Positions 1-64,000 of a stretch of 64,000 bases of DNA are shown piece by piece. A program made the translations under genes and the position numbers. The stretch's first letter is position 1, and every line of letters starts with the position of its first letter. The DNA comes from Thermoleophilaceae bacterium (GTDB lineage Bacteria; Actinomycetota; Thermoleophilia; Solirubrobacterales; Thermoleophilaceae), in assembly GCA_040901445.1 (NCBI GenBank), contig JBBDYQ010000022.1, positions 124,001 through 188,000 on the forward strand. Direction: 5' to 3'. Under the pieces are notes generated by a model. It was not told where the DNA came from and ran no database searches. It saw only the letters and a program-made list of their open reading frames with translations.

Positions 1-83
1 TGCGGACGCTGTCCCGGCTCTTCTGGGCCGGCGCCGTCTCCTTGATCCTTCTGTTCGCGTTCTTCGCCGCGGAGGCGTTCTGA
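1..83 (+). CDS. C-terminal end of an unidentified membrane protein (partial)
   Basis: An open frame enters from the left edge (codons in phase with base 3) and stops with TGA at 81-83. The visible 26 residues are mostly hydrophobic (RLFWAGAVSLILLFAFFAAEAF), which looks like a last transmembrane helix ending the protein almost at the membrane. Nothing more can be said about the family, because the rest lies outside the window. A strong hairpin follows the stop at once, so this is probably the last gene of its transcript. Confidence 0.55.
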   Translation, partial: RTLSRLFWAGAVSLILLFAFFAAEAF

Positions 84-92
84 GGTTCCGTT

Positions 93-130
93 CCACCCGG
101 GGCCGGTACGCACGGCCCGCCCCCGGGTGG
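93..130 (+). terminator. strong GC hairpin after the first gene
   Basis: Ten-base perfect arms, CCACCCGGGG at 93-102 and CCCCGGGTGG at 121-130, enclose a loop that can itself pair. There is no T-run afterwards, which is common for terminators in GC-rich actinomycetes. It sits ten bases after the stop of the upstream gene. Confidence 0.55.
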
Positions 131-174
131 GAAAGACGGACGGTTGCCCCTGGAAACACTCACGAGCCCCGCGT

Positions 175-180
175 TAGGGT
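175..180 (+). promoter_or_regulatory. -10 box TAGGGT of a leaderless promoter
   Basis: TAGGGT ends six bases before the GTG start at 187. That spacing puts the transcription start at or next to the start codon. No convincing -35 box is visible. Confidence 0.4.
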
Positions 181-186
181 CCGTAG

Positions 187-540
187 GTGGCAGGGGTTCG
201 CACGCGCGTGCGGCGCTTCGGTGTCGTACTCGCCGCCGCGGTTGTGTCGTCCGCTTCGGCGGCGGCGCCCGCGGCGGCCGTGCGCGACTGCCCTCAGGCG
301 CAGTCGCCGCGGGTGATCGCCGCCGGCCTCGACGGCATGACCATCGACGCCGCCGGGCGCGTGTACGTCACCGCCGACGCCGCCGGCGAGTTGTGGCGCG
401 TGGGCACCGACCGCTCGATCTGCGCGCTCGCTCGGGGCCGGCGCCAGCCCAGCGCGGTTGCGCTGCGCGACGGCAGCGCCATCGTGGTGGGCTTCGACGG
501 GCGCATCCTCGAGCTGCCCGGCGCGTTGCCCGCCGGGTGA
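187..540 (+). CDS. small exported protein with a beta-propeller-like segment
   Basis: 117 residues from a GTG start. Residues 1-31 form a signal peptide (RVRR, then an Ala/Val-rich core ending in AAPAAA). The mature part contains GLDGMTIDAAGRVYVTADAAGELWRV, which resembles one blade of an SMP-30/NHL-type propeller (D-x-x-G-x-x-Y/W). One or two blades cannot form a complete propeller, so the protein is either a short relative or the remnant of a longer secreted one. It ends in a GTGA overlap with the next gene, so the two are translationally coupled. The start is supported by the -10 box six bases upstream. Function unknown. Confidence 0.5.
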   Translation: MAGVRTRVRRFGVVLAAAVVSSASAAAPAAAVRDCPQAQSPRVIAAGLDGMTIDAAGRVYVTADAAGELWRVGTDRSICALARGRRQPSAVALRDGSAIVVGFDGRILELPGALPAG

Positions 541-890
541 TCCTCGGCTCTCTCGCCGCGGCTGCGGCCACGGCGGTCACATGGGCGCTGTTCGCGGTCA
601 CGATGCTCGGCCCCTGCGGTGGTGACGGCGGCGAGCCGCAAGCCGACCCGGACTCCTCGCAGGGCGACGTCTGCCGCCTGCTGGACCCGACCTGGCCGGA
701 GCGGATGCTGGGTGGAGAGCCCGTGACCGTCCGGACATGGGTGATCCTGCTGCTGCCGGGAGCGATCATCCTGGTCGCCACGCTGGTGGGACGGTTGCGC
801 GGCCAGGCCCGCATCGGGCTGGGCGTCGGCATCGCCCTCGCCTTCCTCGCCCTGCTCGTGCCCGTGATCGCCGTGGCGGCGATCCCGTAG
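537..890 (+). CDS. small membrane protein, unknown function
   Basis: 117 residues. The GTG start at 537 overlaps the stop of the preceding gene in a GTGA arrangement, which is why this start was chosen over more upstream in-frame codons. A hydrophobic segment lies at about residues 3-23, followed by an extracytoplasmic-looking stretch with two Cys and many acidic residues (about 24-62). Two more hydrophobic segments lie at about 64-82 and 92-114. It therefore appears to be a three-helix membrane protein. No family recognised. Convergent with the FAD oxidoreductase that ends eight bases away. Confidence 0.5.
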   Translation: MILGSLAAAAATAVTWALFAVTMLGPCGGDGGEPQADPDSSQGDVCRLLDPTWPERMLGGEPVTVRTWVILLLPGAIILVATLVGRLRGQARIGLGVGIALAFLALLVPVIAVAAIP

Positions 891-897
891 GCGGGAG

Positions 898-2031
898 CTA
901 CGCGGCCGCGGGCACGTCCGCCCGCTGCGCCGGCCGCGGGGCGGGGCCGGCCGTGAACGACGGCGGCGCGATGCCGAGGTAGTGGTTGAAGGACCAGTCC
1001 ACGAACCGCTGGGCGCCCATGGCCCGGATCAGCGGGCCCAGCAGCCGCGGCGGCACGCGCGGAACCAGTCGCTGAGTGCGCAGCATCCAGCGGAACTTCC
1101 ACTCGTGCTCGGCGCTGAAGTCGTGGTAGCGCCGCAGCGCCTCCTCGCGGGTGGCGCGGCCCTCCACCACGGCGCGCAGCTCACGGCCGCATGCGAGCCC
1201 GAAGTAGAAGGCGGTGCGGATTCCCTCGGCGGTGAGCGGGAGGCAGTGGCCCGCCGAGTCGCCCACGAAGAAGACGCCGTCCGCGGTTGCGTCGCGCAGC
1301 TCGTGCGGAATCCAGTTGCCCTGGTAGCGCACTGCGTCGCGCTCGAGGTCGTCGGCGAGGAGCACCGTGGTGTCCTTCACGTGGAAGCGCGGGTCGAAGG
1401 AGCCCACTCCGACGCGCACCTCGTCCCGCGCGGGGAAGCTCCACCCGTAGCCCGCCGGCACGTAGCGGCGGTCGATCCAGATCTCGAGCTCGTCGCCGGC
1501 GCCGTGCGGGTGCACCTCGAGTCCGCGCGAGAGCGGGGCGTCCGGCGGCTGGTAGCCCTGCTCGGCGAGCACGCGGCGCCAGCCAAGGCCGTCCACGATC
1601 AGCGGGGCGGTGAGGTCGCCGCGGTCGGTGTGCACGACGTCTCCGGTGCGCCCGTTCACCTTCGCCGTCTCGAACTCCGCGTCGTTCTGGTCGTCGAGCA
1701 GCGAGCACAGGAGCGGGTAGTCGAAGGTCGAGAACTTCCACGGCAGCCGGAAACGCGAGCTTCCGTGCGGCGTGTGGACCACGAGCTCCTCGAAGGTCTG
1801 CCGGATGGAGTCCTCTACGCCGAGGTTCACCAGCCAGTCGGTGGGGGCGGCGCAGGCCGAGGTCTGGCGCTCGCCGATCTCGTAGCGGTCGAGCATCAAA
1901 ACGCGCGCCCCGGAGCCCGCGAGCTCGCGGGCGACCGCGAGGCCTGCGAAGCTCGCGCCACAGATCAGGACATCCGCGTCAGCGCTCAGGGGCGTGCGGG
2001 CAGCCCCGCGCTTGGTCTTCCGCACCGGCAT
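898..2031 (-). CDS. FAD-dependent oxidoreductase, geranylgeranyl-reductase-like
   Basis: 377 residues from ATG 2031. A Rossmann FAD-binding motif lies at residues 20-30 (DVLICGASFAG), followed by an acidic residue ending the second strand (VLMLDR). The second FAD motif, VFFVGDSAGHCLPLTAEG, lies in the C-terminal half. This arrangement is typical of the geranylgeranyl reductase/halogenase/UbiH flavoprotein superfamily, which reduces or hydroxylates lipid-like or aromatic substrates. The substrate here is not evident. The start is supported by a TACGCT -10 box nine bases upstream; the frame remains open further upstream, but that stretch runs into rpsA. Divergent from rpsA across only 37 bases. 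Confidence 0.75.
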   Translation of the reverse strand: MPVRKTKRGAARTPLSADADVLICGASFAGLAVARELAGSGARVLMLDRYEIGERQTSACAAPTDWLVNLGVEDSIRQTFEELVVHTPHGSSRFRLPWKFSTFDYPLLCSLLDDQNDAEFETAKVNGRTGDVVHTDRGDLTAPLIVDGLGWRRVLAEQGYQPPDAPLSRGLEVHPHGAGDELEIWIDRRYVPAGYGWSFPARDEVRVGVGSFDPRFHVKDTTVLLADDLERDAVRYQGNWIPHELRDATADGVFFVGDSAGHCLPLTAEGIRTAFYFGLACGRELRAVVEGRATREEALRRYHDFSAEHEWKFRWMLRTQRLVPRVPPRLLGPLIRAMGAQRFVDWSFNHYLGIAPPSFTAGPAPRPAQRADVPAAA

Positions 2032-2040
2032 GGGCGGAAA

Positions 2041-2060
2041 AGCGTAGACCACGCTACCCT
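2041..2060. promoter_or_regulatory. back-to-back leaderless promoters for the FAD oxidoreductase and rpsA
   Basis: On the minus strand TACGCT (2046-2041) lies nine bases before ATG 2031. On the plus strand TACCCT (2055-2060) lies eight bases before GTG 2069. The two -10 boxes are eight bases apart, so the polymerases cannot both be bound at once. Each promoter's -35 region falls inside or beyond the other's -10 box. Confidence 0.5.
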
Positions 2061-2068
2061 TCCCGCCC

Positions 2069-3535
2069 GTGTCGGATACCGAGACCCTGTCCCCACCCGC
2101 CCCCGCCGCCACGCCCGTAGAGGGCTCCGGGGGCCTGCTCGTCGAGATCGACGGCCAGATCGTTCCCAATTACGACGCCACCATGGTCCTCTTCGAGGAG
2201 GGGGACGTCGTCACGGGCAACGTGGTCCGTATCGACAAGGACGAGGTGCTGGTCGACATCGGCTACAAGTCGGAGGGCGTCATCCCCTCCAACGAGCTGT
2301 CCATCCGCAAGTCCGCCATCCCGCAGGACGAGGTGGAGCTCGGCGAGGAGGTCGACGCGCTCGTCCTCACCAAGGAGGACCAGGACGGCCGGCTGATCCT
2401 CTCCAAGAAGCGCGCCCGCTTCGAGAAGGCGTGGCGGCGCATCGAGGGAGCCGCGGAGTCCGGCGAGCCGGTCGAGGGCACGGTCATCGAGGTCGTCAAG
2501 GGCGGCCTCATCATCGACCTCGGGGTGCGCGGCTTCCTGCCCGCCTCGCTCGTGGACATCCGGCGCGTGCAGAACCTCGACGAGTTCCTGCACCAGAAGA
2601 TCGAGTGCAAGGTCATCGAGCTCAACCGCTCGCGCAACAACGTCGTGCTCTCGCGCCGGGCCGTGCTCGAGGAGGAGCGCAAGGAGGTGCGCCAGCAGAT
2701 CCTCGACCGCCTGCAGCCGGGGCAGATCGTGGAGGGCGCCATCTCGAACATCGTGGACTTCGGCGCCTTCGTCGACCTCGACGGGATCGACGGCCTCATC
2801 CACATCTCCGAGCTCTCGTGGAGCCACGTCAACCATCCCTCGGAGATCCTGTCGATCGGCGACGTCGTGCCGGTCAAGGTGCTCGACATCGACCGCGACC
2901 GCCAGCGCATCTCGCTCGGCCTCAAGCAGACGCAGGAGGATCCGTGGCAGCGGGTCGTCGACACCTACAACGTCGGTGACGAGCTGGAGGGCAAGGTCAC
3001 GAAGGTCGTGACCTTCGGTGCCTTCGTCGAGATCCTCGACGGCGTCGAGGGCCTCGTGCACATCTCCGAGCTCGCCAATCACCACGTGGAGAACCCGCGT
3101 GAGATCGTCGGCCCCGACGACGACGTGAAGGTCAAGGTCCTCGAGATCGATTCCGAGCGCCGCCGGCTCTCGCTCAGCCTGAAGCGCACGGGCGAGCAGG
3201 AGGTCCCGGGCGGCGGGATGCCCAGCTCGTCGGGCCCGAGCGCCGAGATCAGCGGCCTCGGGGACGTTCAGGACCTGGACCTCTCAGACGACGTCTTCCA
3301 GGGCGAGCAGGCCTCAGGGCCCGCCGAGGAGGCTCCCGAGGTTGTCGAGCCGGCGGCGCCCGAGGCCGAAGCAGCGGCGCCGGAAGCTGAGGCAGCGGCG
3401 CCCGAGGCCGCGCCGGAGGCACCTGAGGCGGAGGCACCTGAGGCGGAGACGCCCGAGGCGGAGAAGCCCGAGGCTTCCGAGGAGCCCGCCGAGGCAGCCT
3501 CCGAGCAGTCCGACGAGGACCCCGAGCACACCTAG
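2069..3535 (+). CDS. rpsA: 30S ribosomal protein S1
   Basis: 488 residues, GTG start. Four S1 RNA-binding domains lie at about residues 46-115, 133-197, 218-287 and 304-372. The last two carry the classic FGAFVDL/FGAFVEI and GLIHISEL/GLVHISEL motifs. The first two are more diverged, as in other S1 proteins, where they serve ribosome docking. Four domains is the usual count in actinomycetes (six in E. coli). After residue 375 there is a long acidic Ala/Glu/Pro tail, probably disordered. S1 helps the 30S subunit bind mRNA, although leaderless messages depend on it less. coaE follows seven bases after the stop, a common actinobacterial pair. Confidence 0.95.
   Translation: MSDTETLSPPAPAATPVEGSGGLLVEIDGQIVPNYDATMVLFEEGDVVTGNVVRIDKDEVLVDIGYKSEGVIPSNELSIRKSAIPQDEVELGEEVDALVLTKEDQDGRLILSKKRARFEKAWRRIEGAAESGEPVEGTVIEVVKGGLIIDLGVRGFLPASLVDIRRVQNLDEFLHQKIECKVIELNRSRNNVVLSRRAVLEEERKEVRQQILDRLQPGQIVEGAISNIVDFGAFVDLDGIDGLIHISELSWSHVNHPSEILSIGDVVPVKVLDIDRDRQRISLGLKQTQEDPWQRVVDTYNVGDELEGKVTKVVTFGAFVEILDGVEGLVHISELANHHVENPREIVGPDDDVKVKVLEIDSERRRLSLSLKRTGEQEVPGGGMPSSSGPSAEISGLGDVQDLDLSDDVFQGEQASGPAEEAPEVVEPAAPEAEAAAPEAEAAAPEAAPEAPEAEAPEAETPEAEKPEASEEPAEAASEQSDEDPEHT
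3349..3484 (+). repeat. low-complexity Pro-Glu-Ala repeat tract inside rpsA
   Basis: The 3' end of rpsA encodes imperfect repeats of PEAEAAA and PEAE units. At the DNA level it includes a 15-base unit (ACCTGAGGCGGAGGC at 3421) followed by a near-identical copy at 3436. Such a tract can expand or contract by slippage in steps that keep the frame. Confidence 0.7.
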
Positions 3536-3542
3536 GCGCGTC

Positions 3543-4124
3543 GTGGCGAGCCTGCCGTTCGTGGGGCTCACCGGCGGCATGGGCGCCGGCAAGTCCGAGG
3601 CCCTGCGCGCGCTCGAGCGCCTCGGGGCGGCCACGCTGTCGAGCGACGCCGTGGTGCACGAGCTGCTCGAGAGCGACGAGGTGCGCGGGCTGCTTGCCGA
3701 GCGCTTCGGCGCCGACGTGGCCGCGGACCGGGCGGCGATCGCCGGCGTGGTGTTCGCCGATCCGGGCGAGCGGGCCTGGCTCGAGGGGGTGTTGTGGCCG
3801 CGGGTGGGCGCGCGGATCGCGTCATGGCGCGAGGAGCTCGGCGCGCGCGAGACCGCGCCGCGGGCGGCGGTGGTGGAGGTGCCGCTGCTGTTCGAGTCCG
3901 GGATGGAGGCGGCTTTCGACCACACGATCGCCGTCGTGGCCGGCGACGCCGTGAGGGCTTCGCGCACGTCTGGCCGCGATCACGCCGCGACGGACGAACG
4001 CGACGCCCGGCAGCTCTCCCAGGCGGAAAAGGCGGACCGAGCGGAGTTCGCGGTCCGCAACGACGGGACGCTCGCCGAGTTGGAGAGGGAGCTGTCCCGG
4101 ATACTTGAGACGATAAGCACATGA
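3543..4124 (+). CDS. coaE: dephospho-CoA kinase
   Basis: 193 residues from GTG 3543. CoaE phosphorylates dephospho-CoA with ATP, the last step of coenzyme A synthesis in the cytoplasm. The P-loop is at residues 11-18 (GGMGAGKS), followed by a conserved D in the SSDAVVHEL segment. EVPLLFESGM, at about residue 118, matches the family's VPLLFE motif. ARQLSQAEKADRAEFAVRNDGT near the C-terminus matches the actinobacterial form of the lid and the terminal N-D-G-T motif. The frame is open upstream into rpsA; the GTG just after the rpsA stop gives the expected N-terminus. It ends in an ATGA overlap with the next gene. The pan genes feeding this pathway lie at 21287-24145. Confidence 0.88.
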   Translation: MASLPFVGLTGGMGAGKSEALRALERLGAATLSSDAVVHELLESDEVRGLLAERFGADVAADRAAIAGVVFADPGERAWLEGVLWPRVGARIASWREELGARETAPRAAVVEVPLLFESGMEAAFDHTIAVVAGDAVRASRTSGRDHAATDERDARQLSQAEKADRAEFAVRNDGTLAELERELSRILETIST

Positions 4125-4777
4125 GCCGCACCATCGCCCACCCGAGGCGGCGCGCCGCCGCGCCCGCTCGTCGCCGTCGTTCGAGCCGCGGCAGGCATCG
4201 CGGCCGGCGGATCGTGGCGGTGGTGGCTGCCGTGGCCGTGGGCGCGGCGGCCGCGGCAGCCGCGGGCATCGGCCCGCTCGGGGACGCCGTGCGTGAGATC
4301 ACCCTGCCGCTGCGCCACGACGACGTCATCCGCCAGCAGGCCGCCGACAAGGGCCTCGACCCCGCGCTCATCGCCGCAGTCATCTACCAGGAGTCGAAGT
4401 TCCGCGACCAGACGTCGCCCGCCGGCGCGGAGGGGCTGATGCAGATCGTGCCGGACACGGCCCAGTTCATCGCCAGCAGGAGCGGCGGCACGGCGTTCGA
4501 GCTGCGCGACCTCGGCGACCCCGACATCAACATCCGCTACGGCTCCTGGTATCTGCGCTACCTGCTCGACCAGCACGGGGGCGACCTCACCCTGGCCGTG
4601 GCCGCCTACAACGCGGGTGAGGGCAACGTGGACAGCTGGGTGCGGGAGGCCGGGGGCCCGGCGAGCTTCGATCCGGCCACCGACATCCCCTTCCCCGAGA
4701 CGCGTGCGTACGTCGCCGAGGTGCTCGAACGCCGCGAGGAGTACCGCGACCACTATGCGGACGAACTCGGATTGTAA
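4121..4777 (+). CDS. membrane-anchored lytic transglycosylase (SLT domain)
   Basis: 218 residues. The start ATG overlaps the coaE stop (ATGA). Residues 1-30 are Arg-rich and cytoplasmic, and 31-52 form one Ala/Val-rich transmembrane anchor. An SLT/goose-lysozyme-like domain then fills about 65-190. The catalytic glutamate is E91 in the IYQESKF motif, followed by SPAGAEGLMQI and the AYNAGEG signature at 162-168. Such enzymes cleave peptidoglycan between MurNAc and GlcNAc with formation of 1,6-anhydroMurNAc, outside the membrane. Domain order and motifs are complete. Confidence 0.85.
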   Translation: MSRTIAHPRRRAAAPARRRRSSRGRHRGRRIVAVVAAVAVGAAAAAAAGIGPLGDAVREITLPLRHDDVIRQQAADKGLDPALIAAVIYQESKFRDQTSPAGAEGLMQIVPDTAQFIASRSGGTAFELRDLGDPDINIRYGSWYLRYLLDQHGGDLTLAVAAYNAGEGNVDSWVREAGGPASFDPATDIPFPETRAYVAEVLERREEYRDHYADELGL

Positions 4778-4842
4778 GGACCGATTGCGGGTTTTCCCGG
4801 AGGCGGTACCCGGGGCACCACGAGTACCGTTCCCGCGTCAAT

Positions 4843-4903
4843 GGGGTCAGGTCTTGCAATCCAGCAGGGGTCAGACCCCTGCTGGATTGCAAGACCTGAC
4901 CCC
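4843..4903. repeat. perfect 30-bp inverted repeat, REP-like palindrome (copy 1)
   Basis: Left arm 4843-4872 and right arm 4874-4903 are perfect reverse complements around one base (A4873). The outer 20 bases of the arm, GGGGTCAGGTCTTGCAATCC, recur in the palindrome at 44290-44343. The inner part contains a second small palindrome, GGGGTCAGACCCC. It lies between two plus-strand genes and may also act as a terminator. The structure resembles a REP/BIME or a small MITE-like element. No transposase is visible in the window. Confidence 0.8.
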
Positions 4904-4918
4904 CTCTAAAGGAGAACG

Positions 4919-5608
4919 ATGAAGGCATCCGCGTTTGCGGTGCTCGCTGCTGTCCTGGCCCTCGGTGTGGCCGGCTGCGGCTCCAGCACGCTTGATACCG
5001 CCGAGATCGAGGATGAGGTCCAAGAGCTCGCCGAGGACCGCGACCTGGAGGTCGACGGCGTCACCTGCCCCGACGACATCGAGGCCGAGGAAGGCGACGA
5101 GTTCGACTGCGAGGTGGAGATCGAGGGCGGCGAGGAGATCGACGCCGAGGTCACCCAGCGCAACGACGACGGCGACGTCCGGATCCGCATTGACGCGGAG
5201 CAGATCGCTCAGGGCCAGCAGACCGACACCGGCGCCGGCACCGACACCGACACCGGCGGCGGCGCCCAGGACAACAGCCAGGACGCCCAGCTCATCGAGC
5301 AGGCGATCCGCTCGTTCGTGACGGCCGCCCGCGACGGCGACGCCGCCACGTTCTGCGGCCAGCAGTCCGACCCTCGCCTCGCCCGCCGTTACGGCAGCAT
5401 CGAGGAGTGCGTGGAGTCCGCCGAGGCCAAGACTCCGGTGTCGTCCCTGCCCACGGGCGACCAGGTGGACATCGAGATCAGCTCGCTCACGCCCCCCACG
5501 GCCACCGTCCAGGTAAGCCGCCAGGGCGGCTCGGGCTCGAGCCCGTACGAGATGGTCGACGAGGGCGGCCAGGGCGGCTGGGCCGTCGAGTCGATCGACG
5601 GGGAATAA
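4919..5608 (+). CDS. lipoprotein with DUF4333-like domain and NTF2-like tail
   Basis: 229 residues. A good ribosome site (AAAGGAGAACG) precedes ATG 4919. Residues 1-20 are a lipoprotein signal with lipobox GVAGC; Cys20 would be lipidated. Residues 20-100 are very acidic, with the paired-cysteine pattern (C47, C63) and D-G-D-V-R pattern of DUF4333 proteins, which are common in mycobacteria and relatives. A Thr/Gly/Asp linker (about 103-120) joins a C-terminal domain of about 110 residues that looks SnoaL/NTF2-like (AIRSFVTAARDGDAATFCGQ) and contains two more Cys. Probably an extracytoplasmic envelope protein of unknown role. A clear terminator follows. Confidence 0.7.
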   Translation: MKASAFAVLAAVLALGVAGCGSSTLDTAEIEDEVQELAEDRDLEVDGVTCPDDIEAEEGDEFDCEVEIEGGEEIDAEVTQRNDDGDVRIRIDAEQIAQGQQTDTGAGTDTDTGGGAQDNSQDAQLIEQAIRSFVTAARDGDAATFCGQQSDPRLARRYGSIEECVESAEAKTPVSSLPTGDQVDIEISSLTPPTATVQVSRQGGSGSSPYEMVDEGGQGGWAVESIDGE

Positions 5609-5637
5609 CGCGAGGCTGGACGCCCAGAGTCCGCTCG

Positions 5638-5666
5638 GCTCCGCGGGTCAGGATGACCCGCGGAGC
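5638..5666. terminator. hairpin between convergent genes
   Basis: Thirteen-base perfect arms, GCTCCGCGGGTCA (5638-5650) and TGACCCGCGGAGC (5654-5666), enclose a three-base loop. It lies between the lipoprotein gene and the 3' end of the convergent ABC-F gene, so it can stop transcription from both sides. Confidence 0.75.
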
Positions 5667-5693
5667 GCTCTTGCCCTCTGGCCGTAGAGGCCC

Positions 5694-7577
<1,884 letters not shown>

Positions 7578-7589
7578 GAGGCCGTCGAT

Positions 7590-8009
7590 GGTAGGGCGGC
7601 AGCCAGCCACGTCGGCTTCGGGATCGCGTTCGCCGAGGCGGAGGGGACCATCGACTCGGTCGGCTTCACGTGCACTTTGCACAACCCCAAGCTCGCGACG
7701 TGCGACCCGCCGCTGTCGCAGCTGGGCCACGAGGTGCGCGTGCTCGCAGGGAACATGAACGACTCGGTGCGCGTCGGCCCCGGCCCGTTCCGGGCGTCCG
7801 TCGACCTGGGCACCGGCAGCGACAACGCCCGAGTGGCGAACGGGCAACGCGAGGCGGTCGCCTGCGGCGCGGGCATCGACCAGGTCGTCGCCGATCCGGT
7901 GGACGTCGTGGCCTCCGACTGCGAACTCGTGATCGCGGCCTCGGCGCTCCGGCGCCGGCTGGCCGAGCTGGCGCACCGCGCGGTCCATCGGGCGCCGTCG
8001 CTACGCTGA
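7590..8009 (+). pseudogene. remnant of a secreted RTX-like calcium-binding protein
   Basis: An open plus-strand frame ending at TGA 8007 encodes a peptide with two Cys-flanked segments and ASVDLGTGSDNARVANGQ followed by ACGAGIDQVVADP...VVASDCE. This is the worn form of G-x-G-x-D nonapeptide (hemolysin-type) repeats with the typical D-V-x-A-x-D-C-E ending. No acceptable start codon or signal peptide precedes it, and the frame runs back into the ABC-F gene in antisense. The best reading is a 3' fragment of a lost secreted protein gene. The end overlaps the uvrB -10 box. Confidence 0.4.
8002..8007 (+). promoter_or_regulatory. -10 box TACGCT for uvrB
   Basis: TACGCT lies nine bases before ATG 8017, consistent with a leaderless or nearly leaderless message. 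No LexA-type box was found here, unlike in front of uvrA. Confidence 0.4.
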
Positions 8010-8016
8010 ATCGGTT

Positions 8017-10017
8017 ATGCCCGAGTTCCGCGTCAACCCGGCCTACCAGCCGATCGCCGACCAGCAGCAGGCCCGCGACGGGCTCGGGCAGGGCATCCGC
8101 GACGGGGACCGCCTCCAGACGCTGCTCGGCGTCACCGGGTCGGGCAAGACGGCCACGATGGCGTTCACCATCGAGCAGGTCCAGCGGCCGTCGCTCGTCA
8201 TCGCCCACAACAAGACGCTGGCCGCGCAGCTCTGCAACGAGTTCCGCGAGTTCTTCCCCGACAACGCGGTGGAGTACTTCGTCTCCTACTACGACTACTA
8301 CCAGCCCGAGGCCTACGTCCCCAGCCAGGACCTCTACATCGAGAAGGACTCCTCCATCAACGAGGAGATCGAGCGGCTGCGGCACTCGGCCACGGCGGCG
8401 CTCAACGCGCGGCGCGACGTGATCGTCGTGGCCAGCGTGTCCTGCATCTTCGGCCTGGGCTCGCCGGAGAAGTACGACGCGATGATGCTCACGCTCGCCC
8501 GCGGGCAGGAGATCGACCGGGACACCACGCTGCGCAAGCTCGTGGACATGCAGTACCAGCGCAACGACCAGGTGCTGGGGCGCGGCAACTTCCGCGTGCG
8601 CGGGGAGACGCTCGAGATCTTCCCGGCATACGCGGAGTCGGCCTACCGGGCGGTGCTGTTCGGCGACGAGGTCGAGCAGCTCCAGCACTTCGACCCGCTG
8701 TCGGGCGAGGTCTACGACGAGCTCGAGCACGCGGGCGTCTGGCCCGCCACCCACTACGCCACCGACCGCGAGACCATCGAGCGCGCGGTGGGCGAGATCC
8801 GCGACGAGCTCGAGGCCCGCTGCGCCGAGCTCGAGGCCGAGGGCAAGCTGCTGGAGTCCCACCGGCTGCGGCAGCGCACGCAGTACGACATGGAGATGCT
8901 GCGCGAGCTCGGCTTCTGCAACGGGATCGAGAACTACTCGCGCATCCTCGACGGGCGGCGGCCGGGGGACCGGCCCTACTGCCTGGTGGACTTCTTCCCC
9001 GACGACTTCGTCTGCTTCATCGACGAGTCGCACCAGACCGTTCCGCAGATCGGTGGAATGTACGAGGGCGACCGCTCGCGCAAGCAGACGCTGGTGGACT
9101 TCGGCTTCCGCCTCCCCAGCGCGCTGGACAACCGGCCGCAGAAGTTCGACGAGTTCATGACGATCACGAACCAGATCGTCTACGTGTCCGCCACGCCCGG
9201 GGACTTCGAGCGCAACCACTCGGGCCGCATCGTCGAGCAGATCGTGCGCCCCACCGGCATCATCGACCCCGAGGTCGAGGTGCGCGAGACCAAGAACCAG
9301 ATCGACGACCTCATGAACGAGGTCAAGCTGCGCTCCGAGGCGGGCGACCGCGTGCTGGTCACCACGCTCACCAAGAAGATGGCCGAGGACCTCACGGACT
9401 ACCTCGTGGAATACGGCTTCAAGGTTCGCTATCTCCACTCCGAGATCGACACGCTGGAGCGCATCCAGATCATCCGCGACCTGCGTCTCGGCGAGTTCGA
9501 CGTGCTCGTGGGCGTCAACCTCCTGCGCGAGGGCCTCGACCTGCCCGAGGTGTCGCTGGTCGCGATCATCGACGCCGACAAGGAGGGCTTCCTCCGCGGC
9601 GAGACCTCGCTCATCCAGACCATCGGCCGCGCCGCGCGCAACGTGCGCGGCAAGGTGATCATGTACGCCGACAAGCAGTCCGCGGCCATGGCCAGGGCCA
9701 TCGGCGAGACGGACCGCCGCCGCGCCATCCAGGTCGCCTACAACGAGGAGCACGGCATCACGCCGGAGACCATCAAGAAGGGCATCTCGGACATGAGCGA
9801 CTTCCTTGCCATGGAGTCGAAGGTGCCGGCGCGCGAGGGCCGCCGGGCCAAGCGCCGCGAGCAGGCCATGTCGCCGGACGAGATCGAGAAGACCCTCGTC
9901 GAGCTGGAGGAGGAGATGCTCCTCGCCGCCGACGAGCTGCGCTTCGAGTACGCAGCCAAGCTGCGCGACGAGATCAAGTCCCTGCGCCGCGAGCTCGACC
10001 AGATCCAGGCTGCGTAG
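8017..10017 (+). CDS. uvrB: excinuclease ABC subunit B
   Basis: 666 residues, ATG start, normal length. UvrB is the damage-verifying helicase of nucleotide excision repair and works with UvrA and UvrC on DNA. Visible parts are Walker A GVTGSGKT (38-45), the beta-hairpin that inserts between the strands ([12 protein letters not shown], from about 92), helicase motif [18 protein letters not shown], motif [14 protein letters not shown], motif [11 protein letters not shown], and a C-terminal UVR domain (about 626-661) that contacts UvrC or UvrA. All key motifs are intact. It is unlinked from uvrA here (15374) and appears to have its own promoter. Confidence 0.97.
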
Positions 10018-10023
10018 CGCTCC

Positions 10024-10045
10024 GGCTTGTGACCCCTCACAAGCC
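10024..10045. terminator. hairpin after uvrB, containing TTGTGA-N4-TCACAA
   Basis: GGCTTGTGA (10024-10032) and TCACAAGCC (10037-10045) are perfect arms around CCCC, seven bases past the uvrB stop. No T-run follows. The core TTGTGA-N4-TCACAA (10027-10042) also looks like an operator half-site pair and recurs at 55888. Confidence 0.55.
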
Positions 10046-10107
10046 GCTGTCCTGAACTTCTGCTCCCGTCCGGTGCGCCACGGCGCCGGGCGCGGTTCAA
10101 TAGGCCG

Positions 10108-12327
10108 ATGGGAGGCGTTTCACGCGCGCGATGGATCTCGCGCGGGCTGGGCGCGGCCGCGGTGGTGGCCTGCGCGTTGCCGCCTGTCGCGGGCGCGCAG
10201 GAGGGCCACAGCGGTGACGTCTACGCGCGTGTGACGCCCACCGAGGTCGTGCTGGGCAACGACCTCGCCGAGCGCCGCTGGGACCGCGCCGCGCTGCGCA
10301 CGGGCCTGCTCGAGGACAAGCGTCCGGGCGGGCGTGTGTGGAGCCGCGGCCGGCGTGACTTCACGCTCTCGCTCGCCGGGATCGAGCTCGGGAGCGAGGC
10401 GTTCAGAGTGAACGCGGCGGAGGTGGAGGAGCTCGAGGGTGGCGGCCTGCGCGTGACGATGCAACTGCAATCCACTGCCGGCCCCGCCCTCACTGCGCTC
10501 CGTATTGCCGAGGCCTACCCCGGTGTCGCCGGCTTCCGCACCCGCACCGTGCTCGAGCCCGCGGTACCGGTTGCGCTCGCGGGCGCGACGCTGGACGAGG
10601 CGGCGGTGGGCCCCGCGGCGCCCACGATCCACGCCTTCCGCGCCGGCGCCGACTGGCGCGAGCCCGGCTGGGCCGGCCCGCCGTTGGCGATCGGCTACCC
10701 GCACGCGGGCACCTGGCGCCACAGCCGCTCGGCGCCCGCGGGCGCGCCGCTCGAGGGGCCGGCCCAATGGCTGTCCGCGGAGGCGGGCGGCCGTTCGCTG
10801 TTCATGGTCATGGAGCGCAACGACTTTCCCTCCTCGCGCGCGGGCTACGACGGGGGCGTGGCACGGCTCGAGGTGGACTACGGACGCGACGTGATCCTGT
10901 TCGGGCCGCTGGAGGAGAACGTCCATGTGGAGAGCCCGCTGCCGCCGGGCAGCCCCGGGCGGATGCGGATCTTGGCGCCCGGTGAGCCGTTTGCGCTCGA
11001 GTGGGCCTTCACCGGCTTCGGCGCGGACGCCGACGACGAGCCGTGGCAGTTTGCCAAGGCGCTCGAGCGCCGCGCCACGTGGCGCCGCGACGTCGTCTTC
11101 AACTCCAACGGCACGGACTCCAACGCCATCTCCACGGGGGCGAAGGACGACATGGACATCGCCACGGTGCGCGAGGTCGCCCCCGTGGCGCGGGCGCTCG
11201 GAGTCGAGACGTTCGTGCTCGACGACGGCTGGCAGGCGCGCTCGGGCGACTGGCAGCCCGACTCGCCGCAGCACCGCGAGCCGCGCGGCACCCCGCCGCG
11301 CTTCCCCGACGACGAGCTCGCGGCCGTGCGCGACGCCATCGCGCCGATGCGCATGGGGCTGTGGATGAGCCCGCTGCACTTCCACCCGTCGTCGGCCACC
11401 TACGCGGCCCATCCCGACTGGGCCTGCCAGCCGGTCGGGACCGGGCTCGCCGTCTACAACACGCTCGACCCGGAGTCGGGCTCGAACGAGGCGGGCATCG
11501 GCCAGTGGAGCGCCGCCGCGCTCCCGCACGTGGAGGCGCGCATCCGCGATGCCATCGAGAACTGGGGGGTCGAGTACTGGAAGTTCGACTTCCTCGCCTG
11601 GCTGGACTGCGCGGGCGAGGGCGACCTGCACGACCTCCACGACGACTTCCTCGCGATGATCGACCGCCTCCACGCCGACCATCCGGGCGTTGTCTTCTCG
11701 ATCGACGAGACCAACGACTACCGGACTTTCCCCTTCGAGTCCGTGCCGCGCGGGCCGACCTGGTTCCAGAACGGCTCGCCCGACCTCGACCGCCTGCTCC
11801 ACAACCTCTGGAACCTGTCGCCCTACCTGCCCGTGAGCGCGCTGGGCCAGCACGCGCTCGGGGGCCGGGCGTACGAGCGCCATCCCGTGGACACGCTGAT
11901 GGCCGCCGCGCTTCCCTCGCACATCACGTTCTTCACCGACATCCGCGAGCTGCCCGCGGCAGTGGTGTCCAGGGCGAGCGAGTGGATCGAGTTCTACAAG
12001 GCCCACCGCGGCGCCCTGGCGCAGATGGCGTACCCGCTGCTCGCCGACCCGCTCGAGGGCGGCTGGACCGCGCTCCAGCCCTGGAACCCCGAGACGGGCG
12101 AGGGGGCGCTGCTGGCGTTCCGCCAGGGGTCGGAGGACGCCACGCGCACCATCGCGCTGCGCAACGTCCCGCCGGGCCGGACCTTCGAGCTGATCCGCGC
12201 GCCGGATGGCGCACCGGCCGGCACGGCCACCTCGGCCGAGCTCGCGGCCGGCATCGACGTGACCATCGAGGAGGAGGACGGCGCGGCGGCCCTGGTGGTC
12301 AGGGCGCCACGTACAGCGGCGAGGTGA
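10108..12327 (+). CDS. secreted glycoside hydrolase, GH36/melibiase-like
   Basis: 739 residues. Residues 1-30 are a signal peptide ending AGA. Residues about 35-320 form a beta-rich N-terminal domain like the supersandwich of GH36 enzymes. The (beta/alpha)8 barrel follows, with FVLDDGWQ (about 370) and WGVEYWKFDFL; the Asp of KFDF is the expected nucleophile of clan GH-D. SIDETND further on may supply the acid/base residue, but it differs from the usual GH36 SCASGG motif. A small C-terminal beta domain closes the protein. Likely releases alpha-linked galactose or a similar sugar outside the cell; the exact substrate is uncertain. Its last 29 bases overlap the end of the convergent PHP gene. 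Confidence 0.75.
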   Translation: MGGVSRARWISRGLGAAAVVACALPPVAGAQEGHSGDVYARVTPTEVVLGNDLAERRWDRAALRTGLLEDKRPGGRVWSRGRRDFTLSLAGIELGSEAFRVNAAEVEELEGGGLRVTMQLQSTAGPALTALRIAEAYPGVAGFRTRTVLEPAVPVALAGATLDEAAVGPAAPTIHAFRAGADWREPGWAGPPLAIGYPHAGTWRHSRSAPAGAPLEGPAQWLSAEAGGRSLFMVMERNDFPSSRAGYDGGVARLEVDYGRDVILFGPLEENVHVESPLPPGSPGRMRILAPGEPFALEWAFTGFGADADDEPWQFAKALERRATWRRDVVFNSNGTDSNAISTGAKDDMDIATVREVAPVARALGVETFVLDDGWQARSGDWQPDSPQHREPRGTPPRFPDDELAAVRDAIAPMRMGLWMSPLHFHPSSATYAAHPDWACQPVGTGLAVYNTLDPESGSNEAGIGQWSAAALPHVEARIRDAIENWGVEYWKFDFLAWLDCAGEGDLHDLHDDFLAMIDRLHADHPGVVFSIDETNDYRTFPFESVPRGPTWFQNGSPDLDRLLHNLWNLSPYLPVSALGQHALGGRAYERHPVDTLMAAALPSHITFFTDIRELPAAVVSRASEWIEFYKAHRGALAQMAYPLLADPLEGGWTALQPWNPETGEGALLAFRQGSEDATRTIALRNVPPGRTFELIRAPDGAPAGTATSAELAAGIDVTIEEEDGAAALVVRAPRTAAR

Positions 12328-13432
12328 GTCCCTCGAGCAGGAAGTCGTAGGGGCAGAGGCTCGCGGCCTGGTGCAGGCCGGGGTCGCAGTCGAGCTGGGC
12401 AGTGCCCGGCAGGACGTGCAGCGAGGCGCGCAGCCAGCCCGGCTCCTGGGGTGCGCGGAGCTCCACGGCGCCGCCGGGGAGCAGCAGGGCGTCGTCGACC
12501 AGCGTTCGGCCGTTGCCGCGCACGCGCACGAACCCGGCCTGGAGCGGCCCGCCGGCGCGCACGCGCACGGCGGCGTCCGGCGGCACCGTGTCGCCGATGC
12601 CGGACTCGAAGCTGCCGTCGCCGTCCGCGTCCGCCTCGAGCAGCAGCGGCGCGCCGCCCAGCAGCGGGGTGCGGCGCGACACCGACGTGCGCCCCGCCCG
12701 GATGGCCGTGAGCACGCCGGCCTGGCTGGACTCGTCCGCCAGCACCCAGGTGGTGGGCTGGCCGGGGCCCTGCACCGGCGCGGTCCAGGCGTAGTGCGAG
12801 TCGCTGCCGCCGGTGGCGCCCACGCGCGCCCCGCGCTCGAGCCAGCATTCCCACCAGCGCTCGGCCGGCTGCACCGGGCTCGTGGGGTTGACCAGCTCGA
12901 TCACGTCGGGCTGGACGTCGTAGCCGTACTCCCAGTCGAGCACGGCGGTGTCCTGGCAGGAGTCGAAGCGCTGCTCGGTCTGGTTGCCCGGATGGTTGAC
13001 CTGCAGCGCCCCGCCGTCGGCACGCAGCTCCTCCGCCGCGGCGTTCACCTCCGCGGCGGTGTCGGCGCCCGTGTCGTAGATCCGCTGCGCCCCGAGCATC
13101 TGCGCGTGGCCCTGCAGGGAGTTCTCGTAGGCGGGCACGCCGATCACGCCTCCGGCCCCGAACCCGGAATGCGCCGACGAGCGGACGTCGTTGTGGTCGC
13201 TGATCGCCAGGTAGTCGAGGCCCTGCAGCGCGGCCTGGCGGAAGCGCTCCTCGACTCCCAGCGACAGCGTGTAGAACTCGTCCGGCCCCGTGTTGTCGTC
13301 GCCGGCCGGGCACCAGGCGTCGTGGGAGAAGCAGGTGTGCACGTGAAGGTCGCCCGCGAGCCACTCCGCGGCGTGCGCCGGGGGCGCCGCGAGCCCGGCG
13401 AGCACGGCCGCGATGACGATTCGGCGTCCCAC
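12299..13432 (-). CDS. secreted PHP-domain metallohydrolase (CehA/McbA-like)
   Basis: 377 residues, GTG start at 13432. Residues 1-22 are a signal peptide (AAPPAHAAEW). The PHP metal-binding motifs are present: GDLHVHTCFSHD near residue 27, ISDHND near 77, QVNHPGN near 145 and GGSDSHYA near 208. These coordinate two or three metal ions for hydrolysis of phosphoester, ester or carbamate bonds. CehA/McbA, a related branch, are carbaryl hydrolases, but secreted forms mostly have unknown substrates. A beta-rich C-terminal domain (about 270-377) follows. Tail-to-tail overlap with the glycosidase gene. Confidence 0.75.
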   Translation of the reverse strand: MGRRIVIAAVLAGLAAPPAHAAEWLAGDLHVHTCFSHDAWCPAGDDNTGPDEFYTLSLGVEERFRQAALQGLDYLAISDHNDVRSSAHSGFGAGGVIGVPAYENSLQGHAQMLGAQRIYDTGADTAAEVNAAAEELRADGGALQVNHPGNQTEQRFDSCQDTAVLDWEYGYDVQPDVIELVNPTSPVQPAERWWECWLERGARVGATGGSDSHYAWTAPVQGPGQPTTWVLADESSQAGVLTAIRAGRTSVSRRTPLLGGAPLLLEADADGDGSFESGIGDTVPPDAAVRVRAGGPLQAGFVRVRGNGRTLVDDALLLPGGAVELRAPQEPGWLRASLHVLPGTAQLDCDPGLHQAASLCPYDFLLEGLTSPLYVAP

Positions 13433-13442
13433 TCCCGTTCGC

Positions 13443-13449
13443 TAGGCTA
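13443..13449. promoter_or_regulatory. overlapping divergent -10 boxes
   Basis: In GCTAGGCTAGC the plus strand carries TAGGCT (13443-13448) for the DivIVA-like gene and the minus strand carries TAGCCT (13449-13444) eleven bases before the PHP gene start. The two boxes overlap by five bases, so both promoters would use the same melted DNA. Confidence 0.4.
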
Positions 13450-13486
13450 GCCGAGCCTGTACCCCAAGGAGCGAGGAGAGCCGTCC

Positions 13487-14500
13487 GTGGAGCTGGATCG
13501 CCATTCCATCGAGCGCAAGGACTTCCCCGCCGCCCGGCGGGGGTACGACCCGGACGAAGTCGATCGCCACCTGCGCGAGATCGCGGATTCCGTGGGCGAG
13601 GTGCGCCGTTCGGCGAGCAAGCCGGCCGGGGATGTGGGCGCCGTCGCGAGCGCCGCGGCCGAGCAGGTCCGCGTGATCGTCCAGGCTGCCGAGCAGAGCG
13701 CCGCCCAGATCGAGGAGAACGCCGACCAGGAGACGCGGCGGCTCACGAGCGACGCCGAGCGGCACGCCCGGGAGACGCGCGAGAAGGCCGATGCCGACGC
13801 CGCCGACCACGTGCGCAAGGTGGAGGACGCCACCGGCGGCATGCTCGAGCGCGCCCGCTCGGTGGACAGCGAGATCGAGAGCCTGCTCGGAGACCTGCGC
13901 CAGGCCACCGCAGCGCTCGCCGAGAACCTGCGCACGAGCGCCGAGGCGCTCGGCGAGGAGATTCGCCAGGCCGGGGCCCAGCTCACCCGCAACGTGGAGG
14001 CGAAGGCCGGCACCCTCGCCTCCGACCTCGAGTCCATCCGCTCGGGGCTCGGCGACGTGCGCGAGGCGCGCGGCGCCGGCGTCACCGGCCTGTCCGCCGT
14101 CGAGGCTCCGGTGGGCGAGCCCGAGTTCGAGGAGATCGTCGAGGAGCCGGAGCCCGCCGCCGTGGCCGATCCGGCAGCGCCCGAGCCCGCGCCCGCCTCC
14201 GACGCGGACGCCCTCGACTACGGCGAGGACGAGAACGGCTACGGGGAGGAGGACTTCACGAGCGAGGCGCCGGAAGAAGAGGAGCTCGGCGCCGCGACCA
14301 CCGTGGGGCAGTCCCCGCCGGCCACGGAGCCCGGGGGAGCCACCGTCGCCGGCGGCGAGGGGGCCCGCCTGATCGCCCTGAACATGGCGCTCAACGGCAC
14401 CCCGCGCGAGGAGACCGCGAAGTACCTTGCCGATAACTTCGAGCTCGCCGACCAGGAGGCCATCCTGGACGACGTGTACAGCCGCGCCGGCCAGGGCTGA
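13487..14500 (+). CDS. DivIVA-domain coiled-coil protein
   Basis: 337 residues from GTG 13487, with ribosome site AAGGAGCGAGGAG a few bases upstream. The N-terminus MELDRHSIERKDFPAARRGYDPDEVDRHL matches the membrane-curvature-sensing DivIVA/GpsB motif (residues 9-32). Residues 40-200 are predicted coiled coil with few hydrophobics, then comes a very acidic low-complexity stretch (about 205-285). The last 45 residues, ALNMALNGTPREETAKYL...LDDVYSRA, form a separate helical module that looks conserved rather than random. DivIVA proteins mark poles and septa and recruit growth or division factors. The short, atypical architecture suggests a lineage-specific polar or envelope adaptor rather than Wag31 itself. 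Confidence 0.7.
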   Translation: MELDRHSIERKDFPAARRGYDPDEVDRHLREIADSVGEVRRSASKPAGDVGAVASAAAEQVRVIVQAAEQSAAQIEENADQETRRLTSDAERHARETREKADADAADHVRKVEDATGGMLERARSVDSEIESLLGDLRQATAALAENLRTSAEALGEEIRQAGAQLTRNVEAKAGTLASDLESIRSGLGDVREARGAGVTGLSAVEAPVGEPEFEEIVEEPEPAAVADPAAPEPAPASDADALDYGEDENGYGEEDFTSEAPEEEELGAATTVGQSPPATEPGGATVAGGEGARLIALNMALNGTPREETAKYLADNFELADQEAILDDVYSRAGQG

Positions 14501-14506
14501 CGGTCA

Positions 14507-14541
14507 CTACAGGGCACCCCTCGGTGGGGTCGCGGCTGTAG
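14507..14541 (+). terminator. compound hairpin after the DivIVA-like gene
   Basis: CTACAG (14507-14512) pairs with CTGTAG (14536-14541), and inside it ACCCC (14516-14520) pairs with GGGGT (14526-14530). It lies just past the stop and before the next promoter. Confidence 0.45.
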
Positions 14542-14552
14542 CCACTTCGGGT

Positions 14553-14558
14553 TACACT
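14553..14558 (+). promoter_or_regulatory. -10 box TACACT of a leaderless promoter
   Basis: TACACT is followed by seven bases and then GTG 14566, so the transcript should begin at or close to the start codon. Confidence 0.5.
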
Positions 14559-14565
14559 GACCGCG

Positions 14566-15330
14566 GTGACTCGCGCTCTCCGACTCGTGCCGGCGCTGGC
14601 CGTGCTGCTCGTCTTCCTTGCTCCGGCTGCCGCGGAGGCGCGCTCCTGCCGCAGCGGCAGCTCGACCATCACGCGCCTGGCAGCCAAGGGCGTGAGCTGC
14701 TCCGTCGCGAAGCGCGTCGCCCGCACCCATGCGCGCCGCGACTGCGGGCGCAGATGTCGGTTCCGCGCCTCCCGCCGCAGCTGGAGCTGCCGCCAGCGCG
14801 GCTCGACGGTGCGCTGCTCGGCGCGCGGGCGCCGCTCGGTGAGCTGGCGGGCGCGGGCGCGGGCGCCGCAGCCCTCGCCGCAGCCACCGGGGAGCCCCAC
14901 GCCGGCGCCCGGTGGCGGCACCACGCCGCCGGCCCCCACCCAGGGGTTCACCCGCGACGACGCCGGCTTCACCCAGGCGCTCTCCGGGAACCGGCTGCAC
15001 AAGTACGAGGAGGGCAGCTCCGGCTTCGGGGACTATGCCTACAACTTCTTCCCCGACGGCTCGTTCGGGTACTGCTCCACCTACACGGTCAACGGCCAGT
15101 CCGCGCAGGGCCACCGCAGCGGCAGCTGGCAGGTGGTCGAGGGCTACGTCAACCCCAATCAGCCCGGGCACCATGGCGGTGTCGTGCAGCTGAACGTGTC
15201 GGACGGCTCCGCCGTGCGGATCGCCCTCGAGGTGCTGGGCGGCCAGGGCCTCGTCGAGGCCGGAAACGCCTCCGACACGTTCGCGGAGGGCAACTTCACG
15301 CGTACCCAGGGCGGCGCGACAGGCTGCTGA
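14566..15330 (+). CDS. secreted cysteine-rich protein, unknown function
   Basis: 254 residues. Residues 1-26 are a signal peptide ([10 protein letters not shown]). Residues 27-90 are basic and rich in Cys and Arg (about seven Cys), then a Pro/Gly/Thr linker (about 98-125) leads to a C-terminal domain of about 125 residues. That domain has alternating aromatic and Gly residues ([26 protein letters not shown]) and reads like a small beta-sandwich or lipocalin-like fold. No family is recognised. The two-domain, linker-joined design suggests an extracellular binding protein. It ends 44 bases before uvrA. Confidence 0.6.
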
Positions 15331-15337
15331 GCCAAGT

Positions 15338-15357
15338 GGGCGAACGTCCGTTCGCCC
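15338..15357. promoter_or_regulatory. LexA-type SOS box upstream of uvrA
   Basis: A perfect 20-base palindrome has the core CGAAC-GTCC-GTTCG (15341-15354). It closely matches the Gram-positive/actinobacterial LexA site CGAAC-N4-GTTCG. It lies immediately upstream of the uvrA -10 box, where a bound repressor would block polymerase. Confidence 0.75.
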
Positions 15358-15360
15358 TCC

Positions 15361-15366
15361 TAGAAT
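15361..15366 (+). promoter_or_regulatory. -10 box TAGAAT of uvrA
   Basis: TAGAAT is followed by seven bases and then GTG 15374. Together with the palindrome just upstream, this gives a compact, SOS-controlled, leaderless promoter. Confidence 0.6.
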
Positions 15367-15373
15367 CCCTGGG

Positions 15374-18279
<2,906 letters not shown>

Positions 18280-18283
<4 letters not shown>

Positions 18284-18690
18284 CGCTCGTCCGCGAGGGC
18301 GGCGAGCGCCTCGTCCAGGGTGGAGAACGCCTGCAGGCCGGTGAGCCGGCGGCCGTCGGTGCGCCAGGCATGCACGATGTCGCCCTCCACGGGCACGCCG
18401 CTGATGCGTCCACGGCCGCTCTGGCGCATGACGGCGATCACGTGGTCGCCCTCGACACGGAACTCGCGCTCTTCGAAGCGGTAGTCCTCGAACTCCTCGT
18501 GCAGCGAGCGGAACGCGGCGATGACCTGCTCGCGTCCGCTGGCATGCCGCGGATCCGGTGCATCCGCGCGCTCCTGGACCTCGATCGCTGGATCGAGGTT
18601 CTCCATCACGGCGTCGAAGTCGCCGCGGTTGAAGGCGTCGTAGCCACGGCGCAGGCTGGCGAGGGCGTTGTCGGCCGCGTCGTCGTCCAT
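18280..18690 (-). CDS. SnoaL/NTF2-like protein
   Basis: 136 residues from ATG 18690. The pattern [29 protein letters not shown] is the opening helix pair of SnoaL-like proteins, followed by a curved sheet with a conserved R-x-Q/W motif and a C-terminal [10 protein letters not shown] helix. The fold binds or isomerises small hydrophobic molecules, or is non-catalytic; the ligand here is unknown. The start was chosen because GATAAT (18702-18697) lies six bases upstream; the open frame extends 13 codons further, into the divergent gene. Confidence 0.7.
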
Positions 18691-18695
18691 GGCCC

Positions 18696-18703
18696 GATTA
18701 TCG
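18696..18703. promoter_or_regulatory. shared -10 region of two divergent genes
   Basis: GATTATCG holds GATAAT on the minus strand (18702-18697), six bases before ATG 18690. On the plus strand it holds GATTAT/TTATCG, 9-11 bases before GTG 18713. Only 22 bases separate the two start codons. Confidence 0.35.
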
Positions 18704-18712
18704 TCTGTTTGC

Positions 18713-19297
18713 GTGGAGAACAAGCTCAAGCTCTACCTGCAGAAGTGGCGCTGGTACGAGCGCAATGCCCTGCCCTGGCACCGGATCGCCATTCACCGGG
18801 AGTTCATGCGCCGCCAGGCGTTCGTGCGCTGGCCGGTGCACGGCAACGTCCTGGAGGCGCTGCGCGAGGGGCGTCTCGAGCTCGGCCCGCACGTGCTGTT
18901 CGAGCCCGGCGTGTGGATCACGGCGCCCGGCAGCGCGCGCGTGCGCATCGGCGGGGGCAGCTTCCTCAACGTCGGGGTGATGGTGGCGGCCCAGGAGCTG
19001 GTGGAGATCGGCGAGCACTGCATGCTGGCCAACGGCTGCTTCGTCACGGACGCCAACCACCGCTTCGACGACCCCGAGGTGCCGGTGCCGTGGCAGGGCT
19101 TCACCAGCAAGGGCCCGACTCGTCTCGGCGACAACGTGTGGCTGGGCGCCAACGTCGTGGTCACGAGCGGCGTGACGATCGGCGAGCGCTGCGTGATCGG
19201 CTCCAACAGCGTGGTCACGCACGACATACCGCCGTTCTCCATCGCCGCTGGGCTTCCCGCGCGGGTGGTCCGTCAGGTCGGCGACGCGGTTCCGTAA
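18713..19297 (+). CDS. hexapeptide-repeat acyltransferase (left-handed beta-helix)
   Basis: 194 residues from GTG 18713 (VENKLKLYLQ); an in-frame start further upstream would lie inside the divergent gene. An N-terminal helical region (1-50) is followed by hexapeptide repeats: VRIGGGSFLNVGVMV, VEIGEHCMLANGCFV, TRLGDNVWLGANVVVTSGVTIGERCVIGSNSVVTHDIPP. The motif DANHRFDDP and the ending AAGLPARVVR are typical of the WcaF/NodL/maltose-O-acetyltransferase group, whose catalytic His lies in the N-H segment. It transfers acetyl or another acyl group from CoA to a sugar or similar acceptor. The substrate is not identifiable. Confidence 0.8.
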   Translation: MENKLKLYLQKWRWYERNALPWHRIAIHREFMRRQAFVRWPVHGNVLEALREGRLELGPHVLFEPGVWITAPGSARVRIGGGSFLNVGVMVAAQELVEIGEHCMLANGCFVTDANHRFDDPEVPVPWQGFTSKGPTRLGDNVWLGANVVVTSGVTIGERCVIGSNSVVTHDIPPFSIAAGLPARVVRQVGDAVP

Positions 19298-19332
19298 CCG
19301 CCGGTTCATCGACCGGACGCTGGCCGCGGGGG

Positions 19333-19338
19333 TACGCT
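19333..19338 (+). promoter_or_regulatory. -10 box TACGCT of a leaderless promoter
   Basis: TACGCT is followed by seven bases and GTG 19346. A second GTG at 19342 is out of frame. Confidence 0.45.
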
Positions 19339-19345
19339 GAGGTGC

Positions 19346-21286
19346 GTGGCCGGCACACTGGGGACTCGGCTGGCGACTCGCGACGAACTGCGCTTCGTCG
19401 GTCGCGCGGAGGAGCTGTCACTGGCAGGACGGCTGTTCGAAGCCGATCCGCCGGCGAGCGTGCTGCACGTTCACGGGCCCGGCGGGATCGGCAAGAGCAC
19501 TCTCCTGCGTGAGATCGCGCGCCGCGGCGAGGCCGCCGGCTGGACTCCGAGGGCCATCGACGGGCGGGACCTGCCGCCGCTGGCGGACGCGCTCGAGACC
19601 GCTCTGGCCGACGTCGGGGAGATGAAGCGGCCGCTGGTCCTGTTCGACACCTACGAGCGCTTCTCGGCCGTGGACGGCTACCTGCGCAGGGGACTGCTGC
19701 CGTCGCTCCCGGAGTCGGCGATCGTCGTGATCGCCGGTCGCAAGCCGCCTGAGCGTGCCTGGTTCCAGGACGGCTGGGAGAACCTCACGCTCGCGATCGA
19801 GCTCTCCGGCCTGAGCGACGAAGAGGCGTTCGAGCTGCTGGCCGGCCAGGGCCTGTCCGCCGACGCGGGCGCGCGTGCCATCGTGGAATGGGCGAAAGGC
19901 TCGCCGCTCGCGCTCGCGGTGGCAGCCGACACGGCCGCCGCCGGCTCCGGCGGCGTGAGAGCGGACGAGGACCCCGAGATGCTTCGCGCGCTGATCCGCC
20001 GGCTCGCCGACTCGGAGGTGGCCGGCGCCAACCTCGCGGCGCTGGGCGTGGCTTCCATCGCCCGGGTCACCACGCCGGCCCTGTTGAGCGCCGTGCTCGA
20101 CGAGGGGGAGGCAGCGGACGCCTACGAGTGGCTCCGCACCCGCACCTTCGCGGAGCCCCTCGGGGAGGGGGTCACGGTGCACGACCTCGTCCGCAAGGCC
20201 GTTCGCGCGGAGATACGCCAGCGCGAGCCCGAGCGCGAGCGCGAGGTCCGCCGGCGCATCGCTGACCACCTTCACGCCCGCGCCACGCAGGGCCGCCTGA
20301 TCCTCTCGATCGAACTGGCCCATCTCGTCGACGATCCGGTCATCCGCTGGGGCTACAGCTGGGAGGGCAGCAGCGCCTACCGGATCGACGACCTCCGCCC
20401 GGGCGACGCGGAGGACCTGGCGGCTCGCCTTGGCGAGCGGGACCCGGTGTGGTGGGACAGCGCCCGCCCGTTCGTGGAGGGCGCGCCCGAGCGGGTGGCG
20501 GTTGCCCGCGACGCCACCGACCGGCTCGTCGGCTACATGATCGCGGTCACCCCTCGCAACACGCCGGCGTTCGCCGAGGACGACCCGCTGCTCGGACCGT
20601 GGCTTGCGCACGCGCGCACGCTGAGCGCAGCCGGCAACGCCGTGCTGTGGCACGACTCGATCGACCTGAGCGGAGATCCGCTGCCCCGGGTCCAGGCCAT
20701 GCTCGGCATGGCGGGCATCCTGCGCTCCGGGCTGGCCAACCCGCGCTACGCATACCTGCCGGTGAACCCGCGGCTGGCCGGGGCGGTGGACTTCAGCGCG
20801 GCGCTGGGGGCCCGCCACCTCGGCGGGCTCGACGCCCACGTGGGGGGTCACCTCATCGAGTGCCACCTGCTCGACTACGGGCCCGGCGGCCTGCTGGGCA
20901 TGCAGCGCGATGTCGTCTACCGCGAGTGCGGCTTCCCTCCTCCGGGGGAGCGCGTGGCCGATCCGATCGTGGCCGAGCAGGTGCGCGAGGCGCTGCGCCA
21001 CCTCGGCGTTCCGCACGAGCTCGCGCGCAACGATCTCGCCCAGGGAAACACGCCGGAAGAGCGCGCCCAATCGGTGCGCGCGCTGATCGAGCAGGCGGCG
21101 GACGCCGCCTTCGGGGACACGCCCAACGAGCGGCTGCTCCACGACGTGCTCATGCGCGGTTACCTCCAGCCGGCGCCCAGCCACGAGCTGGCGGCCGAGG
21201 ATCTCAACCTCAGCCGGGCCACCTACTTCCGGCGCCTGAAGGCGGCCGCGGAACGGGTGGCCGACCACATCGCGGCCGGCCGTTAG
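19346..21286 (+). CDS. STAND-type ATPase with GNAT-like middle and C-terminal HTH
   Basis: 646 residues. An N-terminal P-loop NTPase (about 15-290) has FVGRAEEL before Walker A GPGGIGKST (44-52) and PLVLFDTYERF as Walker B. GSPLALAVAADTAA corresponds to the GxP motif of STAND/NB-ARC ATPases. Residues about 360-560 resemble an acetyltransferase-like fold (RVAVARDATDRLVGYMIAVTP, and ALGARHLGGLDAHVGG further on). The C-terminus (about 575-646) is helical and ends in LNLSRATYFRRLKAAAERV, a good helix-turn-helix. Probably a signal-dependent transcription regulator. No partner gene is adjacent except the convergent pan operon. The signal and targets are unknown. Confidence 0.6.
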   Translation: MAGTLGTRLATRDELRFVGRAEELSLAGRLFEADPPASVLHVHGPGGIGKSTLLREIARRGEAAGWTPRAIDGRDLPPLADALETALADVGEMKRPLVLFDTYERFSAVDGYLRRGLLPSLPESAIVVIAGRKPPERAWFQDGWENLTLAIELSGLSDEEAFELLAGQGLSADAGARAIVEWAKGSPLALAVAADTAAAGSGGVRADEDPEMLRALIRRLADSEVAGANLAALGVASIARVTTPALLSAVLDEGEAADAYEWLRTRTFAEPLGEGVTVHDLVRKAVRAEIRQREPEREREVRRRIADHLHARATQGRLILSIELAHLVDDPVIRWGYSWEGSSAYRIDDLRPGDAEDLAARLGERDPVWWDSARPFVEGAPERVAVARDATDRLVGYMIAVTPRNTPAFAEDDPLLGPWLAHARTLSAAGNAVLWHDSIDLSGDPLPRVQAMLGMAGILRSGLANPRYAYLPVNPRLAGAVDFSAALGARHLGGLDAHVGGHLIECHLLDYGPGGLLGMQRDVVYRECGFPPPGERVADPIVAEQVREALRHLGVPHELARNDLAQGNTPEERAQSVRALIEQAADAAFGDTPNERLLHDVLMRGYLQPAPSHELAAEDLNLSRATYFRRLKAAAERVADHIAAGR

Positions 21287-22213
21287 CTAGTCCCAGCCCC
21301 CCGTGAACCGCTCCTGCTCGGCGTCGGCCGCGGCGAGCATGCCGCGCAGGCGCTCGGCCTCGTCGGGGGCCATGGTGTAGCCGTGCTCGGCCTCCGGGTA
21401 GCGGCGCTTGCGCACGTCCGCGGCGAACGCCTCCACTCCCTCGACCATCGCCCGCTTGACCTCGCCGTAGCGCTTCACGAAGCGGGCGGCGTGGCCGTCA
21501 TAGATGCCGAGCAGGTCGTGGAAGACGAGCACCTGGCCGTCGGCGGCCGGGCCGGCGCCGATCCCGATCACCGGGATCTCCATGCTCGGCATGATCGCGT
21601 CGGTCACGTCGCTGGGGATGGCCTCGAAGACCACGCCGAAGCAGCCGGCGTCCTGGAGCGCCAGCGCGTCGCGGCAGACCTCGAGCGCCCGCTCGGCCGT
21701 GCGTCCCTGCGAGCGGTAGCCGCCCAGTGCGGTGGCCGTCTGCGGCGTGAGACCCACGTGGCCCATCACCGGGATGCCGGCGTCCACGATGGCCTTCGCG
21801 CGTTCGACCGACACGCCGCCGCGCTCGAGCTTGACCGCGTCGCAGCCGGCCTCCTTCACGAACCGCTGCGCCGTCTCGATGGCCTGTTCGTTCGACACCT
21901 CGTACGAGCCGAACGGCAGGTCGCCCACGAGGAAGGGCCGGCTGAGTCCGCGCCGCACGGCGGCGGCGAGCATGAGCATCTCGTCGAGCGACACCGGCAC
22001 CGTGCTCGGATAGCCCAGCACGGTCATCGCGGCGGAGTCGCCCACCAGCACCATGTCCACGTCCGACTCGTCGGCCACGCGCGCGCTCGGGTAGTCGTAG
22101 GCGGTGACCATCACGATCGGCTCGCCCAGCGCTTTGCGCTCGTGGAGGGTCGAGAGCGTGACCGGCTTGCCCTTGGCCGCCGGGGCCTCCGCCTTCCTGG
22201 GCCGGGCGCTCAT
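21287..22213 (-). CDS. panB: 3-methyl-2-oxobutanoate hydroxymethyltransferase
   Basis: 308 residues, ATG 22213. PanB makes ketopantoate from alpha-ketoisovalerate and methylene-tetrahydrofolate, the first step of pantothenate synthesis. [10 protein letters not shown] (35-44), VLVGDSAAM (55-63), [11 protein letters not shown] and VFEAIPSDV (catalytic region) are all family motifs, with Asp residues for the Mg ion. About 15 extra residues precede the usual N-terminus. It is the last gene of the operon panC-panD-panB and overlaps panD by four bases. Its stop abuts the stop of the convergent STAND gene. Confidence 0.92.
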
Positions 22214-22590
22214 GACAGCAGCTCCGCGACGGCGTCGTCCACCGTCACGATGCCGTTCTCGGCGTTCACGTGCACGACGCGCGGCTCGTAGGACTCCAGC
22301 TCGCGCTCGTCGTAGGACGCGTAGGAGATGACGATCACCGTGTCGCCGCTGTGCACGAGCCGGGCGGCGGCGCCGTTGATCTTGATCTCGCCGCTGCCGG
22401 GTTCGCCGGCGATGGTGTACGTCTCGAAGCGGGCCCCGTTGTCGATGTCGACAACGTGCACCTGCTCGTGCTCACGGATGTCGGCGGCCTCGAGCAGGTC
22501 GGCGTCGACGGTGATGGAGCCGACGTAGTGCAGGTCGGAACCGGTTACCGTGGCGCGGTGGATCTTGGACTTGAGCATCGTTCGGTTCAT
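22210..22590 (-). CDS. panD: aspartate 1-decarboxylase
   Basis: 126 residues, ATG 22590, overlapping panC and panB by four bases each. PanD decarboxylates aspartate to beta-alanine for pantothenate. The self-cleavage site is HYVGS (Gly24-Ser25), where Ser25 becomes the pyruvoyl group. [12 protein letters not shown] at the N-terminus, [10 protein letters not shown] and [18 protein letters not shown]-type segments match the family. Length is normal. Confidence 0.95.
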
Positions 22591-23417
22591 CTTGCCTCCA
22601 GGACGACGTTGTCGATGAGCCGGGCGCGGCCGACCTTGGCCGCCACCGCAAGCAGGGTCGAGCCATTCACGCGCTCGACCGGTGAGAGGTCCTCCGCGGA
22701 CCGAAGCTCCAGGTACTCGGGCTCGAGCCCGTCGAGGGCCGCCCGGGCCGCGGCGAGCACCGCGTGGCCGTCGCGCTCGCCGGCGGCCACGACCTGCTCG
22801 GCGGCGCGCAGCGCCCGGCTCAGGCCGAGCGCGCGCTGCCGCTCCTCCGGTGAGAGGTAGGCGTTGCGGGAGCTCATGGCGAGCCCGTCCGGCTCCCTGA
22901 CCGTGGGGCGCACCTCGACCCGCACGGGCATGTCGAGATCGCGTGCCAGGCGGCGGATGACCACCGCCTGCTGGGCGTCCTTCTGCCCGAAGTACGCCAC
23001 GTCGGGCCGCACCATGTTGAGTAGCTTGGCGACCATGGTGGCGACGCCGCTGAAGTGGCCGGGGCGCTGCTCGCCGCACAGCGGGTCGCTCACCCCATCC
23101 ACATCCACGCGCGTGGAGAAGCCGGGCGGATAGACCTCCTCGAGCGGCGGCGCGAACAGGATGTCCACGCCCTCGGCCTTGGCCAGGCGCGCATCGCGCT
23201 CCTCGTCGCGCGGGTAGGCCCCCAGGTCCTCGCCCGCGGCGAACTGGGCGGGGTTCACGAACAGCGACATGACCACCACGTCGCATTCCTCGCGCGCGCT
23301 GCGCAGCAGGGATATGTGGCCGTCGTGGAGCGCGCCCATCGTGGGCACGAGGCCGACGGCGCCTTGCTTGTCGCGGAGCTCGGCGCGCAGGCCGGCGACC
23401 GTGCGGATGGTCCTCAT
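22587..23417 (-). CDS. panC: pantothenate synthetase
   Basis: 276 residues, ATG 23417. PanC joins pantoate and beta-alanine using ATP, via pantoyl-adenylate. The nucleotide-binding HxGH is H31-H34 in [10 protein letters not shown], and KMSKS-like [12 protein letters not shown] lies near residue 184. [14 protein letters not shown] and the C-terminal LIDN are also present. It overlaps the DUF2520 gene upstream and panD downstream by four bases, so the operon is tightly coupled. Confidence 0.95.
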
Positions 23418-24145
23418 GCGCGCACCCCGGCCAGGTCGCGGGTGGCCTCCACCAGCGCGTCGAAGAGGGGGAGCAGATCGTCCGGGATGGCCTCGCGCTG
23501 GCGCGCGACGGTGGCGTCGTCGCCGCGTGCGACCGGGCCGGTGAGCGCGCGCTCGGCCCCGACGGCCGCCCAGTTCTCCACGGTTGCCCGCACGAGTGGC
23601 GCGAGCAGCTTCCGGTCCACGCCCGCGCTCGCCGCCACGCGCTCGGCGGCGGCCTCGAGCGTGACGAGGAAGTTCGAGGCGATCGACGCCGCCGCGTGGT
23701 AGGCGGCGCGATCCTCGTCGGCGATCTCGAACGGGGTCATGCCCAGAACGAGCGCGAGCCGCTGGGCGAGGTCGAGGGCGTCGGTGGTGGTGCCCGCGAT
23801 GGCACAGCCCGCTCCCGCCAGGGTCGCGCCGTCGCCGGTCACGGTCTGGAGGGGGTGGAGGCCGAAAAGCTCGCCGCCCGCGGCGGCGAGGGCGGTGAGG
23901 GGGGTGGCCCCGCTCGTGTGGCCGGTCAGAGGCGCCGCGCCCGCCACGGCCTCGGCGGCCGCGGCGATCGCGCCGTCCGGCACGCAGAGCAGGACTGCGT
24001 CGCAGGGCGGCAGCGGCTCATCCCGGCCCGCGGGGCCGTGCACGGACACGCCGGCGGCCCGGAGGGCTGCGGCGAGCGCGGTGCCCACCCGGCCTGCGCC
24101 CAGGATGCCGATGCTCTCCGGCACGGCGCGCGCGGACGGGGTCAT
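23414..24145 (-). CDS. Rossmann-fold / DUF2520 protein, first gene of the pan operon
   Basis: 243 residues from ATG 24145 (an in-frame ATG at 24172 is possible). [16 protein letters not shown] near the N-terminus is an NAD(P)-binding motif, followed by [10 protein letters not shown]. The middle GHTSGATPL...GLHPLQTV and the helical C-terminal half ([19 protein letters not shown]) match DUF2520, related to ketopantoate reductase and pyrroline-5-carboxylate reductase. No separate panE is visible, so this protein may supply ketopantoate reductase activity. That is an inference from context, not shown by the sequence. TATCCT at about 24208-24203 on the minus strand may be the operon -10 box. Confidence 0.7.
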
Positions 24146-24272
24146 GTGGATGTCGGCGGCGATCGGGTCCACTCCACTGGGGGTAGCGGCCTTCCTGGGT
24201 GAGGATAGCGCGTGACGGCGCCGTCATCTTCCAGCTATATCGGGGTCGATGGCACTCTCGGCCCTCTCAAAC

Positions 24273-24325
24273 CCCGCAATGAGCGGGAACGAAGGCTCCG
24301 GGAGGCGGCCGGAGCCGCCTAGGCT
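24273..24325. promoter_or_regulatory. two hairpins followed by the UDG promoter
   Basis: CCCGC (24273-24277)/GCGGG (24283-24287) and GGCTCCGG (24294-24301)/CCGGAGCC (24309-24316) are perfect stems. TAGGCT (24320-24325), nine bases before ATG 24335, looks like a leaderless -10 box. The second stem lies where a -35 box would be and could be an operator. Confidence 0.4.
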
Positions 24326-24334
24326 TCGGGACAG

Positions 24335-24976
24335 ATGACCCCGCGACCGGCAGCCGAGCGCCGCGAGGACCTCGTCGCGCTGCTGAAGGAGATGCGCACC
24401 GAGCACGAGTGCCCGCTCGCGGCCACCCGCACCAACCTCGTCTTCGGCGCGGGCAACTCCGACGCCGACCTGATGTTCGTCGGCGAGGCCCCTGGCCGGA
24501 ACGAGGACGAGCAGGGGCTGCCGTTCGTGGGCCGGGCAGGCCAGCTGCTGGAGCAGCTGCTCGGCGAGATCGGGCTCACGCGCGCGGACGTGTTCATAGC
24601 CAACGTCCTCAAATGTCGCCCTCCCGGCAACCGCGATCCCGAGCCCCACGAGATCGAGATCTGCAAGCCGTACCTGTTCCGCCAGGTCGACCTCATCGAG
24701 CCGCGGGTGATCTGCACTCTCGGCAACTTCGCCACAAAGTGCCTCAGCGGCAGCCCGGTCGGGATCACCCGCTGCCACGGCGTGCCGCAGCTGCGCGAGC
24801 TCGGCCACCGGCAGGTCCACCTCTTTCCCGTGTTTCACCCCGCGGCGGCGCTGCGCACGCCCTCGATGCTGGACACCATGCGGGAGGACTTCGCGAAGCT
24901 GCCTGCGCTGCTCGAGGTTCCGAAGCCCGAGGTCGCCGAGCCCGAGCCGGACGCCGCGCAGCTCGATCTCTTCTAG
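24335..24976 (+). CDS. uracil-DNA glycosylase, family 4
   Basis: 213 residues. Family-4 UDGs remove uracil from DNA and carry a [4Fe-4S] cluster. The catalytic/uracil pocket motif [15 protein letters not shown] runs from residue 50, and the second motif HPAAALR from 168. Cluster cysteines C94 ([11 protein letters not shown]) and C110 (EICKPYL) are in place with C-x15-C spacing, and C26 is in [10 protein letters not shown]. The partner cysteine normally three residues before C26 is Glu23. A fourth ligand might be His24, or Cys127, Cys136 or Cys147. The last residues (QLDLF) resemble a clamp-binding peptide. Confidence 0.85.
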
Positions 24977-24986
24977 CGTCCGCGGC

Positions 24987-25397
24987 GTGCGGATCGAGAC
25001 GGGAGGCCCCGAGGAGACGGAGGCGGCCGGGGCGGAGCTGGCGACGAGCCTGAGCCCCGGGGACGTGGTGCTCGTGGCGGGAGAGCTCGGCAGTGGCAAG
25101 ACCACGTTCGTGCGCGGCGCGGCGCGCGCACTCGGCGTAGGTGGCCCCGTGACCAGCCCGACCTTCACGATCGGGCAGCTCTACGCCGGGGCGGAGCTCG
25201 AGGTCGCGCACCTCGACCTCTACCGCCTGCGAACGCTCGCCGGCGAGGACCCCGCGTTGCTTGACGACTACGTGACGCCCGAGCGGATCGCGTTCCTCGA
25301 GTGGCCGGAGATCGCCGAGCCGGCACTCGGCGGCATCGCGGCCCGCGTGCGCATCGAGCACCGCGGCGGAGATCGGCGGGCCCTGGAGATCTCGTGA
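24987..25397 (+). CDS. tsaE: tRNA t6A synthesis ATPase TsaE
   Basis: 136 residues from GTG 24987. TsaE is the ATPase partner of TsaB-TsaD in making N6-threonylcarbamoyladenosine at position 37 of ANN-decoding tRNAs. Walker A GELGSGKT is at 32-39, VTSPTFTI follows, then HLDLYRL and FLEWPE near residue 105. All are the conserved family motifs. It starts ten bases after the UDG gene and overlaps tsaB by four bases, so it is part of a t6A operon. Confidence 0.92.
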
Positions 25398-26062
25398 CGC
25401 TGCTGGGTCTGGACACGTCGACCGCCGCCTGCACCGCCTGCGTCCTGCGCTCGGACGGCGAGGCGTTCGAGCGCGCGCCCGGCCCGGAGCGGCTGTCGGG
25501 CCGCCCGGCGCACTCGAGCGAGCTGATGCCCGCCGTGGCGGGCGCCATGAGTGATGCCGGCGTCGACTGGGGCGACCTCGACGCGATCGCCGTGGGCGTG
25601 GGACCGGGTGCCTTCACCGGGTTGCGCATCGGCGTGGCCACCGCGCGCGGGCTCGCCGGGGCGCGGGAGCTCCCGCTGCGCCCCGTGTCGTCGCTCGCGG
25701 CGCTTGCGGCGGGTATGGGCGAGGAGCCCGCGCTGGCGCTGATCGACGCGCGCCGCGGCGAGCTGTTCGCGGGTCTCTACGACGACGGCGGGCCCGCCTG
25801 GGAGCCGTTCGTGGCCACGCCCGCTGCACTCGTGGAGCGGCTCCGGGCCGATGGGCGCGCGCCGCTGGCAGCGGGCGACGGGTCGCTACGATTGAGGGAG
25901 GTCCTCGAGGGAGCGGGCGCGCGGGTCGCGCCGGATGACTCCCCGGTCCACCTGGTCCGTGCGCTGCACGTGTGCCGGCTGGCCGCGAACGTGCCCGACA
26001 CGCCCCTCGATGCCGTCGTCCCCCATTACATCCGAGCACCGGACGCCACACCCAACCGATGA
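25394..26062 (+). CDS. tsaB: tRNA t6A synthesis protein TsaB
   Basis: 222 residues from GTG 25394 ([10 protein letters not shown]), which overlaps the tsaE stop as GTGA; the frame is open upstream but gives no sensible N-terminus. [14 protein letters not shown] is the ASKHA phosphate-1 motif and [19 protein letters not shown] is the TsaB signature. TsaB is the inactive TsaD paralogue that scaffolds the complex. It ends in an overlap with rimI. Confidence 0.92.
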
Positions 26063-26517
26063 GCGAGATCCGCCCCCTGACCTATGCGGACCTGCCTCAG
26101 GTGATCGCCATCGAGCGGCGCGCGTTTCCCACGCCCTGGTCGCTGGCGATGTTCGTGCTCGAGCTGTCGAAGCCCACGGGCATCTGCCTGGCCGCCGTTC
26201 ACGAGGGACACGTCGTGGGCTACGTGGTGTGCTCGCGCTACGACACCGTGTGGCACGTGATGAACATCGCCGTGGACGACCGGCGCCTCCGCCGGGGCAT
26301 CGCCCGGCGGCTGCTCGAGCGCCTGTTCGCCCAGGCCGACGCGCCGGGCGAGCAGTACACGCTCGAGGTGCGCGTCTCGAACGAGGCGGCCATCCGGATG
26401 TACGAGGGCTTCGGGTTCCGCTCCGCCGGTCTTCGCCGCGGCTACTACCACGACAACCGCGAGGACGCCCTGATCATGTGGCGGACGGTGGGGGCGCGCG
26501 AGCGGGCCAGCGCGTGA
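26059..26517 (+). CDS. rimI: ribosomal-protein-S18-alanine N-acetyltransferase
   Basis: 152 residues from ATG 26059, overlapping the tsaB stop. It is a GNAT-fold protein: the acetyl-CoA loop is [15 protein letters not shown] (about 74-88), a variant of R/QxxGx[20 protein letters not shown], with the Tyr and Phe of motif B, and [13 protein letters not shown] match RimI. RimI acetylates the N-terminus of S18 and is regularly embedded between tsaB and tsaD, as here. Confidence 0.9.
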
Positions 26518-27506
26518 TCCTCGCGGTCGAGACGAGCTGCGACGACACGTGCGCGGCTCTCGTGACCGGCGACGGCCGGATCCGCTCGAACGTGGTCGCG
26601 TCCCAGGGGCTGCTGCACGAGCGCTATGGAGGCGTGGTCCCGGAGATCGCGTCCCGCCACCACCTCGAGCTGGTCGACGCCGTCGTCCGCGACGCCCTCG
26701 AGGGGGCGCAGGCCTCGCTCGACGACGTGGAGCGCGTGGCGGTCACGAGCGGGCCGGGGCTGATCGGCGCGCTGCTGGTGGGGGTGTCGAGCGCCAAGGC
26801 GCTCGCGGCTGCGCGCGGCCTGCCGCTCGCCCCGGTGGACCACCTGCACGGGCACGTGGTGGCGAGCACCCTGGGAGATGACCCGGTCGAGGCGCCCTAC
26901 GCCTGCCTTGTGGCAAGTGGCGGCCACACCTTCCTCGCGCGTGTGGACGAACCGTCCTCCTACCGCGTGCTGGGACAGACCCTCGACGACGCCGCGGGGG
27001 AGGCCTTCGACAAGGGCGCCCGCCTGCTGGGCCTGCCCTACCCGGGCGGCCCGGCGGTCGATCGTCTCGCGCGCGAGGGCGATCCCGCCGCCTTCGAATT
27101 CCCCCGCTCGCTGCCCGGCGAGGGCCTCGACTTCTCGTTCAGCGGCCTGAAGACCGCGCTGCTCTACCGCGTCCGGGACCTCGGTGAGGAGGAGGCCGGC
27201 CGGCGTCGTGCGGACCTCGCGGCCTCGTACCAGCGCGCGATCGTGGATGCGCTGGCGCTGCGGACGCGGGAGGCGCTCGCGCGCGAGGGACTCGACCGCC
27301 TTGCGCTCGGCGGCGGCGTGGCGGCAAACGGGGAGCTGCGGGAGCGGATGGCGCGCGAGTGCGCCGAGCTCGGCGTGGGAGTGTGGGTCCCCGCGCGGGA
27401 GCTGTGCACCGACAACGCCGCGATGATCGCCGGGGCAGCGCGTTTCCTCGAGCCGCTGCCCTATCCCGATTACCTCGACCTCGACGCCAGCGCCCGAGTT
27501 GCCTGA
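26514..27506 (+). CDS. tsaD: tRNA N6-adenosine threonylcarbamoyltransferase
   Basis: 330 residues from GTG 26514 (GTGA overlap with rimI). TsaD transfers the threonylcarbamoyl group to A37 of t[14 protein letters not shown] opens the ASKHA fold, HHLELVDAVV and HLHGHVVAS supply metal-binding His residues, VASGGHTFL follows, then DDAAGEAFDKGARLLGLPYPGGPAVD, FSFSGLKTALL and GGGVAANGELR. All conserved positions are present. The 3' end overlaps the TTG start region of the subtilase gene. Confidence 0.96.
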   Translation: MILAVETSCDDTCAALVTGDGRIRSNVVASQGLLHERYGGVVPEIASRHHLELVDAVVRDALEGAQASLDDVERVAVTSGPGLIGALLVGVSSAKALAAARGLPLAPVDHLHGHVVASTLGDDPVEAPYACLVASGGHTFLARVDEPSSYRVLGQTLDDAAGEAFDKGARLLGLPYPGGPAVDRLAREGDPAAFEFPRSLPGEGLDFSFSGLKTALLYRVRDLGEEEAGRRRADLAASYQRAIVDALALRTREALAREGLDRLALGGGVAANGELRERMARECAELGVGVWVPARELCTDNAAMIAGAARFLEPLPYPDYLDLDASARVA

Positions 27507-29955
27507 GCGCCGGTGGCGCGTCCCGCCGTGGGCGGCGGTTGCCGCGGCGGTGTGCGTGGGGGCCATCGCGATCGTCGCCGTGGCGGCCGGCGGCAGCAGT
27601 CCCGCGCCGAGCGCCGTTCCGTTCGACGGCCGCAGCCCGCTCGTGCCCGAGGGCCGTACGATCCGCGTGCTGTTCGAGTTGCGCCGCCCGTCGCTCGGGG
27701 AGCGCATGGCGGACGAGGAGCTCGAGCCTGCGCGCCAGCGCGCGTATGTGCGCAGCCTGACGCGCGAGGCGGAGGCCCTGCGCAGCAGCCTCGCCGCGCG
27801 CGCCGTGCGGCTGCGCGACGTGGTCGGCTACGAGCGCGTGTGGAACGGGTTCGCGGCCACGATCCGCACCGAGGACCTCCCGCGCGTGCAGACGCTCGGC
27901 GTCCGTGTCGAGCGGGTGCGGCGCTTCTATCCGGCGGCGCAGCCGGCTCCCGCGACGGGCGGGGCCACGTCGCCGCCAGGCAAGGGGCCCGCGGCGGAGA
28001 TAGCCCTGCTCGACTCGGGCGTGGACTTCGCGCATCCGTCCCTGCGGGGCCGGGTGAGCGCGGGCCACGACGCGGTGGGAGGCAACGCGAGCCGCGACGT
28101 GCATGGCACCCAGATGGCCGGCGTGCTGGCGGCCGAGCTCGGCGACGGCGCACGGATCCGCGCCATCCGCGTGGCCGGCCTGGCGCGCCGCGAGGAGACC
28201 GGGACATCCGACGAGGCCGGGACCACCGACCAGCTGCTGGACGGGCTCGAGCACGCCGTGGACCCCGACGGGGACGGCGACGTGGAGGACCGCGCGCCGG
28301 TGGCGCTCGTGGGGGTGAGCTCGCCGTACGCGGGCTTCGCGGGCGCTCCTGAGGCCGAGGCCGCCGAGGGCGCCGCCGGGTTGGGGACGCTTGTCGTGGC
28401 CCCCGCGGGCAACGAGGGCCGCCGCGCCGGGCGCTTCGGCACGATCGGCTCGCCCGGAGCCGCCCCGGCTGCCCTGGCGGTGGGCGCGCTCGAGGGCGGC
28501 GAGGGTGCCCCGGCCCTGCCCGATGTCCGGCTCGGCCTGGCCGCCGCGGACGGGCGCGCCACGCTCGACGGTCACCTGCTCGGCGGCGGGGGCGCGCAGC
28601 TGCGGGCCACCGCGGTGGGGCTCACCGGCCCGTCGCAGGCCGACCCCGACGGCCGGAGGCGCGCGGCGGGCGGCGAGCTGCTGCAGTACTTCGGCGTGGA
28701 CGCGCGCCCGCGCGCACGAGGGCGGCTCGTGATCGTGCCGGCGCGCGCGGGTGACGACGCCGGCCCGCCCCCGGCGGTCGTCGCCGTGGCCGCGCGCGCC
28801 GCCGGCGTGGCGGGCGTGGTGATCTGCGACCCCTCCGGCGAGGATCTCCGCGCCGTGCCCCGCGCGGCCGCCGGCGACATGCCGGTGATCGGGCTCTCGG
28901 GGGACGCGGCCGAGCGCGCGCTCGAGCTCACCGAGGACGATGGCGGGGCCGCCGCCTTCCTGTCGGCGCCCGACCCGTTGGAGGCCGAGGGCGACGTCCG
29001 GCCGGCGCCGGCGTCCTCGCAGGGCCCGACGTACGAGCTGGCGCGCAAGCCGGACCTCGCCGCGCCGGGCACGGCCCGCGCACCCGTCCCCGCCGGCGGC
29101 GAGGCGCTGGCGGCCGGCACCTCGTTCGCCGCCGCCCGCGTGGCTGCCGCCGCCGGGCGCCTGCGCCACACCCGGCCGGAGTGGTCGCCTTCGCAGGCGG
29201 CTGCCGCGCTGGTGGGCACGGCCCAGCCGGTGGGCGGGGGAGAGGGGGACGCCGGCGCGCCGGGGGTCCGTGCCCGCACCCCGGCGGTGCCCGACGCGGA
29301 TGCGGCGGCCGGCGCGCCCGTCCTCGCCGAGCCGCACACGCTCTCGTTCCCGCGCGCCGGCGGCGGCGAGCGCCGGGTGACGTTGCGCAACCCGGGCGAC
29401 CGCGCGGTCACGGTCTCGGTGTCGGGCGACCTCGCCGGCATCGACGTCCAGGCCGATCCGAGCCGCGTGCGCATCGCACCGGGCAGGACACGCCGCGTCA
29501 GGATCCGCGTGAGCCCCCGAGACGGCGCCCCGCCCGGCTTCCGCACCGGCGCGCTGGTGGTCCGCGCGGGCGAGGGGACCATCCGTCTGCCGCTGGGAGT
29601 GCCCATCGGCCCGCCGCCGCCGGCCCCTCTCGGCCCGCTGCGCCTGGTGTTCGAGGAGGGCCGGGTGCGCGGGGTGCGCTTCACGGCGGGCTCGGTGCGC
29701 CGCGACGGCGCGGCGCGCGCGGTGCTGCCGCTCGGCACGCTTACGCTGCGGCTGGTGGGCGCCGACACCGAGCGCGAGCTGACCCCGCCGGGCGGGGCCA
29801 CAAACCTCCTGCCCGGCGAGTACGCGTACACGCTCACGGGCGAGACGCTTCGCGAGCTGCCCGCCGGGACCTACCGTTTCGTGGCGCGCGCCCGCGGGCC
29901 CGGCCGCGCCGCTCGCGCGCTGGAGCGCTCCGACACGTTCGAGATAGAGGAATGA
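27499..29955 (+). CDS. exported subtilisin-like serine protease (S8) with inserted PA-like domain
   Basis: 818 residues from TTG 27499, overlapping tsaD by eight bases. Residues 11-30 form one hydrophobic export or anchor segment. The triad is D172 (ALLDSGVDF), H202 (DVHGTQMAGV) and S542 (AGTSFAAARV), with N305 (APAGNEG) as oxyanion-hole residue; the domain looks active. Between N305 and S542 is an insertion of about 150 residues (350-500) like a protease-associated domain (GVVICDPSGEDLRAVPR). After the catalytic domain come two beta-sandwich regions (about 600-720 and 720-818). Extracytoplasmic role; substrate unknown. Confidence 0.82.
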   Translation: MPERRWRVPPWAAVAAAVCVGAIAIVAVAAGGSSPAPSAVPFDGRSPLVPEGRTIRVLFELRRPSLGERMADEELEPARQRAYVRSLTREAEALRSSLAARAVRLRDVVGYERVWNGFAATIRTEDLPRVQTLGVRVERVRRFYPAAQPAPATGGATSPPGKGPAAEIALLDSGVDFAHPSLRGRVSAGHDAVGGNASRDVHGTQMAGVLAAELGDGARIRAIRVAGLARREETGTSDEAGTTDQLLDGLEHAVDPDGDGDVEDRAPVALVGVSSPYAGFAGAPEAEAAEGAAGLGTLVVAPAGNEGRRAGRFGTIGSPGAAPAALAVGALEGGEGAPALPDVRLGLAAADGRATLDGHLLGGGGAQLRATAVGLTGPSQADPDGRRRAAGGELLQYFGVDARPRARGRLVIVPARAGDDAGPPPAVVAVAARAAGVAGVVICDPSGEDLRAVPRAAAGDMPVIGLSGDAAERALELTEDDGGAAAFLSAPDPLEAEGDVRPAPASSQGPTYELARKPDLAAPGTARAPVPAGGEALAAGTSFAAARVAAAAGRLRHTRPEWSPSQAAAALVGTAQPVGGGEGDAGAPGVRARTPAVPDADAAAGAPVLAEPHTLSFPRAGGGERRVTLRNPGDRAVTVSVSGDLAGIDVQADPSRVRIAPGRTRRVRIRVSPRDGAPPGFRTGALVVRAGEGTIRLPLGVPIGPPPPAPLGPLRLVFEEGRVRGVRFTAGSVRRDGAARAVLPLGTLTLRLVGADTERELTPPGGATNLLPGEYAYTLTGETLRELPAGTYRFVARARGPGRAARALERSDTFEIEE

Positions 29956-30197
29956 CCGCGGTCACGCTGTACGGCAAGCCCGGCTGCCACCTCTGCGACG
30001 ATGCCCGCGCGGTGGTGGCCGCCGTCCGGGCGGAGCGCGAGTTCGCGCTCGAGGAGGTGGACATCACGCTCGACCCGGCGCTCCACGCGCGCTACGGGGA
30101 GCGCATCCCGGTGCTTGCCGTGAACGGCGTGGACGCGTTCGAGTACCACGTCGATGCCGCGGCCCTGCGGACCGCCCTCGATAGAGTGGGCCGGTGA
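29952..30197 (+). CDS. glutaredoxin-like thiol-redox protein (DUF836 type)
   Basis: 81 residues from ATG 29952 (ATGA overlap with the protease gene). VTLYGKPGCHLCDDA contains the active-site pair C12-x-x-C15. EEVDITLDPALHARYGERIPVLAVNG carries the conserved cis-Pro (IPV) of the thioredoxin fold. Such proteins often neighbour rex. It is coupled to rex through a GTGA overlap, which hints at a shared redox theme. Confidence 0.8.
   Translation: MTAVTLYGKPGCHLCDDARAVVAAVRAEREFALEEVDITLDPALHARYGERIPVLAVNGVDAFEYHVDAAALRTALDRVGR
30182..30187 (+). promoter_or_regulatory. internal -10 box TAGAGT in front of rex
   Basis: TAGAGT is followed by six bases and GTG 30194, so rex can be transcribed on its own despite being coupled to the upstream gene. 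The box lies inside the glutaredoxin-like gene. Confidence 0.35.
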
Positions 30198-30841
30198 CGT
30201 TGGAGCCCCCGATCACCACGGCCGACCGCCTGTCGCTGGGCGTCGCGGCCCGGCTCTCGCGCTATCTGCAGGTGCTCACGCAGGCGAAGAAGATGGGCAA
30301 GGAGACGATCTCCTCGCAGGAGCTCGCCGACTACACGCACGTCAACTCCACCCAGATCCGCCGTGACCTGTCCGGCTTCGGCAAGTTCGGCAAGCGCGGC
30401 GTGGGCTACAACGTGGACTCGCTCGTCTCCCAGATCCGCAAGATCCTGCGCACGAGCGGCCAGCACAGCATCGCGCTCTTCGGCGCCGGCCACCTCGGCC
30501 GCGCCATCGCCGGGTCCGACATCTTCGCCGACCACGGCTTCAACGTCGTAGCCATCTTCGACAGCGACCCGAGGAAGATCGGCAAGCGCATAACCGACAG
30601 CCTGAGCGTCCGCTCCTACGACGACCTCGACGCCGTGATCGAGGAGGAGGACATCGTGGTGGGAGTGCTCGCCGTGCCGACCCAGGCCGCCCAGCCTGTG
30701 GCCGACGACCTCGTCGAGCGCGGGGTGAAGATCATCTTCAACTACTCCGAGGCGCTGCTCGGTGTGCCTCCGGACGTGACGGTGCACAGCTCGAGCCCGG
30801 CCGTCGATCTCCTCTACGCGCTCTACTTCTATCTCACCTAG
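30194..30841 (+). CDS. rex: redox-sensing transcriptional repressor Rex
   Basis: 215 residues, GTG 30194. Rex senses the NADH/NAD+ ratio and represses respiratory and fermentative genes. A winged helix lies at 1-80 with the DNA-recognition segment STQIRRDLSGFGKFGKRGVGY. The Rossmann fold follows with GAGHLG at 97-102, and a C-terminal domain-swapped helix (DLLYALYFYL). No exact TTGTGA-N6-TCACAA Rex operator was found in the window; two related sites with N4 spacing exist at 10027 and 55888. Confidence 0.94.
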   Translation: MTLEPPITTADRLSLGVAARLSRYLQVLTQAKKMGKETISSQELADYTHVNSTQIRRDLSGFGKFGKRGVGYNVDSLVSQIRKILRTSGQHSIALFGAGHLGRAIAGSDIFADHGFNVVAIFDSDPRKIGKRITDSLSVRSYDDLDAVIEEEDIVVGVLAVPTQAAQPVADDLVERGVKIIFNYSEALLGVPPDVTVHSSSPAVDLLYALYFYLT

Positions 30842-30845
30842 TCCC

Positions 30846-31991
30846 ATGTTGGACATGGATCGAGTCCGGGAGGCCTTCGAGGCCGCGCACGACTTCACGG
30901 TCGGGATCGAGGAGGAGTTCGGGATCCTCGATCCGGACACGCGCGCGCTCACCCAGCGCTTCGAGGAGCTGCGCGACGCGGGGCAGGCCGACGACGTGCT
31001 CGCGGAGTCGATCGCGGGCGAGCTCATCTCGTCCGAGATCGAGATCCGCTCCGGCCGCGGCGAAGGCGCTGCCGATGCCCTGGCCCGCCAGCGCGACGCG
31101 CGCGGGCGCCTGTTCCGCCTGGCCGCCGAGCACGGCGTCCTGCTGTCGGCCACGGGCACGCATCCCTGGAGCCCGTGGCAGGACCAGCATGTCATCGAGA
31201 CCGAGCACTACCGCCGCGTGCAGGACGAGCTGCGCTACGTGGCCTGGCGCAACAACACCTTCAGCCTGCATGTGCACGTCGGCGTGCGCGGCGCCGACCG
31301 CGCGATCGCCGTCTGCGACCGGCTGCGGGCCATACTCCCGGAGCTGCTGGCGATCTCGGCCAACTCGCCCTTCCTCGACGGCCGTGACTCGGGCCTCCAC
31401 AGCGCCCGGACCCAGATCTTCACCCGCAGCTTCCCGCGCTGCGGGGTGCCGGATGCGTTCGGCGGCTTCGCCCAGTACGCGGACTACGTGAACTTCCTCG
31501 TGCGCGCCGGGTCGGTCGTCGAGGCCACCCAGCTCTGGTGGAGCGTGCGCCCGCACCACTCCTTCGGCACGGTGGAGGTGCGCATCTGCGACGCCCAGAC
31601 GCGGGCCGAGGACTCCAGCGCGCTCGCGGCGCTCATCGTCGCCTGCGTGGCCCAGGCGGCGGTGGACCACGACGAGGGCGCCGCCCCACCTCCCGCGCTC
31701 GGGCGGCTGATCGAGGAGAACCTGTGGCGGGCGCTGCGCTACGGGTTGGACGGCAAGATGATCGACCTGGAGCGGGGGCAGGAGTTTCCCGCCGCGGCGC
31801 TGCCCGACCGCCTGCTCGCTTGGACCGCTCCGGCACGCGCGGCGCTCGGCATCGAGCCCGTGCTGGCGGCGGAGAACGGCGCTCAGCGGCAGCGGCACGC
31901 CATCGAAGCTGGCATCCCGATGGAGGAGGTCTACGCCGCCGAGGTGGCGGAGACCCGACGAACGTACGCAACGGAGGAGGTGAGGACGTGA
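30846..31991 (+). CDS. carboxylate-amine ligase, YbdK / glutamate-cysteine ligase family 2
   Basis: 381 residues, ATG 30846, five bases after rex. TVGIEEEFGILDP at about 18-30 and SEIEIRSGRGEG are the Mg-ATP and glutamate-binding motifs of the GCS2 family. ATGTHPW, NTFSLHVHVGV and FGTVEVRICDAQT follow. In E. coli YbdK has weak gamma-glutamylcysteine ligase activity; in actinomycetes, which make mycothiol, the physiological product is unclear. It sits with a glutaredoxin-like gene and rex, which fits thiol or redox metabolism. It overlaps the next gene as GTGA. Confidence 0.85.
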   Translation: MLDMDRVREAFEAAHDFTVGIEEEFGILDPDTRALTQRFEELRDAGQADDVLAESIAGELISSEIEIRSGRGEGAADALARQRDARGRLFRLAAEHGVLLSATGTHPWSPWQDQHVIETEHYRRVQDELRYVAWRNNTFSLHVHVGVRGADRAIAVCDRLRAILPELLAISANSPFLDGRDSGLHSARTQIFTRSFPRCGVPDAFGGFAQYADYVNFLVRAGSVVEATQLWWSVRPHHSFGTVEVRICDAQTRAEDSSALAALIVACVAQAAVDHDEGAAPPPALGRLIEENLWRALRYGLDGKMIDLERGQEFPAAALPDRLLAWTAPARAALGIEPVLAAENGAQRQRHAIEAGIPMEEVYAAEVAETRRTYATEEVRT

Positions 31992-32365
31992 CGCAGGAGC
32001 AACCGCCCTCGGAGGAGGAGCTGCGCGCGGCGCTCGAGGAGGAGATGAAGCGCATCCGCGTCGAGGACGTGCTGGTGCAGACCGCGGTCACGCTCGTGAA
32101 CGTCGCCGGCCGCAAGCTCGGCGACGGAGACCTCGAGCAGTCCAAGCTCGGCATAGACGGCGCCCGCGCGCTGGTGCCGCTGCTGCCGGAGGAGCCGCAC
32201 CAGGCCGTTCAGGAAGCGCTCTCCCAGCTGCAGATGATGTACGCCCGCGCCGCGGGCCAGGGCCCGCCGCCGGCGGGTGAGCCGCCCAAGCCGGAGGACG
32301 AGCCGGCCGGTTCGGCGCCCGAGCAGAAGCCCCCGTCCAAGCTCTGGACTCCGCCCGGAACGTGA
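31988..32365 (+). CDS. DUF1844 protein
   Basis: 125 residues from GTG 31988. The core RIRVEDVLVQTAVTLVNVAGRKLGD...IDGARALVPLLPEE is the DUF1844 signature, an all-helical domain found in actinomycetes and deltaproteobacteria. The last 35 residues are Pro-rich and probably disordered. Function unknown. It is coupled by four-base overlaps to the ligase before and the phosphorylase after. Confidence 0.75.
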   Translation: MTQEQPPSEEELRAALEEEMKRIRVEDVLVQTAVTLVNVAGRKLGDGDLEQSKLGIDGARALVPLLPEEPHQAVQEALSQLQMMYARAAGQGPPPAGEPPKPEDEPAGSAPEQKPPSKLWTPPGT

Positions 32366-33150
32366 TCGGCGTCTTCGGCGGCTCGGGCTTCTACCGGTTC
32401 CTCGACGACTCCGAGGAGCAGGCGGTGGACACGCCCTACGGGCCGCCGTCGGCGCACGTCCGCGTGGGGCGGATCGAGGGCGCCGAGGTGGCGTTCCTGC
32501 CGCGCCACGGCGACGACCACGCGCTGCCGCCGCACCGCATCAACTACCGGGCGAACGCGTGGGCCATGAAGCAGGTGGGGGTGGAGCGCATCATCGGCCC
32601 CTCCGCCTGCGGCTCGCTCAAGCCCGAGCTCGAGCCCGGCACGTTCGTGGTCTGCGACCAGTTCGTGGACCGCACCCGCGGCCGTGAGGACAGCTTCTAC
32701 GACGGGCCCCAGACCACGCACGTCTCGGCCGCCGACCCGTACTGCGCGGACCTGCGGAGCACGCTCGTGGCCGCCGCGCGCGAGCTCGACATCCCCGTGG
32801 TCGACGGCGGGACGGTCGTCGTGATCGAGGGTCCCCGCTTCTCCACCCGGGCGGAGTCACGCTGGTTCGCCGGGGCGGGCTGGGACGTGGTGAACATGAC
32901 CCAGTACCCCGAGGCCTGGCTCGCCCGCGAGCTGGAGCTCTGCTACGCCAACGTCTCGCTCGTGACCGACTACGACGTCGGGCTCGAGGGCGCCCCCGGT
33001 GTGGAGCCCGTCTCCGCCGAGGCGGCCGTGCGCGTCTTCGCCGAGAACCTCGACCGCCTGCGGGAGCTGCTGTTCCGGGCCCTGCCGCAGATCGGCCCGC
33101 AGCCCGAGGACGCCTGCGCCACGGCGCTGCGAGACGCGATCATCCCTTAG
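32362..33150 (+). CDS. mtnP: S-methyl-5'-thioadenosine phosphorylase family protein
   Basis: 262 residues from GTG 32362. IGVFGGSGFYRF is the phosphate-binding opening of the PNP/MTAP family. FLPRHGDDHALPPHRINYRAN, ACGSLKPELEPGTFVVCDQFVDRT and the purine/ribose segment NMTQYPEAWLARELELCYANVSLVTDYD match MTAP, which splits methylthioadenosine to adenine and methylthioribose-1-phosphate. Some relatives act on inosine instead; the pocket cannot be assigned with certainty. A fragment of the REP-like repeat starts one base after the stop. Confidence 0.85.
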   Translation: MIGVFGGSGFYRFLDDSEEQAVDTPYGPPSAHVRVGRIEGAEVAFLPRHGDDHALPPHRINYRANAWAMKQVGVERIIGPSACGSLKPELEPGTFVVCDQFVDRTRGREDSFYDGPQTTHVSAADPYCADLRSTLVAAARELDIPVVDGGTVVVIEGPRFSTRAESRWFAGAGWDVVNMTQYPEAWLARELELCYANVSLVTDYDVGLEGAPGVEPVSAEAAVRVFAENLDRLRELLFRALPQIGPQPEDACATALRDAIIP

Positions 33151-33350
33151 GGACCTGACCCCCTCAACACGTCCTCCAGCACGTCGGCGCCCTTGCCGAG
33201 GGCGTCCTGGAAGGCGAACAGCGTGTTGCTCGGAGCCTCGATCTCCCCGCCTTGATGCGCCATGTGGAGCGGCCGGCGGTCCAGCCAGGGGTTGGCGGCC
33301 GCGGGCGCGGCGGCGACGAGCGCGACCAGGCTGAAGAGCAGCAGACGCAT
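33147..33350 (-). pseudogene. 5' remnant of an exported glycerophosphodiester phosphodiesterase gene
   Basis: From ATG 33350 the minus strand encodes a signal peptide (MRLLLFSLVALVAAAPAAAN). The first motif of GDPD enzymes follows: HMAHQGGEIEAPSNTLFAFQDALGKGADVLE, matching the usual H-R-G...PENT...A...GAD-x-x-E. After 57 residues the homology stops and the frame ends at TAA 33149 inside the phosphorylase 3' end. The catalytic body of some 200 residues is absent. The break coincides with a half REP-like repeat, so a deletion or rearrangement at the repeat probably removed the rest. Confidence 0.7.
33152..33165. repeat. truncated copy of the REP-like repeat
   Basis: GACCTGACCCCCTC matches 14 bases of the right arm of the palindrome at 4843-4903 and 13 bases of the one at 44290-44343. 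The other arm is missing. It lies exactly where the GDPD remnant loses homology to complete GDPD proteins. Confidence 0.6.
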
Positions 33351-33378
33351 CGGACCTCCCACGTCCGACCCTACTCGA

Positions 33379-33503
33379 TAGACTGCCCGCGCTTTCCGGC
33401 CGGGCTTCCCGGGCGGGTGAGCTGCGCGGCGGCACACCCGCGCGACCACAAGTCGCAGCGCGCCGCAGGCGCAACTGACTGACTCAGACCGGAGGAACTT
33501 CTC
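33379..33503 (+). promoter_or_regulatory. hppA promoter and structured leader
   Basis: TAGACT (33379-33384) looks like a -10 box, giving a leader of about 110 bases. The leader can form GCGGGTG/CACCCGC (33413-33419 with 33435-33441) and GCGCC/GGCGC (33460-33472). A strong ribosome site GGAGGAA (33491-33497) precedes the TTG start. Long leaders are otherwise uncommon in this window. No known riboswitch consensus was recognised. Confidence 0.4.
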
Positions 33504-35597
33504 TTGACCGACTTCCTGACCGACTACGGGATCATCGTCGCGCTCGTCTGCGCCGGCGCCGCCGTGGTCTACGGCGTGACCACCTCGCGCTGGCTGCTCG
33601 CAAAGTCTCCCGGCAACGAACAGATGCAGGAGATCTCGGCCGCCGTGCAGGAGGGCGCGCAGGCCTACCTGCGGCGCCAGTACACGATCATCGGCTACGT
33701 AGCCGTGGTGCTCGCGATCCTGATCGCGATCGCGCTCAACATCGAGACCGCGGTTGGCTTTGCCATCGGCGGCCTGTTCTCCGCCGCGGCCGGCTTCATC
33801 GGCATGAACGTGTCCGTGCGGGCCAACTCCCGCGTGGCCGAGAGCGCCCGCGGCGGCATCGGCCCGGCGCTCGACGTGGCCTTCAAGGGCGGCGCGGTCA
33901 CCGGCATGCTCGTCGCGGGCCTCGCGCTGCTCGGCGTGGCCGGCTACTACGGGGTGCTGCTCCTGCTCGACGTGGACGAGAAGGACGCCATCGACGCGCT
34001 CATCGGCCTCGGCTTCGGCGGCTCGCTGATCTCGGTCTTCGCACGACTCGGCGGCGGCATCTTCACCAAGGCCGCCGACGTGGGCGCCGACCTCGTGGGC
34101 AAGGTCGAGGCGGGCATCCCCGAGGACGACCCGCGCAACCCGGCAGTGATCGCCGACAACGTGGGCGACAACGTGGGCGACTGCGCCGGCATGGCCGCCG
34201 ACCTGTTCGAGACCTACGCCGTCACCGCCGTCGCGGTCATGCTGCTCGGCGTCCTGACCTTCGACCAGATCGGCGCGGTGGCCGTCTACCCGCTTGTCAT
34301 CGGCGGCGTCTCGCTCATCGCCTCGATCATCGGCACCTTCGCGGTGCGCAGCAGCGCGGGGAATGTCGAGAACGCCCTCTACAAGGGCCTCATCGTCTCC
34401 GGCGTGCTCGCCGCGGCGGCGTTCCTGCCCATCACGCTCTGGCTGATGGACGACGTCACCTTCCAGGCCGACATCCTGGGCGGCGACTTCCTCACCGGGG
34501 GCGCGGCCGAGGCGGCCGGCGGCATCGACCTCTGGCTCTGCACGCTGATCGGCGTGGGCATCACGGCCAGCCTCTTCGTGATCACCGACTACTACACCTC
34601 CACGCGCTTCCGCCCGGTCAAGACCACTGCGGCGGCGTCGCAGACGGGTCACGCCACGAACATCATCCAGGGCCTCGCGCAGGGCTTCCAGTCCACCGCG
34701 GCCCCGGCCATCGTCCTGGCGCTGGGCATCCTCGCCGCCAACGAGCTCGCCGGCATCTACGGCATCGGCGTGGCGGTCATGGCGCAGCTCTCGCTCACCG
34801 GCCTGATCGTGGCGCTGGACGCGTTCGGCCCGATCACCGACAACGCCGGCGGCATCGCCGAGATGGCGGACCTGCCCGAGGACGTGCGCAACATCACCGA
34901 CCCGCTGGACGCGGTGGGCAACACCACCAAGGCGGTCACCAAGGGCTACGCGATCGGCTCGGCCGTGCTCGCGGCGCTCGTGCTGTTCGCCGCGTTCGTG
35001 GTGGAGCTGGAGGAGGAGGCCCTGCACGAGGGCGAGAGCCTCCTGTCGTTCGACATCTCCCAGCCCGAGGTGCTCGTCGGCCTGCTGATCGGCGGCATGA
35101 TGGTCTACGTCTTCGCCGCGTTCTCGATCGAGTCGGTCGGCCGCGCCGCCGGCGGCGTGGTGGAGGAGGTGCGCCGCCAGTTCCGCGAGAAGCCGGGGAT
35201 CATGGAGGGCACCGAGAAGCCCGACTACGCCCAGTGCGTCTCGATCGTCACCCGGGCGGCGCAGCGGGAGATGATCCTGCCGTCGCTCATCCCGATCGTG
35301 ATTCCGGTCGTCGTCGGGCTGCTCTCCTACCAGGCGCTCGGCGGCCTGCTGATCGGCGTCATCGTCGTGGGCTTCTTCGCCGCGGTCTCGATGACGGCGG
35401 GCGGCGGTGCCTGGGACAACGCCAAGAAGCTGATCGAGGACGGCGAGTACGGCGGCAAGGGCTCCGAGGCCCACGCCGCGTCGGTCACGGGCGACACGGT
35501 GGGCGACCCCTACAAGGACACCGCCGGCCCCGCCATCAACCCGATGATCAAGGTGGCGAACATCGTCGCCCTGCTGATGATCCCGTTCCTGGTCTAG
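33504..35597 (+). CDS. hppA: membrane proton-pumping pyrophosphatase
   Basis: 697 residues, TTG 33504 after a strong ribosome site. About 16 membrane helices. HppA hydrolyses pyrophosphate and pumps protons across the membrane. The substrate-binding loops [49 protein letters not shown] and [17 protein letters not shown]-like motifs (here [21 protein letters not shown]) are intact. At GNTTKA the residue is Lys476. Lys here is the mark of potassium-independent enzymes, while Ala marks potassium-dependent ones. A terminator follows at 35628. Confidence 0.95.
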
Positions 35598-35627
35598 GGC
35601 GCTCAGCGGTTCTTTCGCCTCTTCGCG

Positions 35628-35662
35628 GGCCCCGCTGCCGGCCGTGGGCCGGAGGCGGGGCC
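35628..35662 (+). terminator. GC-rich hairpin after hppA
   Basis: GGCCCCGC (35628-35635) pairs with GCGGGGCC (35655-35662), with CCGGCC/GGCCGG pairing inside. It lies about 30 bases after the hppA stop. Confidence 0.6.
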
Positions 35663-35697
35663 GCTTCATTCAAGGGCCGCGGAGGGGCGGCACGGCA

Positions 35698-35742
35698 ACG
35701 TTCCTGGATTGGGGGTCATATGCGCCTCCTATCCAGGAACGT
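35698..35742 (-). terminator. 12-bp inverted repeat downstream of the Fic/DUF4345 pair
   Basis: ACGTTCCTGGAT (35698-35709) and ATCCAGGAACGT (35731-35742) are perfect arms around 21 bases. It lies seven bases past the stop of the minus-strand DUF4345 gene. A terminator is the simplest reading; a recombination site is possible. Confidence 0.45.
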
Positions 35743-35749
35743 CCTGGCG

Positions 35750-36124
35750 TCATCGGCGCTGCAGGGCGACTATCGCCGGCGGCAGCGCCAGCTCGACAAC
35801 GAGAAGAGCCCGCTGCGCCGGATGCGGCGCGCCGTGCGCCGCCCAGCCGCCCGCGCGGGCCAGACCGGCCAGCATGAGCGCGCCGGCGGCGCCGCGCACC
35901 GCATCCGGATGCCTTCCGTGGCGACGGGCCACGCGCAGGAGCGTCAAGCCGTACGCCGCGTAGAACGCGCCGTAGTAGCGCAGCTCGCTGTCCACGGCGG
36001 CGTTCGCGCGCTGGTCGCCCGGCACGGAGCGCACGCCGCGGAGCATGGTGTCCATGCCCGCGGTGCTGGCGACGGCGCCGCCGGCCGTGAGGATCGCCCG
36101 CAGGGCGGCGGCGCGCGCGGTCAT
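35750..36124 (-). CDS. DUF4345-like membrane protein
   Basis: 124 residues from ATG 36124, which overlaps the stop of the Fic gene (ATGA). Three or four hydrophobic helices are visible. The sequence TMLRGVRSVPGDQRANAAVDSELRYYGAFYAAYGLTLL is characteristic of DUF4345, a small four-helix membrane family of unknown function. Coupling to a Fic gene is unusual and may be accidental, but the four-base overlap shows the two are co-translated. Confidence 0.65.
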   Translation of the reverse strand: MTARAAALRAILTAGGAVASTAGMDTMLRGVRSVPGDQRANAAVDSELRYYGAFYAAYGLTLLRVARRHGRHPDAVRGAAGALMLAGLARAGGWAAHGAPHPAQRALLVVELALPPAIVALQRR

Positions 36125-37170
36125 GGCGTCACTCGACGCCACCGTGCGCTAGGTCCGGCGCCATCCGCGACTATCTGCTTGTCGTCGCGCAGTTCGTTGA
36201 GCACCAGGCGGATGGTGGCGGGGCTGACATCTGGGAGGGCGTTCTCGATGTCGCGCCGCCTGAACTGCTCCGGCACTTGCTCGAGGATGTAGCCGCGGAC
36301 GCGGTCCTGCTTGCTTCCCCGTTGGTCGGTCGCCGCGGCCACCCGCCGTTCGAAGTCGTCATACGCGCCCGCCAGGATCTGCGCGAGGTACGAAGCCCAG
36401 GGCCAGATGTCGTGCTTGCCGTCGCGCCAACCGCGCTGCGATTGGTAGAGGCGGTCGTAGTACGTGTTCCTCGACTCGAAGATGCGTTGCTCGACGCTGA
36501 CGTAGCGTGCCACTCCATAGCCGTAGGAGAGGAGTTCGTGGGTGGTGAGGAGACGCGCAAGTCGACCATTGCCGTCCGCGACGGGGTGGATGGCCAGGAA
36601 GTCGACCACCAGCGCGGCTATCAGCACCAGCGGATGAGTCCGCCCTTCCCGCTTGAGCTCCTCGTAGCGAACGAACAGCTCCGTGAGAAGAAACTCCGTC
36701 TGGTCCGGTCCAGGAGGCGTGAAGATCACTTCTCGCGAGCCGCTCTCGTAGGAGGCGATCAGGTTCTCCTCTGTCTTCAGGTATCCGCCCCTGCCTCCGG
36801 CGTAGTAGAAGAGCTGTCGGTGGAGATGCAGGATGAAGGGCACCGTCAGGCGCCCCTGGCCATCAGCTCGCATCATGGCGTCGACCGCATCCCGGTATCC
36901 GGCGAATTCCTGCTCATTTCGGTTGCGGTACCGCGAGCCTCCCTTGGCGATTCTCTCCGCGCGAGCCGTTTCGACCGCCACTCCCTCGATGGCGTTCGAC
37001 GCGGTGATCGACGCAATCCGCGCATGCTCCGAGAGCCGCTTCAGCAATTCGGGTCGCTGGTCGCGGAACAGCTGCTCCTGACCTCGCCCGGTGTCGATGC
37101 GGGCGAGCACAGCGCCCAATTCGCGGGGCTGGTCCCCAAAGGTTCTGTCAAGGTCGACGAAGCTCTTCAT
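36121..37170 (-). CDS. Fic-domain AMPylase-like protein with C-terminal winged helix
   Basis: 349 residues from ATG 37170. The catalytic Fic motif is HPVADGNGR (195-203), identical in all key positions to HPFxxGNGR except V for F. The N-terminal helix carries SNAIEG (58-63), which fits the inhibitory [S/T]xxxE[G/N] motif, so it is a class II Fic with built-in autoinhibition. Residues about 290-345 form a winged-helix DNA-binding domain (SPATIRLVLNELRDDKQIV). Base composition is less GC-rich than its neighbours, suggesting transfer. Fic proteins usually transfer AMP to Ser/Thr/Tyr; the target is unknown. The operator upstream suggests autoregulation. Confidence 0.82.
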   Translation of the reverse strand: MKSFVDLDRTFGDQPRELGAVLARIDTGRGQEQLFRDQRPELLKRLSEHARIASITASNAIEGVAVETARAERIAKGGSRYRNRNEQEFAGYRDAVDAMMRADGQGRLTVPFILHLHRQLFYYAGGRGGYLKTEENLIASYESGSREVIFTPPGPDQTEFLLTELFVRYEELKREGRTHPLVLIAALVVDFLAIHPVADGNGRLARLLTTHELLSYGYGVARYVSVEQRIFESRNTYYDRLYQSQRGWRDGKHDIWPWASYLAQILAGAYDDFERRVAAATDQRGSKQDRVRGYILEQVPEQFRRRDIENALPDVSPATIRLVLNELRDDKQIVADGAGPSARWRRVTP

Positions 37171-37226
37171 CGTGCTAATGGGACCGATAATCGTGCTAAT
37201 CGGGGCGAAATTAGCACGACTATCGG
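37171..37226. promoter_or_regulatory. inverted/direct repeat operator of the Fic gene
   Basis: CGTGCTAAT occurs at 37171-37179 (touching the Fic start codon) and 37192-37200, and inverted as ATTAGCACG at 37210-37218. The second and third copies belong to a larger palindrome, 37184-37200 against 37210-37226, matching at 16 of 17 positions around a nine-base spacer. The region is far more AT-rich than its surroundings. It is a strong candidate binding site for the winged helix of the Fic protein. Confidence 0.7.
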
Positions 37227-37305
37227 ACGTGATCAGCACCTTGGGGCGCTCGGCCGATGCCGCGCTCCTCTGGATCGAACTGGCAGCGCAATCCTGGACA
37301 CCGCG

Positions 37306-37311
37306 TAGACT
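37306..37311 (+). promoter_or_regulatory. -10 box TAGACT and ribosome site of the acylase gene
   Basis: TAGACT is followed 18 bases later by GTG 37330, with ribosome site GGGAGG at 37319-37324. This gene therefore has a short leader, unlike the leaderless genes. Confidence 0.45.
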
Positions 37312-37329
37312 CCCGCTCGGGAGGCAGCC

Positions 37330-40089
37330 GTGCGGGAACGTCCACACCGGCTCACGATGCGCGCCGTGGTCGCGTCGCTTGTGCTGCTCGCAGCGCTTCC
37401 GGCCATGGCGGCCGCCCAGCCCGAGCCGCAGCCCTACGGCACCAACGACTTCGGCGGCTTCCACGACATCCTGCCGCCGGGCACCGACGGCAGCGCCAAC
37501 CTCGGCGAGCTGGCGGCCTTCCTGAGCGGCGGCACGCGGCCGCTGCACAACGACGACCAGCTGGACATGTACGGCGATCTGGTGTTCAAGGCGCCGGGCC
37601 TGCAGGCCTCGGAGCTCGAGAGGTACTTCAAGGACTCCACCTTCGGCGTGCAGGGGGAGGTGGAGCGCCGCTACAGCCCGCGCGAGGACGTGACCATCAC
37701 GCGCGACTCCGCCTTCGGCGTGCCGCACGTCTACGGCGCAACCCGGGACGGGGCCATGTTCGGCCTGGGCTACGTTGCCGCCGAGGACCGCCTCTTCCTG
37801 ATGGACGCGCTGCGCAACGTCGGGCGCGCGCGGCTGTCGAGCTTCGCCGGTGGCGCGCAGGGCAACCGCGACTTCGACAAGGACCAGTGGTCGGTTGCGC
37901 CCTACACGGAGGCGGACCTCCAGCGCCAGGTGGACGCCTTCGTGCGCTTCGGCCCGATCGGCGAGCAGGTCCGCCGCGACGCGGCCAACTATGTCGCGGG
38001 CGTGAACGCCTACATCTCCGAGGCGCGCGCAGACCCGTCGAAGATGCCGGGCGAGTACGCGGCCATCGGCCGGCCGGGAGGGCCGGATGACTGGAACGAG
38101 CGCGACATCATCGCCACGGCGGCGCTCGTGGGCGGGATCTTCGGCAAGGGCGGTGGCGGGGAGCTCACCCACGTGCGCATCCAGGAGGCGCTGCGCAAGC
38201 GCTTCGGCCGCAGCCGCGGAGACCGGCTGTTCCGGGACTTCCGCGCCGCCGAGGACCCCGAGGCGCCCACCACCGTCACCGGACGCCGCACATTCCACTA
38301 CGCGGTCCGTCCGCGGCGCCCGCGCGGGAAGGTGATCCCCGACGAGGGGTCGCTGGTCGACGAGCCGCAGGTGACCGGCCAGACCGGCTCGGCGGCGGAG
38401 AGCAGGTCGGCTTCGGGCGCCCGCGGCCCCCTCGACGGCATCCTCGGCGGCCCCGCCAAGCTCCCCGGCGCCAACTCCAACGCGCTGCTGGTGTCCGGGC
38501 GCGAGTCGGAGTCGGGCCACCCGCTGGCGGTGTTCGGGCCCCAGACCGGCTACTTCGCCCCGCAGCTGCTCATGGAGCAGGACGTGCACGCACCCGAGAC
38601 CGAGGCCGGCCCGGCCATCGACGCCCGCGGCGCCGCCTTCGCGGGCACCAACCTCTACGTGCAGCTCGGCCACGGCCGCGACTACTCCTGGAGCGCCACC
38701 TCGGCGGGGCAGGACATCATCGACACCTACGCGGTGGACCTGTGCGAGCCGGACGGGTCGGCGCCCACGCTCGAGTCCGAGCACTACCGTTACCGCGGCG
38801 AGTGCCTGGAGATGGAGACGCTCACGCGCACCAACTCGTGGCAGCCCACGGTGGCGGACGGCACGCCGGAGGGGAGCGAGACGCTGGTCCGCAAGCGCAC
38901 GAAGCTCGGCCTGGTGGCCGCGCGCGGCACGGTGCGCGGGCGCCCGATGGCGTTCACCGAGCTGCGGGCCACCTACTTCCACGAGATCGACTCTGCCACC
39001 GGCTTCCTGGACTTCAACACCCCGGACCGGATGCGCAACGCCGACGACTTCATGCGCGCGGCCAACAAGATCCTCTACACGTTCAACTGGTTCTACGCCG
39101 ACGACCGCGACATCGCCTACTTCAACTCGGGCGCGAACCCGGTCCGCCCTCGCGGCGTGGACGGCGACTTCCCGATCCTCGCGCGACAGGCGTATGAATG
39201 GCGCGGCTTCAACCCCGACCTGAACACCGCCGACATCACCCCGCAGGACGAGCACCCGCACGTCGTCAACCAGTCCTTCCTCACGAGCTGGAACAACAAG
39301 CAGGCGCGCGGCTATCGCGGCGCGGCGTTCAACGGCTTCACGTCGCTGTATCGCAGCCGGCCCCTGGACGACCGCGTTCGCAGGGGCATCCGCGGCAGCC
39401 GCAAGATGACCCTGGTCGAGCTGATCGACGCGATGGCCGACGCCGGCACCGTCGACCTGCGCGGCTCGCACGTGCTGCCCTGGGCGCTCAAGGTCATCGG
39501 CCGCCCGAGCGACCCGGACCTGGCGAGCGCGGTCAACCAGCTGCGCGCCTGGGCCATCACCGGCGCGCACCGGCGCGACCGCAACCGTGACGGCACCTAC
39601 GAGCACAGCGACGCGATCCGGATCATGGACGCCTGGTGGCCGAAGCTGTTCCGCGCCGTGTTCGAGCCCGTGCTGGGCGAGGAGATGATGGGCTTCCTCG
39701 GCGCGGCCAACGGCTTCGACGACGCCAACCGCGTGCACCACATCGGCTCGTCGTTCCAGGGCGGCTGGTACGGCCTGGTGCACAAGGATCTGCGGGCGGT
39801 GCTCGGCCGCCGGGTGCGCGGGGGCTACTCGCGCGAGTTCTGCGGCCGCGGAAACCTCCGGCGCTGCCGGGCGGCGCTGCTCGACTCGCTCCAGGAGGCG
39901 ATGCGCGTGCAGGAGGCCGCCCTCTACGCGGACCCCACCTGCGCCGAGGCGGGCGAGCCCGGCGACCAGGACTGCCTCGACAGGATCGAGCATTCGGCCA
40001 CCGGCGGCATCACGCAGCCGCTGATCCCCTGGATCAACCGGCCGACGTATCAGCAGGTCGTGGAGATCCAGGCGCACCGGCCGCGGTAG
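37330..40089 (+). CDS. secreted penicillin-acylase-family N-terminal nucleophile hydrolase
   Basis: 919 residues from GTG 37330. Signal peptide at 1-30 (LAALPAMAAAQ). The alpha chain includes TITRDSAFGVPHVYGATRDGAMFGLGYVAAEDRLFLMD. A linker (about 330-380) precedes the autoprocessing site; Ser383 in GANSNALLVSG is the expected N-terminal nucleophile of the beta chain. The family cleaves amide bonds of penicillins, cephalosporins or acyl-homoserine lactones. At 919 residues it is longer than penicillin G acylase (about 850). Ser, oxyanion Asn and the overall layout are consistent with activity; the substrate is not determined. Confidence 0.82.
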   Translation: MRERPHRLTMRAVVASLVLLAALPAMAAAQPEPQPYGTNDFGGFHDILPPGTDGSANLGELAAFLSGGTRPLHNDDQLDMYGDLVFKAPGLQASELERYFKDSTFGVQGEVERRYSPREDVTITRDSAFGVPHVYGATRDGAMFGLGYVAAEDRLFLMDALRNVGRARLSSFAGGAQGNRDFDKDQWSVAPYTEADLQRQVDAFVRFGPIGEQVRRDAANYVAGVNAYISEARADPSKMPGEYAAIGRPGGPDDWNERDIIATAALVGGIFGKGGGGELTHVRIQEALRKRFGRSRGDRLFRDFRAAEDPEAPTTVTGRRTFHYAVRPRRPRGKVIPDEGSLVDEPQVTGQTGSAAESRSASGARGPLDGILGGPAKLPGANSNALLVSGRESESGHPLAVFGPQTGYFAPQLLMEQDVHAPETEAGPAIDARGAAFAGTNLYVQLGHGRDYSWSATSAGQDIIDTYAVDLCEPDGSAPTLESEHYRYRGECLEMETLTRTNSWQPTVADGTPEGSETLVRKRTKLGLVAARGTVRGRPMAFTELRATYFHEIDSATGFLDFNTPDRMRNADDFMRAANKILYTFNWFYADDRDIAYFNSGANPVRPRGVDGDFPILARQAYEWRGFNPDLNTADITPQDEHPHVVNQSFLTSWNNKQARGYRGAAFNGFTSLYRSRPLDDRVRRGIRGSRKMTLVELIDAMADAGTVDLRGSHVLPWALKVIGRPSDPDLASAVNQLRAWAITGAHRRDRNRDGTYEHSDAIRIMDAWWPKLFRAVFEPVLGEEMMGFLGAANGFDDANRVHHIGSSFQGGWYGLVHKDLRAVLGRRVRGGYSREFCGRGNLRRCRAALLDSLQEAMRVQEAALYADPTCAEAGEPGDQDCLDRIEHSATGGITQPLIPWINRPTYQQVVEIQAHRPR

Positions 40090-40163
40090 CGTCGCCCTGC
40101 GGCGTCCTCGGCCCTCGGCATGCCCAGCATGCCTTCGGGCCTGCGTCCTTCATGGCTCGCTCT

Positions 40164-40183
40164 CGCGGCCGGATCCGGCCGCG
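40164..40183. promoter_or_regulatory. 20-bp perfect palindrome between acylase and APC permease
   Basis: CGCGGCCGGATCCGGCCGCG is a perfect palindrome without a loop. It lies in the 121-base gap upstream of the permease. It may be an operator or a terminator stem. TAGCTT (40196-40201), nine bases before GTG 40211, is the likely -10 box, so the palindrome lies over its -35 region. Confidence 0.4.
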
Positions 40184-40210
40184 GTGACCGAGGAGTAGCT
40201 TTCCGCCGTC

Positions 40211-42091
40211 GTGGCGGAGCGCAGGCCAAAGCATCAGGGGCTCGAACGCGTGCTCGGCACCGGTGCCCTGTTCAGCACCGCCTACGGCAACGTGGGCAGC
40301 TCGATCTACTACGCGCTCGGGCTGGTGGCCATCTTCGCGCTCGGCCTGACGCCGGTCGTGTTCCTCATCGCCGGGCTGATCTTTATCTGCACGGCGGCCA
40401 GCTACACGGAGGCCACGACGATGTACCCCGAGGCCGGCGGGTCCTCCTCGTTCGCGCGCCGCGCGTTCAACGAGCTCGCCTCGAACGTGACGGCGTGGGG
40501 CCAGATGCTCAACTACATCATCACGGTCGCCATCTCGGCGTTCTTCCTGCCCCACTACCTGGGCGTGATCTGGGAGCCGCTGCTCACCGCGCCAGCCGAC
40601 ATCATCGTCGGGATCGGGGTGGTGGTGTTCCTCGCCGTCATCAACGTGGTGGGCGTCCAGGAGGCGGCGCGGCTGAACGTGGTGCTCGCGGTCGCCGACT
40701 TCTTCACCCAGCTCGCGCTCGTGATCCTGGGGATCGCCCTCGTGCTCTCCCCGGAGACGCTGGTGGACAACGTCGACTTCGGCGTCTCGCCCACCTGGAC
40801 GGACTTCCTCATCGCCGTCCCGGTGGGGATGGTGGCGTTCACGGGCATCGACACGATCTCGAACATGGCGGAGGAGGCGCGCGACTACGGGAACACGATC
40901 CCGCGCGCCATGCGCCTCGTGGTGATCGCCGTGATGACGATCTCGCTCACGCTGCCGGCGGTCGCGTTGTCGGCGATGCCGGTGGAGGACGGCCAGACGC
41001 TGTTGTCGGTCACCGGCGAGGACGGCTTCGCCGACAACCCCATCCTCGGCGTGATCAGCAACATCGAGCTCGGGCCGCTGCAGGACGCGGCGGAGGTCTA
41101 CGTCGGCCTCCTGGCGGCCACGATCCTGCTCGTGGCCACCAACGCGGGGCTGATCGGGCTCTCCCGCCTGAGCTATTCGATGGGCCAGTACCGTCAGCTG
41201 CCCGAGCAGCTGAGGCAGCTGCACCCGCGCTTTCGCACGCCGTACGTGGCCATCCTCGTGTTCGGGTTCGTGGCCTGCCTCGCGATCCTCCCCGGGCAGG
41301 CGGAGTTCCTCGGCACGATCTATGCCTTCGGGGCGATGCTCTCGTTCACGGTGGCGCACGCCGCCGTGATCGCACTGCGCATCAAGGAGCCCGATGTCGA
41401 ACGTCCCTACCGCGTGCCGGGGAACGTGCGCATCCGGGGCCGGAGCGTGCCGATCGTCGCGGTGCTCGGCGGCCTGGGCACCGGGGTCTCCTTCGTCGCG
41501 GTGAGCGTGCTCAACGTCGAGACGCTCGTGGCGGGCACGATCTGGCTGAGCCTGGGCGTGGCCACCTACGTCGCCTATCGCCGGCGGCAGGGCCTCTCTC
41601 TGACGGACACGGCGAAGGTCGTGGTCCCGAAGGCCGCCGTGGAGGAGGAGGTCGAGTACGACTCGATCCTCGTGGCGTTCGAGGACGGGCAGTACTCGCG
41701 CGAGGCGGTGGCCACGGCCATCAAGCTCGCGGCGCGGCGCCGGCGCGGCATCCACGTGCTCATGACGATCGCGGTCCCGGCCACCTCGCCGATCGACGCG
41801 CCGCTGCCCGACGCGGAGCAGCAGGCGCAGGCCGCGATCGACTCTGCCCGCGTGCTCGGCGGACGGCGCGTGACCGGCCACTGGGAGAAGGTGCGTTCCG
41901 GCCAGGCGGGGCGTCGCGTGGTGGACGAGGCGGTGGACATCCGCGCCCGGGCCATCGTGATGACCGTGCCGCGGCGGCGGGCGGGCGCGTCGGTGCTCGG
42001 GCGGACCATCGAGACGGTGCTGGCCGAGCGGCCATGTCGCGTGATCGTGGACTCTTCGCCGGCGGGCCGAGAGGGCCGCGAGGCGGCGTAA
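40211..42091 (+). CDS. APC-family permease with C-terminal USP-like domain (1)
   Basis: 626 residues, GTG 40211. Twelve membrane helices in about 1-470, beginning with the substrate-helix motif TAYGNVGSSIYYALG and including EAGGSSSFARRAFNE. These are typical of amino-acid/polyamine/cation (APC) permeases. Residues about 490-626 form a soluble domain with YDSILVAFEDGQYSREAVATAIKLA and RAIVMTVPRRR, like universal stress proteins. This fold is also used as the cytoplasmic domain of APC transporters regulated by nucleotides. The transported solute is unknown; the downstream TrkA-type proteins make a cation such as potassium worth considering. Confidence 0.75.
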   Translation: MAERRPKHQGLERVLGTGALFSTAYGNVGSSIYYALGLVAIFALGLTPVVFLIAGLIFICTAASYTEATTMYPEAGGSSSFARRAFNELASNVTAWGQMLNYIITVAISAFFLPHYLGVIWEPLLTAPADIIVGIGVVVFLAVINVVGVQEAARLNVVLAVADFFTQLALVILGIALVLSPETLVDNVDFGVSPTWTDFLIAVPVGMVAFTGIDTISNMAEEARDYGNTIPRAMRLVVIAVMTISLTLPAVALSAMPVEDGQTLLSVTGEDGFADNPILGVISNIELGPLQDAAEVYVGLLAATILLVATNAGLIGLSRLSYSMGQYRQLPEQLRQLHPRFRTPYVAILVFGFVACLAILPGQAEFLGTIYAFGAMLSFTVAHAAVIALRIKEPDVERPYRVPGNVRIRGRSVPIVAVLGGLGTGVSFVAVSVLNVETLVAGTIWLSLGVATYVAYRRRQGLSLTDTAKVVVPKAAVEEEVEYDSILVAFEDGQYSREAVATAIKLAARRRRGIHVLMTIAVPATSPIDAPLPDAEQQAQAAIDSARVLGGRRVTGHWEKVRSGQAGRRVVDEAVDIRARAIVMTVPRRRAGASVLGRTIETVLAERPCRVIVDSSPAGREGREAA

Positions 42092-42094
42092 GAT
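42089..42094 (+). promoter_or_regulatory. -10 box TAAGAT before the small membrane protein
   Basis: TAAGAT overlaps the permease stop codon and is seven bases before GTG 42102, so the second half of the cluster can start its own leaderless transcript. Confidence 0.4.
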
Positions 42095-42101
42095 CGCGCC
42101 C

Positions 42102-42284
42102 GTGGAGCGTGCTTACCGCCAGTTCACCCGCGCGAGCGGCGCCCTGATCTCGCTGCTCGGGGTGGCGCTGGTCGTCGTCACCATCGGCCGCGGCGGCGGG
42201 CCGCTGGCGCTCGGGGTGATCTGCGGCATCTGCCTCGCGCTGTTCGGCGCCGGACGGGTGCTGCTGGCCCGCGACGGCGCGTGA
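42102..42284 (+). CDS. 60-residue membrane protein between two permeases
   Basis: GTG 42102, 60 residues, with two hydrophobic helices at about 12-28 and 33-54 separated by GRGGG. It overlaps the next permease gene by four bases (GTGA). Its position between two paralogous transporters suggests a small accessory subunit, but no family is recognised. Confidence 0.6.
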   Translation: MERAYRQFTRASGALISLLGVALVVVTIGRGGGPLALGVICGICLALFGAGRVLLARDGA

Positions 42285-44287
42285 AAGCCGGGGGCGACGG
42301 CCGCGGGCGGCTCGGCGGCGCGCGCCTCCCGCGCGGTCTGACGGGCCCGGCCGCCGAGGCGGAGCTGGCGGTGGCGCGCGGGCTGGGAGCGCCCGCGCTG
42401 TTCGCGATCGTGGTGAGCACGGTCGGCGCGTCGATCTACTTCGCGCTCGGCGTGGTGGCCAAGGACGCGCTCGGGCTCACCCCGCTGGTCTTCCTCATCG
42501 CAGGCGGATTCCTCATCGTCACGATGTGGACCTACGTCGAGGGCAACTCGCTACACCCGGAGCGCGGCGGCGCCTCGGCCCTGGCGCGCTACGCCTTCAA
42601 CGAGCTCTGGAGCTTCATCGCCGGCTGGGCGATCCTCCTCGATTACCTGATCGTCCTGTCGGTCGGGGCCTTCGCGCTCTCCCACTACCTGCAGGCGTTC
42701 TGGGCCCCCGCGGGCGAGTCCGGCATCGAGATGGCGATCACCGCCGCGGCGATCGGCTTCGTCGCGTGGTCCAACATCCGTGGCGGCATCTCCACGGGGC
42801 GGCTGAACACGGCCGCGCGGGTGGGCTTCGTGAACCTGCTGCTGGCCGTCGTGCTCATCGTGGCCGGGCTCGTGGTGGCGTACGAGCCGGGTGAGATCGT
42901 GGACTCGATCGACCTGGGCACCGCCCCGGAGTGGGACGACCTCGTGTTCGCGGCGGTCGTGGCCACGGTGGCCGTCACGGGCATCGATGCGGCGTCCGGG
43001 CTCGCCGGCGAGCTGCGCGTGGGGCGCCGCAAGCTGCGGCGCTTCCAGTTCGCGTCCACGGGCGTGGTGCTGTTCACGCTCGTGGGCCTGTCGGTCGTGG
43101 CGCTGATGGCGGTGCCGGCCGTGGACGGCTCGACCGCGCTCGGCGAGGAGTTCATCGACGCGCCGGTGCTCGGGATCCCGGCCGCGTACGAGCCGGTGTG
43201 GCTCAGCGACGTGCTGCGCTACTCGGTGGGCGCCGTCGGCTCGCTCGTGCTGCTGCAGGCCATGAACGTGAACATGCTCGGGATCTCGCGGCTCTCGTAC
43301 GCGCTGGCCACGCACCGCCAGATACCGAGCGCCCTGGGCCGGCTGCATCCGACCTTCGCCACGCCGTACGTCACGATCGGCATCGCGTCCGTGGCCGCGT
43401 TCGTGCTGGCCATCGGGGACGTCGAGTTCCTCCTCGGGCTGTTCGCCTTCGGGGCGATGCTGGCCTTCACCATCGCGCATGTGTCGGTGATCGTGCTGCG
43501 CTTCCGCGAGGGGGACCGCCACGTGGCGTTCCGGGTCCCGCTGTCGGTCCGCGTGCGCGGCGTGTCGCTGCCGTTGCCGGCCGTGGGCGGCGCGCTGTTC
43601 GCGTTCGCCGCATGGGTGAGCGTGGTGGTGCTGCACGAGGGCGCGAGCATCGCCGGCGCGGTGTGGATGGCGGCCGGGCTGCTGCTCTACGTCGTCTACC
43701 GCAAGTCGCAGGGCAAGACGCTGGGAGGGCGCTTCGTGATCTCCGCCGAGGCGCTCACGGAGTCGCGCGGGGTGGAGTACCAGAGCATCCTCGTGCCGGT
43801 GTTCGGGGAGTCGATCGACGACGACATCGTGGGCACCGCAGGCCGGCTCGCCGCGGAGGGGTGGGAGGAGGGCGAGGGCGGCCCGATGATCGAGGCGCTC
43901 TACGTCATCGAGGTGCCGATGTCGCTGCCCATCGACGCGCGGCTCCCGGAGGAGGCGATCAAGACGGGGCGCACCGCGCTCGCGCGCGCCAAGCAAGTGG
44001 GGGAGGAGTACGAGAACGTCGAGGTGGCCACCGCGCTCGTGCGCGGCCGCGCTGCCGGGGCCACGATCGTGGACGAGGCCCGCCGCCGTGGCGTGCAGGC
44101 CATCGTGCTCGGCGCGGAGCGCCCCACGCGGATGCGCGGCGGCGTGCTGCTCGGCGGTCGCGGGCGGGCCCGCGACCGCGTGGTGGGTGAGGTCACGCAG
44201 TACGTGGTCGAGAAGGCGCCCTGCCGCGTGATCCTCACGGCGCCGCCCGCGGGCGAGCAAGACGCTCGCGTGGGGGTTCGCCCGTGA
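42281..44287 (+). CDS. APC-family permease with C-terminal USP-like domain (2)
   Basis: 668 residues, GTG 42281. A paralogue of the permease at 40211: VVSTVGASIYFALGVVAKDALGLTPLVFLIAG aligns with the first one, and PERGGASALARYAFNELW corresponds to its EAGGSSSFARRAFNE. Twelve helices span about 35-490. The C-terminal domain (about 515-650) is USP-like, with YQSILVPVFGESIDDDIVGTAGRLA and VQAIVLGAERPTR. A longer Arg/Gly-rich N-terminus precedes the first helix. It is followed by a palindrome and then the two TrkA-like genes. Confidence 0.75.
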   Translation: MKAGGDGRGRLGGARLPRGLTGPAAEAELAVARGLGAPALFAIVVSTVGASIYFALGVVAKDALGLTPLVFLIAGGFLIVTMWTYVEGNSLHPERGGASALARYAFNELWSFIAGWAILLDYLIVLSVGAFALSHYLQAFWAPAGESGIEMAITAAAIGFVAWSNIRGGISTGRLNTAARVGFVNLLLAVVLIVAGLVVAYEPGEIVDSIDLGTAPEWDDLVFAAVVATVAVTGIDAASGLAGELRVGRRKLRRFQFASTGVVLFTLVGLSVVALMAVPAVDGSTALGEEFIDAPVLGIPAAYEPVWLSDVLRYSVGAVGSLVLLQAMNVNMLGISRLSYALATHRQIPSALGRLHPTFATPYVTIGIASVAAFVLAIGDVEFLLGLFAFGAMLAFTIAHVSVIVLRFREGDRHVAFRVPLSVRVRGVSLPLPAVGGALFAFAAWVSVVVLHEGASIAGAVWMAAGLLLYVVYRKSQGKTLGGRFVISAEALTESRGVEYQSILVPVFGESIDDDIVGTAGRLAAEGWEEGEGGPMIEALYVIEVPMSLPIDARLPEEAIKTGRTALARAKQVGEEYENVEVATALVRGRAAGATIVDEARRRGVQAIVLGAERPTRMRGGVLLGGRGRARDRVVGEVTQYVVEKAPCRVILTAPPAGEQDARVGVRP

Positions 44288-44289
44288 AG

Positions 44290-44343
44290 GGGGGTCAGGT
44301 CTTGCAATCCGACATCGGTGTCGGATTGCAAGACCTGACCCCC
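44290..44343. repeat. 25-bp inverted repeat, REP-like palindrome (copy 2)
   Basis: Perfect arms 44290-44314 and 44319-44343 enclose TCGG. The outer 20 bases, GGGGTCAGGTCTTGCAATCC, are the same as in copy 1 at 4843, but the inner bases differ (GACA against AGCAGGGGTC). It occupies almost the whole gap between the permease and TrkA-like gene 1 and probably works as a terminator. Confidence 0.8.
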
Positions 44344-44347
44344 TAGG

Positions 44348-44353
44348 TAGAGT
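44348..44353 (+). promoter_or_regulatory. -10 box TAGAGT of TrkA-like gene 1
   Basis: TAGAGT is followed by seven bases and ATG 44361. This favours ATG 44361 over a GTG nine bases upstream. Confidence 0.5.
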
Positions 44354-44360
44354 GGAATCG

Positions 44361-44792
44361 ATGTTCGTACTGATCTGTGGATGCGGCCGCGTGGGCTCGT
44401 CGGTCGCCAAGAGCATGCTCGCGGAGGGCCACGAGGTATCGGTGCTCGACGAGGACCCCGAGGCCATCGCCCTGCTGGAGAAGGGGGCGGAGCAGAGCTG
44501 GGAGGACATGGGCGGCTCGTTCACGGTCGGCACGGCGCTCGAGGTGGACGCGCTCGTGGAGGCCGGAATCGAGCGCGCCGACGCGTTTGTCGCCTCCACC
44601 GACGGCGACAACACCAACCTCGTCATCTCGCAGATCGCCCAGCGCCGCTACCGGATCGCCAAGGTGGTCGTGCGTGTGCTCGACCCCGCGCGGGCCGAGT
44701 GGTACGGCGAGCAGGGGCTCCTCACCATCTGTCCCACCAAGACGGCCATCGAGCTGCTCGAGGCGGCCGTCCGCGAGGAGGCTCGCGCCTGA
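44361..44792 (+). CDS. TrkA-N (RCK) protein 1, N-domain only
   Basis: 143 residues from ATG 44361. MFVLICGCGRVGSSVAKSMLAEGHEVSVLDEDPE is a Rossmann NAD(H)/nucleotide-binding RCK domain (GxGxxG at residues 7-12), and D-G-D-N-T-N follows in ASTDGDNTNLV. The TrkA-C (RCK_C) ligand domain is absent. RCK proteins gate Trk/Ktr potassium channels from the cytoplasm. It overlaps RCK gene 2 as TGATG, so the two probably form a heteromeric ring. No TrkH/KtrB membrane subunit is present, only the APC permeases. Confidence 0.8.
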   Translation: MFVLICGCGRVGSSVAKSMLAEGHEVSVLDEDPEAIALLEKGAEQSWEDMGGSFTVGTALEVDALVEAGIERADAFVASTDGDNTNLVISQIAQRRYRIAKVVVRVLDPARAEWYGEQGLLTICPTKTAIELLEAAVREEARA

Positions 44793-45472
44793 TGTACATG
44801 CTCATCGTGGGAGCCGGGAAGGTCGGCTGGAACCTCGCGCGCGAGCTGATGGAGAAGCACCACGAGGTCACGGTCGTGGAGTCCGACCCGGCACGCTACG
44901 CCACCGTCGAGGAGGAGATGGAGCACGCCGTGCAGTACGGCGACGGCTCCGAGCTGTGGGTGCTCGAGCGCGCCGGCATCGAGCGGGCCGACATGGTGAT
45001 CGCCGTCACCGGCGACGACGAGGACAACATTCTCATCTGTCAGGTCGCGCGCGAGAAGTACGGCGTGGAGCGGGTCATCTCGCGCTGCAACAACCCGCGC
45101 AACCTCCAGCACTTCGAGCTGCTCGGCATCAAGCCGGTGGTGTCGGCCACTGACCTCATCCTCCGCCTGATCGAGCACGAGGTGCCCAAGTACGGGCTCG
45201 TGCATCTGCTGGACCTGCCCACCGAACGGCTCGAGATCATCGAGGTCGAGGTGGCCGCGGAGTCGGCGGCGGCCGGCACCGCGGTCAAGGACCTCGGCCT
45301 GCCCGACGGCTCACTCGTGATCTCCATCCTGCGCGACGGCACGGGCTTCGTGCCGCTGGCCGACTCCGTCGTGGAGGCCGGTGACGAGGTCCTGCTCGTG
45401 CTCGACACCGGGCTCGAGGAGCGCATAACCGCGCGTTTCACCAGCCAGGACAGCCAGCCGGAAGCCGCCTGA
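44792..45472 (+). CDS. TrkA-N/TrkA-C (RCK) protein 2
   Basis: 226 residues from ATG 44792. The N-domain MYMLIVGAGKVGWNLARELMEKHHEVTVVESDP has GxGxxG and a ribose-binding acidic residue. AVTGDDEDNILICQVAREKYGVERVISRCNNPRN follows. The C-domain (about 140-215) has the TrkA-C beta pattern (IIEVEVAAESAAAGTAVKDLGLPDGSLVISILRDG). It is a complete one-domain-pair RCK protein, as in KtrA. The nucleotide or c-di-AMP ligand cannot be told. Confidence 0.85.
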   Translation: MYMLIVGAGKVGWNLARELMEKHHEVTVVESDPARYATVEEEMEHAVQYGDGSELWVLERAGIERADMVIAVTGDDEDNILICQVAREKYGVERVISRCNNPRNLQHFELLGIKPVVSATDLILRLIEHEVPKYGLVHLLDLPTERLEIIEVEVAAESAAAGTAVKDLGLPDGSLVISILRDGTGFVPLADSVVEAGDEVLLVLDTGLEERITARFTSQDSQPEAA

Positions 45473-45477
45473 GGGCC

Positions 45478-46710
45478 TTGGCGATCCGGGAGGTCGACCA
45501 CCTGCTGATCGGCGGCGGCCTGGCCGCGGCGAACTGCGCGCGCTGGCTGCGGGAGGAGGGCGCCGACGGGAGCGTGATGCTGGTCGGGCGCGAGCCGGAC
45601 CCTCCCTACAGCCGGCCGCCGCTCTCCAAGGACTACCTGCGGCGCGAGAGCTCGCGCGAGGACGCCCTCTTCCGGCCGGGCGACTGGTGGGAGGAGCAGT
45701 CCATCGAGCTGCTCACGCGCACGAGCGTGATGAAGCTCGACGCCGAGGCCCGCACGGTCAAGCTCTCCAATGACGAGGAGCTGTCGTTCGGCAAGGCCCT
45801 GATGGCCACCGGCGCCAACGTCCGCCGGCTGCGCGTGGACGGCTGCGATCTCGACGGGATCCACTACCTGCGCGCGTTCGCCAACTCCGACGCGATCCAC
45901 GAGGACGCCGAGAGCGCCGAGCGCGTGGTGTGCATCGGCGGGAGTTACATCGGCACGGAGGTGGCGGCATCGCTCACGGCGCTCGGCAGGAAGGTGTCGA
46001 TCGTGATGCAGGAGGAGGTCACGCTCGACCGCTTCTACGGGCGCGAGGTGGGCGGCTTCTTCCAGGCTGCGCTCGAGGAGCACGGGGTCACGATCCACGG
46101 GTCGGACGAGCTGGAGCGCTTCGAGGGCTCGGACGGGCGGGTCGGGAAGGTGGTCACGAAGGCCGGGGTGGAGATCGAGTGCGACATGGTGGTGATCGGC
46201 GCCGGGGTGATGCCCGACGTGATGCTCGCACGGGGCGCGGGGCTGGAGCTGGGCGAGGCCGGCGGCGTGCTTTGCTCCTCGCGCCTCGAGAGCTCCGTGC
46301 CTGGCGTGTACGCGGCCGGCGACATGTGCGAGTACGAGAGCGTGCTGCACGGAGGCCGGCCGATGCGCATCGAGCACTGGGACGTGGCGTTCAACCAAGG
46401 CAAGACCGCGGCGCTCAACATGCTCGGCCGCGACGTGCCGCACGACACCGTGCCCTACTTCTTCTCCGACCTCGCCGACTGGACGTCGATGGAGTACGTC
46501 GGGCCCGGCTCGGGCGACGCCGTCATCCGCGGCTCCGTGGACGACGGCGAGTTCACTGCGTTCTATGTGGACGGCGAGGATCGCGTGACCGCCGCCTTGA
46601 CCGTCGGCCGCTCGGACGACCTCGAGCACGCGCGGCGCTTCATCGCGGCGGGCTCGAAGCCCGGCCGGGGCGCGCTGGCCGACATCGGCAGCAACCTGGC
46701 CGAGCTGTAG
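45478..46710 (+). CDS. FAD/NAD(P) oxidoreductase, ferredoxin-reductase-like
   Basis: 410 residues from TTG 45478, five bases after RCK gene 2. IGGGLAAANCARWL is the FAD-binding motif and YSRPPLSKDYL is the hallmark of the rubredoxin/ferredoxin reductase (BphA4, AIF-like) group. VVCIGGSYIGTEVAASL is the NAD(P)H site and GVYAAGDMCEY the second FAD site. The C-terminal domain (about 320-400) is of the reductase_C type. It probably passes electrons from NAD(P)H to a ferredoxin or quinone; no ferredoxin or oxygenase gene is adjacent. Confidence 0.82.
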   Translation: MAIREVDHLLIGGGLAAANCARWLREEGADGSVMLVGREPDPPYSRPPLSKDYLRRESSREDALFRPGDWWEEQSIELLTRTSVMKLDAEARTVKLSNDEELSFGKALMATGANVRRLRVDGCDLDGIHYLRAFANSDAIHEDAESAERVVCIGGSYIGTEVAASLTALGRKVSIVMQEEVTLDRFYGREVGGFFQAALEEHGVTIHGSDELERFEGSDGRVGKVVTKAGVEIECDMVVIGAGVMPDVMLARGAGLELGEAGGVLCSSRLESSVPGVYAAGDMCEYESVLHGGRPMRIEHWDVAFNQGKTAALNMLGRDVPHDTVPYFFSDLADWTSMEYVGPGSGDAVIRGSVDDGEFTAFYVDGEDRVTAALTVGRSDDLEHARRFIAAGSKPGRGALADIGSNLAEL

Positions 46711-46742
46711 CGCTGCGCGGCCACCCGGTTCTTCGTCGCCTA

Positions 46743-46813
46743 CTGGGGAACCAGGACTCGAACCTGGACTACCTGGGCCAGAACCAGGCGGGCTGCCATT
46801 ACCCCATTCCCCA
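46743..46813 (-). tRNA. tRNA-Gln (anticodon CTG)
   Basis: 71 bases on the minus strand. The acceptor arms TGGGGAA/TTCCCCA pair perfectly. The D stem is GGGT/GCCC, the anticodon stem CCTGG/CCAGG encloses loop TTCTGGC, giving anticodon CTG, and the T arm CCAGG-TTCGAGT-CCTGG is perfect. The discriminator is G and CCA is not encoded. TACACT on the minus strand (46878-46873) may be its promoter -10 box. Confidence 0.9.
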
Positions 46814-46931
46814 AATCAACCCTTTCCGGGGTGAACGTCGCCGCCGCCAACCTGGCAGCGAGCGCATCCGTCAGTGTAGTCGGCACGATGTCGTGCGTCT
46901 TTGACGTTCCAGCCGACACGTATGCAAACGT

Positions 46932-47493
46932 ATGTTCGTGGCAGCGGGTCTACGAGAAGAGATCGACCGTCTGCTGAAACGGGGGCTCAGCCAGGCCGAG
47001 GCCGCGAGACGAGTGGGTGTGGCCGGGCCCACCGTCGAGTACCACGTTGCGCGGGTTCGCGAGGAGAACGCCGCTCGCTCTCGTGAGCTGGTGGCGGCCC
47101 CGGCTCCACAGGCACGTCACGAGATCCGCACGCGCGACCGTGTCGCAGCACTCCTCGAGACGGGGCTGACACGGGCCGAAATCGCGAAGCAGCTTCGCTT
47201 GTCGAAGCCCACCGGCCAGCGAAGATGGCTTCAGAGCGTTTCTTCGCGGCGGGATTCATCGCAGCCGCGCGTACCTGAAGTCCCGGCTGCTGGCCGAAGG
47301 TCTCAAGGAGCCGTGGTGCGAAACCTGCGGGATCAGCGACTGGCGTCGAAAGCCCTTGTCTCTGGCGCTGCATCACGTCAACGGTGATCGCCTCGACAAC
47401 CGCGTCGTCAACCTGCAGCTCCTATGTCCGAATTGCCACAGCCAGACGAACACGTTCTCCGGGCGGAACGGGCACCGGCGCCTGGTTCCGTAG
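46932..47493 (+). pseudogene. HTH-HNH endonuclease gene broken by a frameshift and internal loss
   Basis: From ATG 46932 one frame encodes two helix-turn-helix segments (LSQAEAARRVGVAGPTVEYHV and LTRAEIAKQLRLSKPT). Near 47205-47230 the coding signal moves to the next frame, which continues HRSRAYLKSRLLAEGL, CETCGISDW, LALHHVNGD, LDNRVVNL and LCPNCHSQT, ending at TAG 47491. CxxC, HHVN and CPNCH are the zinc and catalytic parts of an HNH nuclease. Intact relatives have, as far as I recall, several dozen residues between the HTH and the nuclease; here they are mostly missing. Lower GC and location next to a tRNA fit a decayed mobile gene. Confidence 0.75.
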
Positions 47494-47525
47494 CTCGCCA
47501 CCGCCGAGCTGCCCGGCCCCGGCGC

Positions 47526-49307
47526 TCAGGCCGCGGCCTGCTCCGCCCAGTCCCGGTACAGGCGCGCGTACGCCCCGCCGGCCGCGATCAGCTCGTCGTG
47601 GCTGCCCTGCTCGGCGATGCGGCCGTGGTCGAGCACGAGGATGCGGCCGGCGCCGCGGATGGTGGACAGGCGGTGGGCGATCACGAGCGCGGTGCGGCCG
47701 GCCAGCAGGCGGCGCAGCCCGGCCTCGATGCGCGCCTCGGTGTGCACGTCCACGTTGGAGGTGGCCTCGTCGAGGATCAGGATCCGCGGGTCCGCCGCGG
47801 CCGCGCGCGCGAAGGCCACGAGCTGGCGCTGACCGGCGGACAGGTGCCCGCCCCGCTCGCCCACCTCGGTGTCGTAGCCGTCGGGCAGCCGCTCGATGAA
47901 CTCGTGCGCGCCCACGGCCTGCGCGGCCACCACCACGTCCTCGTCCGACCCGCCCGGCCTGCCAAACGCGATGTTGTCGCGGATCGTGCCGCTGAACAGG
48001 AACCCCTCCTGCGGCACGATGCCGAGCTGCGAGCGCAGCGAGCCCTCGGTGACGTCGCGCAGGTCGTGCCCGTCCACCAGCACCCGTCCGCTGTCGGGGT
48101 CGTAGAAGCGCGCCACGAGCTTGGCCATCGTGGACTTGCCCGCGCCCGTGGCGCCCACGAGCGCCACCGTCTGCCCGGGCGGCACGTCGAGCGAGACGCC
48201 GTCGAGGGCGAGCTCCGAGCGCGACAGCGAGCCGCCGTACGAGAACGACACGTCGTCGAAGCGGATCGACCCCCGCACCTGCGGCAGCTCGCCGGGCCCG
48301 TCCACGATCTCGGGCTCCTCGTCCAGCAGCTCGAAGATCTTGTCGAGCGCCGCCATGCCCGCCTGGTAGGTGGTGTAGAGCTGCGAGAGCTGCTGGATCG
48401 GGTCGAAGAAGTTCTGCAGGTAGAAGACGAAGGAGGCAAGCACGCCGATCGTCACGCCGTTGCCGTCGATCACCTGGTTGCCGCCGTAGAGCAGGATGCC
48501 CGCCGTCGCGACCGCCGAGAGCAGCTCCACCGACGGGAAGTAGGCGGCGTTGAGGTTGACCGTCTTCATGTTGGCCGCGCGGTTGGCCTCGTTGAGCTCG
48601 CGCAGCTCGTCCTTGTGCCGCTCCTCCTGGCCGAACGCGCGCACGATTCGGATGCCCGACAGCGTCTCCTGCAGGTACGCCGTGATGAGCGCGATCTTCT
48701 CCCGCGTCAGCCGGTACGCCCCGGCCGAGGCCAGGCGGAACACCACGCTGCCCGCGGCCAGCAGCGGGAAGGTGAGGAAGGTGATGAGGGCCAGCTCGGG
48801 GTCGAGCAGCAGCAGGATCGCGGCGGTGCCCAGCAGCGTGAGCGTGGACGAGAAGAGCGTCACCACGCCGTCGGTCACCAGCTGGTCGAGCGCCTGCACG
48901 TCGTTCGTGATCCGCGAGATCACCACCCCGGTGCGCCTGCGCGAGTAGAAGCCCACCGACAGCCCCTGGAGGTGCTGGAAGAGCCGGATGCGCAGGTCCT
49001 GCAGCGAACGCTGGCCCACCCAGCTCACGAGGTAGGTCTGCGCGTAGGTGGCCGCGAAGTTGAGCAGCGCGCTCCCGATGAGCAGCGCGACGATCACGTT
49101 GAGGGCGCCGAGGTCGCCGGCGCGGAGGCCGTCGTCGATGGCCCGGCCCGCGAGGTAGGGGGGAGCCAGCGCGGCGGCCACCGCCACCACGAGCGCGAGC
49201 AGCATGAGGATCACGCGTCCGCGGTAGGGGCGCAGCAGGGCGAGCAGCCCGCGCAGCTTGCGCCCGCGGCGATCCTCGCCACGCAGGGTGCGCCAGAGGC
49301 GCCTCAC
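47526..49307 (-). CDS. ABC exporter half-transporter, subunit with consensus Walker B
   Basis: 593 residues. Six membrane helices lie in about 30-325, then an ATPase domain with Walker A GATGAGKS, Q-loop IVPQEGFLF, signature LSAGQRQLVAFARA and Walker B ILILDEATSNVD with the catalytic Glu. The signature has Ala in place of the second Gly of LSGGQ. The start overlaps the stop of the partner gene by four bases, so the two form a heterodimer like TM287/288 or BmrCD. Likely exports lipids, drugs or peptides. It ends just after the HNH remnant. Confidence 0.88.
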   Translation of the reverse strand: MRRLWRTLRGEDRRGRKLRGLLALLRPYRGRVILMLLALVVAVAAALAPPYLAGRAIDDGLRAGDLGALNVIVALLIGSALLNFAATYAQTYLVSWVGQRSLQDLRIRLFQHLQGLSVGFYSRRRTGVVISRITNDVQALDQLVTDGVVTLFSSTLTLLGTAAILLLLDPELALITFLTFPLLAAGSVVFRLASAGAYRLTREKIALITAYLQETLSGIRIVRAFGQEERHKDELRELNEANRAANMKTVNLNAAYFPSVELLSAVATAGILLYGGNQVIDGNGVTIGVLASFVFYLQNFFDPIQQLSQLYTTYQAGMAALDKIFELLDEEPEIVDGPGELPQVRGSIRFDDVSFSYGGSLSRSELALDGVSLDVPPGQTVALVGATGAGKSTMAKLVARFYDPDSGRVLVDGHDLRDVTEGSLRSQLGIVPQEGFLFSGTIRDNIAFGRPGGSDEDVVVAAQAVGAHEFIERLPDGYDTEVGERGGHLSAGQRQLVAFARAAAADPRILILDEATSNVDVHTEARIEAGLRRLLAGRTALVIAHRLSTIRGAGRILVLDHGRIAEQGSHDELIAAGGAYARLYRDWAEQAAA

Positions 49308-51064
49308 AGCGCCGGCTCCGCCTCGGGCTCGGCTCGGGTGAGGAACACCTGGTCGGGCAGTCCCTTCTCCACGATCTCGCGATAGAGCGGGGACTCCTCG
49401 AGCAGCTCCTCGTGGGCGCCCTGCGCGGCGATGGCGCCGTCCTCGAGCACCACGATCTCGTCGGCCAGGGCGATCGTCGAGAGCCGGTGCGCGATCACGA
49501 ACGTCGTTCGCCCCTTCTTGACCTCGCCAAGCGCGCGCTTGATCTCTCCCTCGGTGGTGGCGTCCACGCTGGACGTGGCGTCGTCGAGGATGAGGATGCG
49601 CGGGTCGGTGACCAGCGCCCGGGCGATCGCCATCCGCTGCCGCTGCCCGCCCGACAGCGTGAGCCCGCGCTCGCCCACGCGCGTCTCATAGCCCTCGGGC
49701 AGGCCCGCGATGAAGTCGTGGATGCCGGCGCGCCGCGCCGCCTCCTCCACCCGCTCGAACGGCGCATCCGGCCGCGCGTAGGCGATGTTGTCGCGCACGC
49801 TGGCGGAGAACAGGAACGCGTCGTCGCCCACGAGCGCGATCTGCTCCCGCAGCTCCCGCAGGTCCAGCTCGCGCACGTCCACGCCGTCCACGAGCACCTG
49901 GCCCTGCTGCGGGTCATACAACCGCGGCACCAGCGCGACCAGCGACGTCTTGCCCGAGCCGGTGGCCCCGACGAGCGCCACGGTGCGCCCGGGCTCAACG
50001 TCGAGCGAGACGCCGCTCAGGATGGGGGCGGCGCCGTCATAGCCAAAGGTCACCCCGCGCAGCTCCACGCGTCCGCCGCCGTCGGGAAGCGGCCGCGGCT
50101 CGCCGGGCTCCACGAGCTCGGGCCGGCGGTCGAGCAGCTCGAACACGCGCGCGCCCGAGGCCACCGCGCGCTGCGCCATGCCGAGCGCGATGCCGAGCAT
50201 GCGCATCGGCCCGGCGAGCATCAGAACGTAGCCGTAGAAGGCCACGAACTCGCCGAGCGTGATCGACCCGTCCCGCACCTGGCGCCCGCCCACGATCAGC
50301 ACCGCGCCGAGCCCGAGGTAGGGCAGGAAGGCGATCAGCGGGTTGTAGAAGGCGCGCAGGCGCGTGGACACCAGCGACTGGTCGAAGACGCGGCCCACCG
50401 TGCCCGTGAAGCGCGTGAGCTGCCGCGCCTCCTGCGCGAACGCCTTCACCACGCGCACGCCCGAGACGTTCTCCTCCGCCTCCGCCGTGAGCTCCGCGAT
50501 GCGCTGCTGCACCTCCTGCGCCGCCGGCCGGTTGCGCCGCCCGTAGCGGAACGACGCCCACACGATCAGCGGAGCCGGCGCGAGCGCGAGGGCGGCGAGC
50601 TCGGGGTTGACCACGAGCATCACCGTCGCCGCGAGCAGGATCGTGACCGCCGACTGCAGGATGAAGATGAGCCCGTAGCCGAGGAAGAAGCGCACGGCCT
50701 GCAGGTCCACGGTGGACCGCGACATCAGCTGGCCGGTCTGCTGCCCGTCGAAGAACGCGAGCTCGAGCGACTGCAGGTGCGAGTACATGACGTTGCGCAG
50801 GTCGAACTCCACGCCCAGCGACACGCGCCCCGCCACCAGCCGGCGCGCCACGCTGAAGACGAGCCGCAGCAGGCCGGCGCCCACGATGGCGAGCACGAGC
50901 GGCTCGAGTGACGGGTTCTCGCCGCGGATCTCGTCCACGGACTGGCCGACGAGGAACGGGATGAGCACGCCCATCCCCATTGCCACGCCCGCGAGAACGA
51001 GGGACAGGATGACGCCCCGCCGGTAGGGCCGGAGGAATCCGAGGAGGCGTCTGAAGACCGTCAC
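49304..51064 (-). CDS. ABC exporter half-transporter, subunit with degenerate Walker B
   Basis: 586 residues from GTG 51064. Six membrane helices (about 15-310), Walker A GATGSGKT at 366-373 and signature LSGGQ at 470-474. Walker B reads LILDDATSSVD, so the catalytic Glu is Asp495, and the Q-loop reads VGDDAFLF with Asp instead of Gln. These changes define the non-hydrolysing site of heterodimeric exporters. The other half of that site is the LSAGQ of the partner, so both defects fall in the same composite site, as expected. TAAAGT (51078-51073) lies eight bases before the start. Confidence 0.88.
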   Translation of the reverse strand: MTVFRRLLGFLRPYRRGVILSLVLAGVAMGMGVLIPFLVGQSVDEIRGENPSLEPLVLAIVGAGLLRLVFSVARRLVAGRVSLGVEFDLRNVMYSHLQSLELAFFDGQQTGQLMSRSTVDLQAVRFFLGYGLIFILQSAVTILLAATVMLVVNPELAALALAPAPLIVWASFRYGRRNRPAAQEVQQRIAELTAEAEENVSGVRVVKAFAQEARQLTRFTGTVGRVFDQSLVSTRLRAFYNPLIAFLPYLGLGAVLIVGGRQVRDGSITLGEFVAFYGYVLMLAGPMRMLGIALGMAQRAVASGARVFELLDRRPELVEPGEPRPLPDGGGRVELRGVTFGYDGAAPILSGVSLDVEPGRTVALVGATGSGKTSLVALVPRLYDPQQGQVLVDGVDVRELDLRELREQIALVGDDAFLFSASVRDNIAYARPDAPFERVEEAARRAGIHDFIAGLPEGYETRVGERGLTLSGGQRQRMAIARALVTDPRILILDDATSSVDATTEGEIKRALGEVKKGRTTFVIAHRLSTIALADEIVVLEDGAIAAQGAHEELLEESPLYREIVEKGLPDQVFLTRAEPEAEPAL

Positions 51065-51072
51065 GACGTATC

Positions 51073-51101
51073 ACTTTACTTTGTGAAGCAACGGCTACAG
51101 T
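51073..51101. promoter_or_regulatory. divergent leaderless promoters
   Basis: On the minus strand TAAAGT (51078-51073) lies eight bases before the exporter GTG at 51064. On the plus strand TACAGT (51096-51101) lies six bases before ATG 51108. The interval ACTTTACTTTGTGAAG is unusually AT-rich for this window. Confidence 0.5.
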
Positions 51102-51107
51102 GGTGGC

Positions 51108-51362
51108 ATGCTCATAGTGCTCCGCTACGTGCTCCCCGGCGCGCTGGTGCTCGTGGGCGTCGTGATCCTCATCGCGGGCGACGGCAGCGACACCGCGGTG
51201 GAGGGCTGGGCGCTGTTCACCGGCGCCGGCGTGACCGTCTTCCTCCTCAACTTCCTCTTCCGCATGGGTGTCGAGGGGGACAAGACGCGCGACCGCGAGG
51301 AGGCCGCGCGCGACTACTTCGACGAGCACGGCCACTGGCCGGACGAGGCCCCGCGCGGGTAG
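51108..51362 (+). CDS. small membrane protein, unknown function
   Basis: 84 residues from ATG 51108. Two hydrophobic helices (about 5-23 and 35-52) are followed by a charged C-terminal tail (VEGDKTRDREEAARDYFDEHGHWPDE). No family recognised. Divergent from the ABC exporter pair. The promoter six bases upstream supports the start. Confidence 0.6.
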   Translation: MLIVLRYVLPGALVLVGVVILIAGDGSDTAVEGWALFTGAGVTVFLLNFLFRMGVEGDKTRDREEAARDYFDEHGHWPDEAPRG

Positions 51363-51563
51363 GGGGAGGAGCGCTGCCGTCGCGGTGTTCCGCGGGACCG
51401 GCTTCTTGCCCGAATGGGGTAGGCCGCCGCCGCATCGTGCGAGTAGCGGAGGACCAATCGCCATGTTGCGCATCGCGGCCCGGCAAGCCCGCGAGGCCCG
51501 GCTCCATGGACCGCCGCTACGGTGCGCGCGCATGAGGTCGGCCGTCGTTCGCCCGCTGGGCGA

Positions 51564-51740
51564 GCCGCGATCGTGATCGACGACCTTGCGAGCACAGATC
51601 CGTGGCATCCGCGCGGGATCGAGGTCCGCGGGCGTGGCGAGGCGATCGCGCTACCGACACCGCTGATCCAAATTCATCCCGAGCGAATCGTCAGCTGGGG
51701 CCTCGAACCGGAACGCAGCGCGCGCACGGTCGCGCGGTAG
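51564..51740 (+). pseudogene. C-terminal fragment of an F420-dependent PPOX-class enzyme
   Basis: The plus-strand frame ending at TAG 51738 encodes AAIVIDDLASTDPWHPRGIEVRGRGEAI...LIQIHPERIVSWGLEPERSAR. This matches the last part of split-barrel flavin/F420 (PPOX) enzymes, where R-G-I-E-V-R-G and I-H-P-x-R-I-V-S-W-G are typical. The N-terminal two thirds of the barrel are missing and no good start exists. From 51363 to about 51563 I see no gene or structured element. Confidence 0.6.
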
Positions 51741-51754
51741 GCGGACCTCTCGGG

Positions 51755-54256
51755 CTACGGCGTCGTGACGGACTCCACGCCGTCGGGGCCGAGCTGCGTG
51801 ACCGACTCGGCCTGGGCTGCCGCCAGCTCGTCCGCACAGAACGGCGGGTCGACCCACTCCTTGCGCGAGTAGAGCTCCACCTGCTCGCCCGAGCGGCCCC
51901 AGCCCGAGTGCTGGCTGCGCTGCGAGCCCAGCAGCAGCGAGCGGTCGTCGGGGCAGCCCTCGCCGAAGCTCGTGACCATCACGAAGCTCGGCCCGCTGCC
52001 GCCGGCGCTGTAGCCCTGGCCGTTCCAGCGCGTGGACATCACGTTGAAGAGACCCAGCTCGCCGGAGCCGCCGTGCACCGGCACGGGGCTGCCACCGTAG
52101 TTGCTGATCTGGTGGTCGCGCAGTGTCGCGTCGAGCGGGATGCCGGCCTCGCCCAGCTGCTTGACGGCGTCGGCCAGCGCCGCGTGCGCCGGCGCCCAGG
52201 CGGGGTTGAGCCCGCGCGGCGTGTTGACCGGGTCGTTGACGTCGAACGGCACCTTCCACATCGGGTGGGTGGAGATGCCCGCGTACGACACGAGGAAGTC
52301 CGTGCCGGCCAGCGACAGGTCCGCGAAGCGCTTGAACAGCACCGCGCCGGGGCTGTCGAGGTTGTCGGTGCGGTCCCACTCGTCGATGACGTCGCAGGCC
52401 TCGCTCACGTCGACCAGCTCACCCGAGCTGGAGGGCATGCGGCCGGTGGCCCGGCACAGCGTGACCAGGTCGTCCGCCCACAGCTCGCCGAGGTGGTGGC
52501 GGTTGTTGAAGAGCGCGTCCTGCAGGCCCTGGCGCGTGAAGACGCCCTCGCGCTCGAGGATGATCTTGTGCCCCAGGCGCGTGCGCATGGCGCGCGCCGA
52601 GCGCTCCGGTCCGAACACGCGCGAGAAGCCCTCCAGCGGCTCGTGCGCGTTCGTCAGCCAGTGGCTCTCGTTGGAGTTCTCGACGTAGTCGTGGCGGCGG
52701 ATCACAGGCTGCTTGTCGGCCGCCATCACCTTCGGCGCAGCCGCCTCCGGGTCGTCGGGCACGGCGCAGCTCGACTGCGCGCCGCGCAGCACCGCCGCGC
52801 CGAGCGTGTTCCACAGGGCGTGCCCGAGCGGCGTGTTGCAGCGCAGCGCGTGCTCGTTGGAGACGTTGGGCACCGTGCCGACGTCGGTCCACAGTGCGTT
52901 GCCCTGGTCGTCGGCGACGGTGGTCGTGGCCCACGGGTTGCCCGAGTAGCGCGCGTGGACGTCGTAGAGCTCCTCGGCGCTGCCGGCGCTGTTGGACTCG
53001 ATGAACTGGTTGACGATGCGCGCGTTGTCCTCGTTGAGGTCGACGAGGGCGTACGCCGTGGCGTGGGTCCACGGCAGCAGCTCGATGCCGAGCACGGACG
53101 TGGCGATCGGGCCGTAGATCGTCGAGTAGAAGGTGTGCGTGCGCTCGGTGACCGAGCCGTCCTCCTCGCGCACCTGGACGCTGACCTCGGTCTCCTCCAT
53201 GTCGTGCACCTCGCCGTCCACGACGTACTTCGTGGGCTCTCCTGGCACCAGCGTCAGCTCCATCAGCGCGAACCGGCGCGCTGCGGAGACCGTGTGGCTC
53301 CAGGCCACGTGCTCGTTGTGGCCGATCATCACCAGCGGCTGGCCGATGAAGCCCATGCCGCTCGTGTGCATCTCCCCCGGCACGTCGACGTGCATCTGCC
53401 AGAAGCGGTCGAAGCCGTCCCACGTCCAGTGCGGGTTGGCGAGCAGCATGCCCGAGCCGTTGTGCGTGGCCTCCGAGCCGAGGCCCACCGCGTTGGAGCC
53501 GCGTGTGTTGGCGCGCTCGGAGAAGGCGGCGGCGAGCTCCGCGACCTTGGTCGGATCCACGGACGCCGAGGCGGCCGCGGGCGGCAGGGCCTCGTCGAGC
53601 GAGTCCTGCAGCAGGTCCACCACGTCGGAGACCACGGGGATGCGGCCGAAGAGCGGCAGCTCGTTGGGCAGCTGCGGGACGCTGGTGAGACCGGGTGGCT
53701 GCGCGGCGACCATGCCGGCGCGCACCAGGTCGCGCCCTCCGTAGCCGATGAGCTCGTACACGCGACGGATCACGTCGATGCGCTCGATCGGGCGCACCCA
53801 CGGCTTGCCGGCGCAGCGCTGGTCGGGGATGTTCTCCACCCCGACGTGCTCGAGGTAGGCGTTGTAGCCCGCCACGTAGCCGTCGAGGAGCGCGAACGCC
53901 TCGGGGCCCGGACCGTGCGGCGGGTCCGCGTTGAGCATCCGCTCGAGCGGGGCCGTCTGGTTGATGTAGGTGTTGTAGAGGTCGCTGTTGGCGCCGTTCG
54001 GGCCGAAGTGGAGCGAGCGCCTGCCCTCGAGGGTGACCCACATCTCGGCCAGCAGGCAGATGTTGTCCTCGGCCTGCGCGTACCCCACGCCGTAGCCCGC
54101 GCCGTTCATGTCGTCGGCCTGGATGTTGGGGATGCTGTGCTCCGTGCGCGTGATCGTCGCGTCGCCGGGCGGGGCGACGGGCGGCGCGGCGGCGGACGCC
54201 GGGATCGCGGCGACCGCGCAGACGGCGGCGGTGACGGCGGACAGTGCTGCTCGCAT
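51755..54256 (-). CDS. secreted penicillin/acyl-homoserine-lactone acylase family enzyme
   Basis: 833 residues from ATG 54256. Signal peptide at 1-23 (ASAAAP). ITRTEHSIPNIQADDMNGAGYGVGYAQAEDNICLLAEMW is the alpha-chain start. The autoprocessing site is RGSNAVGLG, with Ser254 as nucleophile of the beta chain. LANPHWTWDGFDRFWQMHVDVPG follows. This layout is close to PvdQ/QuiP and aculeacin-type acylases, which prefer long acyl chains. It lies four bases after the stop of the alpha/beta hydrolase gene, so both are one operon. Confidence 0.85.
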   Translation of the reverse strand: MRAALSAVTAAVCAVAAIPASAAAPPVAPPGDATITRTEHSIPNIQADDMNGAGYGVGYAQAEDNICLLAEMWVTLEGRRSLHFGPNGANSDLYNTYINQTAPLERMLNADPPHGPGPEAFALLDGYVAGYNAYLEHVGVENIPDQRCAGKPWVRPIERIDVIRRVYELIGYGGRDLVRAGMVAAQPPGLTSVPQLPNELPLFGRIPVVSDVVDLLQDSLDEALPPAAASASVDPTKVAELAAAFSERANTRGSNAVGLGSEATHNGSGMLLANPHWTWDGFDRFWQMHVDVPGEMHTSGMGFIGQPLVMIGHNEHVAWSHTVSAARRFALMELTLVPGEPTKYVVDGEVHDMEETEVSVQVREEDGSVTERTHTFYSTIYGPIATSVLGIELLPWTHATAYALVDLNEDNARIVNQFIESNSAGSAEELYDVHARYSGNPWATTTVADDQGNALWTDVGTVPNVSNEHALRCNTPLGHALWNTLGAAVLRGAQSSCAVPDDPEAAAPKVMAADKQPVIRRHDYVENSNESHWLTNAHEPLEGFSRVFGPERSARAMRTRLGHKIILEREGVFTRQGLQDALFNNRHHLGELWADDLVTLCRATGRMPSSSGELVDVSEACDVIDEWDRTDNLDSPGAVLFKRFADLSLAGTDFLVSYAGISTHPMWKVPFDVNDPVNTPRGLNPAWAPAHAALADAVKQLGEAGIPLDATLRDHQISNYGGSPVPVHGGSGELGLFNVMSTRWNGQGYSAGGSGPSFVMVTSFGEGCPDDRSLLLGSQRSQHSGWGRSGEQVELYSRKEWVDPPFCADELAAAQAESVTQLGPDGVESVTTP

Positions 54257-54260
54257 CGAC

Positions 54261-55769
54261 TCAGCCCTCCTCGTGGACCGGCAGGTTCACGCTCATGTCC
54301 TCGAGCGTCACGGCGCCCGGCGTGCGGATGCTCCCGTGGCCGGCCGACATGTCCGAAACGGGCGAGACCGTCAGGTAGGCGCTCTCGCCCTCCGGCACCT
54401 CCACCGCGATGCCGGGCAGCTCGATCGTGCGCTTCTCCCCGATCACCGGCAGCAGCTCGCGCAGCGGCATCATGTTGTTCTGAACGATCGTCGCCTCCGC
54501 GGGCGAGGGGCCCACCGAGATGGCGAAGAACACGCGCTGGTCGAGCCCCGCGCTCGTCACGGTGGCGTCGAGCGTCGGGATGCCGGAGATCGTGAGGGGG
54601 CCGCGGGCGATCTCGAGGTTCTGCGGAACACCGACGCCCGTCGTGGTCACGGCGCCGGCAACCGGGAATGCCTGCCGGACATCGAGCCGGTCGCTGCGCA
54701 CGCACGTGTCCGACGTCGTGCTGAGGTTGTAGCGGGCCGGCAGCAGGTCCGACGTGTCGGCGCCGTCGCGCACCGCGTCGAAGAAGCGCAGCGTCAGCGC
54801 GCTGAAGCCGCCCTCGCCCGAGCACGCATCGCCGCTTCCGGCGACCCCCGCGGGCAGCACGCTGGGCAGCGCGTGGCCGCCGTTGTAGCCCACCAGCAGC
54901 GACTGCTCTCTCGCCGCGGGGGTGAGCGCCTGCTCCATGTTCTTCCAGCCCTGGTTGAGGTTGAAGAGGTTGTCGCTCAGGCCCTGCCCGAGCAGCAGCG
55001 GGATGTCGAGCAGCCGCCCCTCCGCCACGTGCCCGGACGGGCCGTGCTCGAAGAACTCGGCCTCGATGTTGGGCACGGCCTCGACCGTACCGTCCGGCCA
55101 TTGCCCGGTGGCCGCGCCATAGACGAACGCGCGGTGGATGTACTCCGGCACCATCGGCGCACCGGCGGCGTAGAGCGCGGTGACCCAGAGCGTCCGGACG
55201 ACCTTGGACGGCGCGAGCGACTCGGAGAGGTTGAACCACGTGATCTCCGGAGCCAGGGCGTTGAGACGCGTGTATCCCAGGTCCCGCAGCTCGGTGAACG
55301 CCGCGACGAACTGGTAGCCGCCGCCGTAGGAGCCGCCGACCGCGAACAGCACCGGGTCGGCCGGATGCCCGGAGTCGTCCTTGGCGACCCAGTCCAGCGC
55401 GGCGACGTGGTCGATCACCGAGATCATGTCCTGGCCCTCGAAGTCCGGGTCCTCGACATTCGCCTGGCCGCCGGACTCACCGTGGCCGCGCTGGTCGATC
55501 GAAACGACGCCGTAGCCGCGGTCGAGCTCGCGCTCGAAGGCGTCGGGGCTGGACGTCCGCGAGCCGCCCCAGCCGTGCGAATGCAGGATCACCGGCACCG
55601 GGCTCTCCGCCGTGGCGCCGTCGGGCCTGTAGACCGAGATGACGATCGGGGTCCCGTCGGCCCGCGACTCGACCGTGACGTCCGCCTTGGTGTGCGCGCC
55701 CGCGGCGGCGGGCGCGGCAAGGGCTGCCGCCGCAACGGCGCCGGCGATCAAGGGCCTGGCGATCTGCAT
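54261..55769 (-). CDS. secreted alpha/beta hydrolase, CocE/NonD-like (S15 type)
   Basis: 502 residues from ATG 55769, with ribosome site GGGAGGAG. Signal peptide at 1-24. HSHGWGGSR forms the oxyanion region, IDQRGHGESGG follows, Ser147 in VGGSYGGGYQ is the nucleophile, and later LLLGQGLSDNLFN (Asp) and GYNGGHALP (His) complete a triad. The C-terminal third (about 385-502) resembles the jelly-roll of CocE/X-Pro dipeptidyl-peptidase enzymes. It hydrolyses esters or amides outside the cell. It is the first gene of the operon with the acylase. Confidence 0.8.
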   Translation of the reverse strand: MQIARPLIAGAVAAAALAAPAAAGAHTKADVTVESRADGTPIVISVYRPDGATAESPVPVILHSHGWGGSRTSSPDAFERELDRGYGVVSIDQRGHGESGGQANVEDPDFEGQDMISVIDHVAALDWVAKDDSGHPADPVLFAVGGSYGGGYQFVAAFTELRDLGYTRLNALAPEITWFNLSESLAPSKVVRTLWVTALYAAGAPMVPEYIHRAFVYGAATGQWPDGTVEAVPNIEAEFFEHGPSGHVAEGRLLDIPLLLGQGLSDNLFNLNQGWKNMEQALTPAAREQSLLVGYNGGHALPSVLPAGVAGSGDACSGEGGFSALTLRFFDAVRDGADTSDLLPARYNLSTTSDTCVRSDRLDVRQAFPVAGAVTTTGVGVPQNLEIARGPLTISGIPTLDATVTSAGLDQRVFFAISVGPSPAEATIVQNNMMPLRELLPVIGEKRTIELPGIAVEVPEGESAYLTVSPVSDMSAGHGSIRTPGAVTLEDMSVNLPVHEEG

Positions 55770-55887
55770 GGGTCTCCTCCCGTCCGAGGCAGGAATCGAC
55801 CTCTCCCGAAGGCACCCCGCCGGCAGGGATGTTGATGGCCGCGCCGCCGAAGTTCTACGTGCCCGGCACCAAGTGCGGGCGCGGAGG

Positions 55888-55903
55888 TTGTGACGCGTCA
55901 CAG
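55888..55903. promoter_or_regulatory. palindrome TTGTGA-CGCG-TCACAG upstream of the hydrolase operon
   Basis: The perfect core TGTGACGCGTCACA is 14 bases (55889-55902), about 120 bases before the hydrolase start. The same TTGTGA-N4-TCACA arrangement occurs at 10027 upstream of the other secreted hydrolase (10108). It is shorter by two bases than classic Rex or CRP/GlxR sites. Confidence 0.45.
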
Positions 55904-55957
55904 GGTCTGGGACGCGCCCCAGGCGATCGACCCGCAACGCGCCCGCCGATCGGCGAA

Positions 55958-56030
55958 TAGCTCCGGGTGGATTCGAACCACCGACCTCGCCATTATGAGT
56001 GGCGCGCTCTAACCGCTGAGCTACGGAGCC
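55958..56030 (-). tRNA. tRNA with anticodon CAT (elongator Met or Ile2)
   Basis: 73 bases on the minus strand. Acceptor GGCTCCG/CGGAGCT (with one G-T pair at the end), D arm GCTC-AGCGGTTA-GAGC, anticodon arm CGCCA-CTCATAA-TGGCG (anticodon CAT), T arm GGTGG-TTCGAAT-CCACC. G1 pairs with U72, so it is not an initiator of the usual kind with an unpaired C1-A72. Choice between Met-e and TilS-modified Ile2 cannot be made by eye. TAATCT on the minus strand at 56049-56044 may be the -10 box. Confidence 0.9.
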
Positions 56031-56053
56031 GCTGGAACGGACAAGATTAGAGC

Positions 56054-56941
56054 GTGCCGCCGGACTCGCCGCTTCTGCTCGCCGTGCCCAACGTCAGCGA
56101 GGGCCGTGAGGACCGGCGCCTGCTCGAGCTCGCCGGCGGGTTCGGCTCCGCGCGGCTCCTCGACCTGCATGCGGATCCCGACCACAACCGCAGCGTCCTC
56201 ACGCTCGCCGCCCGCCAGGGCGAGCTGGCCCCGGGACTCGTGGCCGGCGCGCGCGCGGCCGTCGAGCGCATCGACATGGCCGGGCACGCGGGCGTTCACC
56301 CTCACGTGGGCGCGATCGACGTGATCCCGGTGGTCCACCTGGATGCCGAGCGTCGCGGGGCGGCCATAGCCGAGGCGCTCACCGCCGCCGCCCGCATCGG
56401 CCACGAGCTGGAGCTGCCCGTCTTCCTCTATGGGGCGCTGGCCACCACGCCCGAGCACACAGAGCGCGCCGATCTCCGCCGCGGCGGCCCCGAGACCCTC
56501 TCGAAGCGCATCGCCGCGGGGGAGCTCCAGCCCGACTTCGGCCCGCCGCGCGTCCACCCCACCGCGGGCGCGGCGCTGGTCACCGCCCGCCCCCCGCTCG
56601 TCGCCTTCAACGTCGACCTCGATACCGACGACGTCGAGCTGGCCAGGCGCATCGCGGCCGGCATCCGCGAGTCGGGCGGCGGCTTCCCGGGGGTGCGCGC
56701 CATCGGCCTGATGCTCAAGCAGCGCGGCTGCGTGCAGGTCTCGATGAACGTGCACGACCACCAGGCGGTGCCGCTCCGGGACCTCGTGGAGGCGGTGCGA
56801 GAACAGGCGAGCATCGCCGAGGCCGAGCTCGTGGGGCTTGCGCCGCGAGCGGCCTTCGACGGCTTCCCCGAGGACGTGCCGCTGCGCGCCTTCGACCCCG
56901 AACGGCACCTGATCGAGAACGCGTTACGCTCAATCGCCTGA
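56054..56941 (+). CDS. ftcD: glutamate formimidoyltransferase
   Basis: 295 residues from GTG 56054. AVPNVSEGRED, LDLHADPDHNRSVLT, MAGHAGVHPHVGAIDVIPVV and VFLYGALATTPEH are the conserved motifs of the formiminotransferase domain. The His in the DHNRS region and the folate-binding loop are present. The enzyme moves a formimino group from formiminoglutamate to tetrahydrofolate in histidine breakdown. There is no fused cyclodeaminase domain and no hut gene nearby. It overlaps the next gene by one base (TGATG). Confidence 0.85.
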   Translation: MPPDSPLLLAVPNVSEGREDRRLLELAGGFGSARLLDLHADPDHNRSVLTLAARQGELAPGLVAGARAAVERIDMAGHAGVHPHVGAIDVIPVVHLDAERRGAAIAEALTAAARIGHELELPVFLYGALATTPEHTERADLRRGGPETLSKRIAAGELQPDFGPPRVHPTAGAALVTARPPLVAFNVDLDTDDVELARRIAAGIRESGGGFPGVRAIGLMLKQRGCVQVSMNVHDHQAVPLRDLVEAVREQASIAEAELVGLAPRAAFDGFPEDVPLRAFDPERHLIENALRSIA

Positions 56942-57303
56942 TGGGCCAGACGAAGAAGAAGCGCAAGCGCAAGCACCGCGGCACGCCGGCGGGCACGATC
57001 GAGGCCCGCGGCCGCACGGGCCGTCCACCCACCAAGGCGGAGGGCAAGCAGCGCAAGACGCAGACCGCGGCCGATCGCCGCGCGGAGCGCCTCGCCAAGC
57101 CGCCCACCTGGCGCGGCGCCCTCAACCGCTCGGCCATCGCCGCGCTTCTGTTCGGCCTGGTGGTGATCCTCGCCTTCGGGCAGGACCCGGCGTCGGGGGC
57201 GGCCCTCGCCGCGGTGATGATCCTCATCTACATGCCCATGACCTATTACATGGACCTCTTCCTCCACAAGCGCTTCCAGAAGCGCGCGGAGGTCAAGCGC
57301 TGA
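56941..57303 (+). CDS. basic-tailed membrane protein, unknown function
   Basis: 120 residues from ATG 56941. The first 58 residues are extremely basic (GQTKKKRKRKHR and TKAEGKQRKTQTAADRRAERL). Two hydrophobic helices lie at about 64-80 and 86-105, and a basic end (LHKRFQKRAEVKR) follows. This fits a small actinobacterial membrane family of unknown function with cytoplasmic N- and C-termini. It overlaps both neighbours by one base, so it is in one operon with ftcD and the MBL gene. Confidence 0.6.
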   Translation: MGQTKKKRKRKHRGTPAGTIEARGRTGRPPTKAEGKQRKTQTAADRRAERLAKPPTWRGALNRSAIAALLFGLVVILAFGQDPASGAALAAVMILIYMPMTYYMDLFLHKRFQKRAEVKR

Positions 57304-57941
57304 TGGACGTGCGCATGTTCACGGTCGGCGTCGTCCAGGAGAACTGCTTCCTCATCCGCCGCGACGGCGCCGAGAACGCCCTGATCGTCGACCCGGGCGA
57401 CGAGGCCCCCAAGCTGCTCGGCGCCATCGAGGAGCTCGGAGTGCAGCTCGACGGCGTCCTGCTCACCCACACCCACTTCGACCACGTGGGCGCCGTGGCG
57501 CCGCTCGCGCAGGCCACCGGCGCCGAGGTGTGGGTGCCCGAGATCGAGAAGCCCGTCCTTGCCGACATCATGAGCTTCGTGCCGTTCGCGGGCATCGGCC
57601 CGTTCGAGTCCTACGACGCCGAGCACACCCTCAACGGAGGCGAGAAGCTCGAGCTGGCCGGCTTCGAGATCGACGTCATCTTCACCCCCGGTCACAGCCC
57701 GGGCCACGTGAGCTTCTCGATCCCCGACGAGCGCGCGCTGTTCTCCGGCGACGTGCTGTTCCAGGGCTCCGTGGGCCGCACCGACCTGCCCGGCGGCGAC
57801 TGGCCGACGCTGCTCGAGTCCATCCGCACGCTGGTCGAGGCGCTCCCGGAGGACACCGCCGTCTACCCCGGCCACATGGGCACCACCACGCTCGCCGCCG
57901 AGCGGGCCGGCAACCCGTTCCTGGCGGAGCTGGCGCGCTGA
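57303..57941 (+). CDS. metallo-beta-lactamase-fold hydrolase, glyoxalase-II-like
   Basis: 212 residues, ATG 57303. The metal motif THTHFDHVG gives H56, H58, D60 and H61. TPGHSPGHVSF provides the third His, SGDVLFQGSVGRTDLPGGD the bridging Asp, and VYPGHMGTTTL the last His. This set is typical of YcbL/glyoxalase-II-like MBL hydrolases acting on thioesters or persulfide-like substrates. Both MBL and HisRS genes are often neighbours in this lineage. It overlaps hisS at CTGA. Confidence 0.85.
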   Translation: MDVRMFTVGVVQENCFLIRRDGAENALIVDPGDEAPKLLGAIEELGVQLDGVLLTHTHFDHVGAVAPLAQATGAEVWVPEIEKPVLADIMSFVPFAGIGPFESYDAEHTLNGGEKLELAGFEIDVIFTPGHSPGHVSFSIPDERALFSGDVLFQGSVGRTDLPGGDWPTLLESIRTLVEALPEDTAVYPGHMGTTTLAAERAGNPFLAELAR

Positions 57942-59188
57942 GCGCGAAACTGCAGGCACCCAAGGGCACGTTCGACGTTCTCCCTGAGGAGGGCACGGCC
58001 CGGCGTGCGCTGCTGGCCCGCGCAGCCGGCCTGCTGGAGTCGGCGGGCTACGGCTATGCCGACACGCCCGTGTTCGAGGACACCGAGCTGTTCGCGCGCG
58101 GCGTGGGGGAGGCCACCGACATCGTCTCGAAGGAGATGTTCAGCTTCGAGGACCAGGGCGGTCGCTCCCTCACGCTCCGTCCCGAGGGCACGGCAGGCCT
58201 CTGCCGCGCCTACGTCCAGCACGGCATGCACAAGCTCCCGCAGCCGGTGAAGCTCTGGTACTGGGGCCCGTTCTTCCGCAGCGAGGCCCCGCAGGCGGGC
58301 CGCTATCGCCAGTTCACTCAGGTCGGCGCCGAGGCCATCGGCTCCGACGACCCCAGCGTCGACGCCGAGCTCATCGCCCTGCTCGCGGACCTGCTCGCTC
58401 AGAGCGGCTCCCGCGACGTGCGGCTGCGCATCTCCAGCCTGGGCAGCGCCGACACGCGCCACGACTACCTGGAGGAGCTGAGGGCGTTCCTGCGCTCCCG
58501 CGAGGGCGAGCTCAGCGGCGAGGTGCGCGGCCGCATCGACCTCAACCCGCTACGCGCCTTCGACGCGGCTGATCCGGGCACGCAGGAGGTCATGCGCCAC
58601 GCCCCGCTGCTGCTGGACCGCCTCGCGCCGGACGATGCCGAGCACTTCGCCGAGGTCCGGGCGCTGCTTGAAGACGCCGGGTGCGGCCACGAGGTCGATC
58701 CCGGTCTCGTGCGCGGGCTCGACTACTACACGCGCACGGTGTTCGAGTTCTCCAGCGACGCCCTCGGCGCCCAGTCCGGTCTGGGCGGCGGCGGCCGCTA
58801 CGACCGCCTTGTCGAGGAGCTCGGCGGCCCCGCCACGCCGGCCGTCGGCTGGGCCGCGGGCATCGAGCGGATCCTGCTCGCGGCGGCCGACGAGGGTGCC
58901 CGGCCCGAGGGCCCGTGGGTGTTCGTGGCACGTGCCCCCGGCGTGGGCGGCCGCGCCGCCTTCAGCCTGGCGCAGCGCCTCCGGGCCGAGCGTGTGCCGG
59001 TGCAGATGGAGCAGGCCGGCCGTTCGCTCAAGGGCCAGCTCAAGCACGCCGACCGCGTGCGCGCCCGCTTCGCGGCCATCGTCGGCGAGGAGGGGATCGA
59101 GCTGAAGGACCTCCGCACCGGCGACCAGCGCCCCGTTGCCGGCGCCATCGAGATCGTGGAGGCCGTGCGGCAGGAGCGCCCGGCGTGA
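57938..59188 (+). CDS. hisS: histidyl-tRNA synthetase (apparent CTG start)
   Basis: 416 residues if translation begins at CTG 57938, giving (M)SAKLQAPKGTFDVLP, the exact HisRS N-terminus. No ATG, GTG or TTG exists nearby in this frame; the next GTG is some 50 codons downstream, inside the conserved core. The CTG overlaps the upstream stop as CTGA, mirroring the GTGA/ATGA couplings elsewhere. Class II motifs LRPEGTAGLCRAYVQ, GPFFRSEAPQAGRYRQFTQ, GLDYYTRTVFEF and GLGGGGRYD are intact, as is the C-terminal anticodon-binding domain. Confidence 0.85.
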   Translation: MSAKLQAPKGTFDVLPEEGTARRALLARAAGLLESAGYGYADTPVFEDTELFARGVGEATDIVSKEMFSFEDQGGRSLTLRPEGTAGLCRAYVQHGMHKLPQPVKLWYWGPFFRSEAPQAGRYRQFTQVGAEAIGSDDPSVDAELIALLADLLAQSGSRDVRLRISSLGSADTRHDYLEELRAFLRSREGELSGEVRGRIDLNPLRAFDAADPGTQEVMRHAPLLLDRLAPDDAEHFAEVRALLEDAGCGHEVDPGLVRGLDYYTRTVFEFSSDALGAQSGLGGGGRYDRLVEELGGPATPAVGWAAGIERILLAAADEGARPEGPWVFVARAPGVGGRAAFSLAQRLRAERVPVQMEQAGRSLKGQLKHADRVRARFAAIVGEEGIELKDLRTGDQRPVAGAIEIVEAVRQERPA

Positions 59189-60924
59189 GGCCCCCGATGG
59201 AGAACGCCTACCGCAGCGTCTGGGCGGGCGACGTGCGCGAGGACCGCGTCGGGGACGAGCTGCGCGTGGCCGGCTGGGTGCACCGCCGGCGTGACCACGG
59301 CGGGCTGATCTTCATCGACCTGCGCGACCGCAGCGGCCTGCTGCAGCTCGTCTTCCGCCCGGAGGAGGCGCCCGAGGCCCACACCGCGGCGGAGGACCTC
59401 CGCCCCGAGCACGTGATCAGCGTGCGCGGGGAGCTGGCCGCGCGCGGGGAGGGCACGGTGAACCCCAACCTCCCGACCGGCGCGGTCGAGCTCGTGGTCA
59501 AGGAGCTCACCCCGCTGGCCACCGCCGAGACGCCGCCGTTCCAGATCGACGAGGAGGACGTGGAGATCGACGAGGCGCTGCGGCTGAAATACCGCTACCT
59601 CGATCTGCGCAAGGAGAGGATGCAGGAGGCCATCACCCTGCGCCACGACGTGGCCCAGGCCATCCGCGCGCACCTCAACGAGCGCGACTTCCTCGAGATC
59701 GAGACGCCCGTGCTCACGCGCTCCACGCCCGAGGGCGCACGCGACTTCGTGGTGCCCAGCCGCCTGCAGCGCGGCTCCTGGTACGCGCTGCCGCAGTCGC
59801 CCCAGCTGTTCAAGCAGCTGCTGATGATGTCGGGCTTCGAGCGCTACTACCAGATCGTGCGCTGCTTCCGGGACGAGGACTTCCGGGCCGACCGCCAGCC
59901 CGACTTCACGCAGCTCGACATGGAGCTGTCGTTCGTGGACGAGGAGGACGTGATTGGGCTGGTGGACGGCCTGCTCAAGGACGTGCTCGCCGTGGGCGGC
60001 ATCCAGGTGACCACGCCCATCGAGCGCCTGACCTACGACGAGGCCATGCTGCGCTACGGCACGGACCGCCCCGACCGCCGCATCGGCATGGAGATCGCCG
60101 AGCTGTCGGAGGCCTTCGCCGGCACGGAGTTCAACGTGTTCGCGAGCGCCGAGACGGTGCGTGGCTTCAAGACCGCCGGCGAGTTCCCGCGCAAGCGCTT
60201 CGACGACCTCACCGAGCAGGCCAAGGAGCTGGGCGCGAAGGGGCTCGTGTGGGCGGTGGTCGAGGCCGAGGGCTGGCGCTCGCCGATCGCGAAGTTCCTC
60301 GAGCCCGAGGAGATGACGAAGGCCGCGCAGGCGCTCGAGGCGAAGGAGGGCGACGTGATCTTCATCGTGGCCGACGCCCCGGCCGTGGCCGCCAAGGTGC
60401 TGGGCGAGCTGCGCCTGGCCATCGGCGGGAGGCCGGAGGGTCACGACATCTGCTGGGTGGTGGACTTCCCGATGCTCGAGCGCGACACCGAGACCGGGGC
60501 GTGGACCGCGCTGCACCATCCGTTCACGGCGCCCACCGGCGACCTCGACGGCGATCCCGGCGCCTGGCGCAGCCGCGCCTACGACGTGGTGCTCGACGGC
60601 TGGGAGATCGGCGGCGGGTCGATCAGGATCAGCACGCCCGAGGTCCAGTCGAAGGTCTTCGCGGCGCTGGGCATGGACGAGGAGGAGGCCCAGGCGCGCT
60701 TCGGCTTCCTGCTCGAGGCGCTTCGCTACGGCGCGCCCCCGCACGGCGGCATCGCCTTCGGCCTCGACCGGATCGTGGCGCTGCTGGCGGGCCGCCCCTC
60801 CATCCGCGAGGTCATGGCGTTCCCCAAGACCGCCACCGGCGCGGACCCGCTCACGGGCGCCCCGGCGCCGATCGACGCCCGCCAGCTCAGGGAGCTGGGC
60901 GTGAGGGTCGAAGCGCCGCGGTGA
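59185..60924 (+). CDS. aspS: aspartyl-tRNA synthetase, probably non-discriminating
   Basis: 579 residues from GTG 59185 (GTGA overlap with hisS; ATG 59197 is an alternative start in frame). An N-terminal OB-fold anticodon domain, the class II core with RYLDLRKERMQEAI, QSPQLFKQLLMMSGFERYYQIVRCFRDED and RADRQPDFTQLDMELSF, the GAD insertion (about 300-410), and the final GIAFGLDRIVALL. In RRRDHGGLIF the residue that is Leu in discriminating enzymes is His. In Pseudomonas and others His here allows charging of tRNA-Asn too, which then needs GatCAB. Confidence 0.94.
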   Translation: MRPPMENAYRSVWAGDVREDRVGDELRVAGWVHRRRDHGGLIFIDLRDRSGLLQLVFRPEEAPEAHTAAEDLRPEHVISVRGELAARGEGTVNPNLPTGAVELVVKELTPLATAETPPFQIDEEDVEIDEALRLKYRYLDLRKERMQEAITLRHDVAQAIRAHLNERDFLEIETPVLTRSTPEGARDFVVPSRLQRGSWYALPQSPQLFKQLLMMSGFERYYQIVRCFRDEDFRADRQPDFTQLDMELSFVDEEDVIGLVDGLLKDVLAVGGIQVTTPIERLTYDEAMLRYGTDRPDRRIGMEIAELSEAFAGTEFNVFASAETVRGFKTAGEFPRKRFDDLTEQAKELGAKGLVWAVVEAEGWRSPIAKFLEPEEMTKAAQALEAKEGDVIFIVADAPAVAAKVLGELRLAIGGRPEGHDICWVVDFPMLERDTETGAWTALHHPFTAPTGDLDGDPGAWRSRAYDVVLDGWEIGGGSIRISTPEVQSKVFAALGMDEEEAQARFGFLLEALRYGAPPHGGIAFGLDRIVALLAGRPSIREVMAFPKTATGADPLTGAPAPIDARQLRELGVRVEAPR

Positions 60925-60930
60925 CACTGC

Positions 60931-60936
60931 TAGCGT
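60931..60936 (+). promoter_or_regulatory. possible -10 box TAGCGT of the 6S-like RNA
   Basis: TAGCGT lies nine bases before the first base of the predicted terminal stem of the RNA gene at 60945. Confidence 0.3.
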
Positions 60937-60944
60937 TGCCCTCA

Positions 60945-61093
60945 GGCCCGAGCTTGTTCGCCAGCCGTCTCGCTTCGTTGAGCCAACACCATGGAGACGG
61001 GAGCCTCACTCGGGAAGGGCCGTGGCCCGACCCGGAGGGCACCCACCTGCGAGAGCAGGTTCAACTCCCAGGCGGCAGCGGCAGGTTGGGGCC
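60945..61093 (+). ncRNA. ssrS: 6S-like RNA
   Basis: A 192-base gap between aspS and mnmA contains no gene but has the order of motifs seen in 6S RNAs. The 5' stem GGCCCGAGCTTG (60945-60956) pairs, with wobbles, with CAGGTTGGGGCC (61082-61093). TGTTCGCCAGCC and GTTGAGCC follow at the 5' side. Toward the 3' side ACCCACCTGC, AGCAGGTTCAACTCC and GGCGGCAGCGGC recall the conserved right half. 6S RNA mimics an open promoter and sequesters housekeeping RNA polymerase. About 150 bases is short for the family (usually 180-200). Confidence 0.5.
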
Positions 61094-61116
61094 GATCTCT
61101 GTGCGACGCTTCATCC

Positions 61117-62538
61117 GTGGCTGATCCCTCCACCTTCGAGCACCACGTCGGCGCGCCGCGCGGCCGCGGCGCCCTGGCGGGCGCGCCCCATTCCGGCGCG
61201 GCCGGCGGCGCCCCCTGCGGGGACCTGATCCGGGTCTCGCTGGAGGTCGAGGACGGGGTCGTGGCGGCCGCCGGCTTCGACGCCTCCGGCTGCGGGGCGA
61301 TCGTCGCCGCGGGCAGCGCGGTGGTGGAGTTGGTGGAGGGCAAGCCGGCACTGGTTGCCGCGCGCATGGGCGCCCGCGAGGTGGCCGCCGAGCTCGGCGG
61401 GCTGTCGCCGGGCAAGCTGCACGCCGCCGACCTCGCCGCCGACGCGCTGCACCGCGCCCTGGGGGTGGCCGCCCGCGACGGCGCCATCGAGCTCGCGCCC
61501 AGCCCGCACCGCACGCTGGTCGCCATGAGCGGCGGCGTGGACAGCACGGTGGCCGCGCGCCTCGCGCTCGACGCGGGCGACGAGGTGGTGGGCGTCACGC
61601 TCGAGCTCTGGGGAGACCCCGAGAACGACGGCGCCCGCAGCTGCTGCTCGGCCCAGGCGGTGCTCGGCGCCCGCGCGCTGGCACACCGCATGGGCTTGGC
61701 GCACCTCACCATCGACCTGCGCGAGCCGTTCAGGCGCGACGTGGTGGACGACTTCCTGGCCGAGCACGCGGCCGGCCGCACGCCGAACCCGTGCGTGCGC
61801 TGCAACGGCCTCGTGCGCTTCGACGCCATGCTCGAGCTGGCCGCCCGCCTGGGCGCCCGCCGCCTCGCCACCGGCCACTACGCGCGCGTCGTCCGCGACG
61901 AGCAGGGACCGCTGCTGCGCGCCGCCGCCGACCCCGCCAAGGACCAGGCCTACATGCTGGCCCGCCTGGACGCCGGCGAGCTGGAGCGCCTGTGGTTCCC
62001 GCTCGGAGACCTCAAGAAGCCCGAGGTGCGCGAGATCGCCCGCGCCGCCGCCCTGCCGGTGGCGGAGAAGCCCGACAGCCAGGACCTCTGCTTCCTGGCG
62101 GGCACCAGCCGCGCACGCTTCCTCCGCCGCCACGGTCCCCCGCCGTCGGTGCCCGGGGAGATCGTCGGCGAGCAGGGCGAGGTGCTCGGCGCCCACGGCG
62201 GACACGAGGAGTACACGGTGGGCCAGCGCCGCGGGCTCGGCGTGGCGGCCCGCGAGCCGCTGTACGTGCTGCGCAAGGACGCGCGCTCGAACCGCCTGAC
62301 GGTGGGCACGCGCGCTGCCCTGGCCACCGACCGCGTGAGCCTGCGCGGAGTGGAACTGCGCCGCCCGGCGGGCGAGGTGGACGGAGTGAAGCTCCGCTAC
62401 CGTCAGCCGCCCGTGCCGTGCCGTGTGGAAGGTGAGACGCTGCGACTTGCGCAGGCCGTGGACGGCGTCGCGCCGGGCCAGACGGCCTGCCTGCTGCGCG
62501 GCGACGTGGTGGTGGGGTCCGGTGTGATCGATGGCTGA
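61117..62538 (+). CDS. mnmA: NifU/IscU-like domain fused to tRNA 2-thiouridylase MnmA
   Basis: 473 residues from GTG 61117. Residues 1-125 are an IscU/NifU-like scaffold: C34 in GAPCGD (with the conserved Asp36) and C59 in SGCGAIVAAGSAVVELVEGK. The third scaffold Cys, normally after His in K-x-H-C, is Ala103 (GKLHAADLAADAL). Residues 130-473 are MnmA: PP-loop SGGVDS (138-143), catalytic NPCVRCN (C226, C229), GHYARV, KDQAYML, and DLCFLAG (C325). MnmA thiolates U34 of Lys/Glu/Gln tRNAs. Fusion to a scaffold suggests sulfur or cluster delivery in cis. It overlaps the next gene by eight bases. Confidence 0.9.
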   Translation: MADPSTFEHHVGAPRGRGALAGAPHSGAAGGAPCGDLIRVSLEVEDGVVAAAGFDASGCGAIVAAGSAVVELVEGKPALVAARMGAREVAAELGGLSPGKLHAADLAADALHRALGVAARDGAIELAPSPHRTLVAMSGGVDSTVAARLALDAGDEVVGVTLELWGDPENDGARSCCSAQAVLGARALAHRMGLAHLTIDLREPFRRDVVDDFLAEHAAGRTPNPCVRCNGLVRFDAMLELAARLGARRLATGHYARVVRDEQGPLLRAAADPAKDQAYMLARLDAGELERLWFPLGDLKKPEVREIARAAALPVAEKPDSQDLCFLAGTSRARFLRRHGPPPSVPGEIVGEQGEVLGAHGGHEEYTVGQRRGLGVAAREPLYVLRKDARSNRLTVGTRAALATDRVSLRGVELRRPAGEVDGVKLRYRQPPVPCRVEGETLRLAQAVDGVAPGQTACLLRGDVVVGSGVIDG

Positions 62539-63016
62539 CGGGTCCGCTAACCCCGGCGGCGCCGACATGATCGAGCTCACCACGCCGGTGGACCGCGCCT
62601 GGGACCCGGTGGTACGGCTCGTGCTGGGCGGCATCGCCGACCGCATCGACCTGCCCTTCGAGGAGCTCGACGACCTGCAGCTCGCCGTGGAGCGGCTGCG
62701 CGCCGAGGCGGGCTCGCAGGAGAGCCTGAAGATCGCGATCGAGCTCACCGAGCGGGGCGTGCGCGTGCGCCTCGGGCCGCTGCGCGAGCGCGCCATCGCC
62801 GAGGCGCTGCAGGGCCCCGCGCCGGCCCCGGGCGAGCTCACGCTGCGGCGGGTGCTCGAGACCGTGGTCGACTCCTTCGGCGTTGAGGAGGCGGCCGGCG
62901 GGGAGCTCGTGGTGCGCTTGGAGAAGCGCGTGAGGGGCTCGGGGTCGCCGAGCCGCTCGAGCGAGGCCGGACGCCGAGGCTCAGAACGCGGGGCCGGGGG
63001 CCCCGCGGAGGTATGA
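62531..63016 (+). CDS. degenerate RsbW-like (anti-sigma kinase) protein
   Basis: 161 residues from ATG 62531. IELTTPVDRAWDPVVRLVLGGIADRIDLPFEELDDLQLAVERL aligns with the start of RsbW/SpoIIAB anti-sigma factors. In those, an AVxExxxN N-box binds Mg-ATP; here E54 is followed by Ala58 instead of Asn, and the G-boxes are not visible. A second part (about 80-140) has an unrelated helical and beta pattern, and the tail is Arg/Gly/Ser-rich. It is coupled by a four-base overlap to a SigB/F-type sigma factor, which supports a role as its partner, probably without kinase activity. Confidence 0.55.
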   Translation: MADGSANPGGADMIELTTPVDRAWDPVVRLVLGGIADRIDLPFEELDDLQLAVERLRAEAGSQESLKIAIELTERGVRVRLGPLRERAIAEALQGPAPAPGELTLRRVLETVVDSFGVEEAAGGELVVRLEKRVRGSGSPSRSSEAGRRGSERGAGGPAEV

Positions 63017-63765
63017 AGTTCGTGGCTTCCGCGCACGAGCCCCGGGAAGTCGACCGGGAGCTTTTGCGCCTCTACCAGGACACGGGCGACGAGCGCGCGC
63101 GCCGGCAGCTCGTGGAGCGCCACCTCCCGCTCGTGCGCTCGCTCGCGCGGCGCTACGCCGGCCGCGGGGAGTCGGTGGAGGACCTCGAGCAGGTGGGCGC
63201 CATCGGTCTCCTCAAGGCCATCGACCGCTATGACCTCGACCGCGACGTGGCGCTCACCACCTACGCCACGCCCAACGTCGTGGGGGAGATCAAGCGCTAC
63301 TTTCGCGACAAGGCCTGGGCGGTGCGGGTGCCGCGCGGGCTGCAGGAGCTGCACGCCCGCCTGGCCAAGGCCATCGACCGCCTCACCGCCGACCTCGGCC
63401 GCTCGCCCAGCATCGCCGAGATCGCCAAGGACCTCGAGGCCAGCCCGGAGCAGGTGCTGGAGGCGCTCGAGACCGGGTCGGCCTACTCCACCATCTCCCT
63501 CTCGGGCGACGGCGGCGACGGCGAGGAGCAGGACCCGATGGAGGCCATCGGCACCGAGGACGAGGGCTTCGAGCGCAGCGAGGACAGGGCGTCGCTGGCC
63601 CCCGCGCTCGAGGCGCTCCCCACCCGCGAGCGCGAGATCCTGCGGCTGCGCTTCGAGGAGGGCCTGACCCAGACCCAGATCGCGGAGCACTTCGGCATCT
63701 CTCAGATGCACGTCTCGCGGCTCATCCGCAGATCGCTCGAGCAGATGCGCCGCGATCTGTCCTGA
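63013..63765 (+). CDS. RNA polymerase sigma factor, SigB/SigF/SigG type
   Basis: 250 residues from ATG 63013. Region 2 is VERHLPLVRSLARRYAGRGESVEDLEQVGAIGLLKAIDRYD...FTTYATP-like (here LTTYATPNVVGEIKRYFRDK). Region 3 follows (ELHARLAKAIDRLTADLGRSPSIAEIAKDLEAS), then region 4 (LPTREREILRLRFEEGLTQTQIAEHFGISQMHVSRLIRRSLEQM) with a good HTH. These are the stress/sporulation-type group 3 sigma factors. The upstream RsbW-like protein is the likely regulator. A terminator with a T-run follows. Confidence 0.92.
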   Translation: MKFVASAHEPREVDRELLRLYQDTGDERARRQLVERHLPLVRSLARRYAGRGESVEDLEQVGAIGLLKAIDRYDLDRDVALTTYATPNVVGEIKRYFRDKAWAVRVPRGLQELHARLAKAIDRLTADLGRSPSIAEIAKDLEASPEQVLEALETGSAYSTISLSGDGGDGEEQDPMEAIGTEDEGFERSEDRASLAPALEALPTREREILRLRFEEGLTQTQIAEHFGISQMHVSRLIRRSLEQMRRDLS

Positions 63766-63779
63766 CGCGCCGGATCCTT

Positions 63780-63801
63780 AAAGAGGACTCAACGTCCTTT
63801 T
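63780..63801 (+). terminator. intrinsic terminator after the sigma factor gene
   Basis: AAAGAGGAC (63780-63788) pairs with GTCCTTTT (63794-63801) around TCAAC, with one G-T pair, ending in a T-run. It is the only classic hairpin-plus-T terminator seen in the window. Confidence 0.65.
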
Positions 63802-63828
63802 GGCCAAACCCCCTGACCAAAGGGAGTA

Positions 63829-63849
63829 AATTCCGGCTCTGCCGGGAAT
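63829..63849. promoter_or_regulatory. imperfect palindrome upstream of the last lipoprotein gene
   Basis: ATTCCGGC and GCCGGGAAT flank TCT, with one extra base in the right arm. It lies about 35 bases before ATG 63882. It could be an operator for the transporter gene that begins here. TTTGGCCAAA (63799-63808) is a second short palindrome in the same gap. Confidence 0.25.
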
Positions 63850-63881
63850 CACGGCCTGGAAACCATGAGGGAGGGAAACGA

Positions 63882-64000
63882 ATGACGGACCTGGTCAGGC
63901 GTCTGCCCGTGCTCCTCGCGGCGCTGCTGGCAGCAGTCGCGCTCGGGGCTTGCGGCGGGGACGACGATGACGAAGGCGGTCAGGAAGGCGTCTCCGGAGA
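63882..64000 (+). CDS. lipoprotein, 5' end only (possible transporter binding protein)
   Basis: ATG 63882 follows GAGGGAAACGA. The 39 visible residues are a lipoprotein signal peptide with lipobox LGAC (Cys24), then GGDDDDEGGQEGVSG, the acidic/Gly spacer common in lipid-anchored solute-binding proteins. The gene runs off the window, so the ligand class cannot be told. Confidence 0.7.
   Translation, partial: MTDLVRRLPVLLAALLAAVALGACGGDDDDEGGQEGVSG

Follow-up and report, generated by a model that had tools for sequence, protein, structure and literature searches.

A conserved actinobacterial operon joining a paired set of RCK genes to two APC-fold permeases: a candidate RCK-regulated cation, possibly potassium, transport system

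Results

Gene organization of the locus

Within the window (the whole stretch of DNA analysed, 64,000 nucleotides), five tightly spaced genes, termed A, S, B, R1 and R2, were found open on the plus strand at the positions in Table 1 when the open reading frames were checked. The gap between A and S is 10 bp, S and B overlap by 4 bp, B and R1 are 64 bp apart, R1 and R2 overlap by 1 bp (TGATG), and the flavoprotein gene, which also comes after R2 in close relatives, begins 5 bp beyond R2. Pfam assigned AA_permease_2 (E 1.2e-38 for A, 1.5e-30 for B) and Usp to both permeases, TrkA_N as the only RCK domain to R1, and TrkA_N plus TrkA_C to R2. This gene content, observed directly, agrees with a sequence-only reading of the same DNA, which had given the five genes as two APC permeases with USP-like domains, a small membrane protein and two RCK proteins, the first without a C-domain. 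The best PDB relatives of R2 were TrkA followed by TM1088B. The true start of R1 is probably the ATG at 44361, because the aligned relatives start from the MFVLI encoded there. The palindromic element before R1 has a second copy elsewhere in the window, and we do not count it among the components of the system. The host is a soil-type actinobacterium.

Table 1. Positions of the operon genes and neighbouring features within the window.
Feature	Position	Strand	Basis
Membrane-bound pyrophosphatase (H_PPase)	33504..35597	+	Pfam PF03030, E 1.8e-261
Permease A: APC-superfamily permease, USP domain at its C-terminus and a KUP-like TM1	40211..42091	+	Pfam, structural model, TM1 comparison
S: two-helix membrane protein, 60 aa	42102..42284	+	Two-helix small ORF in A-B tandem loci
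Permease B: APC-USP paralogue of A, variable TM1	42281..44287	+	Pfam, structural matches, residues
REP-like palindromic element in the gap between B and R1	44291..44342
R1: RCK N-domain only	44352..44792	+	TrkA_N as sole RCK domain; start in relatives
R2: RCK N-domain and RCK C-domain	44792..45472	+	TrkA_N and TrkA_C
Ferredoxin/dioxygenase reductase-like flavoprotein	45478..46710	+	Pfam Pyr_redox_2 and Reductase_C; synteny

S had no family match in Pfam, and similarity to S itself recovered just 30 of 53 tandem A-B loci. A two-helix small ORF nevertheless lies between A and B at 51/53 of these loci, compared to 1/53 for the reverse strand and 0/53 for shuffled sequence, which rules out a chance ORF.

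Potassium importers elsewhere in the genome

The genome, with an estimated completeness of 100%, was searched for other potassium importers. There was no match to TrkH anywhere in it (the control search for TrkH was positive in 11/14 known genomes), so that a TrkH encoded away from the operon is rejected, and the absence of TrkH noted earlier for the cluster extends, by this search, to the whole genome. Neither Kup (PF02705) nor KdpA (PF03814) was found, nor was a KimA-type protein at E <= 1e-10. A c-di-AMP cyclase (DAC) domain is present elsewhere, as is one RCK-type K+ channel (Ion_trans_2 and TrkA_N, contig C15). The existence of such a channel would permit the R1-R2 ring to act upon it, the position of the pair within the operon being incidental; but the channel has an RCK domain of its own and is unlinked to the operon, and A and strong R1 matches share their distribution among sampled class genomes (see below), making this highly improbable.

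Conservation of the linkage between permeases and RCK pair

A and/or B was located within 6.5 kb of R1-R2 at 71 of the 80 loci of the named collection (both near the pair at 52, B without A there at 19); the remainder had the pyrophosphatase only (5 loci), none of these (2) or no intact pair (2). Among 22 sampled genomes of the class, A and a strong R1 match (E <= 5e-36) were both present in 13 and both missing in 9, three of the latter having a weak RCK match only; the probability of such co-occurrence would be 2e-6 for independent genomes, which these are not. The linkage and the co-distribution, both observed directly, bear out the expectation that the pairing is conserved across genomes. 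TrkH occurred in 4/31 family genomes, always on a contig other than that of the RCK pair. In genome G085 the pair had no transporter near it, and three genomes outside the class (G174, G185 and G263) gave R1 matches of equal strength (E 7e-42 to 2e-36) without A. The aligned first gene of the pair was short (<175 aa) in 24/24 A/B-linked and 7/9 pyrophosphatase-linked pairs; confinement of the short R1 to the class of the window is ruled out by G174 (locus L188) and G185 (locus L190), which lie outside it.

Counterparts of the membrane pyrophosphatase lie upstream, near the A/B/RCK genes, in many relatives; other genes precede A here. The pyrophosphatase could be the true partner of the RCK pair, with A, S and B being separate genes of the neighbourhood, since at five of the 80 loci and in three class genomes (where A is on a separate contig) it immediately precedes the pair with no A/B close by, and it lies within 6.5 kb at 36 of the 117 phylum loci whose pair is intact. 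However, the copy in the window ends 8.8 kb before R1 with genes intervening, whereas B is immediately adjacent; no pyrophosphatase was found within 6.5 kb at 81/117 phylum loci, some of whose contigs end sooner, and A is co-distributed with strong R1 in the class. We consider this explanation quite unlikely.

Partners of RCK pairs across the phylum

Of 204 phylum genomes with a hit, loci were taken by hand from the stronger matches listed, giving 119 loci, several of which contain more than one RCK pair, and the counts are biased to strong hits for that reason. With the pyrophosphatase set aside, and with transporters assigned from their similarity to a small set of reference proteins, the nearest transporter within 1 kb of the pair was a KimA-like K+/H+ symporter at 52 loci (49 scoring >250 bits), a P-type cation ATPase at 28, TrkH at 11 and A/B at 7. 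The sequence-only reading had held that RCK genes beside TrkH in relatives without the permeases would count against it; such loci do occur in other lineages (the 11 of 119), and in the class of the window there were 0. The KimA-like ORFs scoring >250 bits at these loci retained D36, Y43, T121 and E233 in 71/71 cases and Y377 in 70/71 (one gap). Partner labels clustered on an R2 tree (FastTree, with many long branches), requiring 24 changes compared to a shuffled mean of 88.3, a result that supports label clustering only and not the order of partner changes. A plasmid search with R2 served only for finding named examples.

Because RCK pairs elsewhere in the phylum adjoin KimA-like, P-type ATPase or TrkH genes, the pair seems to be an exchangeable cassette. 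Paired RCK genes of Actinobacteria may then be a general cassette acting on at least four unrelated ion transporters (the KUP/KimA and A/B permeases, P-type ATPases, TrkH and perhaps the membrane pyrophosphatase), the membrane subunit of mycobacterial CeoBC being the adjacent KimA-like permease; we regard this as a serious possibility, somewhat short of an even chance. The mycobacterial CeoB/CeoC "Trk" proteins, like R1-R2, are encoded as an adjacent RCK pair, and differ in that the partner is KimA-like rather than A/B. At three loci that are 81-89% like CeoB/CeoC, a KimA-like gene lies next to the pair in divergent orientation; CeoB and CeoC both carry the C-terminal part, unlike R1. Within the portions of the literature searched, no membrane partner is named for CeoBC, though a K+ role is published, and there is no mention of Rv2690c paired with Rv2691/Rv2692. 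The KimA-like permease is a testable candidate for that partner.

Fold and active-site residues of the permeases

The structural model of A had KimA as top match (Z 44.1, compared to 41.9 for the next family), and that of B matched KimA at 39.5, level with ApcT and BasC (39.3); the KimA matches to both models span the membrane and cytosolic domains. Sequence comparison places A closer to amino-acid transporters (7ccs, E 3.7e-20) than to KimA (8.4e-7), and the same holds for B; A, B and KimA form separate well-supported clades in a tree whose root is unplaced. The AA_permease_2 match is uninformative on substrate, because four KimA-like proteins also match this profile.

TM1 of A reads A24 Y25 G26 N27 V28 G29 S30 S31 I32 Y33 Y34, so that YGNVGSSIYY of A stands beside YGDIGTSPLY of Kup. 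In the A alignment, 36 of 37 rows show the pattern G[DNE][ILV]G[ST]S, which E. coli Kup also has and which is absent from 5/5 E. coli and 3/3 haloarchaeal amino-acid-type permeases; this TM1 pattern, which is of Kup type, was seen in 0/19 KimA-like and 0/36 B rows. G-x-G-I-F, the substrate-backbone segment in TM1 of APC amino-acid permeases, is missing from A (GSSIYY) and B (GASIYF), and in its exact form also from E. coli PuuP and CadB. Clearly amino-acid-type sites had been named beforehand as evidence against a cation system, and TM1 of A is not of that kind.

The Asp essential in KUP and KimA (Kup D23, KimA D36) is replaced, in a register-dependent alignment, by Asn27 in A and Thr47 in B; relatives of B have mostly Ala, Ser or Val there, and the TM1 site is occupied by Glu in two relatives from the class. 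MAFFT and hhalign gave a different register, placing Gly or Asn at the KUP Asp site, and were set aside because of the starts of the model alignments with KimA (21-30, 13-22 and 16-27 for A, with offsets 9, 9 and 11; 41-30, 31-22 and 37-27 for B) and the gap-free match of A to Kup; the chosen register fails if a gap falls between these starts and residue 36. The TM1 comparison with KUP and KimA is mixed: the Kup-like signature and the counterpart of KimA Tyr43 are retained in A, and the Asp is lost from both permeases. KimA T121, S125, T230, N237 and Y377 are retained in 48/48 relatives of A, in which E233 is Glu in 46 and Asp in 2 (Asp in A of the window), and the position of D117 is Asn in A. 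B retains E233 but not T121, has Y or F for Y377, and keeps D121 and D236 (Glu in relatives). E/D214 and N218 of A occur in amino-acid permeases too. KimA D36N is dead (PMC6994465).

These residues bear on whether the substrate of A and B might instead be organic (an amino acid, an amine or another osmolyte), with the RCK ring tuning transport to the K+, nucleotide or c-di-AMP state. The overall sequence affinity, the Asn in place of the KUP Asp, the AEE after TM6 of A (as in several amino-acid permeases) and the tie of KimA with amino-acid transporters for the B model are all consistent with this; yet TM1 of A resembles Kup and has no G-x-G-I-F, ion transporters adjoin most RCK pairs elsewhere, and the genome search found no other K+ importer. 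An organic substrate thus appears unlikely, though with an appreciable chance of being correct.

Discussion

In this conserved operon a predicted two-part RCK ring, of a sort usually seen on K+ channels, is paired with two permeases of a different fold, and the ring may therefore control another type of K+ or cation transporter. The best reading is that A is an RCK-controlled KUP-like permease for K+ or another cation, with B as a degenerate partner; that the operon as a whole encodes a cation transporter under RCK regulation, with H+-coupled K+ transport as the likeliest activity and an APC/KUP fold in place of TrkH/KtrB, we hold to be an evenly balanced proposition. RCK subunits acting on APC permeases had been proposed from the sequence; this is favoured by the lack of TrkH, the conserved pairing, the co-distribution of A with strong R1 and the RCK pairs beside KimA-like proteins with intact sites, and is weakened by the replaced Asp.

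In the mechanism envisaged, R1 (N-domain) and R2 (N- and C-domains) would form a two-subunit ring, physical contact with which, upon binding of a nucleotide or c-di-AMP, would set transport by A. A, with its KUP-like TM1, would be the transporting subunit, and S a small subunit in the membrane; proton motive force may come from the linked pyrophosphatase. KimA is a homodimer, and B, as a paralogue with the TM1 site lost, may be a regulatory or dimer partner.

The mixed ring proposed earlier has a solved precedent in Thermotoga maritima, whose TM1088A and TM1088B make up a two-subunit TrkA gating ring with homologues already noted in Actinobacteria, M. tuberculosis among them (PMC4380455, available text). 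As far as that text describes them, the TM1088 genes resemble R1/R2 in encoding adjacent N-only and N+C RCK proteins with overlapping stop and start codons, and differ in working with TrkH (TM1089), for which the genome of the window has no match. B. subtilis KimA (6S3K) and E. coli Kup share with A and B the APC fold and C-terminal cytosolic alpha/beta domain; A has most of the K+/H+ site residues, and KimA-like genes take the place of A/B beside RCK pairs in other Actinobacteria. The two paralogues and small subunit set the present system apart. The portions of the literature searched showed neither RCK control of KimA itself nor a pairing of RCK proteins with APC-USP or KimA-like permeases, P-type ATPase or pyrophosphatase.

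Most of what is known of RCK rings concerns their role as gates in channel-like K+ systems. If the proposal is true, ring control of an alternating-access permease of KUP/APC fold would extend the RCK principle to secondary transport and would explain K+ uptake in organisms without TrkH, Kup or Kdp.

Two further groups were compared. In KCC4/NKCC1, K+ is held partly by the TM1 backbone at an Asn, so that a TM1 carboxylate is not needed (PMC7200160, available text). These cotransporters match the fold of the A model over both domains (Z 33-35), and differ in their distant sequence and chloride coupling. No RCK protein is known to work with cation-chloride cotransporters. Haloarchaeal APC-USP permeases have the same APC plus USP-type architecture as A/B at about 25% identity and an amino-acid-type TM1 (GTMI[GA]AGIF) in 3/3 cases, and two of the three adjoin TrkH or TrkA genes.

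Gene order around the RCK pair

We examined a cluster, claimed in the sequence-only reading, of two APC-superfamily permeases with a C-terminal USP domain (A and B), a 60-residue, two-helix membrane protein between them (S), and two RCK proteins (R1 and R2, the RCK pair); it was upheld by coordinates and Pfam domains. The spacing between A, S, B, R1, R2 and the reductase is, in order, 10, -4, 64, -1 and 5 bp. The membrane pyrophosphatase lies some 2-4 kb nearer to A in many relatives than in the window. A palindromic REP/MITE-like element (GGGGTCAGGTCTTGCAATCC...) has two copies in the window, and the hairpin of the copy between B and R1 could lower R1-R2 expression.

Features of the permease-RCK cluster and its surroundings in the window
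Feature	Position	Strand	Basis or remark
Membrane pyrophosphatase	33504-35597		upstream of A
Penicillin-amidase-like gene	within 36121-40089		between pyrophosphatase and A
Gene with presumed Fic-like motif	within 36121-40089	-	between pyrophosphatase and A; by eye
A, APC permease + USP domain	40211-42091	+	Pfam
S	42102-42284	+	open reading frame
B, APC permease + USP domain	42281-44287	+	Pfam
R1, TrkA_N as sole RCK domain	44352-44792	+	Pfam
R2, TrkA_N + TrkA_C	44792-45472	+	Pfam
Flavoprotein reductase	45478-46710	+	directly after R2
REP/MITE-like element, copy 1	4843-4903
REP/MITE-like element, copy 2	44291-44342		between B and R1

Co-occurrence of the permeases and the RCK pair

Scanning the named genome records yielded 101 relatives, from which 80 loci were retained; these were labelled mostly Thermoleophilaceae or Solirubrobacterales/-aceae, others just Actinomycetota, and a few Chlamydiae or Bifidobacterium breve, the last two being taken for mislabelled bins. 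The pairing was conserved, with A and/or B within 6.5 kb of the RCK pair in 71/80 loci: A and B in 30, A, B and pyrophosphatase in 22, B and pyrophosphatase in 11, and B alone in 8; the remainder had pyrophosphatase alone (5), none of these (2) or no intact RCK pair (2), and some contigs stop close to the pair. Of the 53 tandem A-B loci, 51 had S between the two permeases (controls, 1/53 and 0/53). At L184-L186, L115, L117, L119, L123 and L127 the RCK pair directly follows a pyrophosphatase and has neither A nor B in 6.5 kb.

Among 246 sampled genomes of the phylum Actinomycetota, 22 of them in the class Thermoleophilia, a strong A-profile match (E ≤1e-60) was obtained in 13, all within the class, and within the class a strong R1 match (E ≤5e-36) came from the same 13 and no others; in the nine sampled class genomes without A, R1 was unmatched in six and weakly matched (1e-9 to 1e-10) in three. 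G174, G185 and G263, which lie outside the class, had an equally strong R1 match and no A, and the RCK pair and A were on different contigs in G119, G162, G259 and G085. R1 was present in 27/31 genomes of the family Thermoleophilaceae; TrkH, the usual membrane partner of RCK proteins, was found in 4/31, never on the contig of the RCK pair, and in 136/246 phylum genomes.

Transporters beside other RCK pairs

An R1-profile match (E 1e-8) occurred in 204/246 phylum genomes, and 119 neighborhoods were inspected, one per genome, 117 with an intact pair. Leaving pyrophosphatase aside, the nearest transporter was KimA-like (resembling the B. subtilis K+/H+ symporter) in 52 within 1 kb, 49 of them over 250 bits, and in 7 farther; a P-type ATPase in 28 and 1; TrkH in 11 within 1 kb; and A/B in 7 and 1. 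Pyrophosphatase only was found in three and no transporter in seven. Pfam identified 10 of the proteins called P-type ATPase or pyrophosphatase; the others were named by similarity. Named examples are Nonomuraea gerenzanensis (KimA-like gene beside the pair), Streptomyces sp. BHT-5-2 (KimA-like gene about 2.3 kb away) and Streptomyces fungicidicus plasmid p1 (order ATPase-TrkA-TrkA). P-type cation ATPases adjoin the pair in many actinobacteria, at L190, L191, L195-L199, L203-L205, L219 and L307, the Streptomyces plasmid included.

The first RCK gene, scored as short where its aligned part was <175 aa, was short in 24/24 A/B-linked and 7/9 pyrophosphatase-labelled pairs, and full length in 51/52 KimA-linked (the remaining one being a fragment of match), 35/35 ATPase-linked and 13/13 TrkH-linked pairs. 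Short first genes also occurred in pairs with no labelled transporter within 1 kb, for example in G174 and G185; the respective loci, L188 and L190, carry an N-only first gene with A not nearby, and L188 has no labelled transporter within reach.

At L224, L225 and L280 a KimA-like gene divergently adjoins the RCK pair, about 97-144 bp away. The RCK proteins there are 81-89% identical to sequences taken to be mycobacterial CeoB and CeoC, whose KimA-like neighbor is presumably Rv2690c. M. tuberculosis potassium papers, in the passages drawn on here, assign CeoB and CeoC to a Trk system for uptake, and neither of the words TrkH and permease appears in their text (PMC12136442, PMC6375644, PMC13163235); passages of the last suggest that Rv3200c and Rv3237c may also transport K+, and a section of PMC4380455 had already pointed to a two-subunit homologue of TrkA in M. 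tuberculosis.

Potassium transport and proposed working

The genome of the window (3.54 Mb, 25 contigs, completeness estimate 100%) gave no match to TrkH, Kup or KdpA in family searches, so that the absence of TrkH claimed for the cluster extends to the whole genome. The KimA profile gave no match there, and strong matches in 0/14 genomes of the same order and 19/79 class genomes; weak matches (1e-11 to 1e-15) appeared in 5/14 of the order, at least one being A itself. Because all four were without a match, A and B are the only candidates found in this genome for concentrative K+ uptake among the families searched. The genome also encodes one diadenylate cyclase domain and one Ion_trans_2 + TrkA_N channel.

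In our judgement the RCK pair and A/B are likely to be a functional unit; K+ as the substrate is a fair bet, at about even chances. R1 and R2 would form a 4+4 ring, by analogy with the two-subunit T. maritima ring TM1088A/B (as described in part of PMC4380455), which would open or shut permease A through nucleotide or c-di-AMP; B, having lost the TM1 site but retained the KimA D117 and E233 equivalents, would pair with A in a dimer as its regulatory protomer, and the pyrophosphatase would contribute to the proton gradient. Individually the parts are nothing categorically new; neither their combination nor the broader picture of an RCK pair swapped between transporters appeared among the papers listed in the literature searches.

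Fold and putative ion site of the permeases

The AlphaFold model of A (pLDDT 85.5) had KimA as top structural match (Z 44.1, 511 aligned, rmsd 15.5) and ApcT as next family (Z 41.9, 411 aligned, rmsd 2.6); that of B (pLDDT 84.7) also had KimA first (Z 39.5, 516 aligned, rmsd 11.0), with ApcT and BasC tied at 39.3. Both KimA matches extend over the cytosolic domain as well, and their high rmsd probably arises from domain placement. In the register given by the starts of the model alignments, KimA D36 corresponds to N27 and Y43 to Y34 of A, the B counterpart being T47 or a neighbor, and E. coli Kup VVYGDIGTSPLY and A TAYGNVGSSIYY run gap-free. YGNVGSSIYY was found in 35/37 rows of the A alignment; the other two, second permeases of class relatives L187 and L192, carry Glu where KUP has its Asp (YDEIGSSIYF and YGEIGSSLIF). 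The Kup-like TM1 pattern fitted 0/19 KimA-like and 0/36 B rows.

In KimA, D36A/N and Y43A abolish uptake, E233 serves proton coupling and D117 is a proposed sensor of internal K+ (sections of PMC6994465). KCC4 holds K+ through the TM1 backbone of N131 and I132, the TM6 backbone and Y216 and therefore, going by this portion of PMC7200160, a TM1 carboxylate is dispensable in some APC-fold K+ transporters. KimA T121, S125, T230, N237 and Y377 were retained in 48/48 A relatives; the E233 position was E in 46 and D in 2 (D in the window's A), and the D117 position N in 43/48. In B relatives D117 was D and E233 was E in 70/70, the window's B having D at the E233 position, and the T121 position was V, L or I. 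D36, S40, Y43, Y118, T121 and E233 were retained in 71/71 KimA-like ORFs over 250 bits at the phylum loci.

Two haloarchaeal APC-USP permeases (L304, L305) are plasmid-borne and have genes for TrkH, USP and Lrp/AsnC-type regulators alongside, a third (L306) being without such neighbors; one of these regulators at L304/L305 is annotated with potassium ion transport, and L305 also has TrkA.
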